DNA of 40,348 nt from Lachnospiraceae bacterium (GTDB taxonomy: Bacteria > Bacillota > Clostridia > Lachnospirales > Lachnospiraceae): assembly GCA_017500935.1 (NCBI GenBank), contig JAFVXW010000052.1, forward strand, positions 1-40,348, read 5' to 3'. Made by a program: the position numbers and the translations under genes. Below, piece by piece: positions 1-40,348 of the stretch. Within the stretch, counting starts at the first letter, position 1; the number at the start of each line of letters is the position of its first letter. The notes beneath the pieces are model-generated. The model saw nothing but the letters and a program-made list of their open reading frames with translations, did not search any database and was not told the DNA's origin.

Positions 1-102
1 CAGTAAGTAAGACCCCTTAGAGAGTATGAGGTAGATAGGTTCGGTGTGGAAGTGCAGTAATGCATGCAGCTGACGAATACTAATCGGTCGAGGGCTTATC
101 CT
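1..102 (+). rRNA. 23S ribosomal RNA, 3' end (partial)
   Basis: The sequence up to about position 102 carries the conserved 3' end of bacterial 23S rRNA: the GACGAATACTAATCGGTCGAG block and the closing GGCTTATCC strand. The 5' part lies outside the window. The exact mature end is uncertain by a few bases. No 5S rRNA gene follows before the first tRNA, which is unusual for the 16S-23S-5S order. Confidence 0.93.
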
Positions 103-195
103 GACAGGTTTGGGAATGGATGACTTGAAGAGAGTAATGATCAATGTTCGGTTTTGAGGGTATAGAAAGCAACAAACTGGAAATACCTAAGGTAT

Positions 196-268
196 TCCTC
201 CTTAGCTCAGTCGGTAGAGCATGCGGCTGTTAACCGCAGTGTCGTTGGTTCGAGTCCAACAGGGGGAG
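196..268 (+). tRNA. tRNA-Asn (anticodon GTT)
   Basis: A full cloverleaf folds. The acceptor TCCTCCT pairs with AGGGGGA, the anticodon GTT is at 229-231, and the T-loop is GTTCGAGTC. There is no encoded CCA. It is the first of three closely spaced tRNAs behind the rRNA operon. Confidence 0.95.
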
Positions 269-272
269 TTAT

Positions 273-344
273 GGCTCCGTGGTCAAGCGGTTAAGACATC
301 GCCCTTTCACGGCGGTAACACGGGTTCGATTCCCGTCGGAGTCA
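273..344 (+). tRNA. tRNA-Glu (anticodon TTC)
   Basis: The acceptor GGCTCCG pairs with CGGAGTC, the anticodon TTC is at 306-308 and the T-loop is GTTCGATTC. It begins only four bases after tRNA-Asn, so both are likely cut from one rRNA-tRNA transcript. No CCA is encoded. Confidence 0.95.
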
Positions 345-376
345 TTTTTCCGAAAGGAAAGCATATAATAGAATAT

Positions 377-447
377 GGCGTGATAGCCAAGTGGTAAGGC
401 ACGGGTCTGCAACACCCTTATCGCCGGTTCAAATCCGGCTCGCGCCT
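377..447 (+). tRNA. tRNA-Cys (anticodon GCA)
   Basis: The acceptor GGCGTGA pairs with TCGCGCC, the anticodon GCA is at 409-411 and the T-loop is GTTCAAATC. It is the last tRNA before the operon terminator. No CCA is encoded. Confidence 0.94.
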
Positions 448-455
448 CTGTTGAG

Positions 456-489
456 AAGCTCTGAAAACACTAGTTTTCAGAGCTTTTTT
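456..489 (+). terminator. rRNA/tRNA operon terminator
   Basis: A perfect 13-bp stem (456-468 with 473-485), a four-base loop and a run of six T follow tRNA-Cys by nine bases. This closes the rRNA-tRNA transcript. Confidence 0.92.
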
Positions 490-509
490 CGTGAAGATAC
501 AGTGGAGAG

Positions 510-538
510 TTGACATACAATTTAACCGGTGATACAAT
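510..538 (+). promoter_or_regulatory. sigma-A promoter for the aspS leader
   Basis: TTGACA at 510-515 and TACAAT at 533-538 are separated by exactly 17 bases. Transcription should start near 545, giving an untranslated leader of roughly 190 nt before the attenuator terminator at 690-736. Confidence 0.85.
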
Positions 539-570
539 TACGTCACAAAATTCCAGAGGGGTGTCTGATA

Positions 571-618
571 ATGATGAACAATCAATTTCAGAAACTGAAT
601 AGGGACGACGATAAGTAG
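571..618 (+). CDS. aspS leader peptide, 15 aa, Asn- and Asp-codon rich
   Basis: The ORF reads MMNNQFQKLNRDDDK then TAG. A Shine-Dalgarno AGAGGGG lies at 555-561, nine bases before the ATG. It has three Asn codons (577-582 and 598-600) and three consecutive Asp codons GAC GAC GAT (604-612). The stop codon sits exactly where the first hairpin of the attenuator begins (618). This layout matches leader peptides of amino acid attenuators, in which a ribosome short of charged tRNA stalls on the regulatory codons. Here the regulated gene is an aspartyl-tRNA synthetase. The ORF, its SD and the hairpins are seen directly; the sensing role is inferred. Confidence 0.78.
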   Translation: MMNNQFQKLNRDDDK

Positions 619-736
619 CGTTTGTATCTGTGAGCAGTCATAGGTACAAGCGCTTAATGTGTTGTGCCTATGTGGGATATATGAAGCATAAACCACATTG
701 GTAAGGAATTATATACTTTGCCTGTGTGGTTTTTTT
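618..736 (+). promoter_or_regulatory. Transcription attenuator of aspS (ribosome-mediated)
   Basis: Four mutually exclusive helices can be drawn. Helix 1:2 is a 16-bp hairpin, 618-633 with 638-653. Helix 2:3 pairs 639-649 with 662-672 (11 bp). Helix 3:4 pairs 665-675 with 693-703 (10 of 11) and acts as the antiterminator. Helix 4:5 is the intrinsic terminator: 690-697 with 725-732 and 700-706 with 716-722, then T 730-736. If the ribosome stalls on the Asp codons, strand 1 stays free, so 1:2 and 3:4 form and aspS is read. If it reaches the stop codon it covers strand 1, so 2:3 and the terminator form. The parity is right for induction by low Asp-tRNA. No T-box motif (GGTGGNACC) is present. Confidence 0.8.
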
Positions 737-790
737 GTACCTTTCTTTTTGGGGTTCCATGCGGGTATATTTTTGGAAGAAGGTGATCGT

Positions 791-850
791 ATGGGACATA
801 AAGACGATGTTCTTATGGATGGAGATTATCCGGAGATAAGGAGATGTTGA
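791..850 (+). CDS. Possible second small ORF (19 aa, Asp-rich) before aspS
   Basis: The ORF MGHKDDVLMDGDYPEIRRC lies between the attenuator terminator and aspS. An AAGGTG SD-like site precedes its ATG by six bases. Four of its 19 codons are Asp. It ends 22 bases before the aspS start. It could be a translated upstream ORF that adds a further layer of control, or a chance ORF. No homologue is recognised. Confidence 0.35.
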   Translation: MGHKDDVLMDGDYPEIRRC

Positions 851-872
851 ACAAAACAGAAAGGATAAGATC

Positions 873-2186
873 ATGGAAAAATTTAAGAATGAAAATATTG
901 GTATAAATGAAGTGGAAGCAGAAGAATTGGCAGGACATATCGGAGAAGTGGTGCGGCTTCACGGCAGTATTTATAAGATACGAAAAATGAAAAGTTTTTC
1001 ATTTGTACTGCTGAGAACCAAAAGGGATGTGGTTCAGTGTGTCACATCAAAGGATTTGGAGATTCCAATGGAGGAAAGCTGTGTGATCTTGTCAGCAAAG
1101 GTGGTGGAGGATAACAGAAGCAGAGTCGGATATGAGCTGCAGATTGAAACAATTGAGGTCTTGAGCAGTCCTCAGGAAATTGCCCCCATTGTGATCAATC
1201 AGAAAATAGTAGACACTTCCATCGAAAATTTACTGGATTTCAGACCTATAACGCTGCGGAATGAGAAAGAAAGGGCGATTTTTAAACTGCAGGAAGGTAT
1301 TTGCAGAGCCTTTCGTGAATTTTTGTACCGTGAAAATTTTACGGAGATCCACACTCCCAAGATCGTACAGTCGGGTGCAGAGGGCGGTGCTAATATTTTT
1401 AAGTTGGACTATTTCGGGCAGGAGGCATATCTGGCGCAGAGCCCGCAGTTTTACAAGCTGATGATGGCGGGCGTTTTTGAACGGGTATTTGAGATCGCAC
1501 CGGTGTTTCGGGCTGAAAAGCATGATACTTCAAGGCATTTGAATGAGTATACGAGTGTGGATTTTGAGATGGGTTTTATCAGCAGTTTCCGGGAGATTAT
1601 GGAGATGGAAACTGCCATGCTGCAGTATACAATGAAATATTTGGCGGAAAATTATGAAAAAGAACTGACGCTGTTGAATCTGACGCTGCCGGTGATTGAA
1701 AAGATTCCTTCCGTTACTTTTCGGGAAGCAAAGGTAAAGGTGGCAGAGGCTTATAAGAGAACGGTAAAGGATTGGGAGGATTTTGAACCGGAGGAGGAAA
1801 AACTCTTATCGGCGCTGATTTTACAAGAAACAGGAAGCGAGTTTGTTTTTGTGACACATTATCCGAGCGAAAAAAGGCCGTTTTATGCGATGGAAAATAA
1901 GGACAATCCCAATGAAACGGAAAGTTTTGACTTATTGTTCCGGGGACTCGAAATCACCACAGGCGGCCAGCGCATCCACGACTATCAGGAGCAGGTTGCA
2001 AAAATGCAGCGGAAAGGTATGAATGTGCAGTTATTTGAAAGTTATCTTATGATGCATAAGCATGGGATGCCGCCCCACGGAGGATTGGGGCTTGGACTGG
2101 AGAGGTTCACCGCCAGGTTGCTGGGCTATGAGAATGTGAGGTATACGACACTGTTTCCGAGGGATATTAAGAGGCTGGTGCCGTGA
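873..2186 (+). CDS. aspS: Aspartyl-tRNA synthetase, archaeal type
   Basis: A class II aminoacyl-tRNA synthetase of 437 aa that charges tRNA-Asp with aspartate in the cytoplasm. An N-terminal OB-fold anticodon-binding domain (about 15-110) is followed by the catalytic core. Motif 2 is seen in the FRAEKHDTSRHLNEYTSVDFEM stretch (about 218-239) and motif 3 near the end (GLGLGLERF). The length and the IHTPKI, AQSPQ and GMPPHGGLG blocks match the short archaeal AspRS rather than the roughly 590-aa bacterial form. Many such enzymes are non-discriminating and also make Asp-tRNA-Asn for GatCAB. At two positions I recall as deciding this, Tyr replaces the Trp/His and Arg replaces the Lys/Pro, so specificity cannot be called. 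It is preceded by its own promoter and attenuator. Confidence 0.93.
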   Translation: MEKFKNENIGINEVEAEELAGHIGEVVRLHGSIYKIRKMKSFSFVLLRTKRDVVQCVTSKDLEIPMEESCVILSAKVVEDNRSRVGYELQIETIEVLSSPQEIAPIVINQKIVDTSIENLLDFRPITLRNEKERAIFKLQEGICRAFREFLYRENFTEIHTPKIVQSGAEGGANIFKLDYFGQEAYLAQSPQFYKLMMAGVFERVFEIAPVFRAEKHDTSRHLNEYTSVDFEMGFISSFREIMEMETAMLQYTMKYLAENYEKELTLLNLTLPVIEKIPSVTFREAKVKVAEAYKRTVKDWEDFEPEEEKLLSALILQETGSEFVFVTHYPSEKRPFYAMENKDNPNETESFDLLFRGLEITTGGQRIHDYQEQVAKMQRKGMNVQLFESYLMMHKHGMPPHGGLGLGLERFTARLLGYENVRYTTLFPRDIKRLVP

Positions 2187-2313
2187 TCCGGTTAATGATG
2201 ACTGGATGAAAACGGTTATCCTTTTTGCTGGTCTGAGCAAAAATATGTTTTTGATAATTGCTGAGAAATTGTATGTATTCGGTTTTGACTTCATAAATTC
2301 TTAGTTTTTTCAT
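2187..2313 (-). pseudogene. N-terminal remnant of a ToxN/AbiQ-like type III toxin
   Basis: Reading leftward from an ATG at 2313, with an AGGATAT SD-like site just before it, the first 40 or so codons give MKKLRIYEVKTEYIQFLSNY and a short basic stretch. This resembles the start of ToxN/AbiQ endoribonucleases (Y-x-V-x-x-x-Y-I-x-x-L). The frame then runs into the 3' end of aspS on the opposite strand, so the remaining three quarters of a toxin is missing. Upstream on the same strand are a hairpin terminator and a single ToxI-like repeat, the classic order of a type III system (antitoxin RNA, terminator, toxin). The assignment rests on recalled family patterns, not on a search. Confidence 0.42.
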
Positions 2314-2338
2314 AGAGATATCCTTTCTTAACAAAAAA

Positions 2339-2367
2339 TGGCAGAGACTATAATTTGCCTCTGCCAT
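2339..2367 (-). terminator. Hairpin terminator between ToxI-like repeat and toxin remnant
   Basis: ATGGCAGAG (2339-2347) and CTCTGCCAT (2359-2367) form a perfect 9-bp stem. On the minus strand it is followed by six T. In type III toxin-antitoxin loci a leaky terminator of this kind separates the antitoxin RNA from the toxin gene. Confidence 0.65.
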
Positions 2368-2404
2368 CGAATAACTCGCTCACTTTAGGGCTGTGCATCA
2401 CCTT
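2368..2404 (-). ncRNA. Single ToxI-like antitoxin RNA repeat (relic)
   Basis: On the minus strand this stretch begins AAGGTGAT, contains CCCTAAAGTG and ends GTTATTCG. It is close in length and pattern to the 36-nt Pectobacterium ToxI repeat as I remember it (AAGGTGAT, then CCTTTAAGTG, then AAATTC). Only one copy is visible, whereas known antitoxins usually have two or more. A TTGATG-16-TATATT promoter-like pair lies upstream on the minus strand, and a TTGTAT-2-ATACAA palindrome overlaps its 5' edge at 2403-2416. Confidence 0.38.
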
Positions 2405-2497
2405 GTATGAATACAATATATGTGACAGGTATTTTAGGGAATATATTTGCAGCATAAAACCCATCAAAATCCACGAGTCTATACACAGAATATGATG

Positions 2498-2525
2498 TTG
2501 TATGGAAGATGCATTCAGGTATAAT
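2498..2525 (+). promoter_or_regulatory. Promoter of the XRE-TPR gene
   Basis: TTGTAT at 2498-2503 and TATAAT at 2520-2525 are spaced by 16 bases, giving a start near 2532 and a 60-nt leader. It overlaps, on the opposite strand, the region upstream of the antitoxin relic. Confidence 0.5.
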
Positions 2526-2591
2526 AAATTCAGAAGCTTCCAAGAACAGGAAAGGAAATGAGAGCAGGTGTACACGGCTTTTGGATGAAAA

Positions 2592-3515
2592 ATGACAAAA
2601 ATTTTTTCACAGAACTTAAAGAAATTTCGTGTTGAAAAAAATATGACACAGGAACAGGCGGGAAAAGCGCTTGGAGTCAGTGCCCAGACGATTTCACGTT
2701 GGGAATGCAATACAACTTTGCCTGATGTTGCGATTTTGCCTGAGATTGCGCGTTTGTATGGTGTGACAATTGATGATTTATATAGAGAAAATGCTGTTGC
2801 ATACGAGCATTATGCATCCCGGCTTTTCAGTATTTATGAATCCAGTTCAAAACCGGAGGATTTTCTGGCAGCAGAGCAGGAATACCGGAGAATGGTAGAA
2901 GAAAACCATTATACCATGGAAGATTTGCGTTCATATGGGATTCTGCATCAATATATGATGCTTGACTGTAAAGAAAAAGCATTGTCAATGTTTGACAGAG
3001 TTTTGAAGCAGGGACCGAAAACAGATGCAGAAACTTATTGGAGAACCAAAAGACAGAAAATATTATTTTGGGCTCAAATCGGCAAAGCGGAGGATTCTGT
3101 TAACGAACAGCTTCAGGCAGTTTCGGCAGACAGTACAGAGGTAAATAACTGGATCTGTTTGCTTGCTGCACTTAACAGTGCGGGGAAGTATCAGGAAGCA
3201 GAAAGCTGGTTGGAAAAAGCGATTCATCGTTTCACGGAAAATGCCTGTCTTTGTGTTTATGGCGGGGATATTTGCAGAAAACTAAAGAAATATGAAAAAG
3301 CGATTGCATATTGGGACAGAGCAATTTTGCTGGATGACTCTTATTGTGATGCCATGTACTCAAAAGGATTTTGTTATGAAGAATTAGGTGAATATGACAA
3401 GGCATATGAAATCTGGTGTCAGATTATCGAATGGCTGGAGAAAAGGGGATATTTGTATGAAATAGAATTTCCGCGTCAATTAGCGCAGAAATGCAGGGAA
3501 AAAATGCAGTCTTAG
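2592..3515 (+). CDS. XRE-family transcriptional regulator with TPR repeats
   Basis: A 307-aa cytoplasmic protein. The N-terminus (about residues 5-60) is a Cro/CI-type helix-turn-helix, with MTQEQAGKALGVSAQTISRW as the recognition part and PDVAILPEIARLYGVTIDDL after it. The rest is helical, with tetratricopeptide-like repeats from about 165 to 295 (KYQEAESWLEKAI, KYEKAIAYWDRAI, EYDKAYEIW). This layout is common in Clostridia for stress- or peptide-responsive regulators. The SD is poor (GGAT), so the start rests on the intact HTH. It stands 86 bp upstream of an AraC-type gene, and the two could be co-transcribed. The target is unknown. Confidence 0.85.
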   Translation: MTKIFSQNLKKFRVEKNMTQEQAGKALGVSAQTISRWECNTTLPDVAILPEIARLYGVTIDDLYRENAVAYEHYASRLFSIYESSSKPEDFLAAEQEYRRMVEENHYTMEDLRSYGILHQYMMLDCKEKALSMFDRVLKQGPKTDAETYWRTKRQKILFWAQIGKAEDSVNEQLQAVSADSTEVNNWICLLAALNSAGKYQEAESWLEKAIHRFTENACLCVYGGDICRKLKKYEKAIAYWDRAILLDDSYCDAMYSKGFCYEELGEYDKAYEIWCQIIEWLEKRGYLYEIEFPRQLAQKCREKMQS

Positions 3516-3601
3516 CAATTCCCCTGACAAATCTCCGCAAACGGGGAGATGCACAGCCTCTTCCGTATCGGTACAATAAGAATCAGCAGGGAGGAAAAAG
3601 G

Positions 3602-4495
3602 ATGGAATGGATCACAGCAATACAACAGGCGATTCTTTATATGGAAGAGCATCTTTTGGAAGAGATCAATTATGAAGATGTGGCAGAGCATGTGCATATT
3701 TCCTGTTATGAATTTCATCGGGCATTCAGTTTTCTGTCCGGAATGACGGCGAATGCGTATATCCGCAGCCGCAGGCTGTCGCTGGCAGGGCGGGAGATTG
3801 TGGAGACGGATGCAAAGATAACGGAGATCGCGCTGAAGTATGGGTATGAAACGCCGGAAAGCTTTACAAAGGCTTTTACGAGATTTCACGGCGTAGCACC
3901 CAGAGCTGCCAGAGAAGAAGCGGCCAAACTTGTCCTTTTTAACCCGCTTATGATCAAAATAACAGTGGAAGGCGGTAAAACGATGGATTACAGAATTGTG
4001 CAGACAGCAGAGCAGAGATTTATTGCGCGGGTAAAGGATTTTCGGAATGACATCATCAACGAAGAGGAAAACCGCGATGTTCCTGATTTCTGGGAGGAAT
4101 GCGGCGACAAAAACCTGATCGCGCCGATGCTTTCGCTTTGTCCGGAAGGGAAAAAAGACCTGTATGGTCTGTGTTCTCCGGCAAAAGAGGGAGCAGACAC
4201 CTTTGAATATGGCATTGGGGTGCTGCTTGATGAAAAAACGGCAGCAGCTTGCATTGCGGAAATGACTCAGGCGGGATATCGGATCTGGGATGTAAAAGCC
4301 GGTACTTATGTTGTGTTTGAATGTTTTGGTGAGGACAGCCGATGTATCAGCGAGACCTGGCAGAAATTTTATAAAGAATTTTTGCCGCAGATGGGGTATG
4401 AGGCAGAAGATGCCGCAGATTATGAGATTTATTATGAAAATGGAAAGAAAGGGCTGTTTTGTGAGCTTTGGATTCCGGTGAAGAAAAAATCATAA
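3602..4495 (+). CDS. AraC-family regulator with GyrI-like effector domain
   Basis: Residues 1-110 form the double HTH of AraC/XylS proteins, starting MEWITAIQQAILYMEEHL and including ITEIALKYGYETPESFTKAF and FHGVAPRAAR. Residues about 125-297 form a GyrI-like/effector-binding domain (YRIVQTAEQRFIARV, GTYVVFECFGEDSRCISETW). The same pairing occurs in the Rob and SoxS-like multidrug sensors of Bacillota. I chose the ATG at 3602 because it is the start preceded by GGGAGGAAAAAG. It is followed by a strong terminator. The ligand is unknown, though small hydrophobic compounds are typical. Confidence 0.9.
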   Translation: MEWITAIQQAILYMEEHLLEEINYEDVAEHVHISCYEFHRAFSFLSGMTANAYIRSRRLSLAGREIVETDAKITEIALKYGYETPESFTKAFTRFHGVAPRAAREEAAKLVLFNPLMIKITVEGGKTMDYRIVQTAEQRFIARVKDFRNDIINEEENRDVPDFWEECGDKNLIAPMLSLCPEGKKDLYGLCSPAKEGADTFEYGIGVLLDEKTAAACIAEMTQAGYRIWDVKAGTYVVFECFGEDSRCISETWQKFYKEFLPQMGYEAEDAADYEIYYENGKKGLFCELWIPVKKKS

Positions 4496-4510
4496 AGTAA
4501 AGCAATGAGA

Positions 4511-4534
4511 AAAGCGGCCGACCGGCCGCTTTTT
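4511..4534. terminator. Bidirectional terminator
   Basis: The stem AAAGCGGCC (4511-4519) with GGCCGCTTT (4524-4532) has T runs on both strands. It separates the AraC-type gene from the converging oxidoreductase remnant. Confidence 0.88.
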
Positions 4535-4538
4535 ATCT

Positions 4539-5177
4539 TTAAAATTCAGGTATCATTACCGGCGCGCCGTTATCCATAGCAGAAATGTGGGCATAAATAC
4601 CTGCTGCGGTAATATTGGCACCCAGGTTCTCATCGATAGCCGGACGTCTTTCTTCTATAATACTTCTTACAAATTCATGAACCAGATGAGGATGTGAGCC
4701 GTGATGACCGCCTCCATGACCCTTTTTCAAAGAAAGCTGAGGATTAAGAGGATCAAAATCTTTTACATTGATGGTATATTTCTGTATGGACTCAGGAAGG
4801 TATTCATGGAAGTTGGGCATGGACATCTGTGTAACTTCGGTCTCAGAACCGCGAAGTCCTTCAACAGGCTCTTTTCCTATGGAAATATACGGATCATCAT
4901 TATCTGCAAATCCCCACTCAAAGCTGGCTTTACTGCCGTATACAGACAGTCCTTCCAAATAAACACGGGCAGTTTCAAACAAACAACGCGTTGCTTCGCC
5001 TTTCATGCCGTTTTCAAACTCTAAAAGGGCACTCTCCACAGGATAGGGATTGTTGTACTGCTTCTGCAGTTCTTCTGCCATGCTGCCTGAGCCGAAACAG
5101 TTTACGCGTTTTACACGGGAGTTGGACAAAGCCACCATAGGACCGATGGCGTGGGTGCCGTACCACATGCATAACAA
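4539..5177 (-). pseudogene. Gfo/Idh/MocA oxidoreductase, C-terminal half only
   Basis: The 212-aa frame matches the C-terminal alpha/beta domain of Gfo/Idh/MocA NAD(P)-dependent sugar dehydrogenases (WYGTHAIGPM, then ALLEFENGMKGEATRC, then HPHLVHEFVRSIIEERRPAIDENLGANITAAGI). The N-terminal Rossmann domain with its GxGxxG loop and EKP motif is absent. The frame opens only at a TTG within the domain, with no SD. A His/Gly-rich segment (KKGHGGGHHGSHPH) is natural to some members. It is therefore a 5'-truncated gene, unlikely to be functional. An intact member of the superfamily lies at 38926-40086. Confidence 0.82.
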
Positions 5178-5554
5178 AATCCATATAGTTTATTCAGCAG
5201 TTCGTCGGTTAAGTGGTCTGGCAATTCCTGTTTTCGCATTTTGTATTCCTTCTGAAGCGTTGATCAATGCTTTCATCTGTAGAATACAATGCGGGGATTC
5301 GCAAAGATATTTCCAAAAGACTAGCTGATGAATGGCCGTTTTGGTGTAATCCAGACTATAGTTAAGTGGAAAAAGAAATAAAAGCTGATTCGCGATGGAA
5401 GCGGTGGGTTGCGAAGACGCAGGCATAAAAGATATGTTTTTCCCAAAACGGGATATTGACGGAAATAACCCCATTTATTTCCCGCAGATATTTCTATATT
5501 CTTCATTATTTTTATATTAAAATAAGAATATCAGAAAGATCAGGAGGGGCAAAA
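5178..5554. other. Gene-poor stretch with decayed fragments
   Basis: About 375 bases without a supported gene. A 32-codon plus-strand ORF at 5267-5365 (containing IRKDISKRLADEWPFWCN) looks protein-like but has no SD and is followed by stops, so it may be a fragment of an unrecognised gene. The last 60 bases before the coiled-coil gene are very AT-rich and probably contain its promoter, but no clean -35/-10 pair is seen. Confidence 0.5.
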
Positions 5555-6502
5555 ATGAGACATTTCGACGAAGAATTACGTCAGCTGCAGATCCAGGCGG
5601 CTTCAAAGAACCGCCTGGAAACCGTTTTAAAGGAACTGCAAAATCAGAAGCGAGTGTTGGAAGAACGCGTGGAGGAGCTTTCTGCGCAGAAAAATAAAGA
5701 GCAGCTGGAAGTGGACCGGCTGGAAAAGAGAAGTCTTGCCAACTATTTTTATCAGGTGGTGGGAAAGCTGGATGAAAAACTGACCAAAGAAAAACAGGAA
5801 GTGTACGAGGCGGCAGTAAAGTACGATGCAGCATACAGTGAACTGCAGCAGATTGAGGCTGATATCAGAGCCAGAGAGCTGGAATACGGAAAAATTCGCA
5901 GAAGTAAAGAACGCTATCAGGAGGTTCTTAAGGAAAAGAAGGAGGCTCTAAAGCTCTCCGGTGTACCGGAAGCGGATGAGATTTTCAGGCTGGAAGCGCA
6001 GATCACAAGTCTGGATGTACAGATGAGGGAACTGGACGAAGCTGTATGGGAAGGGCAGAAGGCTGGGCAGATTGCTGACCGGATCTTAAAGAGTCTTTCG
6101 GATGCGGAAGGATGGGGAACCTGGGATATGCTGGGCGGCGGTCTGCTCGCAGATATGGCAAAACACAGTCATCTGGATGAGGCGCAGGATCAGGTGGAAC
6201 GTCTGCAGAGCGCGTTGCGCCGCTTCAAGACAGAGCTGGCGGATGTGAAGGTTATTGCAGATATGCAGGTCAATATTGATGGTTTTTTACGGTTTGCGGA
6301 TTATTTTTTTGACGGGCTGTTTGCAGACTGGACAGTGATGAGTAAGATCAGCGATGCCAAAAAACAGGTGGAAAATGTGAAAAATCAGATCAATACACTG
6401 CTGCATAAGCTGGACAGATCCCGTAAATCTGTGACAGAGGAGCGAAACAACGCACAGAATAAGCTGCAGGAGCTGGTCAGAAATGCAGATCTGAACAGGT
6501 AA
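5555..6502 (+). CDS. Coiled-coil protein of unknown function
   Basis: A 315-aa protein without signal peptide or membrane segment. Residues about 5-165 are a long charged coiled coil (repeated E/K/L heptads). A short conserved-looking module follows (about 190-205, GWGTWDMLGGGLLADMAKHS), then a second coiled coil from about 210 to the end. The GWGTWDMLGGG block recurs in uncharacterised Bacillota coiled-coil proteins I recall, but no function is known. I chose the ATG at 5555 because AGGAGGGG precedes it; upstream in-frame codons lack an SD. It is monocistronic, ending just ahead of the aromatic operon promoter. Confidence 0.82.
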   Translation: MRHFDEELRQLQIQAASKNRLETVLKELQNQKRVLEERVEELSAQKNKEQLEVDRLEKRSLANYFYQVVGKLDEKLTKEKQEVYEAAVKYDAAYSELQQIEADIRARELEYGKIRRSKERYQEVLKEKKEALKLSGVPEADEIFRLEAQITSLDVQMRELDEAVWEGQKAGQIADRILKSLSDAEGWGTWDMLGGGLLADMAKHSHLDEAQDQVERLQSALRRFKTELADVKVIADMQVNIDGFLRFADYFFDGLFADWTVMSKISDAKKQVENVKNQINTLLHKLDRSRKSVTEERNNAQNKLQELVRNADLNR

Positions 6503-6540
6503 GTAAAATTCTGACCAGGCGAAATTCTGCATAAAAACAG

Positions 6541-6569
6541 TTGACTTTGATGCGTTGAAGTGCTATCAT
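6541..6569 (+). promoter_or_regulatory. Promoter of the aromatic amino acid operon
   Basis: TTGACT (6541-6546) and TATCAT (6564-6569) are 17 bases apart. The start should lie near 6576, just upstream of the leader-peptide SD (AAGGAGG, 6588-6594). Confidence 0.72.
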
Positions 6570-6605
6570 TTGTAAAAATAAATCAAAAAGGAGGCAGTTC
6601 AGAAA

Positions 6606-6668
6606 ATGAATAAAAAGTTTTACTTTTACTTTTATTATTTTGAAAAGGGCTGCCCGCTTTTTGGATGA
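6606..6668 (+). CDS. Phe/Tyr-rich leader peptide of the aro operon (20 aa)
   Basis: The ORF begins MNKK and then has eight consecutive regulatory codons F-Y-F-Y-F-Y-Y-F (6618-6641), then a short tail and TGA. A strong AAGGAGG SD stands 11 bases before the ATG. Four Phe and four Tyr codons in a row directly upstream of a DAHP synthase/P-protein/tyrA operon indicate a leader peptide that senses charging of tRNA-Phe and tRNA-Tyr, as in pheA and pheS attenuators of proteobacteria. The composition is seen directly; the control mechanism is inferred. Confidence 0.85.
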   Translation: MNKKFYFYFYYFEKGCPLFG

Positions 6669-6765
6669 TCCGCGGTATTACAGTTTTTCCGCCGGATGAA
6701 CAATAAAGACAGGACAGTCCGCTTTCATTGTGCTTTGATTGGCACCCGTGGAAGCGGATTTTTTT
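6668..6765 (+). promoter_or_regulatory. Transcription attenuator of the aro operon
   Basis: The intrinsic terminator pairs 6718-6726 with 6750-6758 (inner 6730-6733 with 6742-6745) and is followed by seven T (6759-6765). It lies between the leader peptide and aroF. An alternative helix, 6700-6708 with 6722-6731 (9 bp, one bulge), would destroy the terminator's 5' arm and can serve as antiterminator. A further hairpin at 6668-6697 starts at the leader stop codon. A weak pairing of 6683-6688 with 6705-6710, possible only when that hairpin is blocked, would close the logic. The helix order is less certain than for aspS. Confidence 0.68.
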
Positions 6766-6812
6766 ATACGCACTTGCAAGCACATACTTTTATACGAAAA
6801 GAGGCAGACACC

Positions 6813-7841
6813 ATGCAGATGACATTCCACAGAAAACTCCCTATTCCACAGGAGGTAAAAAAAGAATTTCCGGTAACAGAGCGGATGGAACAGATCAAAA
6901 AACAACGCGACGAAAGTATTTGTGCGGTTTTTGACGGTACTTCCGATAAGTTTATTCTGGTGATCGGTCCCTGTTCTGCAGACCACAGTGAGCCTGTGCT
7001 GGAATATATTTCAAGGCTGCGCAGAGTAGCCGATCAGGTGGAAGATAAGATTATTATCATTCCGAGAATTTATACAAACAAGCCCAGAACCACAGGGCAG
7101 GGATATAAGGGAATGCTGCACCAGCCCGATCCGGAGAGCAAACCGGATATGTATAAGGGAATTGTTGCGATCCGGGAGCTGCATCTGGCGGCACTGAGAG
7201 ATTATGATTTTTCCTGTGCGGATGAGATGCTGTATCCGGAGAATCACCGCTATCTGTCAGACCTGCTTTCTTATGTGGCAGTCGGAGCCCGTTCCGTTGA
7301 AAATCAGCAGCACAGACTGGCTGCAAGCGGCCTGGGAATTCCGGTCGGTATGAAGAATCCCACCGGCGGCGATCTGGGTGTGATGATGAATTCCATTGTT
7401 GCTGCACAGTCAAGCCATACGTTCCTCTACCGCGGCTGGGAAGTGACAAGTGAAGGAAATGCCTGGGCACATGCCATTTTGCGCGGTTACGTGGATTACA
7501 CGGGACGCAATGTTTCCAATTACCATTACGAGGATCTTCTGAGGGTGGAAGAATTATATGAAAAATCCAATCTGACGAACCCTTCGGTGATCGTGGATAC
7601 CAATCACAGCAATTCCGGAAAGCATTATCTGGAACAGATCCGTATCGCCAAGGATATTGTTTACAGCCGCAGTCAGAATGCAGATATCCGGCGTCTGGTA
7701 AAAGGTCTGATGATTGAAAGTTATCTGGAAGACGGGGCGCAGTCAGCTGGCGGGCATGTATTTGGCAAATCCATCACGGATCCCTGTCTTGGATGGGAAA
7801 AAACAGAGCGGCTGATTTACGAGATTGCCGAAAAACTTTAA
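6813..7841 (+). CDS. aroF: 3-deoxy-7-phosphoheptulonate synthase (DAHP synthase, AroF/G/H type)
   Basis: A 342-aa cytoplasmic enzyme joining phosphoenolpyruvate and erythrose 4-phosphate, the first step of the shikimate pathway. Type I-alpha signatures are clear: LVIGPCSADHSEPVLEY, PRIYTNKPRTTGQGYKG, SVENQQHRLAASGLGIPVGMKNPTGGDLG and VDTNHSNSGK. The length fits the E. coli AroF/G/H class, and there is no fused chorismate mutase or ferredoxin-like domain. I chose the ATG at 6813 because AGAGG precedes it; the upstream frame overlaps the attenuator terminator. It is the first gene of the operon and is controlled by the Phe/Tyr leader, which suggests it is the Phe/Tyr-regulated isozyme. Confidence 0.94.
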   Translation: MQMTFHRKLPIPQEVKKEFPVTERMEQIKKQRDESICAVFDGTSDKFILVIGPCSADHSEPVLEYISRLRRVADQVEDKIIIIPRIYTNKPRTTGQGYKGMLHQPDPESKPDMYKGIVAIRELHLAALRDYDFSCADEMLYPENHRYLSDLLSYVAVGARSVENQQHRLAASGLGIPVGMKNPTGGDLGVMMNSIVAAQSSHTFLYRGWEVTSEGNAWAHAILRGYVDYTGRNVSNYHYEDLLRVEELYEKSNLTNPSVIVDTNHSNSGKHYLEQIRIAKDIVYSRSQNADIRRLVKGLMIESYLEDGAQSAGGHVFGKSITDPCLGWEKTERLIYEIAEKL

Positions 7842-7879
7842 AAACTGTACAGGTTATGTGCAGAGAGGATAGTGTGAAA

Positions 7880-8968
7880 ATGGAAAATAAGCTGGAAAAA
7901 GCAAGAAAGATCATAAATGATGTGGATGCGCAGATGGCAGAGCTTTTTGTCAGAAGAATGAGAGCTGCTGAAATGGTTTATGAGCACAAAAAGCAGTTCG
8001 GGCTGCCGATCCTGGATCAGGCAAGGGAGAATGCAGTGATCGAAAAGAATACGCAGCTGATAGAAGATGAACTCCTGAAAGGTTATTATATTGATTTTAT
8101 CAAAAATGTAATGTCGGTTTCGCGGGCCTATCAGTACAGGATGCAAAGCGGACTGAAAGTGGCCTACAGCGGCGTGGAAGGCGCTTTTGCCCACATCGCG
8201 GCCGGAAGAATCTTTCCGGAGGGAAACAGGATCTCCTGCCGGGATTTTCAGGCGGCGTATGATTCTGTTGTCAACGGCGAAAATGATGTGGCAGTGCTCC
8301 CGATTGAAAACAGTTATGCCGGTGAAGTGGGGCAGACCATCGATCTGATCTTTTCCGGTCCGCTTTTTATTAACGGCATTTATGAACTGGAAATCCATCA
8401 AAATCTGTTGGGGGTTGCGGATGCAACAGTGGAGGATATCAAAACCGTGATCAGTCATCCGCAGGCGCTCAGTCAGTGTCATGATTATATAGAACTGCGT
8501 AAGTTTGAAACGGTGGAGGACAATAATACCGCGCTGGCGGCCAGAAGTGTGGCAAAAGCCAATGATAAGTCCGTTGGCGCGATCGCAAGCGCAGAAACCG
8601 CCGCCCTTTACGGACTGAAGGTGCTGGAGGCGAACATTAATAAAAGCGGGGAAAATACCACCCGGTTTGCGGTTCTTTCCAGAGTGCGCGCCGATTCTGC
8701 AGCGCTGTCCAGTTCTGTTTTGATGTTTACGGTAAAGCACGAGGCAGGTTCTTTGGCAAATGCGATCAGTATCATCGGAAAATACGGTTACAATATGACA
8801 GCGCTCAGAAGCAGACCCTTAAAAAAACATTCCTGGCAATATTATTTTTATATTGAAGTGGATGGTTCAACAGATACAGAAGAAGGAATGCGGATGCTGG
8901 AAGAACTGGGAAAAGTGTGCGACAAATTAAAGGTTGCAGGAACGTTTGCGCCGCATGTGGAAATTTAG
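7880..8968 (+). CDS. pheA: Bifunctional chorismate mutase / prephenate dehydratase (P-protein)
   Basis: A 362-aa protein with three modules. An AroQ-type chorismate mutase occupies about 1-90 (KIINDVDAQMAELFVRRMRAAEMV). The prephenate dehydratase follows at about 93-270, beginning KVAYSGVEGAFAH and including VAVLPIENSYAGEVGQT and the catalytic TRF motif in NTTRFAVL. An ACT regulatory domain covers about 280-362 (HEAGSLANAISIIGKYGYNMTALRSRP). It converts chorismate to phenylpyruvate, and the ACT domain normally gives Phe feedback inhibition. I chose the ATG at 7880 because of the AGAGAGGA SD. It lies 38 bases after aroF in the same operon. Confidence 0.94.
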   Translation: MENKLEKARKIINDVDAQMAELFVRRMRAAEMVYEHKKQFGLPILDQARENAVIEKNTQLIEDELLKGYYIDFIKNVMSVSRAYQYRMQSGLKVAYSGVEGAFAHIAAGRIFPEGNRISCRDFQAAYDSVVNGENDVAVLPIENSYAGEVGQTIDLIFSGPLFINGIYELEIHQNLLGVADATVEDIKTVISHPQALSQCHDYIELRKFETVEDNNTALAARSVAKANDKSVGAIASAETAALYGLKVLEANINKSGENTTRFAVLSRVRADSAALSSSVLMFTVKHEAGSLANAISIIGKYGYNMTALRSRPLKKHSWQYYFYIEVDGSTDTEEGMRMLEELGKVCDKLKVAGTFAPHVEI

Positions 8969-8980
8969 AGGACAGGCAAT

Positions 8981-10183
8981 ATGACAGCAACATTCAAACC
9001 CTGTATATTGCAGGGAACAGCAGATGCGCCGCCTTCCAAAAGTATGGCACACAGATATCTGATCGGAGCGGCATTATCCGGAGAAAAATGTGTGCTTTCA
9101 GGCGTCGATTACAGTGAGGATATCCTTGCAAGCATGGATTGTCTGCAGGCTCTGGGAGCCAGGATTACGGTACAGGGCAATGAGGTAACTGTGGATCCGG
9201 CAGGATTTATGCAGGCAGAGAAGCCTGTTTTGGAATGTCGGGAGAGCGGCAGTACTCTGCGCTTTTTTATTCCGCTTGCGTTGTGTCTGGGACAGAGCGT
9301 TGTGCTGCAGGGAAGCCGGAGACTTTTGGAAAGACCTCTTGATGTGTATGAACAGATTTGCAGGGAAAACGGATTTGCTTTTGAAAAAAAAGCGGATTCC
9401 GTGACTGTTTGCGGCAAATTAAAAAGCGGCGGATACCGGGTTAGAGGAGACATCAGCAGCCAGTTTATTACAGGTCTGATTTTTTCCATGGTTTATCTGG
9501 GCAAAGAGGCAGTGATCGAAATAATACCGCCCTTTGAAAGTCGTTCCTATATTGATCTGACCATTTCTGCCCTGCGTTCATTCGGAGCGGATGTAAGATT
9601 TTCAGATGAATATAAGATTGAAGTAAAGACTGCTAAGCTGCATGCGTATTCCGGCAGGATAGAAGGCGATTATTCCAATGCTGCTTTTCTGGAAGCCTTC
9701 AATCTGCTTGGCGCCAAGGTCGCAGTCGGGAACTTAAATCCTGACAGTCTCCAGGGAGACCGTGTATACAGGGAATATTTCAGGCAGATAGCAGAAGGGG
9801 TGCCGACTCTTGATATTTCTGACTGTCCGGATCTGGGACCGGTTCTTTTTGCGGCGGCAGCCATGAAAAACGGGGCTGTTTTTACCGGGACGGATCGTCT
9901 GAAAGCCAAGGAAAGCGACCGCGGAGCAGCAATGCATGAAGAACTTCAAAAGCTGGGAGGCGGCCTTGTTTTCGGAGAAAATATGATAACAGTTCCAAAG
10001 CAGAATCTGCAGGATCGGGGAGAGGTTTTGGACGGTCACAATGATCACCGCATTGTGATGGCATTGTCTGTGATTCTTTGTCAAACCGGCGGATGTATTG
10101 CAGGGGAAGAGGCTGTCAGAAAAAGTTACCCGGGATTTTTTGATGAGATCAAACGGCTGGGAGCAGAGGTGAAAATAAAATGA
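8981..10183 (+). CDS. aroA: 3-phosphoshikimate 1-carboxyvinyltransferase (EPSP synthase)
   Basis: A 400-aa enzyme adding enolpyruvate to shikimate 3-phosphate. Family blocks are visible: DAPPSKSMAHRYLI near the start, CRESGSTLRFFIPLA, GDISSQFITGLI, GDYSNAAFLEAF, DRLKAKESDRG and GHNDHRIVMAL. The spacing from pheA is 12 bases, with GAGGAC as SD, and its stop overlaps the tyrA start (ATGA), so translation is likely coupled. It is slightly shorter than the usual 425-430 aa but contains both globular halves. Confidence 0.95.
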   Translation: MTATFKPCILQGTADAPPSKSMAHRYLIGAALSGEKCVLSGVDYSEDILASMDCLQALGARITVQGNEVTVDPAGFMQAEKPVLECRESGSTLRFFIPLALCLGQSVVLQGSRRLLERPLDVYEQICRENGFAFEKKADSVTVCGKLKSGGYRVRGDISSQFITGLIFSMVYLGKEAVIEIIPPFESRSYIDLTISALRSFGADVRFSDEYKIEVKTAKLHAYSGRIEGDYSNAAFLEAFNLLGAKVAVGNLNPDSLQGDRVYREYFRQIAEGVPTLDISDCPDLGPVLFAAAAMKNGAVFTGTDRLKAKESDRGAAMHEELQKLGGGLVFGENMITVPKQNLQDRGEVLDGHNDHRIVMALSVILCQTGGCIAGEEAVRKSYPGFFDEIKRLGAEVKIK

Positions 10184-11037
10184 TCGTAGATGTAAGCAAA
10201 AAGATATTGATTGTAGGTCTTGGACTTTTGGGCGGCAGTTATGCAAAGGTGCTGAAACGCTTTGGTTTTCACATCAGTGCCGTCACAAAAGAGCAAAGCT
10301 CCATTGATTATGCGATCCGGGAAAATATCATCGATGAGGGTTCGACAGAGCTTGATGAGAGAATGATCGGGGAAGCGGATCTTGTCATTTTTGCTCTTTA
10401 TCCTCATATTTTTGTGGAGTGGATTGAGCAAAACCAGGGCCTGTTAAAAAGCGGCGCGCTGATCACGGATGTAACGGGTGTGAAAGGCAGTATTGTATAC
10501 AAAATACAGGATATGCTCCGGCCGGATGTGGAATTTATTGCGGCGCATCCCATGGCCGGACGCGAGGTTTCCGGTGTCGAAAACAGTACCGACAAGATGT
10601 TTGCCGGGGCAAACTACATTGTGACACCGACCGAAAAGAATACGCCGGAAGCGATTCAGACCTGTATGGAACTGGGAAGACTTCTTGGTTTTTCCAATGT
10701 CACCACGCTGTCTCCGAAAGAACATGACGAGATGATCGGTTTTTTATCTCAGCTGACACATTGTATTGCCATAACTTTGATGACCTGCAACAATAAAGAA
10801 AACATGGAAAAGTTTACGGGCGACTCTTTCCGGGATCTTACACGTATTGCGCGGATCAACGATGTGATGTGGAGTGAGTTGTTTGTGGCAAATAAGGAAG
10901 CTCTTTTAGAGCAGATGACTCTGTTTGTGGACAAGTTTCAGGAGCTCAAAACCATGTTGGAGACAGAGGATATCGACGGTATGCGGAGCATGATGCGTGA
11001 TTCCACGCAGCGCAGGGCGTTATTTGATAAAAAATAA
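10180..11037 (+). CDS. tyrA: Prephenate dehydrogenase
   Basis: A 285-aa NAD(P)-dependent enzyme making 4-hydroxyphenylpyruvate for tyrosine. The Rossmann loop VGLGLLGGSYAK (about 11-22) and the HPMAGREVSG motif (about 128) are visible, along with the helical dimerisation region. There is no ACT domain and no fused chorismate mutase. It overlaps aroA by four bases (ATGA). Together with pheA it explains why the leader peptide carries both Phe and Tyr codons, since the operon feeds both branches. Confidence 0.94.
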   Translation: MIVDVSKKILIVGLGLLGGSYAKVLKRFGFHISAVTKEQSSIDYAIRENIIDEGSTELDERMIGEADLVIFALYPHIFVEWIEQNQGLLKSGALITDVTGVKGSIVYKIQDMLRPDVEFIAAHPMAGREVSGVENSTDKMFAGANYIVTPTEKNTPEAIQTCMELGRLLGFSNVTTLSPKEHDEMIGFLSQLTHCIAITLMTCNNKENMEKFTGDSFRDLTRIARINDVMWSELFVANKEALLEQMTLFVDKFQELKTMLETEDIDGMRSMMRDSTQRRALFDKK

Positions 11038-11444
11038 GAAGGAAAACAGCGGGTGAAAATATCATTTTCATCCGCTGTATAGTGTTCACTGCGCCGGATA
11101 AGTACCCGGATTCTTGACAGGAGTACCGGGAGAAGCAAAGGCTTTGTCAGATAATCATCGGCATCCAGATCAAGGCCTGTGATACATTCGTTTAAATCAT
11201 TTTTTACCGTTAATAAAAGAATGGGAGTAGCGCAATTCTGGCGCCGAAGTTCTTTTACGATATCAAATCCTGACTGATCAGGGAGATTGATGTTTAAAAG
11301 TATGGCGTCGTATTTGAGGGACAGGGCATAGAAAAGCGTATCCTCACCGGTATTTACGGTATCTACAGTATATTTGTGATGTTTCAAAAAATTGCGGAGC
11401 ATTTCCGAATGTTTCATTTCCGTATCTGCAATTAATATGCGCAT
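10938..11444 (-). pseudogene. Response-regulator receiver domain, truncated and without phospho-Asp
   Basis: The ATG at 11444 has a strong SD (AGGAGA). Residues 1-118 form a CheY-like receiver (MRILIADTEMKHSEML, then ILLNINLPDQSGFDIVKELR, then LTVKNDLNECITGLDLDADDYLTKPL). The usual phospho-acceptor Asp in the LDxxLP motif is Asn here, while the Lys of TKP is kept. The OmpR-type DNA-binding domain expected after about residue 125 is missing; the frame runs on antisense through the tyrA 3' end. No histidine kinase is nearby. It is a decayed regulator, or possibly a stand-alone non-phosphorylatable receiver. Confidence 0.75.
11046..11078. terminator. Stable hairpin after tyrA
   Basis: Fifteen base pairs (11046-11060 with 11064-11078, one G-T) with a three-base loop begin nine bases after the tyrA stop. 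There is no T run on the plus strand, so it may act as a 3' end stabiliser or as a weak terminator. It lies inside the frame of the decayed response regulator on the other strand. Confidence 0.6.
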
Positions 11445-11500
11445 GGTTTCTCCTGTCAAAAAAGCGAATTCTTTGTGAAACGTAATTTTGATCCGTTAGA

Positions 11501-11555
11501 TGCGCAATGGATTTGACGTCTTGAGATTGCGCAGCCGACAAATCAGTGTTATGAT
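11501..11555 (+). promoter_or_regulatory. Promoter with flanking inverted repeat before the glutaredoxin-like gene
   Basis: TTGCGC (11527-11532) and TATGAT (11550-11555) are 17 bases apart, with an extended -10 (TGT). A perfect 8-bp inverted repeat, TGCGCAAT at 11501-11508 and ATTGCGCA at 11526-11533, has its right arm on the -35. The arms are centred 25 bases apart, which suits an operator of a dimeric regulator acting on this promoter. Confidence 0.5.
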
Positions 11556-11615
11556 TTTAGATAGGCAGAGCCGTTTGCTGTGCCATGAAAATGAAACGGG
11601 AAAGGAATTATCATC

Positions 11616-11936
11616 ATGAAAGTTTACGGAGCAGATATCTGCATCGACTGCAGAAATTTTAAGGCAATTCAGAAAAACCGCGGTTTTGAAGTGGAGTATA
11701 TCGATATTACAGAAAGCACCAAAAATCTCAGAGAATTTCTGGAGATGAGAGATGCTGACCCTGCATTTGAGCCTGTAAAAGCGCGTCACGGCATCGGCAT
11801 TCCGCTGTTTGTAAGAGAAGACGGCGCAAAGACCTTTGATTTTGATGAAGCATTTTCCTGGATCGGTCAGCCTCCTGTGGAAGAGGATGAGATCGTGGAA
11901 AAATTCAGCTTCTGCGGTCCCGAAGGCTGCAAATAA
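11616..11936 (+). CDS. Glutaredoxin-like protein
   Basis: A 106-aa small cytoplasmic protein. It opens MKVYGADICIDCRNFKAI, with a C-I-D-C active-site pair near residues 9-12, followed by EVEYIDITESTKNLREFLEMRD and a cis-Pro-type block GIGIPLFV, as in a thioredoxin/glutaredoxin fold. A C-terminal extension carries two further Cys (FCGPEGC). Such proteins are frequent in Lachnospiraceae without a defined partner. It is likely a thiol-disulfide or thiol-transfer protein. It has its own promoter and is followed 55 bases later by a glycosidase. Confidence 0.8.
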   Translation: MKVYGADICIDCRNFKAIQKNRGFEVEYIDITESTKNLREFLEMRDADPAFEPVKARHGIGIPLFVREDGAKTFDFDEAFSWIGQPPVEEDEIVEKFSFCGPEGCK

Positions 11937-11991
11937 GCGAAAACAGAGTGGAAAAAGTTGTGTGTAAACAACCCCAAAAGGAGAGTATACC

Positions 11992-13971
11992 ATGAGAAGA
12001 ATGCCGGTAAGACAGGTGCATCTTGATTTTCATACATCGGAATTTGTAGGTCCGGTGGGAGAAGAGTTTGACAAAAAGCAGTTTCAGGAGGCCTTAAAGG
12101 CCGGACATGTCAGTAGTATCACCGTTTTTGGCAAATGCCATCACGGATTCCATTATTTTCCTACGAAAGTGGGAACCATTCATCCCGGACTTGCGCCTGA
12201 CAGGGATTTTTCCGGTGAGATGATGGATGCCTGTCATGAGATCGGTGTGTATGCGCCTTTGTATCTGACATTGGGCTGGTCTGCGCTGGATGCCACTGAG
12301 CATCCGGAATGGATCGCCAGAAAAAAAGACGGTTCTTACATGTCCTGTAACGTGGATTTTGCAGCTGAAGATGAAGATACCAGACCCGACTGTTCCTGGG
12401 TACATCTGTGTTCTGCGGGCGGTTACAGAGATTATCTGTACCGGATGACCCGTGAAACCTGCGAAAGATACAAACGGCTGGACGGATTGTTTTTTGACAT
12501 TGTATTTTGTTATGATGCCTGCTACTGTGATGCCTGTGTGGAAGGTATGCGCAAAATGGGGCTGAATCCCAAAGTGGAGGCAGATGCAAAAGCCTATTAT
12601 CAGGAGCAGAAAAGAATCACGCTGGAAGGTCTGTGCAGCATTCTGAAGGAATACCATCCGGATGCAACGATCTTTTTCAATTCCGGCGGCGCGGAGATCA
12701 ATATGCCACAGTGGCATCCGTACAGCACGCATTTTGAAATGGAGGATCTGCCTACCGCGTGGGGCGGCTATGACAAGATGCCCATGCGCGCCAGATATTT
12801 TGCGGGAAGCGGCAAGGATTATCTGGGCATGACAGGTAAATTCCACAGATCCTGGGGTGAATTCGGCGGCTTTAAGACACCGGAAGCACTGAAATTTGAA
12901 TGTGCGGCAATGCTGGCAAACGGCGCACGCGTAAGTGTCGGCGATCAGATGCATCCCTGCGGTCTTATGGATCTGGAAACCTACCGCAACATCGGTGAGG
13001 CCTATTCTTATGTGGAACAGATCGAAGAATACTGTTTTGATACCAAAGAAACCGCAAAGCTGGGCGTTATGGTAAGCCTTGACGGCAAGCGCAATGAAGA
13101 TATGGCAAAGCTTTTGCAGGACTGCCAGATCGATTTTGATGTGGTTTCCTGTAAAGAAGACCTGGAACGCTTTGATACCGTGATCCTGCCTGACAGTTAC
13201 CGGCTGAATGCGCAGATGGGGGCAGCCTTTGATGCTTTTGTGAAAAAAGGCGGAAAGGTGCTGATGCTGGGCGGCAGCGGTCTGAAGGAAAACAGTGATG
13301 AATTTGCCTTTGAAGTGCCTTTTGCCTACAAAGGAAAATCTGCACTGGATGTGGATTACCTGCTGGTGAAGGATGCAAAAGAGGCAGGCGTTGTGTCTTC
13401 TCCGATTTTGTGTTACCGCAGCGGGCACATGGTGGAAGGTGACGGAGAGGTTCTGGCAGCAGTCAAAGAGCCCATGTTTTCCCGTACCTACGGCAAATAC
13501 TGCTCTCACTGCAACACTCCTTATAAGGCAGAGACAGCAGAATATCCTGCAGCGGTAAGAAGCGGCAATATTTTATATGTGGCTCACGAACTGGCTGCTT
13601 TGTATGCGGATTACGGCGTGACTTATCACAGAAGATATTTTAAGTGGCTGCTGCGCAGTCTGTATCAGGCAGAGAGTGTGGAAGTGGATATGCCTGCACA
13701 GAGCCGTATTCATTTTGTAAAAAGACCTGTACAGAATCAGTATGTGCTGCATCTGATGTATGCGTCTCCTGTGCAGAGAGGATGTACTTCTGTTCTGGAA
13801 GATTTTCCGACGCTTTACAATACCTGTGTAAAAGTAAATGTGGAAGAAAAGCTTCAGAGCGTGAAGCTGATGCCGCAGAATACGGAGATCGGATTTGAGA
13901 CAGCAGACGGCGGTTATGTATTTACAGTGCCTGCATTTTCAGCCCATCAGATGGTTGTGATGCAATATTAG
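11992..13971 (+). CDS. GHL6-like family putative glycoside hydrolase
   Basis: A 659-aa protein with no signal peptide. The N-terminal (beta/alpha)8-type domain starts VRQVHLDFHTSEFVG and has GLFFDIVFCYDACYCDACV and GDQMHP blocks. A flavodoxin-like middle domain (about 350-440, beta-galactosidase trimerisation type, LPDSYRLN and GGKVLMLGGSGL) follows, then a beta-rich C-terminus. This is the layout of the hypothetical glycosidase family 6 (GHL6) related to GH42 and fucosidase clans. The substrate is unknown. A strong SD (AAAAGGAGAG) precedes the start. A collapsed relative lies at 35601-36024. The Cys-rich CYDACYCDAC could bind metal. Confidence 0.75.
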   Translation: MRRMPVRQVHLDFHTSEFVGPVGEEFDKKQFQEALKAGHVSSITVFGKCHHGFHYFPTKVGTIHPGLAPDRDFSGEMMDACHEIGVYAPLYLTLGWSALDATEHPEWIARKKDGSYMSCNVDFAAEDEDTRPDCSWVHLCSAGGYRDYLYRMTRETCERYKRLDGLFFDIVFCYDACYCDACVEGMRKMGLNPKVEADAKAYYQEQKRITLEGLCSILKEYHPDATIFFNSGGAEINMPQWHPYSTHFEMEDLPTAWGGYDKMPMRARYFAGSGKDYLGMTGKFHRSWGEFGGFKTPEALKFECAAMLANGARVSVGDQMHPCGLMDLETYRNIGEAYSYVEQIEEYCFDTKETAKLGVMVSLDGKRNEDMAKLLQDCQIDFDVVSCKEDLERFDTVILPDSYRLNAQMGAAFDAFVKKGGKVLMLGGSGLKENSDEFAFEVPFAYKGKSALDVDYLLVKDAKEAGVVSSPILCYRSGHMVEGDGEVLAAVKEPMFSRTYGKYCSHCNTPYKAETAEYPAAVRSGNILYVAHELAALYADYGVTYHRRYFKWLLRSLYQAESVEVDMPAQSRIHFVKRPVQNQYVLHLMYASPVQRGCTSVLEDFPTLYNTCVKVNVEEKLQSVKLMPQNTEIGFETADGGYVFTVPAFSAHQMVVMQY

Positions 13972-13980
13972 AGAAAAATG

Positions 13981-14029
13981 AACAGCCCATAGGGTCGGTG
14001 CCTAATGCACGGCTCTATGGGCTGTTTTT
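13981..14029. terminator. Terminator between converging genes
   Basis: A 12-bp stem, AACAGCCCATAG (13981-13992) with CTATGGGCTGTT (14015-14026), with an inner GTGC/GCAC helix and five T. It ends the GHL6-like gene, and GH38 converges on it from the right. Confidence 0.88.
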
Positions 14030-14049
14030 GTGTGCTTAAAGGTACTTTG

Positions 14050-16719
14050 TTAAAACTTCAAATACAGTGTTTTGATCTCAAAACGGTGGAAAGCAAGTGT
14101 GATGGTATCGTCAGACGGTGTGAAGGTGCGCAGGATATCTTCTTTTAAGTCTGTTTCGGAGATTTCTTTTACCCAGTCAGGCAGCGTGATGTCGGCTGCA
14201 GTATTTTTGCCGCGGTATTCTGCCAGACGCAGGATCAGGCCCTGGCGGTCTTCGGAGAGTTTGACAGCACTGATGTAGACATCGCCGCCGGAGAGAACAG
14301 GCAGCAGGGAAGCAGCGGGCGCATCCGTAATTGCCGGAAGCTGTGTGTTGTAAGCAATGCCGTCTGCCACAGCAGTATTTTCGGAAAAGGCTTCCGCATA
14401 GGATTTTAAGGCGTACTCAAAATGGTGTGTGCCGGTGTCACGCATGCCGTCATATTCCTGCATGGAATAGGAATTGGGCTCATGCAGGCAGGTGGGAACA
14501 CTGGGACTGCGCAATACGGAAAGATAGATGTTTTCCACACCGTTTTTGTCTGTATTGATCTGGTAGGAGGGGGTTCCCTGATTAAACAGTGCCAGAGCAA
14601 AAGCGTTGCTCTCAATACCGGCCCAGTTGATCGCCGGATAATCGCCGGAGGCATTGTTCCACTCTGCATCGCCGTTTGGCAGCATGATCTGGGGTTCATA
14701 GGGCTTACGCTCTAAAAATGCATAAGGAACTTCGTAAATATGTCTGCCGTTTTCAGCAGAAGGGAAAGCAATCCGCAGGCGGTGATTGAAGGTATCCCAG
14801 TACGCATCGGCAGAAAACTGGATTCGGTCAAGTCCGCGGATCAGACTTACGCGGTATGTGATATCAATTCCCAGCAAACCGTAGGCAATACGAATGTTGG
14901 AAGGTTTTATGCGGAAGGTCAGTGTCTGCACATCGCCATTTTTTTCAACATGGATCAGACGGGTGTCAGGGCTTAAACGGGTTCTGCGCATATCCAGAGA
15001 AAGGGTAGCCCACGGAGAACCTTCGTCATGTTCCAGGATCCATTCGCCCACCATGTACTCGCTTTCTTTGGAAACAATGCGGCCCAGGCGTTTGTCGTAA
15101 ATTTCCGTGATACCGTTGTCGGAAGCTTTGAGAGTGTAAAATTCATTTTCAATTGTATACACTTGGCTGCTCTGTACGGTGTCCAATACATTAGTCTGAT
15201 TCTGCAGCACTGCCACATGGATGGTTTCGTCGAACTGGTTTACATCCTCGGAAATGCCGGAAGCAGCGGGATCTGCGGGTGTAATGGAATAGGTTCTGGA
15301 AGTGAAGGCCGGCAGGTCGCGGACAACAAAGGTAAGCTCTGTATCGTCGCCGCAGCTGTTGTGTGTGAGCAGAGGGGCTTTTTCTTTGTTGGGAGCAGTC
15401 AGGGATACCGGCTGTTTGCCCTTGACAGTGATCCGGGCGCAGGCAGTGACAGTGACACCGGTAGGATTAAATACGGTTACGCTGTTGCTGTCGATGGCGG
15501 AAGGCAGCTGCAGACAGCCGATCTGTATTTCGGAAAGCAGGCTGTTCGCATCCTGCAAGGTATCCAACAGTTCTTCATAAGCGGCATCCACATGGGTAGC
15601 GGTGATAGAATCATGGAACATGGTTAAAAATGCCTTTTCCCAGATGGATTCCAGCTGAGCCTGCGGATAGGCAAACGCGTGCGCGTCTTTTTTCCGGGTT
15701 CTATCCTGCAGCATGCGCAGGGCGCACAGGGTTTCTGTGTTCATCAGGCGATTTTCCAACTGACGGACATACTGCTTGGTTTTAATGCGGGAAACCAGAC
15801 AGCCTGTACTGTTGGGATTTAATTCCGGGGAAGGGTGAACCTCATCGGAGGAATCCACCTGATCCAGAAATTCCTGATAGTAAGGAAGGTAATCTTCAAA
15901 TGTGGCAAAGGAAATATCATAATCGTTTGCATGTGCTTGTGCCCAGTCAATGATTTCTTCTGTGGGCAGGATTTCTTCACCGCCCACATTCAGATAGCCG
16001 GGAACGGAGAGTTTATCCAGGGCAGCATCGTTCACCAAAGGCGTAGGACGTGCCTGTTCCATATAGTCAATATCAATACGGCGGTCATTACAGTGTTCAC
16101 AGTGGGTATCGCGCAGTCCGTGACATACCGGACAGGGCCGGTATTTGAAAAAGCTGCCTACGGTGCCGACACAGGGAGGTTCCAGATTATAGACTCTGCT
16201 GCCGTCAATACCTTCCCAATAAGGGGCTTTTATGGGAACGTAACTGATATTTTTTACCCATTTTGATCCAAACCCGCGGGCAATCTGCGGAAGCTGCGCG
16301 GCATTGCCGAACGCATCCATACGGTCTAAGCCTTCGCTGTGAACGTGGTATTTGGATTTCATGTACTGATAGCCGTTCAGCAGGTTGCGGACAATGCTCT
16401 CGCCCTGTACCATATTGCTGTCGATGATGTTGTTGCCGGCAAAGGATAAGTGCATTTGGCCGTTCTCGATAAAATGCGCGATGTCCTGTTCATATTCCGG
16501 GTGTTTTTCCAAAAACTTTTTCAGAACGAGAACAGATTCCAGTTCAAATCTGTAAAAAGGGTATTTTTTGCAGAATTTGAGATTGTCCTCAATGTAAAAG
16601 GCTTCCAGATCGGAATAGGGTACAAAAAGCTGGCCTTTGTAAAGGATATCTCTGTCAAAACAGCGGCGCCACAAAGGATCCATATGTTCTTTGATACAGA
16701 TAAAAAGTTTTTTCTTCAT
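14050..16719 (-). CDS. Alpha-mannosidase, GH38 family
   Basis: An 889-aa cytoplasmic enzyme. The zinc ligands H12 and D14 (KEHMDPLWRR), the nucleophile region D135 (DRMDAFGNAAQLPQIA) and FHDSITATHVDAAYEE are GH38 features, followed by the large beta-sandwich domains. Retaining alpha-mannosidases of this family trim mannosides released from N-glycans or mannans. Unusual is a CxxC-x7-CxxC cluster at residues 196-210 (CPVCHG, then CEHC), which could hold a structural zinc. The gene lies 61 bases downstream of GH51 on the same strand, probably one transcript. Confidence 0.88.
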   Translation of the reverse strand: MKKKLFICIKEHMDPLWRRCFDRDILYKGQLFVPYSDLEAFYIEDNLKFCKKYPFYRFELESVLVLKKFLEKHPEYEQDIAHFIENGQMHLSFAGNNIIDSNMVQGESIVRNLLNGYQYMKSKYHVHSEGLDRMDAFGNAAQLPQIARGFGSKWVKNISYVPIKAPYWEGIDGSRVYNLEPPCVGTVGSFFKYRPCPVCHGLRDTHCEHCNDRRIDIDYMEQARPTPLVNDAALDKLSVPGYLNVGGEEILPTEEIIDWAQAHANDYDISFATFEDYLPYYQEFLDQVDSSDEVHPSPELNPNSTGCLVSRIKTKQYVRQLENRLMNTETLCALRMLQDRTRKKDAHAFAYPQAQLESIWEKAFLTMFHDSITATHVDAAYEELLDTLQDANSLLSEIQIGCLQLPSAIDSNSVTVFNPTGVTVTACARITVKGKQPVSLTAPNKEKAPLLTHNSCGDDTELTFVVRDLPAFTSRTYSITPADPAASGISEDVNQFDETIHVAVLQNQTNVLDTVQSSQVYTIENEFYTLKASDNGITEIYDKRLGRIVSKESEYMVGEWILEHDEGSPWATLSLDMRRTRLSPDTRLIHVEKNGDVQTLTFRIKPSNIRIAYGLLGIDITYRVSLIRGLDRIQFSADAYWDTFNHRLRIAFPSAENGRHIYEVPYAFLERKPYEPQIMLPNGDAEWNNASGDYPAINWAGIESNAFALALFNQGTPSYQINTDKNGVENIYLSVLRSPSVPTCLHEPNSYSMQEYDGMRDTGTHHFEYALKSYAEAFSENTAVADGIAYNTQLPAITDAPAASLLPVLSGGDVYISAVKLSEDRQGLILRLAEYRGKNTAADITLPDWVKEISETDLKEDILRTFTPSDDTITLAFHRFEIKTLYLKF

Positions 16720-16780
16720 AATATCTTACCTACATTTCTTCGATTGTAATATGTTTGCATGCCGGTTATATCGTGTTTTT

Positions 16781-18694
16781 TTATGTGGGGAACTGCAGGC
16801 AGATCTTTGCGATGCTGCAGGGCGCAAGCACGGCAGTCAGGCTGGCACCTTCAACAGAAACTTCCAATTCGGAAGCGGAAAAACGGCTGTGCGGCAGCAG
16901 ACTGTCGGGAGTCAGAAGATGCGCTTTGGCAAGGCTGAGATGATCCGCGCCGGCATTGGAAAGAAGCTTGCTGCAGTCAATGCAGAATTCTTTTTCAGAA
17001 TCCTGGTCGGTGTTGACAAGTGTGACAGTCAGGAAAGTGTCACGGACGGTTGCTGCAGCTTCGTACTGATTCATACCGTTAATTTCACAGAGATTTCCGC
17101 CTTTGTGTGCGCACATCAGGGAGAATGCCTGCCCGATACCGGTCAGGAAGCTTGTATCAGGCTCAATCTGGATGGCGCCTTCACCGACAGGCTGAAAATA
17201 GCAGCAGATGGGCACATCGTTGATAAGGGATTCCCGGAAAAACATATGCAGCATTTCAGCGGCAAAAATACCCTCTGCAGCGGAAGAAGGACGATACCAG
17301 GCATACCAGCGGTTCCATTCGTCAAAGGAAATATGAACGCCGGGATCCAGCGATTCTCTCATTTTGTGGATGAGTCTTTGGAATTGTGCCGGCGAGTCAA
17401 AAATGTCGCAGCAGGTACGGCGGATGGCTTCCGGTGAGGAATAATCCAGATCAAAGTTTGCATAATGATGCAGGGAAACATACTGGGCCACATCGGAAAG
17501 GGCATTGGCAGAATGCCGGATCCATTCCGGTTCCGGATAAGGACCTGAGCTGCAGATCTGCAGGGTGGGATCGACTGTCAGCAGCGCATTGGCCTGTTTT
17601 TGGGCAAGCTCGGCGTATGCTTCAGGGGTTTTGGCACCTTCCATATGACCATAGCCCATTTCATTGCCCAGGGACCAGAATTTCACCTGATAAGGCTCCG
17701 GATATCCGCGCTCTGCACGCATTTTTCCGTATTTGGTGTCTGTAGAACCATTACAGTATTCTACCCATGCGGCATTTTCTTCGGGGGTATTCCATACAGG
17801 ATTGATGGTGATAAAGGGCTCTGCGCCGATTTCACGGCAGAGGGCGATAAATTCGTCGGTGCCGATCTCGTGGAAATCATAGCCATGGGTATAGGGATTG
17901 GTTTCAATTTCCATAAAGGACTGCAGGGGAGCGCGCATGTCTACGGGCAGAAGGCCGTCACGCCAGCGGTACTCACCGGCAAAATTGCCGCCGGGCCAGC
18001 GCAGCATGCTGACGCCCATTTCTTTCAGATGGGCGATCACATCCCGACGCATACCGAGAAAATGTCCCTGGGGCAGCATGGAAACCGTACCAAAGAAAAT
18101 GCGGGCATATTCTGTCCAGGTAAAACGCAGGCAGGCATCCTCGTCGCACTGCTCCGGGGTCAGGGTAAATTCGCAGATATTCCAGTCGCTGGGGGTGAGT
18201 GAAAGCTGCGTCTGTGCATAGGTCGCACTGCCTTTGCGGTCAGTTAAGGAGACACGGATCGAAACGGGAACATTGGGTTTGGCGATCAGGCGCAGTTCAT
18301 AGTTTTTTCCTTCCTGTATAAATAGGCCGTGCTGCCCGATACCGCACAAGGCGCCGGCTTTCAGGTTCTGTATGATCTGGGACTGCACCTCATTGACACG
18401 CGGCATTTTGCTGCTGTCGATATGTCTGGTATAGGTATAGGATTCTGTGTCAGGCAGTTCATTGTGGACAAATAGACGATAAAAGGTATTTTCTGCGCCG
18501 ATGGCAAACCAGTCTGCGGCACATCCTTCATTTTTGCTGGGTTTGCCGGCAAATTTCCGGTTTTTGAGCATCTGGGCGCTCAAACCGCCGTTTAAACAGG
18601 CACGGGTGTGCTCTAAGTTGCAGCCAAAAACATAGGGAGAAAGAGCATTGGGGGATGCAGGTTCAAGGATCAGATTCTGGGAGAGTTTAGTCAT
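16781..18694 (-). CDS. Alpha-L-arabinofuranosidase-like enzyme, GH51 family
   Basis: A 637-aa cytoplasmic enzyme. The N-terminus (SPYVFGCNLEHTRACLNGG) and LRWPGGNFAGEYRWRDG match GH51/alpha-L-AF-C proteins. The acid/base is Glu345 in SLGNEMGYG and the nucleophile is Glu459 in ISFDEWNRWY. A carbohydrate-binding-like insertion occupies about 90-205. It would release arabinofuranose from imported arabinoxylan or arabinan oligosaccharides. SD AAAGGAAAA precedes the ATG. It is the first gene of a minus-strand unit with GH38 and is divergent from GH3 across a 150-bp control region. Confidence 0.88.
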   Translation of the reverse strand: MTKLSQNLILEPASPNALSPYVFGCNLEHTRACLNGGLSAQMLKNRKFAGKPSKNEGCAADWFAIGAENTFYRLFVHNELPDTESYTYTRHIDSSKMPRVNEVQSQIIQNLKAGALCGIGQHGLFIQEGKNYELRLIAKPNVPVSIRVSLTDRKGSATYAQTQLSLTPSDWNICEFTLTPEQCDEDACLRFTWTEYARIFFGTVSMLPQGHFLGMRRDVIAHLKEMGVSMLRWPGGNFAGEYRWRDGLLPVDMRAPLQSFMEIETNPYTHGYDFHEIGTDEFIALCREIGAEPFITINPVWNTPEENAAWVEYCNGSTDTKYGKMRAERGYPEPYQVKFWSLGNEMGYGHMEGAKTPEAYAELAQKQANALLTVDPTLQICSSGPYPEPEWIRHSANALSDVAQYVSLHHYANFDLDYSSPEAIRRTCCDIFDSPAQFQRLIHKMRESLDPGVHISFDEWNRWYAWYRPSSAAEGIFAAEMLHMFFRESLINDVPICCYFQPVGEGAIQIEPDTSFLTGIGQAFSLMCAHKGGNLCEINGMNQYEAAATVRDTFLTVTLVNTDQDSEKEFCIDCSKLLSNAGADHLSLAKAHLLTPDSLLPHSRFSASELEVSVEGASLTAVLAPCSIAKICLQFPT

Positions 18695-18741
18695 AAGTTT
18701 TCCTTTCTGTCAGTGTGTGAAAGAGAAAATAGTGTTGATTC

Positions 18742-18815
18742 ATTATAACATTTCCTGCGGGGGAAATGTAAAATTTTTTCGCAATTATGTTTTTGGGTGT
18801 AAATTATGTTATAAT
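18742..18815. promoter_or_regulatory. Divergent promoter region with perfect inverted repeat
   Basis: ACATTTCC (18748-18755) and GGAAATGT (18762-18769) form a perfect 8-6-8 inverted repeat. It abuts the minus-strand -10 (TATAAT at 18747-18742, extended TGT) of the GH51-GH38 unit. On the plus strand an extended -10 TGTTATAAT ends at 18815, upstream of GH3. One regulator bound at the repeat could control both directions. Confidence 0.6.
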
Positions 18816-18844
18816 TTCAAAAAAGTTTCAAGGGAGGAAATACG

Positions 18845-21046
18845 ATGAGCAACACACCCAAAGAACGTGCGCAGGCACTGCTTGCCCAAATGAGTCTGGA
18901 AGAAAAACTGTATCAGCTGTCAGGACAGATGATTTTTCATGTGGATGAAACTTATGAAAACGTGCGTAATCCCATGCACGGCAATTACCGTAATCCCGGT
19001 CATTTTATGCATCATGAAAGGGAGATTCCGGCATCGGCGGCCGAAGTGGCAGAGCGTATCAACCGTGATGTCAGACTGAGTATGGAGGCACAGCCTCATG
19101 CGATCCCGCCCCTTGAACACGGGGAGGCTTTGCACGGTGCACAGTGGGGCATGGCGACTGTTTTTCCGCAGCCCATCGGCATGGCGTCAACATTTGACGA
19201 TAATCTGACTGCGCGCATCGGTGATGCCATCGGCAAGGAATGTGCAGCTGTAGGCGTCAGGCAGACACTGACACCTGTGGTAAATATCGCCCGGGACTGC
19301 AGATGGGGCAGAACCATCGAAACCTTTGGCGAGGATGTGCTGCTTTCCTCCAACATGGGAACCGCAATCTGCAAAGGCCTTGAAAAAAACGGTGTGATCG
19401 CAACGCCCAAGCACTATGCCGACAATTATTCCTACGGCGGCAGGGACTCCAATGTGTCCGATACTTCCGAGCGCACAATGCGGGAAGTGTATCTGAAGCC
19501 CTTTGAAAAGTGCTTTAAAGAAGGCGGCGCACAGTCCGTGATGGCGGCGTACAACAGCTGGGAGGGCGTGCCCTGTTCCTGCAATGAAAAACTGCTGACC
19601 GATATTTTGAGGGAAGAATGGAATTTCCAGGGATTTGTGGTTTCCGATTACGGCGGCGTTGAGGGTGTTGCCCGGGCGCATAAGCTGGTGGATACGGACT
19701 GGAAAGCGCAGGCATTGTGCGTCAAGGCCGGTCTGGAAGTCAATCTGCCTTCGGATTCCTTTGAAAATTTAAAAACTGCTTATACAAAAGGCTGGCTTAC
19801 CGATGAAGATGTGGACAAGGCAGTTTTACGTGTGCTGACCGCCAAATTTAAGATCGGTCTGTTTGATGCGCCTTTTGTGGATGCGCAGGCGGCTGAAAAA
19901 ATTGTCAGATGTAAGGAGCATAAACAGCTTGCACTTGAGGCGGCAAGAGAATCCATTATTTTGCTGAAAAATGAGGGGATTTTGCCTTTTGGCAAGGAAA
20001 AGATCAAAAAGCTGGCAGTGTTTGGCGCAAGTGCCAACGAGTTTCCCATTGGCAAAAACTATTCCGGGCCTTATGCACGGGAATGGACTGCACCGGATGC
20101 CAAAACACCTTTGCAATATTTAGAGGAATATCTGGGAGACTCTGTGGAAGTTATCTTTGCGGAAGATGACCGGATTGAAGAAGTGGCGGCAGCCTGTGAT
20201 GCAGCAATTTATCTGACCACTGTGGTGGAAGGAGAGGGTATGGACCGTTCCGATATCCGGCTGCCTTCCGTTACCAAAAAAGCGCAGGCGGATGAAAGTG
20301 CCATTATTGTAGGAAAATTTGAGATTGAGGTAAAGACCGATCAGGAAGAGAGTATCCGGAGAATGACAGCAGTCAATGCCAATGCGGCAGTGGTGCTGTT
20401 AAACGGTGCCCCTGTTGACATGCGCGGATGGATGGACGGCTGCAGGGCGATTCTGGAAGCATGGTATCCCGGAGAACAGGGCTCGCAGGCTCTTTGTGAA
20501 ATTTTATTTGGTGAGATCTCTCCCAGTGCAAAGCTGCCCATCACATTCCCCAGAAGCGTGGGACAGCTGCCGCTGTTTTATTCCATGAAGCCTTCCGGAA
20601 GAGGTTATGGCTATGTGGAAAATGACGGCTCGCCGCTGTATCCTTTCGGCTACGGGTTAAGCTATACCTCCTTTGCGCTGAAAGACTGCACCTGCAGCTG
20701 TGCAGGTGACAGACTGCAGATTCAGCTGACCGTTGAAAATACCGGAAACTATGACGGCGCGGAAGTGGTACAGATTTATCTGTCCGGCAGAAACTGCGAT
20801 GTGGTTATGCCTATAAAAGAGCTGAAAGCCTATAAGCGTATTGCGCTTTCTGCCAAAGAAGCAGCAGCTGTTAAGATCGAGGTACCGGCAGAAGCATTCT
20901 GTTACTATAACAGAAAAATGGTTTATGGTATGCATGACGGCGACTATACGGTGATGGTGGGAACTTCTTCTGCAGACATTAAGGCTGCATTTGAAGTAAA
21001 AGTGTGGAACGGTATCGTGAGAAAAGTAACAGACGACGCAGAGTGA
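18845..21046 (+). CDS. Beta-glucosidase/beta-xylosidase, GH3 family
   Basis: A 733-aa protein without signal peptide. The N-terminal TIM barrel has CRWGRTIETFGED (about 152-164), the KHY substrate motif (189-191) and the nucleophile Asp268 in VVSDYGG. The second alpha/beta domain (about 370-590) and a fibronectin type III-like C-terminal domain (from about 620, beginning DRLQIQLTVENTG) complete the usual order. It would remove terminal beta-linked glucose, xylose or arabinose from imported oligosaccharides. The SD GGGAGGAAA lies just before the start. It is followed by the sugar-binding lipoprotein, which has its own promoter. Confidence 0.9.
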   Translation: MSNTPKERAQALLAQMSLEEKLYQLSGQMIFHVDETYENVRNPMHGNYRNPGHFMHHEREIPASAAEVAERINRDVRLSMEAQPHAIPPLEHGEALHGAQWGMATVFPQPIGMASTFDDNLTARIGDAIGKECAAVGVRQTLTPVVNIARDCRWGRTIETFGEDVLLSSNMGTAICKGLEKNGVIATPKHYADNYSYGGRDSNVSDTSERTMREVYLKPFEKCFKEGGAQSVMAAYNSWEGVPCSCNEKLLTDILREEWNFQGFVVSDYGGVEGVARAHKLVDTDWKAQALCVKAGLEVNLPSDSFENLKTAYTKGWLTDEDVDKAVLRVLTAKFKIGLFDAPFVDAQAAEKIVRCKEHKQLALEAARESIILLKNEGILPFGKEKIKKLAVFGASANEFPIGKNYSGPYAREWTAPDAKTPLQYLEEYLGDSVEVIFAEDDRIEEVAAACDAAIYLTTVVEGEGMDRSDIRLPSVTKKAQADESAIIVGKFEIEVKTDQEESIRRMTAVNANAAVVLLNGAPVDMRGWMDGCRAILEAWYPGEQGSQALCEILFGEISPSAKLPITFPRSVGQLPLFYSMKPSGRGYGYVENDGSPLYPFGYGLSYTSFALKDCTCSCAGDRLQIQLTVENTGNYDGAEVVQIYLSGRNCDVVMPIKELKAYKRIALSAKEAAAVKIEVPAEAFCYYNRKMVYGMHDGDYTVMVGTSSADIKAAFEVKVWNGIVRKVTDDAE

Positions 21047-21086
21047 AAAAAGGAATATATTGTACATTTGGGCATATAAATATAAA

Positions 21087-21135
21087 TTGACAGACTATTT
21101 GGCTGTCGTGTACAATCTAACTGTAACCGTATACA
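21087..21135 (+). promoter_or_regulatory. Promoter with cre-like site before the binding-protein gene
   Basis: TTGACA (21087-21092) and TACAAT (21111-21116) have an 18-base spacer holding a GACAG/CTGTC repeat (21089-21093, 21103-21107). TGTAACCGTATACA at 21122-21135 agrees at 13 of 14 positions with the CcpA cre consensus TGWAANCGNTNWCA and overlaps the expected start site, so glucose repression is likely. Confidence 0.6.
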
Positions 21136-21163
21136 TACTTTTCAGACTAAAGGGAGGACTGAA

Positions 21164-22609
21164 ATGAAAAGAAAAGCTATCGCATTGTTGTTGACAGCAG
21201 CTATGACCTGCGGACTTTTAGCAGGCTGTAGTGCAAAGGAAACCGACACGGCAAATAAGGATGCAGCAGCAACCACCACAGAGAAAAAAGAAGAAGCTGC
21301 AGCTGAGAAGAAAGATGAGCCTGCAAAGGAAGAAGCTAAGGAAGAGGTTGTACTTCGTTTCATTGACATCAGCACCAGCCCTCTGCGTCAGGAATATTTC
21401 ATGGGCGTGTTTGAACAGTTTGAGGCAGAGCAGGGCATCAAGGTTGAATACGAAGGCGTTCCGTGGGATGATGCGGCAGACAAGCTGACCGTTTTGGGTG
21501 CGGCAAATGACCTGCCCGACGTACTGACCATTTCTGAAAAGTGGATGGGGCAGTTTATCAGTGCGGAATGGATCATGCCTCTGGATGATCTTTATGCAGA
21601 GATGCTGGAGCCCGTTGCAAACGTTGCAACCAAGATCTCCGTTGAAAGAGACCGTGAGATGTACGGCAATGTTTACAGAATTCCCGATGGTCTGATCAAT
21701 GCAGGTTTCTTCTACAGAAAAGACTGGGTTGAGGAAATTGGTTATGAGATTCCCACCGGCGATGACTGGACATGGGATGCATATTTTGACCTCGTTCGTG
21801 CGCTGACCGATCCCGAAAAGAACCGTTACGGTCTTGCATACCGCGGCGGCAGAGGCTGCTTTGACACCATTCTGAGCATGCTGATCTCTGAGACCGGCGG
21901 TCAGGTATACGACGAAGAAGGCAACTGGATTGTTGACTCTCCTGAATGTCAGGCTCTGTTTGATGAATATACCGGCTTATATCTGGAAGGCCATGCACCT
22001 AAGGATTCCTTAAACTGGGGCTTTACCGAACTGGTGGATAACTTCTCCGGCGGTCTGGTTGGTACACTGTTTAACAACCCTGACGTAATCCCGATCCTGC
22101 AGGGAACCATGGAAGACGATCAGTGGGGCGTTCTGCCTATGCCCACTGCTCCTGACGGAAAGGTATACAACTCCGCAGGCATGACTTATCCTTTTGCAGT
22201 TTCCACTGATTCCGAACATCCTGAAGAAGCAAAGCTTCTGATCGAATATCTGTGCAAAGTTGAAAACAATATGAAATACTGCCAGAATGCAGGTATGATC
22301 CCGATCAGAAACGACTCCGGCGATGACCCTATGTACGGTCCTGACGGCCCTTACGCAGGCTTCCTTGTACAGATGGACTACCCGAACCTGGTATTCTCCA
22401 CCAGCTACGGCGCATTTGACTTCACCGACCTGCATCAGGATATGCTGCACACCGAAGTACAGAAGTACCTGCTTGGCCAGCAGAGCTCCGTGGACGTAAT
22501 GACCAACATCGGAACCGAGATGGAAAAGAGAATGAAAGCTTATCTGGCTGAAAACGAAGGAACTTCCGTAGAAAAGGCAGTTTCCCCTGCTGACTATGGT
22601 ATTGAATAA
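21164..22609 (+). CDS. Extracellular solute-binding lipoprotein (sugar ABC type)
   Basis: A 481-aa secreted lipoprotein. A signal peptide at 1-21 ends in the lipobox LLAGC with Cys22 as lipidation site, followed by a Lys/Glu/Ala-rich linker (about 23-62). From about 64 it is a family 1 sugar-binding protein (LRFIDISTSPLRQEYFMGVF, then NDLPDVLTISEKWM, then RIPDGLINAGFFYRKDWVEE). It would capture oligosaccharides on the membrane outer face and pass them to an ABC permease. No permease or ATPase gene is adjacent; a terminator follows. C-ending codons (GAC, ATC, CTG, ACC) are common, suggesting high expression. Confidence 0.9.
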   Translation: MKRKAIALLLTAAMTCGLLAGCSAKETDTANKDAAATTTEKKEEAAAEKKDEPAKEEAKEEVVLRFIDISTSPLRQEYFMGVFEQFEAEQGIKVEYEGVPWDDAADKLTVLGAANDLPDVLTISEKWMGQFISAEWIMPLDDLYAEMLEPVANVATKISVERDREMYGNVYRIPDGLINAGFFYRKDWVEEIGYEIPTGDDWTWDAYFDLVRALTDPEKNRYGLAYRGGRGCFDTILSMLISETGGQVYDEEGNWIVDSPECQALFDEYTGLYLEGHAPKDSLNWGFTELVDNFSGGLVGTLFNNPDVIPILQGTMEDDQWGVLPMPTAPDGKVYNSAGMTYPFAVSTDSEHPEEAKLLIEYLCKVENNMKYCQNAGMIPIRNDSGDDPMYGPDGPYAGFLVQMDYPNLVFSTSYGAFDFTDLHQDMLHTEVQKYLLGQQSSVDVMTNIGTEMEKRMKAYLAENEGTSVEKAVSPADYGIE

Positions 22610-22655
22610 GTGTGATTTGTCCGGAACCAAAAAGACAGTAAGATAAAATAAAACT

Positions 22656-22695
22656 GCCGCATCTGCGAGAAAAATCGCGGATGCGGCGTTTTTTT
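22656..22695. terminator. Terminator after the binding-protein gene
   Basis: GCCGCATC (22656-22663) pairs with GATGCGGC (22680-22687), with an inner GCGA/TCGC helix, then a seven-T run. It ends the monocistronic lipoprotein transcript, and GH31 converges from the right. Confidence 0.9.
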
Positions 22696-22743
22696 ATGCG
22701 CACACTTTTTATTTCTGTGATTTGACGGATCAGGCAAATTAAC

Positions 22744-24729
22744 TTAAATCTGACCGATCAGATAGTCCTGTCTGCCGTCACGCAGGAAAATGGGCAGTGT
22801 ATCAATGGGAGCTTCAATCTCATAGGAAGCTCCGCCTTCGTACACTTTTCCGGTTCCGGCATGAGTCCAGGATGCGCCTGCAGGCAGATAAACCTGACGG
22901 CTCACTGCTTTTTCATGGCAGATGGGCGCAACTAAAATGTCAGGGCCGTACATGTAAGCATCGGTGATATCCCAGCAGATTTTGTCTTCGGGGAACTCGT
23001 AGAACAGCGCGCGGATGACAGGGGAGCCTTTTTCGTGGGTTTCCTGCATCAGACTTCTGGTGTAATCGCGCATCATTTCACGGATGCGGATGAATTTTAC
23101 AAGGATAGCACTGTTTTCTTCGCCAAAGGTCCACACTTCGTTGGGAGCACCGGTCCATTCGCGGACTTCTCCGGCTTTATTGATCACCTGATCGTGGGGC
23201 TGGCGGCTGCCATGAATGCGCATGACAGGACAGAAAGTGCCGTACTGAAACCAGCGGATGAGCAGTTCCTGAAAATCAGGTTCTTCCACCCAGCCGTCAT
23301 GAAAACCGCCGATATCGGAATTCCACCAGGGAATACCGGCAATACCCATATGGATACCGGCGCAGATCTGTTTGCGGAAGTCCTCGTAGGTGGACATGAT
23401 GTCGCCGGACCAGGTCAGGGCAGCGTAACGCTGGCTGCCGACCCATGCACAGCGCACCAGATTGACGATGTCGGTCTGGCCCATGGCCATCTGGCCTTCG
23501 TAAAACATACGGGAGAATTCTCTGGGGTATATATTGCTGACTTCCAGAGCCTGTCCGGCATGATAGCTGTAATTTTCAAAATCATAAACGGAAAATTCCG
23601 GTTCGGCTTCGTCCAGCCAGAAGGCTTTGATGCCGTAAGAGGCGTAGTTTTTCTTAATTTTATCCCAGACATAGTCACGGGCACGGGGATTGGTGACATC
23701 TGTAAACACATTGTTGCCGTGGAAAAGCATCTGGATGTTTAAGCCGAGGTTATTTTTTACCAGCAGACCCTGCTGTTTCATTTCCTCATAGTTTTCACTG
23801 CGCCAGTCCACCTGCGGCCAGACAGAAACCATGGTTTCGATGCCCATTTCCTTTAATTCCTTCACCATTCCGGCAGGATCGGGGAAATATTCATTGTCGA
23901 AACGCCAGTCGCCGCAGCGGGGCCAGTGGTAATAGTCGATGATAATGACATCGATGGGAATGTTTCTCTTTTTATATTCGCGGGCGATGGAAAGCACCTG
24001 CTCCTGATCGTAGTAGCGAAGCTTGCACTGCCAGAAGCCAAGACCGTATTCGGGCATCATGGGCGCGGTGCCGGTGACGGAGGCATAGCGTTCTTCAATC
24101 TGTGCGGGGGTATCGCCGGCAGTGATCCAGTAATCCAGCTGGCGGGTGGATTCGGCAACCCACTGGGTTACATTGGAGGAAAAATGCACTTCGCCGATGG
24201 CGGGATTATGCCAGAGAAAACCATATCCTGCACTGGAAATGTAAAAAGGAACGCTGGTCTGGGTGTTGTGGTGCCACAGATCCAGACTGCAGCCCTTTAA
24301 GTCCATAATTTCCTGCTGATACTGTCCCATGCCGTACAGCTTTTCGCCGGGAACCGGGGCAAAACTTGCTTTGAGCTTGTAGCTGCCGCCGGGGATCGCC
24401 TTGAACTGACGTGCGCAGGGATAGGCTCTTTCCTGCAGCAGCAGTTTGCCGTCCTGATTGTAAAAGGAAAGCAGGCCATACCGGACAAATCCCTGCGATG
24501 CCTGTATGACAGCGCGGATCTTACCGTTAGTGATGCTGGCTTCCCGGTCATGGATGACAATTTCGGGAACAGATGGAGGCGGAGGCAGCAGTGCAGCGCT
24601 GTCATCGCCGATGTCGTCCATCATGCGGGCGCGCACGCGCAGGCTGTCCGGTCCCCAGGGGGAAATCATCAGCGTTTCGCCGTCAGCGCGGAAGATAAGA
24701 GAGTCATTTTGGATTTCAAAATAGTTCAT
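22744..24729 (-). CDS. Alpha-xylosidase/alpha-glucosidase, GH31 family
   Basis: A 661-aa cytoplasmic enzyme. An N-terminal beta-sandwich (about 1-220) is followed by the (beta/alpha)8 barrel. The nucleophile is Asp373 in AFWLDEAEPE and the acid/base is Asp443 in TWSGDIMSTYEDFRKQI. GIPWWNSDIGGF is the usual following block. The short form without extra C-terminal domains and the FWLDEAEP signature resemble bacterial YicI-type alpha-xylosidases, so xyloglucan oligosaccharides are a plausible substrate. A strong SD AAGGAGG precedes the start. Confidence 0.9.
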   Translation of the reverse strand: MNYFEIQNDSLIFRADGETLMISPWGPDSLRVRARMMDDIGDDSAALLPPPPSVPEIVIHDREASITNGKIRAVIQASQGFVRYGLLSFYNQDGKLLLQERAYPCARQFKAIPGGSYKLKASFAPVPGEKLYGMGQYQQEIMDLKGCSLDLWHHNTQTSVPFYISSAGYGFLWHNPAIGEVHFSSNVTQWVAESTRQLDYWITAGDTPAQIEERYASVTGTAPMMPEYGLGFWQCKLRYYDQEQVLSIAREYKKRNIPIDVIIIDYYHWPRCGDWRFDNEYFPDPAGMVKELKEMGIETMVSVWPQVDWRSENYEEMKQQGLLVKNNLGLNIQMLFHGNNVFTDVTNPRARDYVWDKIKKNYASYGIKAFWLDEAEPEFSVYDFENYSYHAGQALEVSNIYPREFSRMFYEGQMAMGQTDIVNLVRCAWVGSQRYAALTWSGDIMSTYEDFRKQICAGIHMGIAGIPWWNSDIGGFHDGWVEEPDFQELLIRWFQYGTFCPVMRIHGSRQPHDQVINKAGEVREWTGAPNEVWTFGEENSAILVKFIRIREMMRDYTRSLMQETHEKGSPVIRALFYEFPEDKICWDITDAYMYGPDILVAPICHEKAVSRQVYLPAGASWTHAGTGKVYEGGASYEIEAPIDTLPIFLRDGRQDYLIGQI

Positions 24730-24853
24730 AGGGGAGTCCTCCTTGTCTGGAAGAATATTGTGTTACGGACATTGTAGCAGATTGTTGGGGCAATTGATAG
24801 AGGTGGAAAGGGCAGAGATAATTATATTTCGGATGTTGATAAAAGAATTTTAA

Positions 24854-24881
24854 TGGACAGTGGAACGGATTGTGTTATGAT
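24854..24881 (+). promoter_or_regulatory. Promoter for the nucleotidyltransferase/HEPN pair
   Basis: TGGACA (24854-24859) and TATGAT (24876-24881) have a 16-base spacer and an extended -10 TGT. A second candidate, TTGATA-17-GATAAT, lies at 24794-24822. The leader that follows contains a 14-bp palindrome. Confidence 0.5.
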
Positions 24882-24915
24882 GTAAACAAAGGTGCGGCTG
24901 CGAAAGTGCAAATTA

Positions 24916-24929
24916 CAGGAAATTTCCTG
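24916..24929. promoter_or_regulatory. 14-bp palindrome, possible operator
   Basis: CAGGAAATTTCCTG is a perfect palindrome in the 5' leader of the toxin-antitoxin-like pair, about 35 bases downstream of the likely start site. It could be an autoregulatory site. Confidence 0.4.
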
Positions 24930-24999
24930 ATTTCGATTCCAACGTTGTTTGACAGTTTGGTGCAGAAATATTTTGGGAAAAGATTAAGGGTGAAAAGAA

Positions 25000-25293
25000 A
25001 TGGGTGAAACAGGTATAAGCTTACAGGTCATAGATGAAATCGTTACACTGGCTCAAAAACACAATATCGAAAAAGTGGTGTTATTCGGCTCCAGAGCAAG
25101 AGGTGATTATCACCGGGCAAGCGATATTGATTTGGCGGTGTATGGGGGAGACATTGTGAGCTTTTCTTTAGATGTGGAAGAACATACATCAACATTACTT
25201 ACCTATGATGTTATTGACATGAGTAAAGAACTGCAGGATGCATTTGTGGAGTCTATTCGGAGAGAGGGGAAAATTCTTTATGAAAAAATTTGA
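25000..25293 (+). CDS. Minimal nucleotidyltransferase (MntA-like antitoxin)
   Basis: A 97-aa pol-beta-type nucleotidyltransferase. The signature GSRARGDYHRASDIDLAV (about 30-47) gives the GS and D-x-D residues. In HI0073/MntA-type systems this protein adds nucleotides to a Tyr of the partner HEPN protein and so neutralises it. The downstream gene overlaps by 14 bases, as expected for a translationally coupled pair. A member of the type VII toxin-antitoxin group or a housekeeping HI0073 homologue are both possible. Confidence 0.87.
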   Translation: MGETGISLQVIDEIVTLAQKHNIEKVVLFGSRARGDYHRASDIDLAVYGGDIVSFSLDVEEHTSTLLTYDVIDMSKELQDAFVESIRREGKILYEKI

Positions 25294-25687
25294 TAATTAC
25301 AAATCGAATCTTTTAGTTTTTTCCAAAGCCAAGGATGAGGATTTGGAAAATGAGTTTATCATCAGTGGTATTATTGACAAGTTTTATATTCAGTTTGAAT
25401 TGGCGTGGAAAGTATTAAAGGAATTGCTTCGTTATGAGGGAAATCGTGTCGCAAATACAGGCTCTCCCAGAGAAATTATCAAAGCAGCATATGCAACATA
25501 TGAGTTTATTGATGAAGAAGTATGGCTTTCAATGCTTCGGGAGCGCAACAATATGACTCATGTATATAATGGGGAAGAAGCAAGGGAATTGGTCAAAAAG
25601 ATTATTGATCAATATATCCCCACATTTTGTCAGCTGAAAGAAGCGATAGAATCTCAATATAGCGAAATTCTTGATACTTTATCATAA
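25280..25687 (+). CDS. HEPN/HI0074-type partner protein (putative toxin)
   Basis: A 135-aa all-helical protein of the nucleotidyltransferase substrate-binding group: FIISGIIDKFYIQFELAWKVLKELL, then SPREIIKAAYATYEFIDEEVW. The HEPN motif R-x4-H-x-Y is complete in RNNMTHVY (about 95-102), so the catalytic Arg and His and the Tyr that is AMPylated in type VII systems are all present. I chose the ATG at 25280; an upstream in-frame start would lie deep in the partner gene. If active, it is a metal-independent RNase. Confidence 0.85.
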   Translation: MKKFDNYKSNLLVFSKAKDEDLENEFIISGIIDKFYIQFELAWKVLKELLRYEGNRVANTGSPREIIKAAYATYEFIDEEVWLSMLRERNNMTHVYNGEEARELVKKIIDQYIPTFCQLKEAIESQYSEILDTLS

Positions 25688-25712
25688 AAACAACACAAAA
25701 ATATCTTTATGA

Positions 25713-25751
25713 AAAAAGCCTGCGGCAGTGTAAGCTGTCATCAGGCTTTTT
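25713..25751. terminator. Bidirectional terminator
   Basis: AAAAAGCCTG (25713-25722) pairs with CAGGCTTTTT (25742-25751), with an inner GGCAG/CTGTC helix and A/T runs on both flanks. It serves the HEPN gene and, on the other strand, the metallophosphoesterase unit. Confidence 0.88.
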
Positions 25752-25807
25752 GTGTGAAATGCAGATTTAAGGGCTGGAAGCATTTAAAAAGGGCACTGGT
25801 GAGGAAA

Positions 25808-26407
25808 TTAATACTCAATCACATACTGCTCATAAGCGTTGATCACCGTAGTATGCTCATTATAGGCACACTCCCGCCACTGTTTTGCACACCAGTAGTA
25901 GTTCATGTGCATATGCCCGTGCAAAAAGAAGCGGGGGCGGTATTTTTCCAGCAGACGATGAAAGACTAAAAAGCCGCGGTGCGGCAGATCTTCGCCGTCA
26001 TGGAAGCCGTAAGCGGGAGCGTGGGTGACCAGAATATCAAAGCCTTTGTGTTTTTTTAACTTCCACCAGAGTTTGCGGACCCGTAGGCGCATCTGGCGCT
26101 CTGAGTACTGGTGCGGGCCGTAGTTGTACAGCATGGAGCCGCCAAGTCCCAGAATGCGGATGCCGTTGTGGACATAGATATCATCCTCGATGCAGATGCA
26201 GCCTTCCGGCGGGACTGTTTCATATCTGCCGTCGTGGTTGCCGTGCACATACAGGACCGGCACATTTGCCATGGTCACAAGGAAGGTAAGATAAGCCGGT
26301 TTTAAGTCACCGCAGGAAATGATCAGTTCAATGCCGTCGAGTTTGCCTTCTTCATAAAAATCCCAGAGCGATCTGGATTCGATATCGGAAAGTACAAGGA
26401 TTTTCAT
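25808..26407 (-). CDS. Calcineurin-like metallophosphoesterase
   Basis: A 199-aa protein with the metallophosphoesterase motifs MKILVLSDIES, SCGDLKP, GNHDG, THAPAYGFH and GHMHMNYY. The first motif is D-I-E where most families have D-x-H. Otherwise all metal ligands are present, so a dinuclear-metal phosphoesterase is expected; the substrate is unknown. Its ATG overlaps the stop of the upstream ParB-like/BMP gene (ATGA), so the two are translationally coupled and likely work together. Confidence 0.88.
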   Translation of the reverse strand: MKILVLSDIESRSLWDFYEEGKLDGIELIISCGDLKPAYLTFLVTMANVPVLYVHGNHDGRYETVPPEGCICIEDDIYVHNGIRILGLGGSMLYNYGPHQYSERQMRLRVRKLWWKLKKHKGFDILVTHAPAYGFHDGEDLPHRGFLVFHRLLEKYRPRFFLHGHMHMNYYWCAKQWRECAYNEHTTVINAYEQYVIEY

Positions 26408-28416
26408 AACAGCAGATTTCCGCCTTCTTTTACCGTGACGGCGTAAAGACCGCGCAGCTTGACCGTAGGCTGGGCTTCTTTGCGCAGTTCGTCCAGTGCC
26501 GGAATATGACCGACAACATTGTCCACAAGCCAGTCCATGCGCATGATATCTTCCGGCTTCATGATCTGCCCTTCGGTGTAATGCACATGTCCGTCCTGCT
26601 GGATCAGGGGGCCGGTGAAGGGATGGAAGAGTCCGGAGGAAATATTCTGCTTCATCAGCTCGATGAGTTTGACTGTGCCGGAGGGAAGATGCTGGGAACA
26701 GATGACGTCGATGACATTGGCAGAAAGTCCCCACCAGTAGTTGATGGCCCGGTTGTCCAAAGGATCGCCTGCCCACCAGGAGCCTTTCTGGATGCTGCGG
26801 ATCAGCTGTTCGTAAAATTCGCCCCAGTTATAGATGGACATGGCAAGGTTGCGCTTGCCGTCAAAAGTGGCCTGATACAGACCGAATTTCCGGTTTTCCA
26901 TCTGGGGGGTGATCATATCCTGGGCGGAAATGTAGGAAACCTCGTTTTCCCAGAAAAAGGCATCCGCGTCGGCATTTTTTAAGGTGGACCAGGTCAGGTA
27001 CACTTTGGCATTTGGATTGACCATTTTGGCACCCAGCGCAAAGGCGTTGATGCTGGCAGCAGCCCCGTAAAGCGGATAGTCTGCGATGTAGCCGACTTTG
27101 TTGTTGGCCGTCAGAGAGCCTGCGATCATGCCTGTCAGGAATTTTGCCTCATACATGCGGGTATAGTAGGTGCGCACGGTGTTGATGGCAGAATTTAAAG
27201 AGCAGTTTAAGATAAAAACCTCAGGGTGCGCAACGGCGGCTTTTAAGCAGGCGCGCATCAGCGTGGGCGTGACAGCAAAAATAATGTCATAGCCTTCGCG
27301 GCAGAGCTGTTCAAACAAAGCATCGGCAGAGTCGGTATCAGTAGCGTAAGCATCGGCAGAGTCGGCAGCAGCAGTATCGGCAGAGTCTTCATCAACAGTA
27401 TCAGCAGCGGCAGTTTCTGTGTAAAATACCTGCGTCTGCAGAGCGTCGCCAAAGACTTCATTCAGGTGCAGGCGTCCCAGTTCATGTCCGTAGATCCAGT
27501 CGGAGGCTTCCGGCGTTTTGTCATAGACAAAGGCAGCACGGCGGATTTTAGGCAGGATCAGGCGGTTGAGCACTGCTTCGACAGGATGCGGTTTTTCCTG
27601 AATGGGATTCATGGAAAGCTCCACGGGATTTTCGGTTCCGGAAAGAGCGATCTCCTGCCAGATGCCCAGAAGCTGTTCTTTGATCTCTGCGCAGGGGGTG
27701 GATTTTGCGCGCTGGTAAGGGTACAGATTCAGATAAAACAGCAGGGCATCGCCCACCGTGATATGGGTAGGAAGAGAATCCGGCTGGTTTTGAAAGGCTT
27801 TTTTGAAATCCGCAAAAAAGGCATCAAAAGAAAGCCTTTCTTCGCAAGTCCATACCGTCTGCGCATCCTTTCCCACAAGACTTAAAAACTGGGCGTATCT
27901 GCCGGGTTTTGAAAAAAGCAGGCTGTTTATTTTTGTCAGTTCGTAAAAATCCATGTATTCATAATACAGACGGATTTCGGGCTCCTCGCTTCTGCGGGGG
28001 ATTTTGCGGATCACATCTGCCTGAATGACGGGACTTTTTAAGTATTTTAAGACGCTGGCGCGTTTGTTGCCTTCCAGCACATAATATTTGTTCAGATATT
28101 CATAGACCCGGATCGGATCACGGATGCCCTCCTCAATCTGGGATTTGTACAGATTGCCCCATTTATAGGCAAATTCTGTACCGGCCTCCAAAAGCGGCAT
28201 GAAATTGGAGGCAAAGGACTGGGTACGTCCCAGCGTGCAGGTCCCAACGACCTGATCCAGCGGAATTTCGCAGATGCCAAGGGGCATCTCACCGTCGATG
28301 GCGGTGTGGGCAAGTATTTCGTCCAGAACCGGCAGATAGGGGTAGGTACCGTCGGCAACGGCGGATTTATAGGCTTTTTGCCCGAGCTTCCAGGCTTTCA
28401 GATAAGTTTCTGTCAT
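26404..28416 (-). CDS. Fusion of ParB-like N-terminal domain and BMP-type ligand-binding domain
   Basis: A 670-aa protein with no signal peptide or lipobox. Residues about 45-135 look like a ParB/sulfiredoxin-type domain: ICEIPLDQVVGTCTLGRTQS, then VLEGNKRASVLKYL, the counterpart of ParB GxRR. A helical linker follows. From about 290 to 640 the chain resembles BMP/PnrA nucleoside-binding proteins (RRAAFVYDKTPEASDWIYGH, then EVFILNCSLNS, then AKFLTGMIAGSL, then KVGYIADYPLYG). A Ser/Ala/Asp repeat (about 335-367) is inserted. BMP proteins normally sit outside the membrane, but here the domain is cytoplasmic and may sense a nucleoside-like ligand. The SD is AGGAGA. It is coupled to a metallophosphoesterase. 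Confidence 0.8.
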   Translation of the reverse strand: MTETYLKAWKLGQKAYKSAVADGTYPYLPVLDEILAHTAIDGEMPLGICEIPLDQVVGTCTLGRTQSFASNFMPLLEAGTEFAYKWGNLYKSQIEEGIRDPIRVYEYLNKYYVLEGNKRASVLKYLKSPVIQADVIRKIPRRSEEPEIRLYYEYMDFYELTKINSLLFSKPGRYAQFLSLVGKDAQTVWTCEERLSFDAFFADFKKAFQNQPDSLPTHITVGDALLFYLNLYPYQRAKSTPCAEIKEQLLGIWQEIALSGTENPVELSMNPIQEKPHPVEAVLNRLILPKIRRAAFVYDKTPEASDWIYGHELGRLHLNEVFGDALQTQVFYTETAAADTVDEDSADTAAADSADAYATDTDSADALFEQLCREGYDIIFAVTPTLMRACLKAAVAHPEVFILNCSLNSAINTVRTYYTRMYEAKFLTGMIAGSLTANNKVGYIADYPLYGAAASINAFALGAKMVNPNAKVYLTWSTLKNADADAFFWENEVSYISAQDMITPQMENRKFGLYQATFDGKRNLAMSIYNWGEFYEQLIRSIQKGSWWAGDPLDNRAINYWWGLSANVIDVICSQHLPSGTVKLIELMKQNISSGLFHPFTGPLIQQDGHVHYTEGQIMKPEDIMRMDWLVDNVVGHIPALDELRKEAQPTVKLRGLYAVTVKEGGNLLL
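27318..27415 (-). repeat. Low-complexity ATCGGCAGAGTC repeat inside the ParB-like/BMP gene
   Basis: ATCGGCAGAGTC, or a close variant, recurs three times with spacer triplets and encodes S-A-D/D-T-A runs. The repeat is in frame and sits between domain blocks, so it probably forms a flexible acidic loop whose length can vary by slippage. Confidence 0.6.
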
Positions 28417-28498
28417 TGAAAAATCTCCTGATTTTTTACAGGTTAAAAATATTTTTCTATATTTTATAATGTTTTTCCCAAAATGTACATCTTTATGC

Positions 28499-28533
28499 TA
28501 CACTAAAATCAGCGACCGGCCAGACCGGTTTTT
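28499..28533 (+). promoter_or_regulatory. Extended -10 promoter and ACCGG repeat before the URO-D-like gene
   Basis: TGCTACACT (ending 28504) is an extended -10. ACCGG (28515-28519) and CCGGT (28525-28529) form an inverted repeat right after the start site, followed by T. It may be an operator or a very short attenuator. Confidence 0.45.
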
Positions 28534-28559
28534 GTACAAAGACGATAGGGGAGGTTTTT

Positions 28560-29672
28560 ATGACAGAGAGAGAACGTGTCCTTGCGATTTTAAATCATGA
28601 AAAACCCGATCAGCTGCCCTGGCTTGCTGATCTGACTTACTGGATGAGTGCTTTGGAAACTGACGGTAAGCTTCCGGCCGGTTTCGGCGATTGGAACACC
28701 AACGGCAATCTGCAGAAGGTTCACGAAAATATGGGAATCGGTTTTTATCTGCAGGGTTATGAGCCTTTCAGAAAAGAATATAAAAATGTAAATATCCGCG
28801 AAGAAAGAAACGGAAATGTCATGGTGATCACTTACGAGACACCGGTTGGAAATATCCGCCAGATTCAGGAGTATTCACCTGTCAGCTACAGCTGGGGATA
28901 CAAGGAGCATTTTATCAAGGATATTGAGGATTTGAAGGTTTATACTTATATTTGTGAAAATACCACGTATCATCCGGATTATGAGCTGGCCAAACGCCGC
29001 TATCAGTATATCGGGGATAAGGGTGTTGTGCTGTGCTATACTCCCAAAAGTCCGCTGATGGATCAGGTGGCTCTTTATGCCGGTGTGGAAAATGTGACCT
29101 ACATGGCGCTTGACGAGGAAGAGGAGTTTGCAGCTTTGCTTGACCGCATTGAGGAAAAATATGATGAAGCGTGCAGACTGGTCATCGACAGTCCGGCTGA
29201 GTGTATCATGATTCCGGAAAACATTTCTTCCGAATGTGTGGCATCTTTTTATCAGGATTATATGAAACGCTACCATAAAAAATGGACGGATCAAATCCGG
29301 GCAGCAGGCAAGTATTCCTTTGTGCATCAGGACGGCACGGTGCGCGGACTTATCACCCAGCTTTCCAAAGAATCCGGTTTTGACGTGATCGAGGCAGTGA
29401 CACCCAAGCCCATGGGCGATGTGTCCATTGACGAGGTGGCATCTTTGGTGGATGACAAAACCATCATCTGGGGCGGTATTCCCGGCGGTATGTTTGTGGA
29501 GTCTGTGCTTTCAGATGCAGAATTTGATGCGCATGTTAAGCATGTGATCGAGGTGATGACTTCTGATCCCCGTTATGTGCTGGGCGTTGCGGATCAGGTG
29601 GTGCCCGGTTCCAGCGCGCGCCGTATTAAGCGCGTGAGAGAGCTGGTAAATGAATTTGGTGTGTTCAAATGA
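28560..29672 (+). CDS. Uroporphyrinogen decarboxylase (URO-D) family protein
   Basis: A 370-aa cytoplasmic protein of the URO-D/MtaA superfamily. It opens MTERERVLAILNHEKPDQLPW, the typical start of the non-haem branch. HQDGTVRGLITQLSKESGFDVIEAVTPKPMGDVSI and IIWGGIPGGMF fit the barrel's second half. No haem or cobalamin genes are adjacent, so haem synthesis is unlikely. Most such proteins in anaerobic gut bacteria are uncharacterised or act as corrinoid-linked methyltransferases. A GGGGAGG SD precedes the start. It lies 159 bases upstream of the M20 peptidase gene, which has a separate promoter. Confidence 0.82.
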   Translation: MTERERVLAILNHEKPDQLPWLADLTYWMSALETDGKLPAGFGDWNTNGNLQKVHENMGIGFYLQGYEPFRKEYKNVNIREERNGNVMVITYETPVGNIRQIQEYSPVSYSWGYKEHFIKDIEDLKVYTYICENTTYHPDYELAKRRYQYIGDKGVVLCYTPKSPLMDQVALYAGVENVTYMALDEEEEFAALLDRIEEKYDEACRLVIDSPAECIMIPENISSECVASFYQDYMKRYHKKWTDQIRAAGKYSFVHQDGTVRGLITQLSKESGFDVIEAVTPKPMGDVSIDEVASLVDDKTIIWGGIPGGMFVESVLSDAEFDAHVKHVIEVMTSDPRYVLGVADQVVPGSSARRIKRVRELVNEFGVFK

Positions 29673-29742
29673 TGGCAGGAGGCAGTCGGCGCGCTGTAGG
29701 CTGAATTTTTGAATGATGAACGGAGGGATTTTTCCCAGAGCG

Positions 29743-29771
29743 TTGACATGCTTTGACTGTGTTTGTTAATA
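29743..29771 (+). promoter_or_regulatory. Promoter of the M20 dipeptidase gene
   Basis: TTGACA (29743-29748) and TTAATA (29766-29771) are 17 bases apart. The -35 is consensus and the -10 is weak. Confidence 0.55.
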
Positions 29772-29831
29772 TTAATAAAGAAAGATTCCCGGCAGATTGT
29801 CTGCCGTGAGAATAAAAGAAGGGAGCTTATT

Positions 29832-31289
29832 ATGGGCAAGTTATATGATGAAGAATTATATGCAAAGATCAGCCAGTGGTTTGACGAGCATATGGATGAA
29901 ATGACCGAGGACATCAAGAGAATCGTCAGATTCCCCAGCGTTTCCGATCATGATGCAAAACCGGAAGAAGGACCTTTTGGCCAGGGCTGCAGAGACTGTC
30001 TGGACGAGATGCTGGCAATGGGCAGAGAATACGGTTTTTACACTGAAAATAAAGAATATTATGTAGGCCGCATTGGTGTGGAAAATCCTGACTGGAAGAA
30101 CACCATCGGTATGTGGAACCATCTGGACGTTGTTCCTGTTGGTGTGGGCTGGGCTCATGATCCCTTTGATCCTTATGTAAAAGACGGTTATCTGATCGGC
30201 AGAGGTGTTTCCGACAACAAGGGTCCCGCTGTTGCAATGCTGTACATGATGCGCTGTCTGCGCGATCTGCAGATCCCCATGAAGCATGAGCTGGCTTTAT
30301 TTGTCGGCTGTGACGAAGAAAAGGGTATGCAGGATATGGAATACTACTGCTCCAAATATCCCACTCCCGGCCTGTCTCTGATCGCAGACTGCGGTTTCCC
30401 TGTATGCTACGGCGAAAAGGGTATTTTTGAAGGTAAGTCCATCACCGGTACTTTAAGTGAAGATATCGTGGAATTCTACGGCGGCTATGCTTCCAACATG
30501 ATTCCCGACAGAGCATATCTGACCCTGAAAAAGGATCTGACCGCTGAAAAGATCGAAGAACTCAAGGCAGCTTTCGGCGAAGCGATCGAAGTTAACTATG
30601 AAGATGGCCTGTTAAAGCTGATGGCATTTGGTATGAGCAGACATTCTGCAGCGCCCGAAGGCAGCACCAATGCAATTCATGAACTGGCTGAGCTGGTTTC
30701 CAAGACCGATCTGTTATGCGAAAGCGACCGCAAATATTTTGAATTCATCTCCTTTGCTACCTCCTGCGTATACGGCGAATGGGCTGGCATCACTTATGAA
30801 GACGAAATTTCCGGCAAGCTGACCTGTGCCGGTACAGTTCTGAGACTGGAAGACAACAAGGCAAGCCTGCTTTACAACATCCGTTACTCCATCACCGCTG
30901 ACTCCGACAAGATCCGTGAAGGTCTTGCCGCAGCAAGCGCAAAGGGCGGCTGTGATTTTGTGACCATCGCTGACTCCAAGCCCAACTACTTCCCCAGAGA
31001 GAGAAAGGTTGTTGACGTTCTGACCGATGTATTCAATGATCTGACTGGTCTTAAGACTGAGCCTTATGTAATGGGCGGCGGTACTTATGCAAGAAAGATT
31101 CCCAATGCAGTAGCATACGGTCTTGGCGGCGTTCCCAAGCGTGAAGGCGCACCTGTTCTGGTAATGGAAAAGGGCCACGGCGGCGCTCATGAACCCGATG
31201 AAATGCTTGATCTGCAGAATCAGATCGATGCGATGAAAGTGTTCACCATGGCAGTGCTGACCTTAAACGATTACGATCTGGATATTTAA
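29832..31289 (+). CDS. M20-family dipeptidase (PepV/Sapep-like)
   Basis: A 485-aa cytoplasmic zinc peptidase. Metal and catalytic residues are in place: His97 and Asp99 (MWNHLDVVPVG), Asp128 (GRGVSDNKGP), the Glu162-Glu163 pair (CDEEKG), the Asp in LIADCGFP and the C-terminal His in GGAHEPDE. A lid/dimer insertion (about 195-345) fits the PepV/Sapep class acting on dipeptides. I chose the ATG at 29832 because GGGAG precedes it. Codons are strongly biased to C-ending forms, suggesting high expression. Confidence 0.9.
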   Translation: MGKLYDEELYAKISQWFDEHMDEMTEDIKRIVRFPSVSDHDAKPEEGPFGQGCRDCLDEMLAMGREYGFYTENKEYYVGRIGVENPDWKNTIGMWNHLDVVPVGVGWAHDPFDPYVKDGYLIGRGVSDNKGPAVAMLYMMRCLRDLQIPMKHELALFVGCDEEKGMQDMEYYCSKYPTPGLSLIADCGFPVCYGEKGIFEGKSITGTLSEDIVEFYGGYASNMIPDRAYLTLKKDLTAEKIEELKAAFGEAIEVNYEDGLLKLMAFGMSRHSAAPEGSTNAIHELAELVSKTDLLCESDRKYFEFISFATSCVYGEWAGITYEDEISGKLTCAGTVLRLEDNKASLLYNIRYSITADSDKIREGLAAASAKGGCDFVTIADSKPNYFPRERKVVDVLTDVFNDLTGLKTEPYVMGGGTYARKIPNAVAYGLGGVPKREGAPVLVMEKGHGGAHEPDEMLDLQNQIDAMKVFTMAVLTLNDYDLDI

Positions 31290-31304
31290 TTGTGCTGTTT
31301 ATTT

Positions 31305-31334
31305 CACACCGCCGGATTCTGGTCCGGCGGTGTG
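31305..31334. terminator. Hairpin after the M20 peptidase gene
   Basis: CACACCGCCGGA (31305-31316) and TCCGGCGGTGTG (31323-31334) form a perfect 12-bp stem. The T tract after it is poor (GATTATTTAT), so it is a likely but not ideal terminator. Confidence 0.7.
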
Positions 31335-31378
31335 GATTATTTATCACCCTAAGCGGTAAAATTTATCAATTTCTCAAA

Positions 31379-31776
31379 TTTGCATGCTGAAAAACTTTGT
31401 AGGAAGGCGTAGCGGCATGCAAAAAATCAAATTTTCGTGATTTGCATGCTGAAAATCTTCGTAGGAAGGCGTGAAAGCATGCAAAAATTCAATTTTTTCA
31501 AATTTGCATGCTCGCAGATGATACGTTGAGCAGTCAAAATCACAAATTTTCCTAAATATGAATGAATCGAGAATAAATTCAGCTGTTTTTGAGCAGTCAA
31601 AAATGTGCTTTTTCTGAGCTTGAATGAATCAGGCAAGTTGAAAGCTTTTATTAAGCAGTCAAAAACATGTCTATGTTTAGTTTGAATGAATCCGGCAAGA
31701 TTGTAGGCAATTTTGAGCAGTCAAAAGTATGTCTATTTTCAATTTGAATAAATCCGTTACCATTTCCGGTAACGGG
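31379..31776. repeat. Tandem array of about seven 62-63 nt diverged units
   Basis: Two type-A units begin with TTTGCATGC at 31379 and 31441 and close with GCATGCAAA at 31415-31423 and 31477-31485, each making a 9-bp hairpin that contains GTAGGAAGGCGT. A third A start is at 31503. Four type-B units begin with AGCAGTCAAAA at 31529, 31592, 31654 and 31716 and contain TGAATGAATC (TGAATAAATC in the last). Periods are 62, 62, 63, 62 and 62. Since 62 is not a multiple of three and stops are frequent, the array is non-coding. It ends in a CCGTTACC/GGTAACGG hairpin (31755-31776) just before the SD of the next gene. Confidence 0.85.
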
Positions 31777-31812
31777 AAACAATAAATTTCATAATTAAGG
31801 AGGCGAGGACCT

Positions 31813-32604
31813 ATTATCAGGCAGGAAACAGAAGCAAGAATTCAATTTTTAAAACAGGTCATCAGGGAGAAAGAAGCTTGTCTGGAGCATACATCGGAAG
31901 GAACATTAAATATTTGTCATTCCGGAGGACGAACACAGTATTATTGGTATCAAAATGGAAAAAAGAAATATCTCAAGGCAGATGATATGGAACTGAGGAG
32001 ATACCTTTGTCAGAAGGAATATGACAGAAAGGTGCTTCAGGCAGCCAGACAGGAATTACTGTATTTGGAGAAGCTGGAAACCATTTATCAGGGGGCAGGA
32101 CCAAGGGAAGCATGTGATACCATTTATGAAAATATGCAAAAGGAACGCAAAGCGCTTATCACACCGGTCAGATGTACGGATGAAGAATATCGGAAACAGT
32201 GGGAGAATGCAGCTTACAAGAAAAAAGAAATTGGAAAAGATGCACCGGAATTGTTTACAAATAAAGGGGAACAGGTACGTTCCAAATCGGAGATTCTGAT
32301 TGCCAATGCGCTGGAAAAACACGATATTCCTTATCGATATGAAGCGCCGTTGATGTTGAAGGGATATGGTCTGATCCATCCGGATTTTACGGTGCTGAAT
32401 GTAAAGCTGCGGAAGGAATTTTATCTGGAGCATCTGGGACTGATGGATGATGAAGAATATAGGGAGAATGCGCTCAGAAGGGTTCTTGCATATGAAAGGG
32501 CCGGTATCTTTCCGGGAGAACAGCTGATTCTGACACATGAGACAGGAAAATGTCCTCTGGATGTCAGAATTGTTGAAAAACTCATCACACATTATTTGAC
32601 ATGA
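31813..32604 (+). CDS. PD-(D/E)XK-like protein with a probable AUU start
   Basis: The open frame begins after TAA at 31792. A perfect AAGGAGG (31797-31803) stands nine bases before ATT at 31813, and no ATG, GTG or TTG lies between. From ATT the protein has 263 aa. The N-terminal part (EGTLNICHSGGRTQYYWYQN, KKKYLKADDMELRRYLCQKEYD) matches the family pattern I recall, so starting at ATG 31987 would cut off 58 real residues. The C-terminal half (VRSKSEILIANAL, HPDFTV, KEFYLEHLG) resembles a PD-(D/E)XK nuclease core with E, D and E residues. Such proteins are common and uncharacterised in Lachnospiraceae. Confidence 0.72.
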   Translation: MIRQETEARIQFLKQVIREKEACLEHTSEGTLNICHSGGRTQYYWYQNGKKKYLKADDMELRRYLCQKEYDRKVLQAARQELLYLEKLETIYQGAGPREACDTIYENMQKERKALITPVRCTDEEYRKQWENAAYKKKEIGKDAPELFTNKGEQVRSKSEILIANALEKHDIPYRYEAPLMLKGYGLIHPDFTVLNVKLRKEFYLEHLGLMDDEEYRENALRRVLAYERAGIFPGEQLILTHETGKCPLDVRIVEKLITHYLT

Positions 32605-32639
32605 AAGATATATTCATGTCAAATTTCCGGTGCTATAAT
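32595..32639 (+). promoter_or_regulatory. 11-bp inverted repeat and extended -10 before the isomerase remnant
   Basis: TTTGACATGAA (32595-32605) and TTCATGTCAAA (32613-32623) form a perfect inverted repeat that overlaps the stop codon of the preceding gene. TGCTATAAT (ending 32639) is an extended -10. The repeat may be an operator for the sugar genes that follow, or a 3' hairpin of the preceding transcript. Confidence 0.55.
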
Positions 32640-32677
32640 AGTGTTGAACCTGTTTACCGGAAAGAGAGGAAATTCAT

Positions 32678-33356
32678 ATGAAGCTTGCGACAACAACCAG
32701 TGATTTCAGAATGTATTATGACAGCTATGAGGAATGTCTGCAGGGAGCTTGGGATTCCCAATCTGGTAGTACATGCGGGATGGAGAGCCGGTATCGGAAA
32801 AGAAACCTGGTTTGAGGAAAACAAAGCATTTTATACGAAGCTGTTTCCTGAAATGGAGCGCACCGGCGTGAATGTGCTGGTGGAAAACAGTACAAAAGCC
32901 AATATGGGGGATATGTACCATGCCATCAGCGGGCAGGAGATGAAGGAATTTGTGGAATATGTCAATCATCCTCTTTTACACATCTGCTGGGATACCGGAC
33001 ATGCCAACTGCGAGGGTGTGCAGTATGAGCACATCATGACCATGGGAAAAGAACTGTATGCGGTGCACATCAACGATAACCGCGGAAAACAGGATGAGCA
33101 TCTGATGCCGTTTATGGGAACTTTAAATATGGACGATGTGATGCACGGACTTTTAGATTCAGGTTTTGGCGGTTATTTCACCTTAGAGTGCGCCTCCGGA
33201 CTGCGGCCGTCAAAGTATTGGCTGGGAGACAGATATGTGTTTGAAGCAGATACAAGGCTTTCAGAACCGCAGCTTTTTATGCAGAAACAGATGGAAAAGC
33301 TGATGTTTGAGGTTGGCGTGTATATTTTGAAATCCTATGGGGTGTACGAAGAATGA
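32678..33356 (+). pseudogene. Sugar phosphate isomerase/epimerase with internal deletion
   Basis: The ATG at 32678 (SD AGAGAGGA) opens MKLATTTSDFRMYYDSYEEC, a normal start for AP-endonuclease-2/xylose-isomerase-like TIM barrels, but the frame soon reaches a stop. The remainder of the family reads in another frame from about 32725: RNVCRELGIPNLVVHAGW, then NVLVENSTKANMGDMYH, then HICWDTGHANCEGV, then GGYFTLECA. About 100 residues between the two parts are missing. A deletion with frameshift is the simplest reading. The 3' part alone keeps the metal-binding Glu, Asp and His motifs and could be expressed from a TTG at 32685, but half the barrel would be absent. It overlaps the GH78 gene by four bases. 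Confidence 0.75.
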
Positions 33357-35476
33357 GTGAAATAGTACGACAGTTTACTGGAAAATGGATTACAGATGAT
33401 ACCTTTTGCAATCTGGAGCCGGTGAATGTTTTTCACAGGCAGCTTGAAAAAAAGGAGATACCTTCCAAAGCACCGCATAATGTTCATATGCTGTTTAGGC
33501 GGAAGTTTACGGCAGCAGCCGGACAAAAAACAGAGATTTTCATATCGGCAGATGATTATTATAAGCTGTATCTGAACGGAAAATTTGTGTGTCAGGGGCC
33601 TGCACCCGGTTATCCGTTTCATTACTACTATAATAAGGTTGATATTACGGATTTTGTGCAGGACGGGGAGAATCTGATCGCGGTACATACCTATTATCAG
33701 GGACTGATCAACAGAGTTTGGGTCAGCGGCGACGACAGACAGGGTCTGATTTTGGATGTGGAACAGAATGGAAAAGTGATTCTTGCATCTGACGAAACCT
33801 TTGTATGCTGCAGACACAGCGGTTATGAGTCGGTGGGGAAAACCGGTTATGATACGCAGTTTCTGGAACGGTACGTCAGCTGCAATGCGCAGGAAGGGTT
33901 TGAACTGCCGGGTTTTGATGACAGCAGGTGGGAAAAAGCCAAACTGTGCCGGATGACTGATCATGAACTGTTTGAGCAGCCGTCCAAAATGCTTGTGTTT
34001 GAGGAAATCAGTCCTGTGTCGGCAGAGTGGGATGACAGCGGCGTAACACTGGATTTTGGAAAAATCTATGTGGGTTATCTGCAGGCAAAGGCAGCGGTGG
34101 ATTTTGCGGCAGAGATGTCTGCGGAAGAGCTAGCGGCGGAAGAGATGTCTGCGGCGGCAGAACATCGGCCCGATCGTGCCTGTGTGGAGCTTCTGTTCGG
34201 ACAGGAATTAAACGATGACGGCAGCGTACGCTGGCAGCTGCGCTGTAACTGCAATTACCGGGAGGAATGGCAGCTTTGCAGCAAAAAAACGCAGAACGGC
34301 GGCGAAAAACAGCTGCAGAGCAGTGAAAATGTACTCAGGCAGTTTGATTATAAATCTTTCCGTTATGTGCGGATGAATTTTGACAGAAGTGTGCAGCTGA
34401 AAGAAATATCGCTGCTGGCACGGCATTATCCGTTTGCGTTGTGCCAAGAGGCGCAGCAAAAAGAAGTGTCCTTTGTGGATAAGGAGCTGCGGGCAATCTG
34501 GGAGCTGTGCATAAATACGCTCCGCTATGGTGTACAGGAAGTCATTCAGGACTGTATGGAGCGTGAAAAGGGGAATTATCTGGGAGACGGCTGTTATACG
34601 GCACTGACGTATTATGCGCTGACCCAGGATGCTTCTGTGCTGAAAAAACTGATGGATGACAGTATGCGCAGCAGTTTTATCAATGGCGGGCTGATGACCT
34701 GCGCGGCATGTTCTTTTATGCAGGAAATCGCGGAATATCCGCTGATGGCCTATCATATGATGTGGCGGTATTATGAAATGTCCGGTGATCTGGCGTATTT
34801 GCAGAAGCATTATGAAGGACTGAAAGCGGTGCTTGATTTTTACAGGGAAAGCTATGCGCTGGAAAACGGGCTGCTGTGCAATCTTGATAAATGGTGCGTG
34901 GTGGAATGGCCGGCACCCTACCGTGACGGCTACAGTGCTGATATTACAGAGGGGCAGGTGTGTACGGATCTGCACAGCGTGATCAATGCACATTATATCG
35001 GCGCACTGCAGTATATGAACCGGATCGCGGAGGCGATGGGAGAGACTCCGTACTGTGATGTAAACATGTTGAAAAAAGCTTATTTCGATACTTTTTTTGA
35101 CCCTAAGACCAATCTGTTTTGTGATAAAGCCGGGGATTCCCATATCAGTCTGATCTCCAATGTTTTCCCGCTGATGTATGCAATCTGGCCGGAGGGAAGA
35201 GAAAACGAAACACAGGCAGCAATTTTGCGGCTGATCGAGGAGAGAGGTTTTACACGGATCATGCTTTTTGGGGCCTATCCGGTTCTGGAAGGACTGCGCA
35301 GGATGGGCAGAAAAGATCTGATCCGGAAATATCTGCTGGATGATGGCGCATGGAAGCGGATGCTGCGCGAAGGCGCAACGACAACCTTTGAAGGCTGGGG
35401 AAAGGATACCAAGTGGAATACTTCGCTGTTTCATCTGACCCTGAGCTATGGGGCACTGTTTTTGATGGAATTGTAA
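33353..35476 (+). CDS. Alpha-L-rhamnosidase-like enzyme, GH78 family
   Basis: A 707-aa cytoplasmic protein. N-terminal beta domains (APHNVHMLFRRKFTAA, ISADDYYKLYLNGKFVCQGPAPGYP) precede an (alpha/alpha)6 barrel with QEVIQDCMEREKGNYLGDG, the counterpart of the GH78 DCPxRxExxGWxGD block, and DKWCVVEWPAP. An Ala/Glu-rich stretch (about 250-270, EMSAEELAAEEMSAAAEH) looks like a local repeat expansion in a loop. Family members release rhamnose from pectin or glycosides. Its ATGA overlap with the broken isomerase shows the two once formed an operon. Confidence 0.82.
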   Translation: MSEIVRQFTGKWITDDTFCNLEPVNVFHRQLEKKEIPSKAPHNVHMLFRRKFTAAAGQKTEIFISADDYYKLYLNGKFVCQGPAPGYPFHYYYNKVDITDFVQDGENLIAVHTYYQGLINRVWVSGDDRQGLILDVEQNGKVILASDETFVCCRHSGYESVGKTGYDTQFLERYVSCNAQEGFELPGFDDSRWEKAKLCRMTDHELFEQPSKMLVFEEISPVSAEWDDSGVTLDFGKIYVGYLQAKAAVDFAAEMSAEELAAEEMSAAAEHRPDRACVELLFGQELNDDGSVRWQLRCNCNYREEWQLCSKKTQNGGEKQLQSSENVLRQFDYKSFRYVRMNFDRSVQLKEISLLARHYPFALCQEAQQKEVSFVDKELRAIWELCINTLRYGVQEVIQDCMEREKGNYLGDGCYTALTYYALTQDASVLKKLMDDSMRSSFINGGLMTCAACSFMQEIAEYPLMAYHMMWRYYEMSGDLAYLQKHYEGLKAVLDFYRESYALENGLLCNLDKWCVVEWPAPYRDGYSADITEGQVCTDLHSVINAHYIGALQYMNRIAEAMGETPYCDVNMLKKAYFDTFFDPKTNLFCDKAGDSHISLISNVFPLMYAIWPEGRENETQAAILRLIEERGFTRIMLFGAYPVLEGLRRMGRKDLIRKYLLDDGAWKRMLREGATTTFEGWGKDTKWNTSLFHLTLSYGALFLMEL

Positions 35477-35497
35477 AAAGAATAAAGTAAAAAAATA

Positions 35498-35567
35498 AAA
35501 AGAACATTTCTGACAGGAGGAACCTATAATGCAAGAGCAGGATTCCCGCAGAAATGTTCTTTTTTTA
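35498..35567. terminator. Long-loop bidirectional terminator
   Basis: AGAACATTTCTG (35501-35512) pairs perfectly with CAGAAATGTTCT (35549-35560), with A and T runs on the flanks. The 36-base loop contains an AGGAGG and ATG, probably leftover sequence. It ends GH78 on the plus strand and the GH pseudogene on the minus strand. Confidence 0.8.
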
Positions 35568-35600
35568 TACATGCTTTGCGCATACTTTTTTAATACATAT

Positions 35601-36024
35601 TTATCCAATTACCACCACATTATGCATGTTCACTCTGTCGATTCTGACATAAACACGACCATCTCTGTATTCAAAAGGCAGCTGCGCGGCTCCGGGCTGC
35701 ATCATGACTTCTGCTGGTTCTTTATCGCAGGCAACAGACAGGAGGATATCTACGACAGGCGGAATTACATCTTCCGTGTCACAGGTATTGCTGGAATGGT
35801 TTCCGTTGCAGTTGATCAGCTGTACCATCAGTTTCCCGTCTTTTTCCAGAGAGACAAGTTCCAGTGTGCCGCAGCAGGATTCAAATCTGCCAGTAATCCG
35901 GTTTCAGTTGGCGGCAGATGGTACGAATATCTTCCTCGCAGAGATTTTTTCCAATAATGCCCATTTCCGGTTTTGCATGAAAATCGCAGTGAATTCCCCA
36001 GAAACTGTCTTTTCTTTTTTTCAT
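35601..36024 (-). pseudogene. Collapsed GHL6-like glycosidase (both ends kept, middle lost)
   Basis: From the ATG at 36024 (SD AGAGAGG), an extra A in a seven-A run shifts the frame. The shifted frame gives WGIHCDFHAKPEMGIIGKNL and CEEDIRTICRQLKPDYWQI, a typical N-terminus of this glycosidase group, then TGA. Directly after, in another frame, comes ESCCGTLELVSLEKDGKLMV, then QLINCNGNHSSNTCDTEDVI, then DGRVYVRIDRVNMHNVVVIG, a typical C-terminal beta domain. About 500 residues between them are deleted. The intact relative at 11992-13971 has 659 aa. This is a clear non-functional remnant. Confidence 0.78.
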
Positions 36025-36041
36025 ATGCTAAGGCCTCTCTT

Positions 36042-37025
36042 TTAACGTGTCAGCTGACGGATCAGATCAATTTCTTCCTGACAGTAAGGCGTCAGGTCCC
36101 CATAGAAAATGTCATGCTGCCAGATTTTTGGCATACCTTCCAAAGGATTTTTGGAGGGATCCCAGTTTAAGTAGGTCTGGGTTTTTCCAGCAACAAGCCC
36201 CCAGTTGATGATACCGATGCCTTTTTCTTTATAAAAAGGCATGTGGGTTTCAATCCGGTTATTGTTGGGGCGGTGCAGCCATTCGGTACAGATCAGCGGT
36301 CTTTTGTAAGTTTCCAGCTTTTGAATCCGGCCGACGGTAACAGTGAGATCATTGTAATCATGAAAAGAAACGATGTCTGACAGTTCAGCGCATACAAGGT
36401 CAAAAGCTTCATAATCAGTTGGATCATATTGACCGGCAGTCAGAGGCTGGCCGGGCGCACATTCTCTTGCCCAGGCAAAGGCATTCTGCAGAAGTTTCAG
36501 GGAGCCTTCGCGGTTGGCGGGTTCATTGTAGAGATCCCATAAAAGAATTCTGTCGTCATTTCCGTATCGGGTCATAAAGTCCGTTACATATTCTTTCAGC
36601 AAATCCTGTTCCGATTTGGAGATGAGCAGCGTATAGCCGGGACTGGGCGTCCAGCCGCTGTTATGAATTCCTTTCACCGGTGCATCCTGAGGACCCGGAT
36701 AGGGCTCTTTGTTGGCAAAGGCGCAGTCGTCAAACAGGATCGGCATGACCCGGATACCGCAGTCTGCTGCAGTCTCTAAAAAAGATTCAAAACATGCAAA
36801 AAGCTCTTCCCTGCCGTTTTTCCACAGCAGATACTGCAAAAAGACGCGGCAGGTATTATATCCGGTTTCAGATGCGGCCTGCAGTTCTTTTTTGATCAGA
36901 GCAGGGGAAAACGTTTCTTTCTGCCACATTTCGGTGGAGTTGACAGCGTTGGAGGGCAGATAGTTAAAGCCGACGATCCAGGGCTGTTTCTGATACCAGT
37001 TCCAGATTTTTTCTAAAGTCCACAT
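36042..37025 (-). CDS. GH5-like (clan GH-A) glycoside hydrolase
   Basis: A 327-aa cytoplasmic TIM-barrel enzyme. The acid/base is Glu168 in LLWDLYNEPANREGS and the nucleophile is Glu248 in RPLICTEWLHRP. The N-terminus IVGFNYLPSNAVNSTEMWQ and the tyrosine/tryptophan-rich end match the small GH5/GH39-like cellulase-fold proteins often annotated as 1,4-beta-xylanase in Clostridia. The true substrate is unclear. It is transcribed from a strong promoter at 37092-37064 and followed by the collapsed glycosidase on the same strand. Confidence 0.82.
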   Translation of the reverse strand: MWTLEKIWNWYQKQPWIVGFNYLPSNAVNSTEMWQKETFSPALIKKELQAASETGYNTCRVFLQYLLWKNGREELFACFESFLETAADCGIRVMPILFDDCAFANKEPYPGPQDAPVKGIHNSGWTPSPGYTLLISKSEQDLLKEYVTDFMTRYGNDDRILLWDLYNEPANREGSLKLLQNAFAWARECAPGQPLTAGQYDPTDYEAFDLVCAELSDIVSFHDYNDLTVTVGRIQKLETYKRPLICTEWLHRPNNNRIETHMPFYKEKGIGIINWGLVAGKTQTYLNWDPSKNPLEGMPKIWQHDIFYGDLTPYCQEEIDLIRQLTR

Positions 37026-37063
37026 AAGAGTACCTCCGGGGAGTTTGGCTGTATATTGATTCT

Positions 37064-37092
37064 ATTATAGTCGATTCCGGATTTATTGTCAT
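37064..37092 (-). promoter_or_regulatory. Promoter of the GH5-like gene
   Basis: Read on the minus strand, ATGACA (37092-37087) and TATAAT (37069-37064) are 17 bases apart, close to the sigma-A consensus. It diverges from the SGNH hydrolase promoter. Confidence 0.68.
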
Positions 37093-37145
37093 TTACTTTG
37101 ATCGGCAGAAAGCAAAAAATGGTAGTGTTTCGTATGAAAATAGAG

Positions 37146-37200
37146 TATAATCTTAATGGTTCCTTTCCGGCTGGCAGGTGAGCGTGAAAGCAGCGGAAAG
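37146..37200 (+). promoter_or_regulatory. -10 box and leader hairpin of the SGNH hydrolase gene
   Basis: TATAAT at 37146-37151 lacks a good -35. The leader then forms a hairpin, CTTTCCGGCTG (37163-37173) with CAGCGGAAAG (37191-37200) and one bulged G, ending before the AGAGGTGG SD. There is no T run, so it is not a terminator. Confidence 0.45.
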
Positions 37201-37229
37201 CATATATACTCAGCAAGAGGTGGCAGATT

Positions 37230-37886
37230 ATGGAATTAAAAGGTAAAAAAATCTTATTTTTAGGCGACAGCATCACAGAAGGCTGCGGTGCCAGTGATGT
37301 GTCCAAATGTTTTGTAAGCCTGATCGCAGAAAAAGAAGGCGCAGAATGTGTCAATTACGGTATCGGCGGCACCCGTATTGCAAGACAGTTAAAGCCCTCT
37401 GCAGAGTCCATCTGGGACCGCGATTATCTGTCCCGCGTACCGGAAATGGACGAAGAAGCGGACGTGGTTGTGGTATTTGGCGGCACCAATGACTTTGGCC
37501 ATGGCGATACCCCTATCGGTAAGTTTGAAGACCGCTGCGTACATAGTTTTTACGGCGCGCTGCACATGCTTTATATCGCGCTGATCGAAAAATATCCGGC
37601 AGCAGATATCGTGGTGCTGACTCCTTTGCACAGACTCAATGAGGACAACCCTTACGGTGACGGCTTTAAGCAGGTTCCTACCGCACCTTTGAAAAAATAT
37701 GTGGAGATCGTAAAGGAAGTGGCAGAATACTATTCCCTGCCCGTGCTTGATCTGTGGGCAAACAGCGGTCTGCAGCCCAAAGTACCCGTGATCCAGCAAA
37801 GATATATGCCTGACGGTCTGCATCCCTGCGATGCCGGTTATGAAATTCTGGCAAACAAGATCACACAGTTTTTAAAGACTCTTTGA
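37230..37886 (+). CDS. SGNH/GDSL-type hydrolase (carbohydrate esterase-like)
   Basis: A 218-aa cytoplasmic esterase. The nucleophile Ser14 is in LFLGDSITEG, the Gly of block II in NYGIGGTRIA, the Asn of block III in GGTNDFGHGD, and the catalytic Asp/His in DGLHPCDAGY. It resembles esterases that remove acetyl groups from imported xylo- or arabino-oligosaccharides. The SD is AGAGGTGG. Codon use is biased to C-ending forms, as in the following two genes. Confidence 0.87.
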   Translation: MELKGKKILFLGDSITEGCGASDVSKCFVSLIAEKEGAECVNYGIGGTRIARQLKPSAESIWDRDYLSRVPEMDEEADVVVVFGGTNDFGHGDTPIGKFEDRCVHSFYGALHMLYIALIEKYPAADIVVLTPLHRLNEDNPYGDGFKQVPTAPLKKYVEIVKEVAEYYSLPVLDLWANSGLQPKVPVIQQRYMPDGLHPCDAGYEILANKITQFLKTL

Positions 37887-38003
37887 TGCAGGGGACTTTT
37901 CTATTCCATTTGCAGAAGTTTTATGGTATTCTGATAGTATCTGAGAAATGAAAAATGCAGGGTGGATTCTGCCCTGAAATTAATAAGAAAGGCGGCAATG
38001 ACC

Positions 38004-38819
38004 ATGGGAAAGAATATTGCGATTCAGGTTTATTCCGTACGTGACGATGCAGCAGCAGATTTTTACGGAACCCTGAAAAAAATCAAAGAGATCGGCTATG
38101 ACGGCGTTGAATTTGCAGGTCTTTACGGCAATGACCCCGAAGATGTAAAAAAGACCTGTGAGGAGTTCGGACTGGTTCCTCTTTCTGCACATGTTCCTTA
38201 TCTTGATCTGATCGAAGATCCGGAAGGCACTGTGGCATGTTACAAGAAAGCCGGATGCCAGCAGATCGTTATCCCTTATCTGACCGAGGAATACAGACCC
38301 GGCGCTGAAAAGTTCGAGGATCTGTTAAAGGGCATCAAGGTGATCGGCGAAGAATGCAAAAAGCAGGGCATCACCCTTGGCTATCACAACCATGATTTTG
38401 AATTTGTAAAGATTGACGGCGAATACGCGCTGGATATCATTTACAAAGTAATTGGCCCCGAACTGCTTCAGACTCAGGTTGATACCTGTTGGGTAAAAGT
38501 GGCAGGCGAAGACCCCGCAGCATATGTCGGCAAATACGCAGGACGTACCCCTACCGTTCATCTCAAAGACTTTGTGGGCAGCAAATCTGAGAACATGTAT
38601 GCACTGATCGGTATCGATGAAAATGAAGAAAAAGATACCCAGGGCAAATTTGAATTAAGACCCGTAGGCAAGGGCGTGCAGGATTTCCCTGCGATCATCG
38701 AAACCGCGAAAAAAGGCGGCGCAGAATGGTTCATCGTAGAACAGGATATGCCCAGTATGGGACTGACTCCCATGGAATGTGCGGAAGTAAGCTTTAAATA
38801 TCTTGACAGTATCATGTGA
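38004..38819 (+). CDS. Sugar phosphate isomerase/epimerase (TIM barrel)
   Basis: A 271-aa protein of the AP-endonuclease-2/xylose-isomerase-like fold: NIAIQVYSVRDDAAADFYGT, then GYDGVEFAGLYG, LGYHNHDFEF, QVDTCWVKVAG, PTVHLKDFVG and WFIVEQDMP. These carry the metal-binding His, Asp and Glu residues. Of two possible starts, ATG 38004 has the better SD spacing (AAAGGCGG, nine bases). It is followed by a Gfo/Idh/MocA oxidoreductase; such pairs often form inositol or keto-sugar pathways (IolE/IolI-like). Confidence 0.87.
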   Translation: MGKNIAIQVYSVRDDAAADFYGTLKKIKEIGYDGVEFAGLYGNDPEDVKKTCEEFGLVPLSAHVPYLDLIEDPEGTVACYKKAGCQQIVIPYLTEEYRPGAEKFEDLLKGIKVIGEECKKQGITLGYHNHDFEFVKIDGEYALDIIYKVIGPELLQTQVDTCWVKVAGEDPAAYVGKYAGRTPTVHLKDFVGSKSENMYALIGIDENEEKDTQGKFELRPVGKGVQDFPAIIETAKKGGAEWFIVEQDMPSMGLTPMECAEVSFKYLDSIM

Positions 38820-38925
38820 TGATATCAGGGGCGAAAGCGCGAAGCAGTCCTGAAGGGATCACCCACAATGAAAAAAACCCAAAGCGGCACATCCCCGCTG
38901 AATATAAAAAAGGAGAATAAAAGAC

Positions 38926-40086
38926 ATGGCAGATAATATTCTGGATCGTTTTAAAGAAAACACCGAAACAGTGACCGTGGACACTTCCAGGAAGGTTCGC
39001 GTTGGTATCATCGGTACCGGCTGGATCGCAGAAGCACACATGATCAGCTACTTAAAGCAGCCCGACGTTGAGATCGTTGCAGGTGCTGACCTGATCGAAG
39101 GCAAGGCAGAAGCATTCTTTGCAGGCTTTAATATGCCCGAAGTAAAGTGCTACAGAAGCCACAAGGAAATGCTGGATGACGAAAGCTTACAGCTTGATGC
39201 AGTAAGCGTATGTACCTACAACAGAACTCATGCTGAATGTGCTATTTATGCACTCAACAAGGGCGTTAACGTACTGCTTGAAAAGCCTATGTGCGTAACC
39301 GTTGAAGAAGCTGCTGAGATCGTAAAAGCTGAAAAAGCAAGCGGCAAGGTTCTTTCCATCGGTTTCCAGCCCAGACTTGACGAAAACATGAAGATGATCA
39401 AGAAGATCGTTGAATCCGGCAAGCTTGGTAAAGTATATTACATCCAGACCGGCGGCGGCCGCCGTCACGGTATCCCTACCCCTTACGGCACTTCCTTTAT
39501 CGAAGACAAGACCGCAGGTATCGGTGCACTGGGCGATATCGGATGCTATTCCCTGGATATGGTGCTCAACGCAATCGGCTATCCCAAGCCTCTGACTGTT
39601 TCCGGCTACAAGAGCAACTTCTTCGGAACCCGTCCCGACAGATATCCTACCCATCCTGAATACGCTGAAAAGTTCACCGTTGATGACTTCGCAGCAGCAT
39701 TCATCCGTCTGGAAGGCGGCATCATCCTTGACTTCCGTATTGCATGGGATATGCATCTGGACACCCCTGGCGATACCATCATCATGGGTACCGAAGGCAG
39801 CTTACGTATTCCTTCCACCGAATGCTGGAACGGCTCCGTTGGCGGTGCTATGACCCTGTATCATGACATCTGCGGCGAACCTACCCAGACTACTGTTCCG
39901 ATCATTGATTCCGGTTTTGATGATCTGTTTGACAAAAAGATCCGTTCCTTCCTGGATGCGATCAAGAACGGCACACCCGCGCCTGTTCCCAGCTCTCAGA
40001 TCATTTACAATCAGGCGATCATCGACGGCATCTTCAAATCTGCAGAAGCAGGCCGCGAAATCGAAGTTGTGATTCCCGAATGCTGA
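38926..40086 (+). CDS. Gfo/Idh/MocA family oxidoreductase
   Basis: A 386-aa NAD(P)-dependent sugar dehydrogenase. The Rossmann loop is VGIIGTGWIAEAHM (about 27-40), the EKP motif is in NVLLEKPMCV, and the C-terminal domain (IGALGDIGCYSLDMVLNAIG and SFLDAIKNGTPAPVPSSQ) is complete. The SD AAAAGGAG precedes the start. It follows the isomerase by 106 bases, probably one unit. Codons are strongly C-ending, suggesting high expression. The substrate is unknown; inositols, glucosides or pentoses are typical. Confidence 0.9.
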   Translation: MADNILDRFKENTETVTVDTSRKVRVGIIGTGWIAEAHMISYLKQPDVEIVAGADLIEGKAEAFFAGFNMPEVKCYRSHKEMLDDESLQLDAVSVCTYNRTHAECAIYALNKGVNVLLEKPMCVTVEEAAEIVKAEKASGKVLSIGFQPRLDENMKMIKKIVESGKLGKVYYIQTGGGRRHGIPTPYGTSFIEDKTAGIGALGDIGCYSLDMVLNAIGYPKPLTVSGYKSNFFGTRPDRYPTHPEYAEKFTVDDFAAAFIRLEGGIILDFRIAWDMHLDTPGDTIIMGTEGSLRIPSTECWNGSVGGAMTLYHDICGEPTQTTVPIIDSGFDDLFDKKIRSFLDAIKNGTPAPVPSSQIIYNQAIIDGIFKSAEAGREIEVVIPEC

Positions 40087-40129
40087 TGTCTGGCAGATAA
40101 AAGAACTGACAAACTGATATAAAAAATCA

Positions 40130-40185
40130 AATACCCTCAAAATAAGGGATAAAAGTCGTTGAATCCCCCTTATTTTGAGGGTATT
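40130..40185. terminator. Long perfect hairpin after the oxidoreductase gene
   Basis: AATACCCTCAAAATAAGGG (40130-40148) pairs over 19 bp with its exact complement at 40167-40185. The following T tract is broken (ATTATTGTTTT). It is a likely terminator or processing site before GH43. Confidence 0.75.
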
Positions 40186-40220
40186 ATTGTTTTGGAAGGA
40201 AAAATGATAAGGAGGCACCT

Positions 40221-40348
40221 ATGAAATTTGCAAACCCCATCGTGGACGGCTACTACGCCGATCCGGAAGCAAGAATTTATGACGGAAAATACGTGATCTA
40301 CGTGACACGTTCCTTTACCAGATACGAAGACCAGATGAATCTGGAAGC
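40221..40348 (+). CDS. GH43-family glycoside hydrolase, N-terminal part (runs off the window)
   Basis: The SD AAGGAGG stands nine bases before the ATG. The 42 codons visible (MKFANPIVDGYYADPEARIY, then KYVIYVTRSFTRYEDQM) match the start of GH43 arabinosidase/xylosidase beta-propellers, with the catalytic-base Asp in YYADPE. No signal peptide is seen. It continues the arabinose/xylose theme of the region. Confidence 0.85.
   Translation, partial: MKFANPIVDGYYADPEARIYDGKYVIYVTRSFTRYEDQMNLE

Follow-up and report, generated by a model that had tools for sequence, protein, structure and literature searches.

A probable leader-peptide attenuator with aspartate codons ahead of an archaeal-type aspartyl-tRNA synthetase gene in Lachnospiraceae, and related leaders with other codon runs

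Introduction

What switches on an archaeal-type aspartyl-tRNA synthetase gene in a bacterium of the Lachnospiraceae? Synthetase genes of the Bacillota are the home ground of T-boxes (RF00230), elements that sense tRNA charging, control synthetase genes and take their specificity from one codon. The stretch of DNA analysed here (the window, 40,348 nucleotides, contig 36 of the 3.56 Mb source assembly) carries such a gene, aspS2, and its named relatives in a protein search of public genomes are for the most part Lachnospiraceae. No T-box match reaches the Rfam gathering score in the window and none is present in positions 480-900 at E values up to 5, while elsewhere in the source genome 10 T-box matches reach E 0.001 or better, five of them above the gathering score.

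A preliminary description had attributed control of the gene to a leader peptide with Asp codons, and had stated that its author knew of no described Asp leader of such a kind. The latter statement holds among the titles and abstracts listed from the open PMC literature (few subscription journals, no preprints), where no Asp or Arg synthetase leader in Clostridia was found. Classical attenuators are known at trpS and leuS in Streptomyces, and a 2005 survey, in its accessible part, states that no Firmicutes synthetase is under classical attenuation (PMC1262725). In Bacilli, histidine leader peptides have been predicted ahead of hisZ and of a hisS paralogue (PMC2965389), and His attenuators have likewise been predicted in the his operons of the B. 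cereus group, Peptostreptococcaceae and Erysipelotrichales (PMC9413887), as far as the accessible parts of these papers go; on the former account, Bacillota already offer a partial precedent for leader peptides before synthetase-like genes. The evidence that we present is computational throughout.

Results

Layout of the locus

The end of a 23S rRNA gene and tRNA-Asn, -Glu and -Cys genes (tRNAs by ARAGORN) come first. The predicted elements behind them are listed below, with the basis of each in brackets.

456..489, + strand: probable terminator ending the rRNA/tRNA-Asn-Glu-Cys unit upstream (from the sequence: inverted repeat plus T run)
510..538, + strand: sigma-A type promoter TTGACA-17-TACAAT (11/12 consensus bases plus TG; promoter scan)
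571..618, + strand: leader ORF1, MMNNQFQKLNRDDDK and stop (SD AGAGGGG immediately 5'; 15 codons, ends RDDDK)
604..612, + strand: regulatory Asp codons GAC GAC GAT (sequence; codon conservation)
599-610/660-671, + strand: helix 0:3, the Asp-codon segment with segment 3 (folding, duplex folding)
617-633/638-654, + strand: helix 1:2 (duplex folding, pair counts)
639-653/659-672, + strand: helix 2:3, anti-antiterminator (duplex folding, pair counts)
665-675/693-703, + strand: helix 3:4, antiterminator (duplex folding, pair counts)
691-706/716-731, T tract 730-736, + strand: intrinsic terminator 4:5 (sequence, duplex folding, pair counts)
775..788, + strand: Shine-Dalgarno of ORF2, very strong (duplex -19.0 kcal/mol)
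791..850, + strand: ORF2, MGHKDDVLMDGDYPEIRRC and stop, a second conserved small ORF with Asp at 5 and 10 (locus comparison)
794..812, + strand: covarying hairpin in ORF2, GGACAU / AUGUUC (pair counts, 19 sequences)
873..2186, + strand: aspS2, archaeal-type aspartyl-tRNA synthetase, 437 aa (NF003483, 546 bits, cut-off 353)

The promoter is the same site that the preliminary description had picked out as a consensus promoter, found here by a scan so loose (1.5 sites per shuffled region) that by itself it is no evidence. The 15-codon leader with its SD and Asp codons was recovered as ORF1, which has two in-frame ATGs, at 571 and 574, and its stop codon at 616-618. Duplex folding puts helices 1:2, 2:3 and 3:4 and terminator 4:5 within a few bases of where they had been drawn, and helix 0:3 and the conserved ORF2 are additions to that scheme. 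A simple terminator scan did not list 4:5, because its loop has 9 bases (the limit being 8) and its stem an internal mismatch. The region 540-760 folds at -81.5 kcal/mol, versus -51.0 +/- 3.9 for shuffles (z -7.9; 0/200 shuffles as good). The encoded AspRS2 lies above the curated cut-offs of both NF003483 (546.2 versus 353 bits) and TIGR00458 (377.4 versus 368.4 bits). By eye, the ORFs neighbouring aspS2 differ between 11 loci, except among L013, L036 and L038.

Conservation of the Asp codons

Forty-three leaders were collected with DDD as the anchor, hence its presence in 43/43 is true by construction; independent tests are provided by the 17 best-scoring AspRS loci of the family and by 12 matches of an RNA model, R1, that lie outside its training set. 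A DDD leader was present in 17/17 of these best-scoring loci with sequence retrieved. Across the 43 leaders GAC and GAT are exchanged at the three Asp codons in 1, 7 and 1 cases, as expected of a coding sequence, and the peptides differ in length, N-terminus and stop position, the residues preceding DDD being far more variable than DDD. The window holds an SD-bearing short ORF whose codons match the amino acid of the downstream gene. Two genomes have the DDD leader before a bacterial-type AspRS as well, an argument for Asp as the amino acid that is sensed. The earlier proposal that Asn might be sensed as well is weaker, with Asn at position -2 in 29/43 leaders.

Long insertions inside the leader are seen at L012, L058, L061 and L069, those of L061 and L069 separating segment 3 from segment 4; the remaining attenuator parts are readable in all four.

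Covariation of competing helices

Pair counts were taken from an alignment of 25 leaders, A1. Standard pairs make up 89.7% of helix 1:2 (8 pairs changed on both sides), 94.3% of 2:3 (5), 88.0% of 3:4 (3), 94.0% of terminator 4:5 (9) and 90.5% of 0:3 (1), and slid controls reached at most 48.5% paired for 1:2, 2:3, 3:4 and 4:5, or at most 53.8% with 0:3 included. The doubly changed pairs of 3:4 and 0:3 are not above shuffles, which reached the same numbers in 136/500 and 289/500 cases respectively; the changed cells and covariation score of 3:4 are above them (2/500 each). The comparison that the preliminary description had called for, namely conserved Asp codons and helix covariation in relatives, thus bears it out: mutually exclusive antiterminator and terminator helices covary, 3:4 being the weakest. 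The most telling site is column 77 of the alignment, an A/G in segment 3. It covaries with columns 2 (third base of codon -2), 47 (segment 2) and 145 (segment 4) as C-C-G-C versus U-U-A-U in the order 2, 47, 77, 145, within helices 0:3, 2:3 and 3:4, so that a single base retains a partner in each of three helices that exclude one another; column 145 pairs in terminator 4:5 too. Acetatifactor-type leaders have a different sequence in segments 2 to 5 and by eye keep such pairings; A1 is gapped in their segment 4 at some 3:4 and 4:5 pairs.

Ribosome position and the predicted switch

Transcripts ending after segment 4 were folded with 13 nt masked as the ribosome footprint, starting where the A-site codon starts. 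With the first Asp codon in the A site, the weight of 3:4 exceeds that of 0:3 and 2:3 together in 25/25 leaders; with the second it is dominant in 20/25, with the third in 13/25 and with the ribosome at the stop codon in 0/25. When the footprint is varied from 10 to 16 nt, a ribosome at the first Asp codon leaves 3:4 in 20-25 of the 25 leaders and one at the stop codon in 0-3. In silico, the position of the ribosome would therefore set the structure in the right direction. A stall at codons -1 to -4 has the same effect on segment 3, freeing it in 24-25 of 25 leaders. The earlier claim of readthrough only upon a stall on the Asp codons is consequently too strong in the model. Because upstream stalls work equally well there, specificity rests on codon conservation: in these foldings the RNA by itself is predicted to give no specificity for Asp, and it is the conserved codons that do.

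Without a ribosome, 3:4 is dominant in 11/25 leaders, and 0:3 is predicted to favour termination in about half of them. Helix 0:3 is thus a plausible off state for an untranslated ORF1. Taken without a ribosome, the parity argument of the preliminary description would predict readthrough, a gap that 0:3 narrows without being dominant in all leaders.

Leader and T-box divide the AspRS relatives

The protein search of public genomes yielded 39 loci, of which 19 have a DDD leader (L001-L015, L033, L036-L038) and 16 have T-box sequence, recognised by pattern in 14 and by eye in L032 and L035. Cultured strains are among the leader-bearing loci, namely Lacrimispora xylanisolvens DSM 3808 (L010) and Acetatifactor muris DSM 23669 (L038). 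Neither is present at L017, which was matched from residue 88 on, or at L030, and L034 and L039 come without upstream DNA. Within the family, 126/397 genomes encode a relative of AspRS2 at E 1e-80 or better, and 29 loci of these besides that of the window were inspected upstream. The best 17 (L055-L071; at least 537 bits, 59-72% identity) all carry a DDD leader, and the next 12 (L072-L083; at most 532 bits, 55-59% identity) all carry a T-box motif.

A tree was built from the 63 of 71 loci with a usable ORF (62 distinct), with labels assigned by simple patterns. A branch with 100/100 support splits 26 rows (25 T-box, 1 unlabelled) from 36 rows (32 leader; L064, L199, L034 and L017 unlabelled). 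L064 and L199 are labelled 'none' yet carry a leader, L034 is cut by a contig end, L017 is without a leader, and L032 is labelled 'none' yet has a T-box by eye. Both regulators occur together in five of the inspected genomes (L009/L035, L010/L021, L033/L027, L008/L024 and L011/L022).

The scaffold with other codon runs

R1, built on 25 Asp leaders, gave 23 matches of at least 54 bits in 397 family genomes, 11 of them training sequences. The other 12 comprise one NNN leader and 11 DDD leaders before AspRS genes, nine archaeal-type (L128 broken) and two bacterial-type (L121, 689 bits, and L122, 706 bits; NF001750, cut-off 443). Seven of these 11 were already in the protein search, and L121, L122, L127 and L128 are new. 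The NNN leader, L123, reads LNGNNN (AAC AAT AAT); the gene behind it encodes a 5'-methylthioadenosine nucleosidase (185 bits, cut-off 169). Weaker R1 matches include Arg-run leaders, two of three before argS, and one His leader before hisG. Nine weak matches (27.5-35.4 bits) hold one His leader (L134), two apparent remnants with a terminator (L135 and L137) and six that were rejected as leaders, being plain hairpins or terminators. In L128 (genome G164) aspS2 lies in two pieces, and the leader and ORF2 appear intact; in L135 and L137 a 4:5-like terminator remains, in L135 with ORF2 too, and the first leader seems to be lost.

Across 398 phylum genomes R1 found no match above 30 bits outside the source genome, and a second model, R2, was therefore built with the Arg, His and Asn leaders added. 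Inspection of 18 R2 matches from the same 397 family genomes revealed 12 leaders, eight of them with Arg, one with His and three ahead of GNAT genes, and no recognisable leader in the other six (L184-L187, L189, L190); many further R1 and R2 matches are mirror images on the opposite strand or fall outside the inspected set. The Arg leaders now total 11, eight of which precede argS (L124, L126, L173-L177 and L179; TIGR00456 over cut-off). In the stretch examined behind L125, L178 and L180 no argS was found: a BlaR1-type peptidase gene is downstream of L125 and a methyltransferase-domain gene downstream of L180, whose run, ERREEERRLL, reads as if selection for Arg codons had relaxed. In masked folding, 10/11 Arg leaders give up 3:4 in favour of 2:3 as the ribosome nears the stop codon. 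The exception, in which 3:4 is not left at the stop codon, belongs to the source genome:

79971-80123 of contig 62 of the source genome, + strand: L173, Arg-codon leader MSIFFSNSLRRREERRKLL and stop, before argS (R2)

A further His leader, L183, also stands before hisG. L181, L182 and L188 have a related scaffold, with leaders MYMYDGRICL / MYRHNCRLNGL, before GNAT acetyltransferase genes (L181 and L188 by a test of the protein, L182 by eye).

A search of the class with R2 gave matches at E 1e-4 or better in 13/386 genomes, the source genome included, and the 13 loci outside it divide into two DDD, three NNGYN and eight His-run leaders. The DDD leaders, L195 and L199, precede an archaeal-type AspRS ORF, and both are in the tree. 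L191-L193, from one genus outside the family, have in 3/3 cases the run NNGYN, not DDD, before bacterial-type aspS (L191 by test, L192 and L193 by likeness). By eye, a decayed ORF2 lacking its ATG is apparent at these three loci. Runs of three or more His codons were read at L194, L196, L197, L198 and L200-L203, that of L198 by eye and with no start codon listed. Six of the eight precede a hisZ-like gene, as judged by TIGR00443 for L194 (over cut-off) and L198 (227 bits, under the cut-off of 272), by PF13393 for L197, L200 and L202 and by sequence only for L196.

Except for the Arg and GNAT-gene leaders, the runs consist of NAY codons (Asp, Asn, His, one Tyr). NAY codons are read by queuosine-type tRNAs; the bias may only reflect single-base steps between such codons.

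What unites these leaders? Outside the codon run they have sequence and helices in common, as seen in the alignment, R1 and R2; the terminator of the His leader does not align (2/12 pairs). The bases shared outside the run suggest that the Asp, Arg, His and Asn leaders have a common descent, and together they look like an attenuator family whose codons have been exchanged.

A second small ORF with Asp codons

ORF2 was found between the terminator and aspS in 34/43 loci by a filter that requires Asp at 5 and 10. Its pattern is M/V-x-[HQ]-x-D-x-[VA]-x-x-D, and the window peptide begins MGHKDDVLMD. The filtered scan did not find it in nine of the 43 loci, which keep ORF1 (two before bacterial-type and seven before archaeal-type aspS). 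An Asp-blind scan of the 43 loci for SD sites of -14 kcal/mol or better detected a strong SD in 35; 27 of these are ORF2 in frame, 27/27 with Asp 5 and 10, and the other eight are six starts just beside ORF2 in another frame, one at aspS and one unrelated. The median SD duplex is -19.0 kcal/mol for ORF2 versus -9.3 for aspS (33 loci). Asp 5 is written GAC in 20 and GAT in 14 loci, Asp 10 GAT in 31 and GAC in 3, and codons 4, 8 and 9 are variable. In 19 sequences, a 6-bp hairpin over codons 2-8 has 94.7% of cells paired, and at three of its six pairs both sides have changed.

We considered translation attenuation by ORF2 and set it aside, as folding with a ribosome is not supportive: in the 22 of 33 loci used, the mean openness of the aspS start is 0.57 when free, 0.62 with the ribosome at Asp5, 0.69 at Asp10 and 0.72 at the ORF2 stop. 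A hairpin at the ORF2 start codon was likewise rejected as a general feature (7-bp pairing in 20/34 loci, where 20 shuffles average 11.2 and reach at most 16), and may be real in a subset. Our guess on the part played by ORF2 is that a ribosome parked at its strong site might shield or hold the read-through mRNA while Asp-tRNA is low.

Discussion

Based on these observations, we propose that the leader in these gut Lachnospiraceae is a ribosome-mediated transcription attenuator of aspS2 that responds to Asp-tRNA, a reading to which we assign a probability of about 90%. The sequence itself displays the ORF with its conserved codons, the covarying and competing helices, the promoter, the gene and the split between T-box and leader; stalling, readthrough and the physiological signal are what we infer. 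When Asp-tRNA(Asp) is ample, the leading ribosome would reach the stop codon at 616-618 and cover segment 1, whereupon 2:3 would form and transcription would end near 736, at terminator 4:5. A shortage of Asp-tRNA(Asp) would stall the ribosome on the codons at 604-612; helix 1:2 would then leave segment 3 available for pairing with segment 4, the terminator would not be made and aspS2 would be transcribed. In the absence of a ribosome, the Asp-codon segment itself could pair with segment 3, favouring termination in about half of the leaders. As part of the same reading, the scaffold would belong to a clostridial family in which the codon run is exchanged to suit the gene (Asp, Arg, His, perhaps Asn). 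A wider proposal appears rather probable to us, though less so than the attenuator itself: that Clostridia possess modular, homologous leader-peptide attenuators, which reuse one scaffold, its codon run swapped between Asp, Arg, His and perhaps Asn, and have moved between unrelated genes; that the helix between codon run and segment 3 can shut the gene if translation fails; and that aspS2, through ORF2, has a two-stage sensor of Asp-tRNA.

Could another signal set readthrough? A general stall near the DDD codons gives the same structures in masked folding, which leaves room for a stall that depends on the nascent peptide or on an antibiotic, as at the erm, mef and bmrCD leaders, in place of Asp-tRNA starvation. 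Three leaders with a related scaffold do precede GNAT acetyltransferase genes, and Vecchione and Sello (2010), going by the title of their paper, describe an auxiliary, antibiotic-resistant TrpRS gene under ribosome-mediated attenuation. We nevertheless hold such a stall to be improbable, since the residues ahead of DDD vary far more than DDD and the swapped runs match the gene's amino acid in most Arg and His leaders. An unrecognised T-box, or another riboswitch that binds tRNA or a metabolite, is suggested by the T-box motifs ahead of the sister AspRS clade. Conservation of ORF1 as coding sequence and the lack of a T-box match, at the gathering score in the window and at E up to 5 in 480-900, in a genome that has 10 elsewhere make it very unlikely. 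Among sub-threshold Rfam matches, the only kind obtained at E up to 5, the trpB ncRNA motif RF04312 resembles the leader in its hairpin-then-terminator layout; at 28.4 bits for 637-741, versus a gathering score of 59, the leader was rejected as a member, and RF04312 is over its cut-off in 0/10 genomes.

ORF2 might also be taken as the main sensor, with the hairpins upstream of it acting as a plain terminator that stops transcripts reading through from the rRNA/tRNA unit. This reading draws on the stronger SD and the two conserved Asp codons of ORF2, and meets three difficulties: the nine of 43 loci that keep ORF1 and in which ORF2 was not found, the covariation of the competing helices of ORF1, and the terminator that the upstream unit seems to own. 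We consider it very improbable as well.

How does the attenuator compare with known systems? Like E. coli his and pheST and Streptomyces trpS and leuS (PMC1262725), it would combine a leader with regulatory codons, mutually exclusive helices, a terminator and a gene for the matching amino acid. Unlike classical attenuators, the leaders described here appear specific for Asp or Arg, occur in Clostridia on one scaffold for several specificities, and have the extra helix 0:3 from the regulatory codons and, downstream, a second Asp ORF. They resemble the Bacillota His leaders in predicted leader-peptide attenuation, one of those being placed at a synthetase paralogue; the accessible parts of the two papers deal with His only and describe no scaffold common with Asp or Arg leaders (PMC2965389, PMC9413887). 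The contrast with T-boxes lies in the reader: the Asp leader, which has no T-box match, would be read by the ribosome, whereas a T-box binds tRNA directly without translation. A family in which one scaffold is reused with different codons would be the first that we know of.

What are the implications for control of synthetase genes? In the home ground of the T-box, the tree divides AspRS paralogues into a side that uses T-boxes and a side that uses leader peptides, and five of the inspected genomes have both, so that the replacement of one tRNA-charging sensor by another can be studied directly. If our proposal is true, the scaffold would be a modular, translation-based counterpart of the T-box, with ribosomes doing the T-box's job.

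The source genome also encodes a bacterial-type AspRS (869 bits), beside an ORF that by eye resembles hisS, and an AsnRS, and gave no match for GatB in an assembly about 95% complete; aspS2 is thus an extra AspRS. A non-discriminating AspRS of the transamidation route would have GatCAB as partner, which was not found in the source genome, and although the protein family is named 'aspartate--tRNA(Asn) ligase', such a role is unlikely there by gene content. An attenuator that responds to Asp-tRNA would suit a reserve enzyme that is called upon once the main AspRS fails. At L030, unlike in the source genome, the archaeal-type aspS lies directly behind an ORF that by eye resembles the end of gatB.
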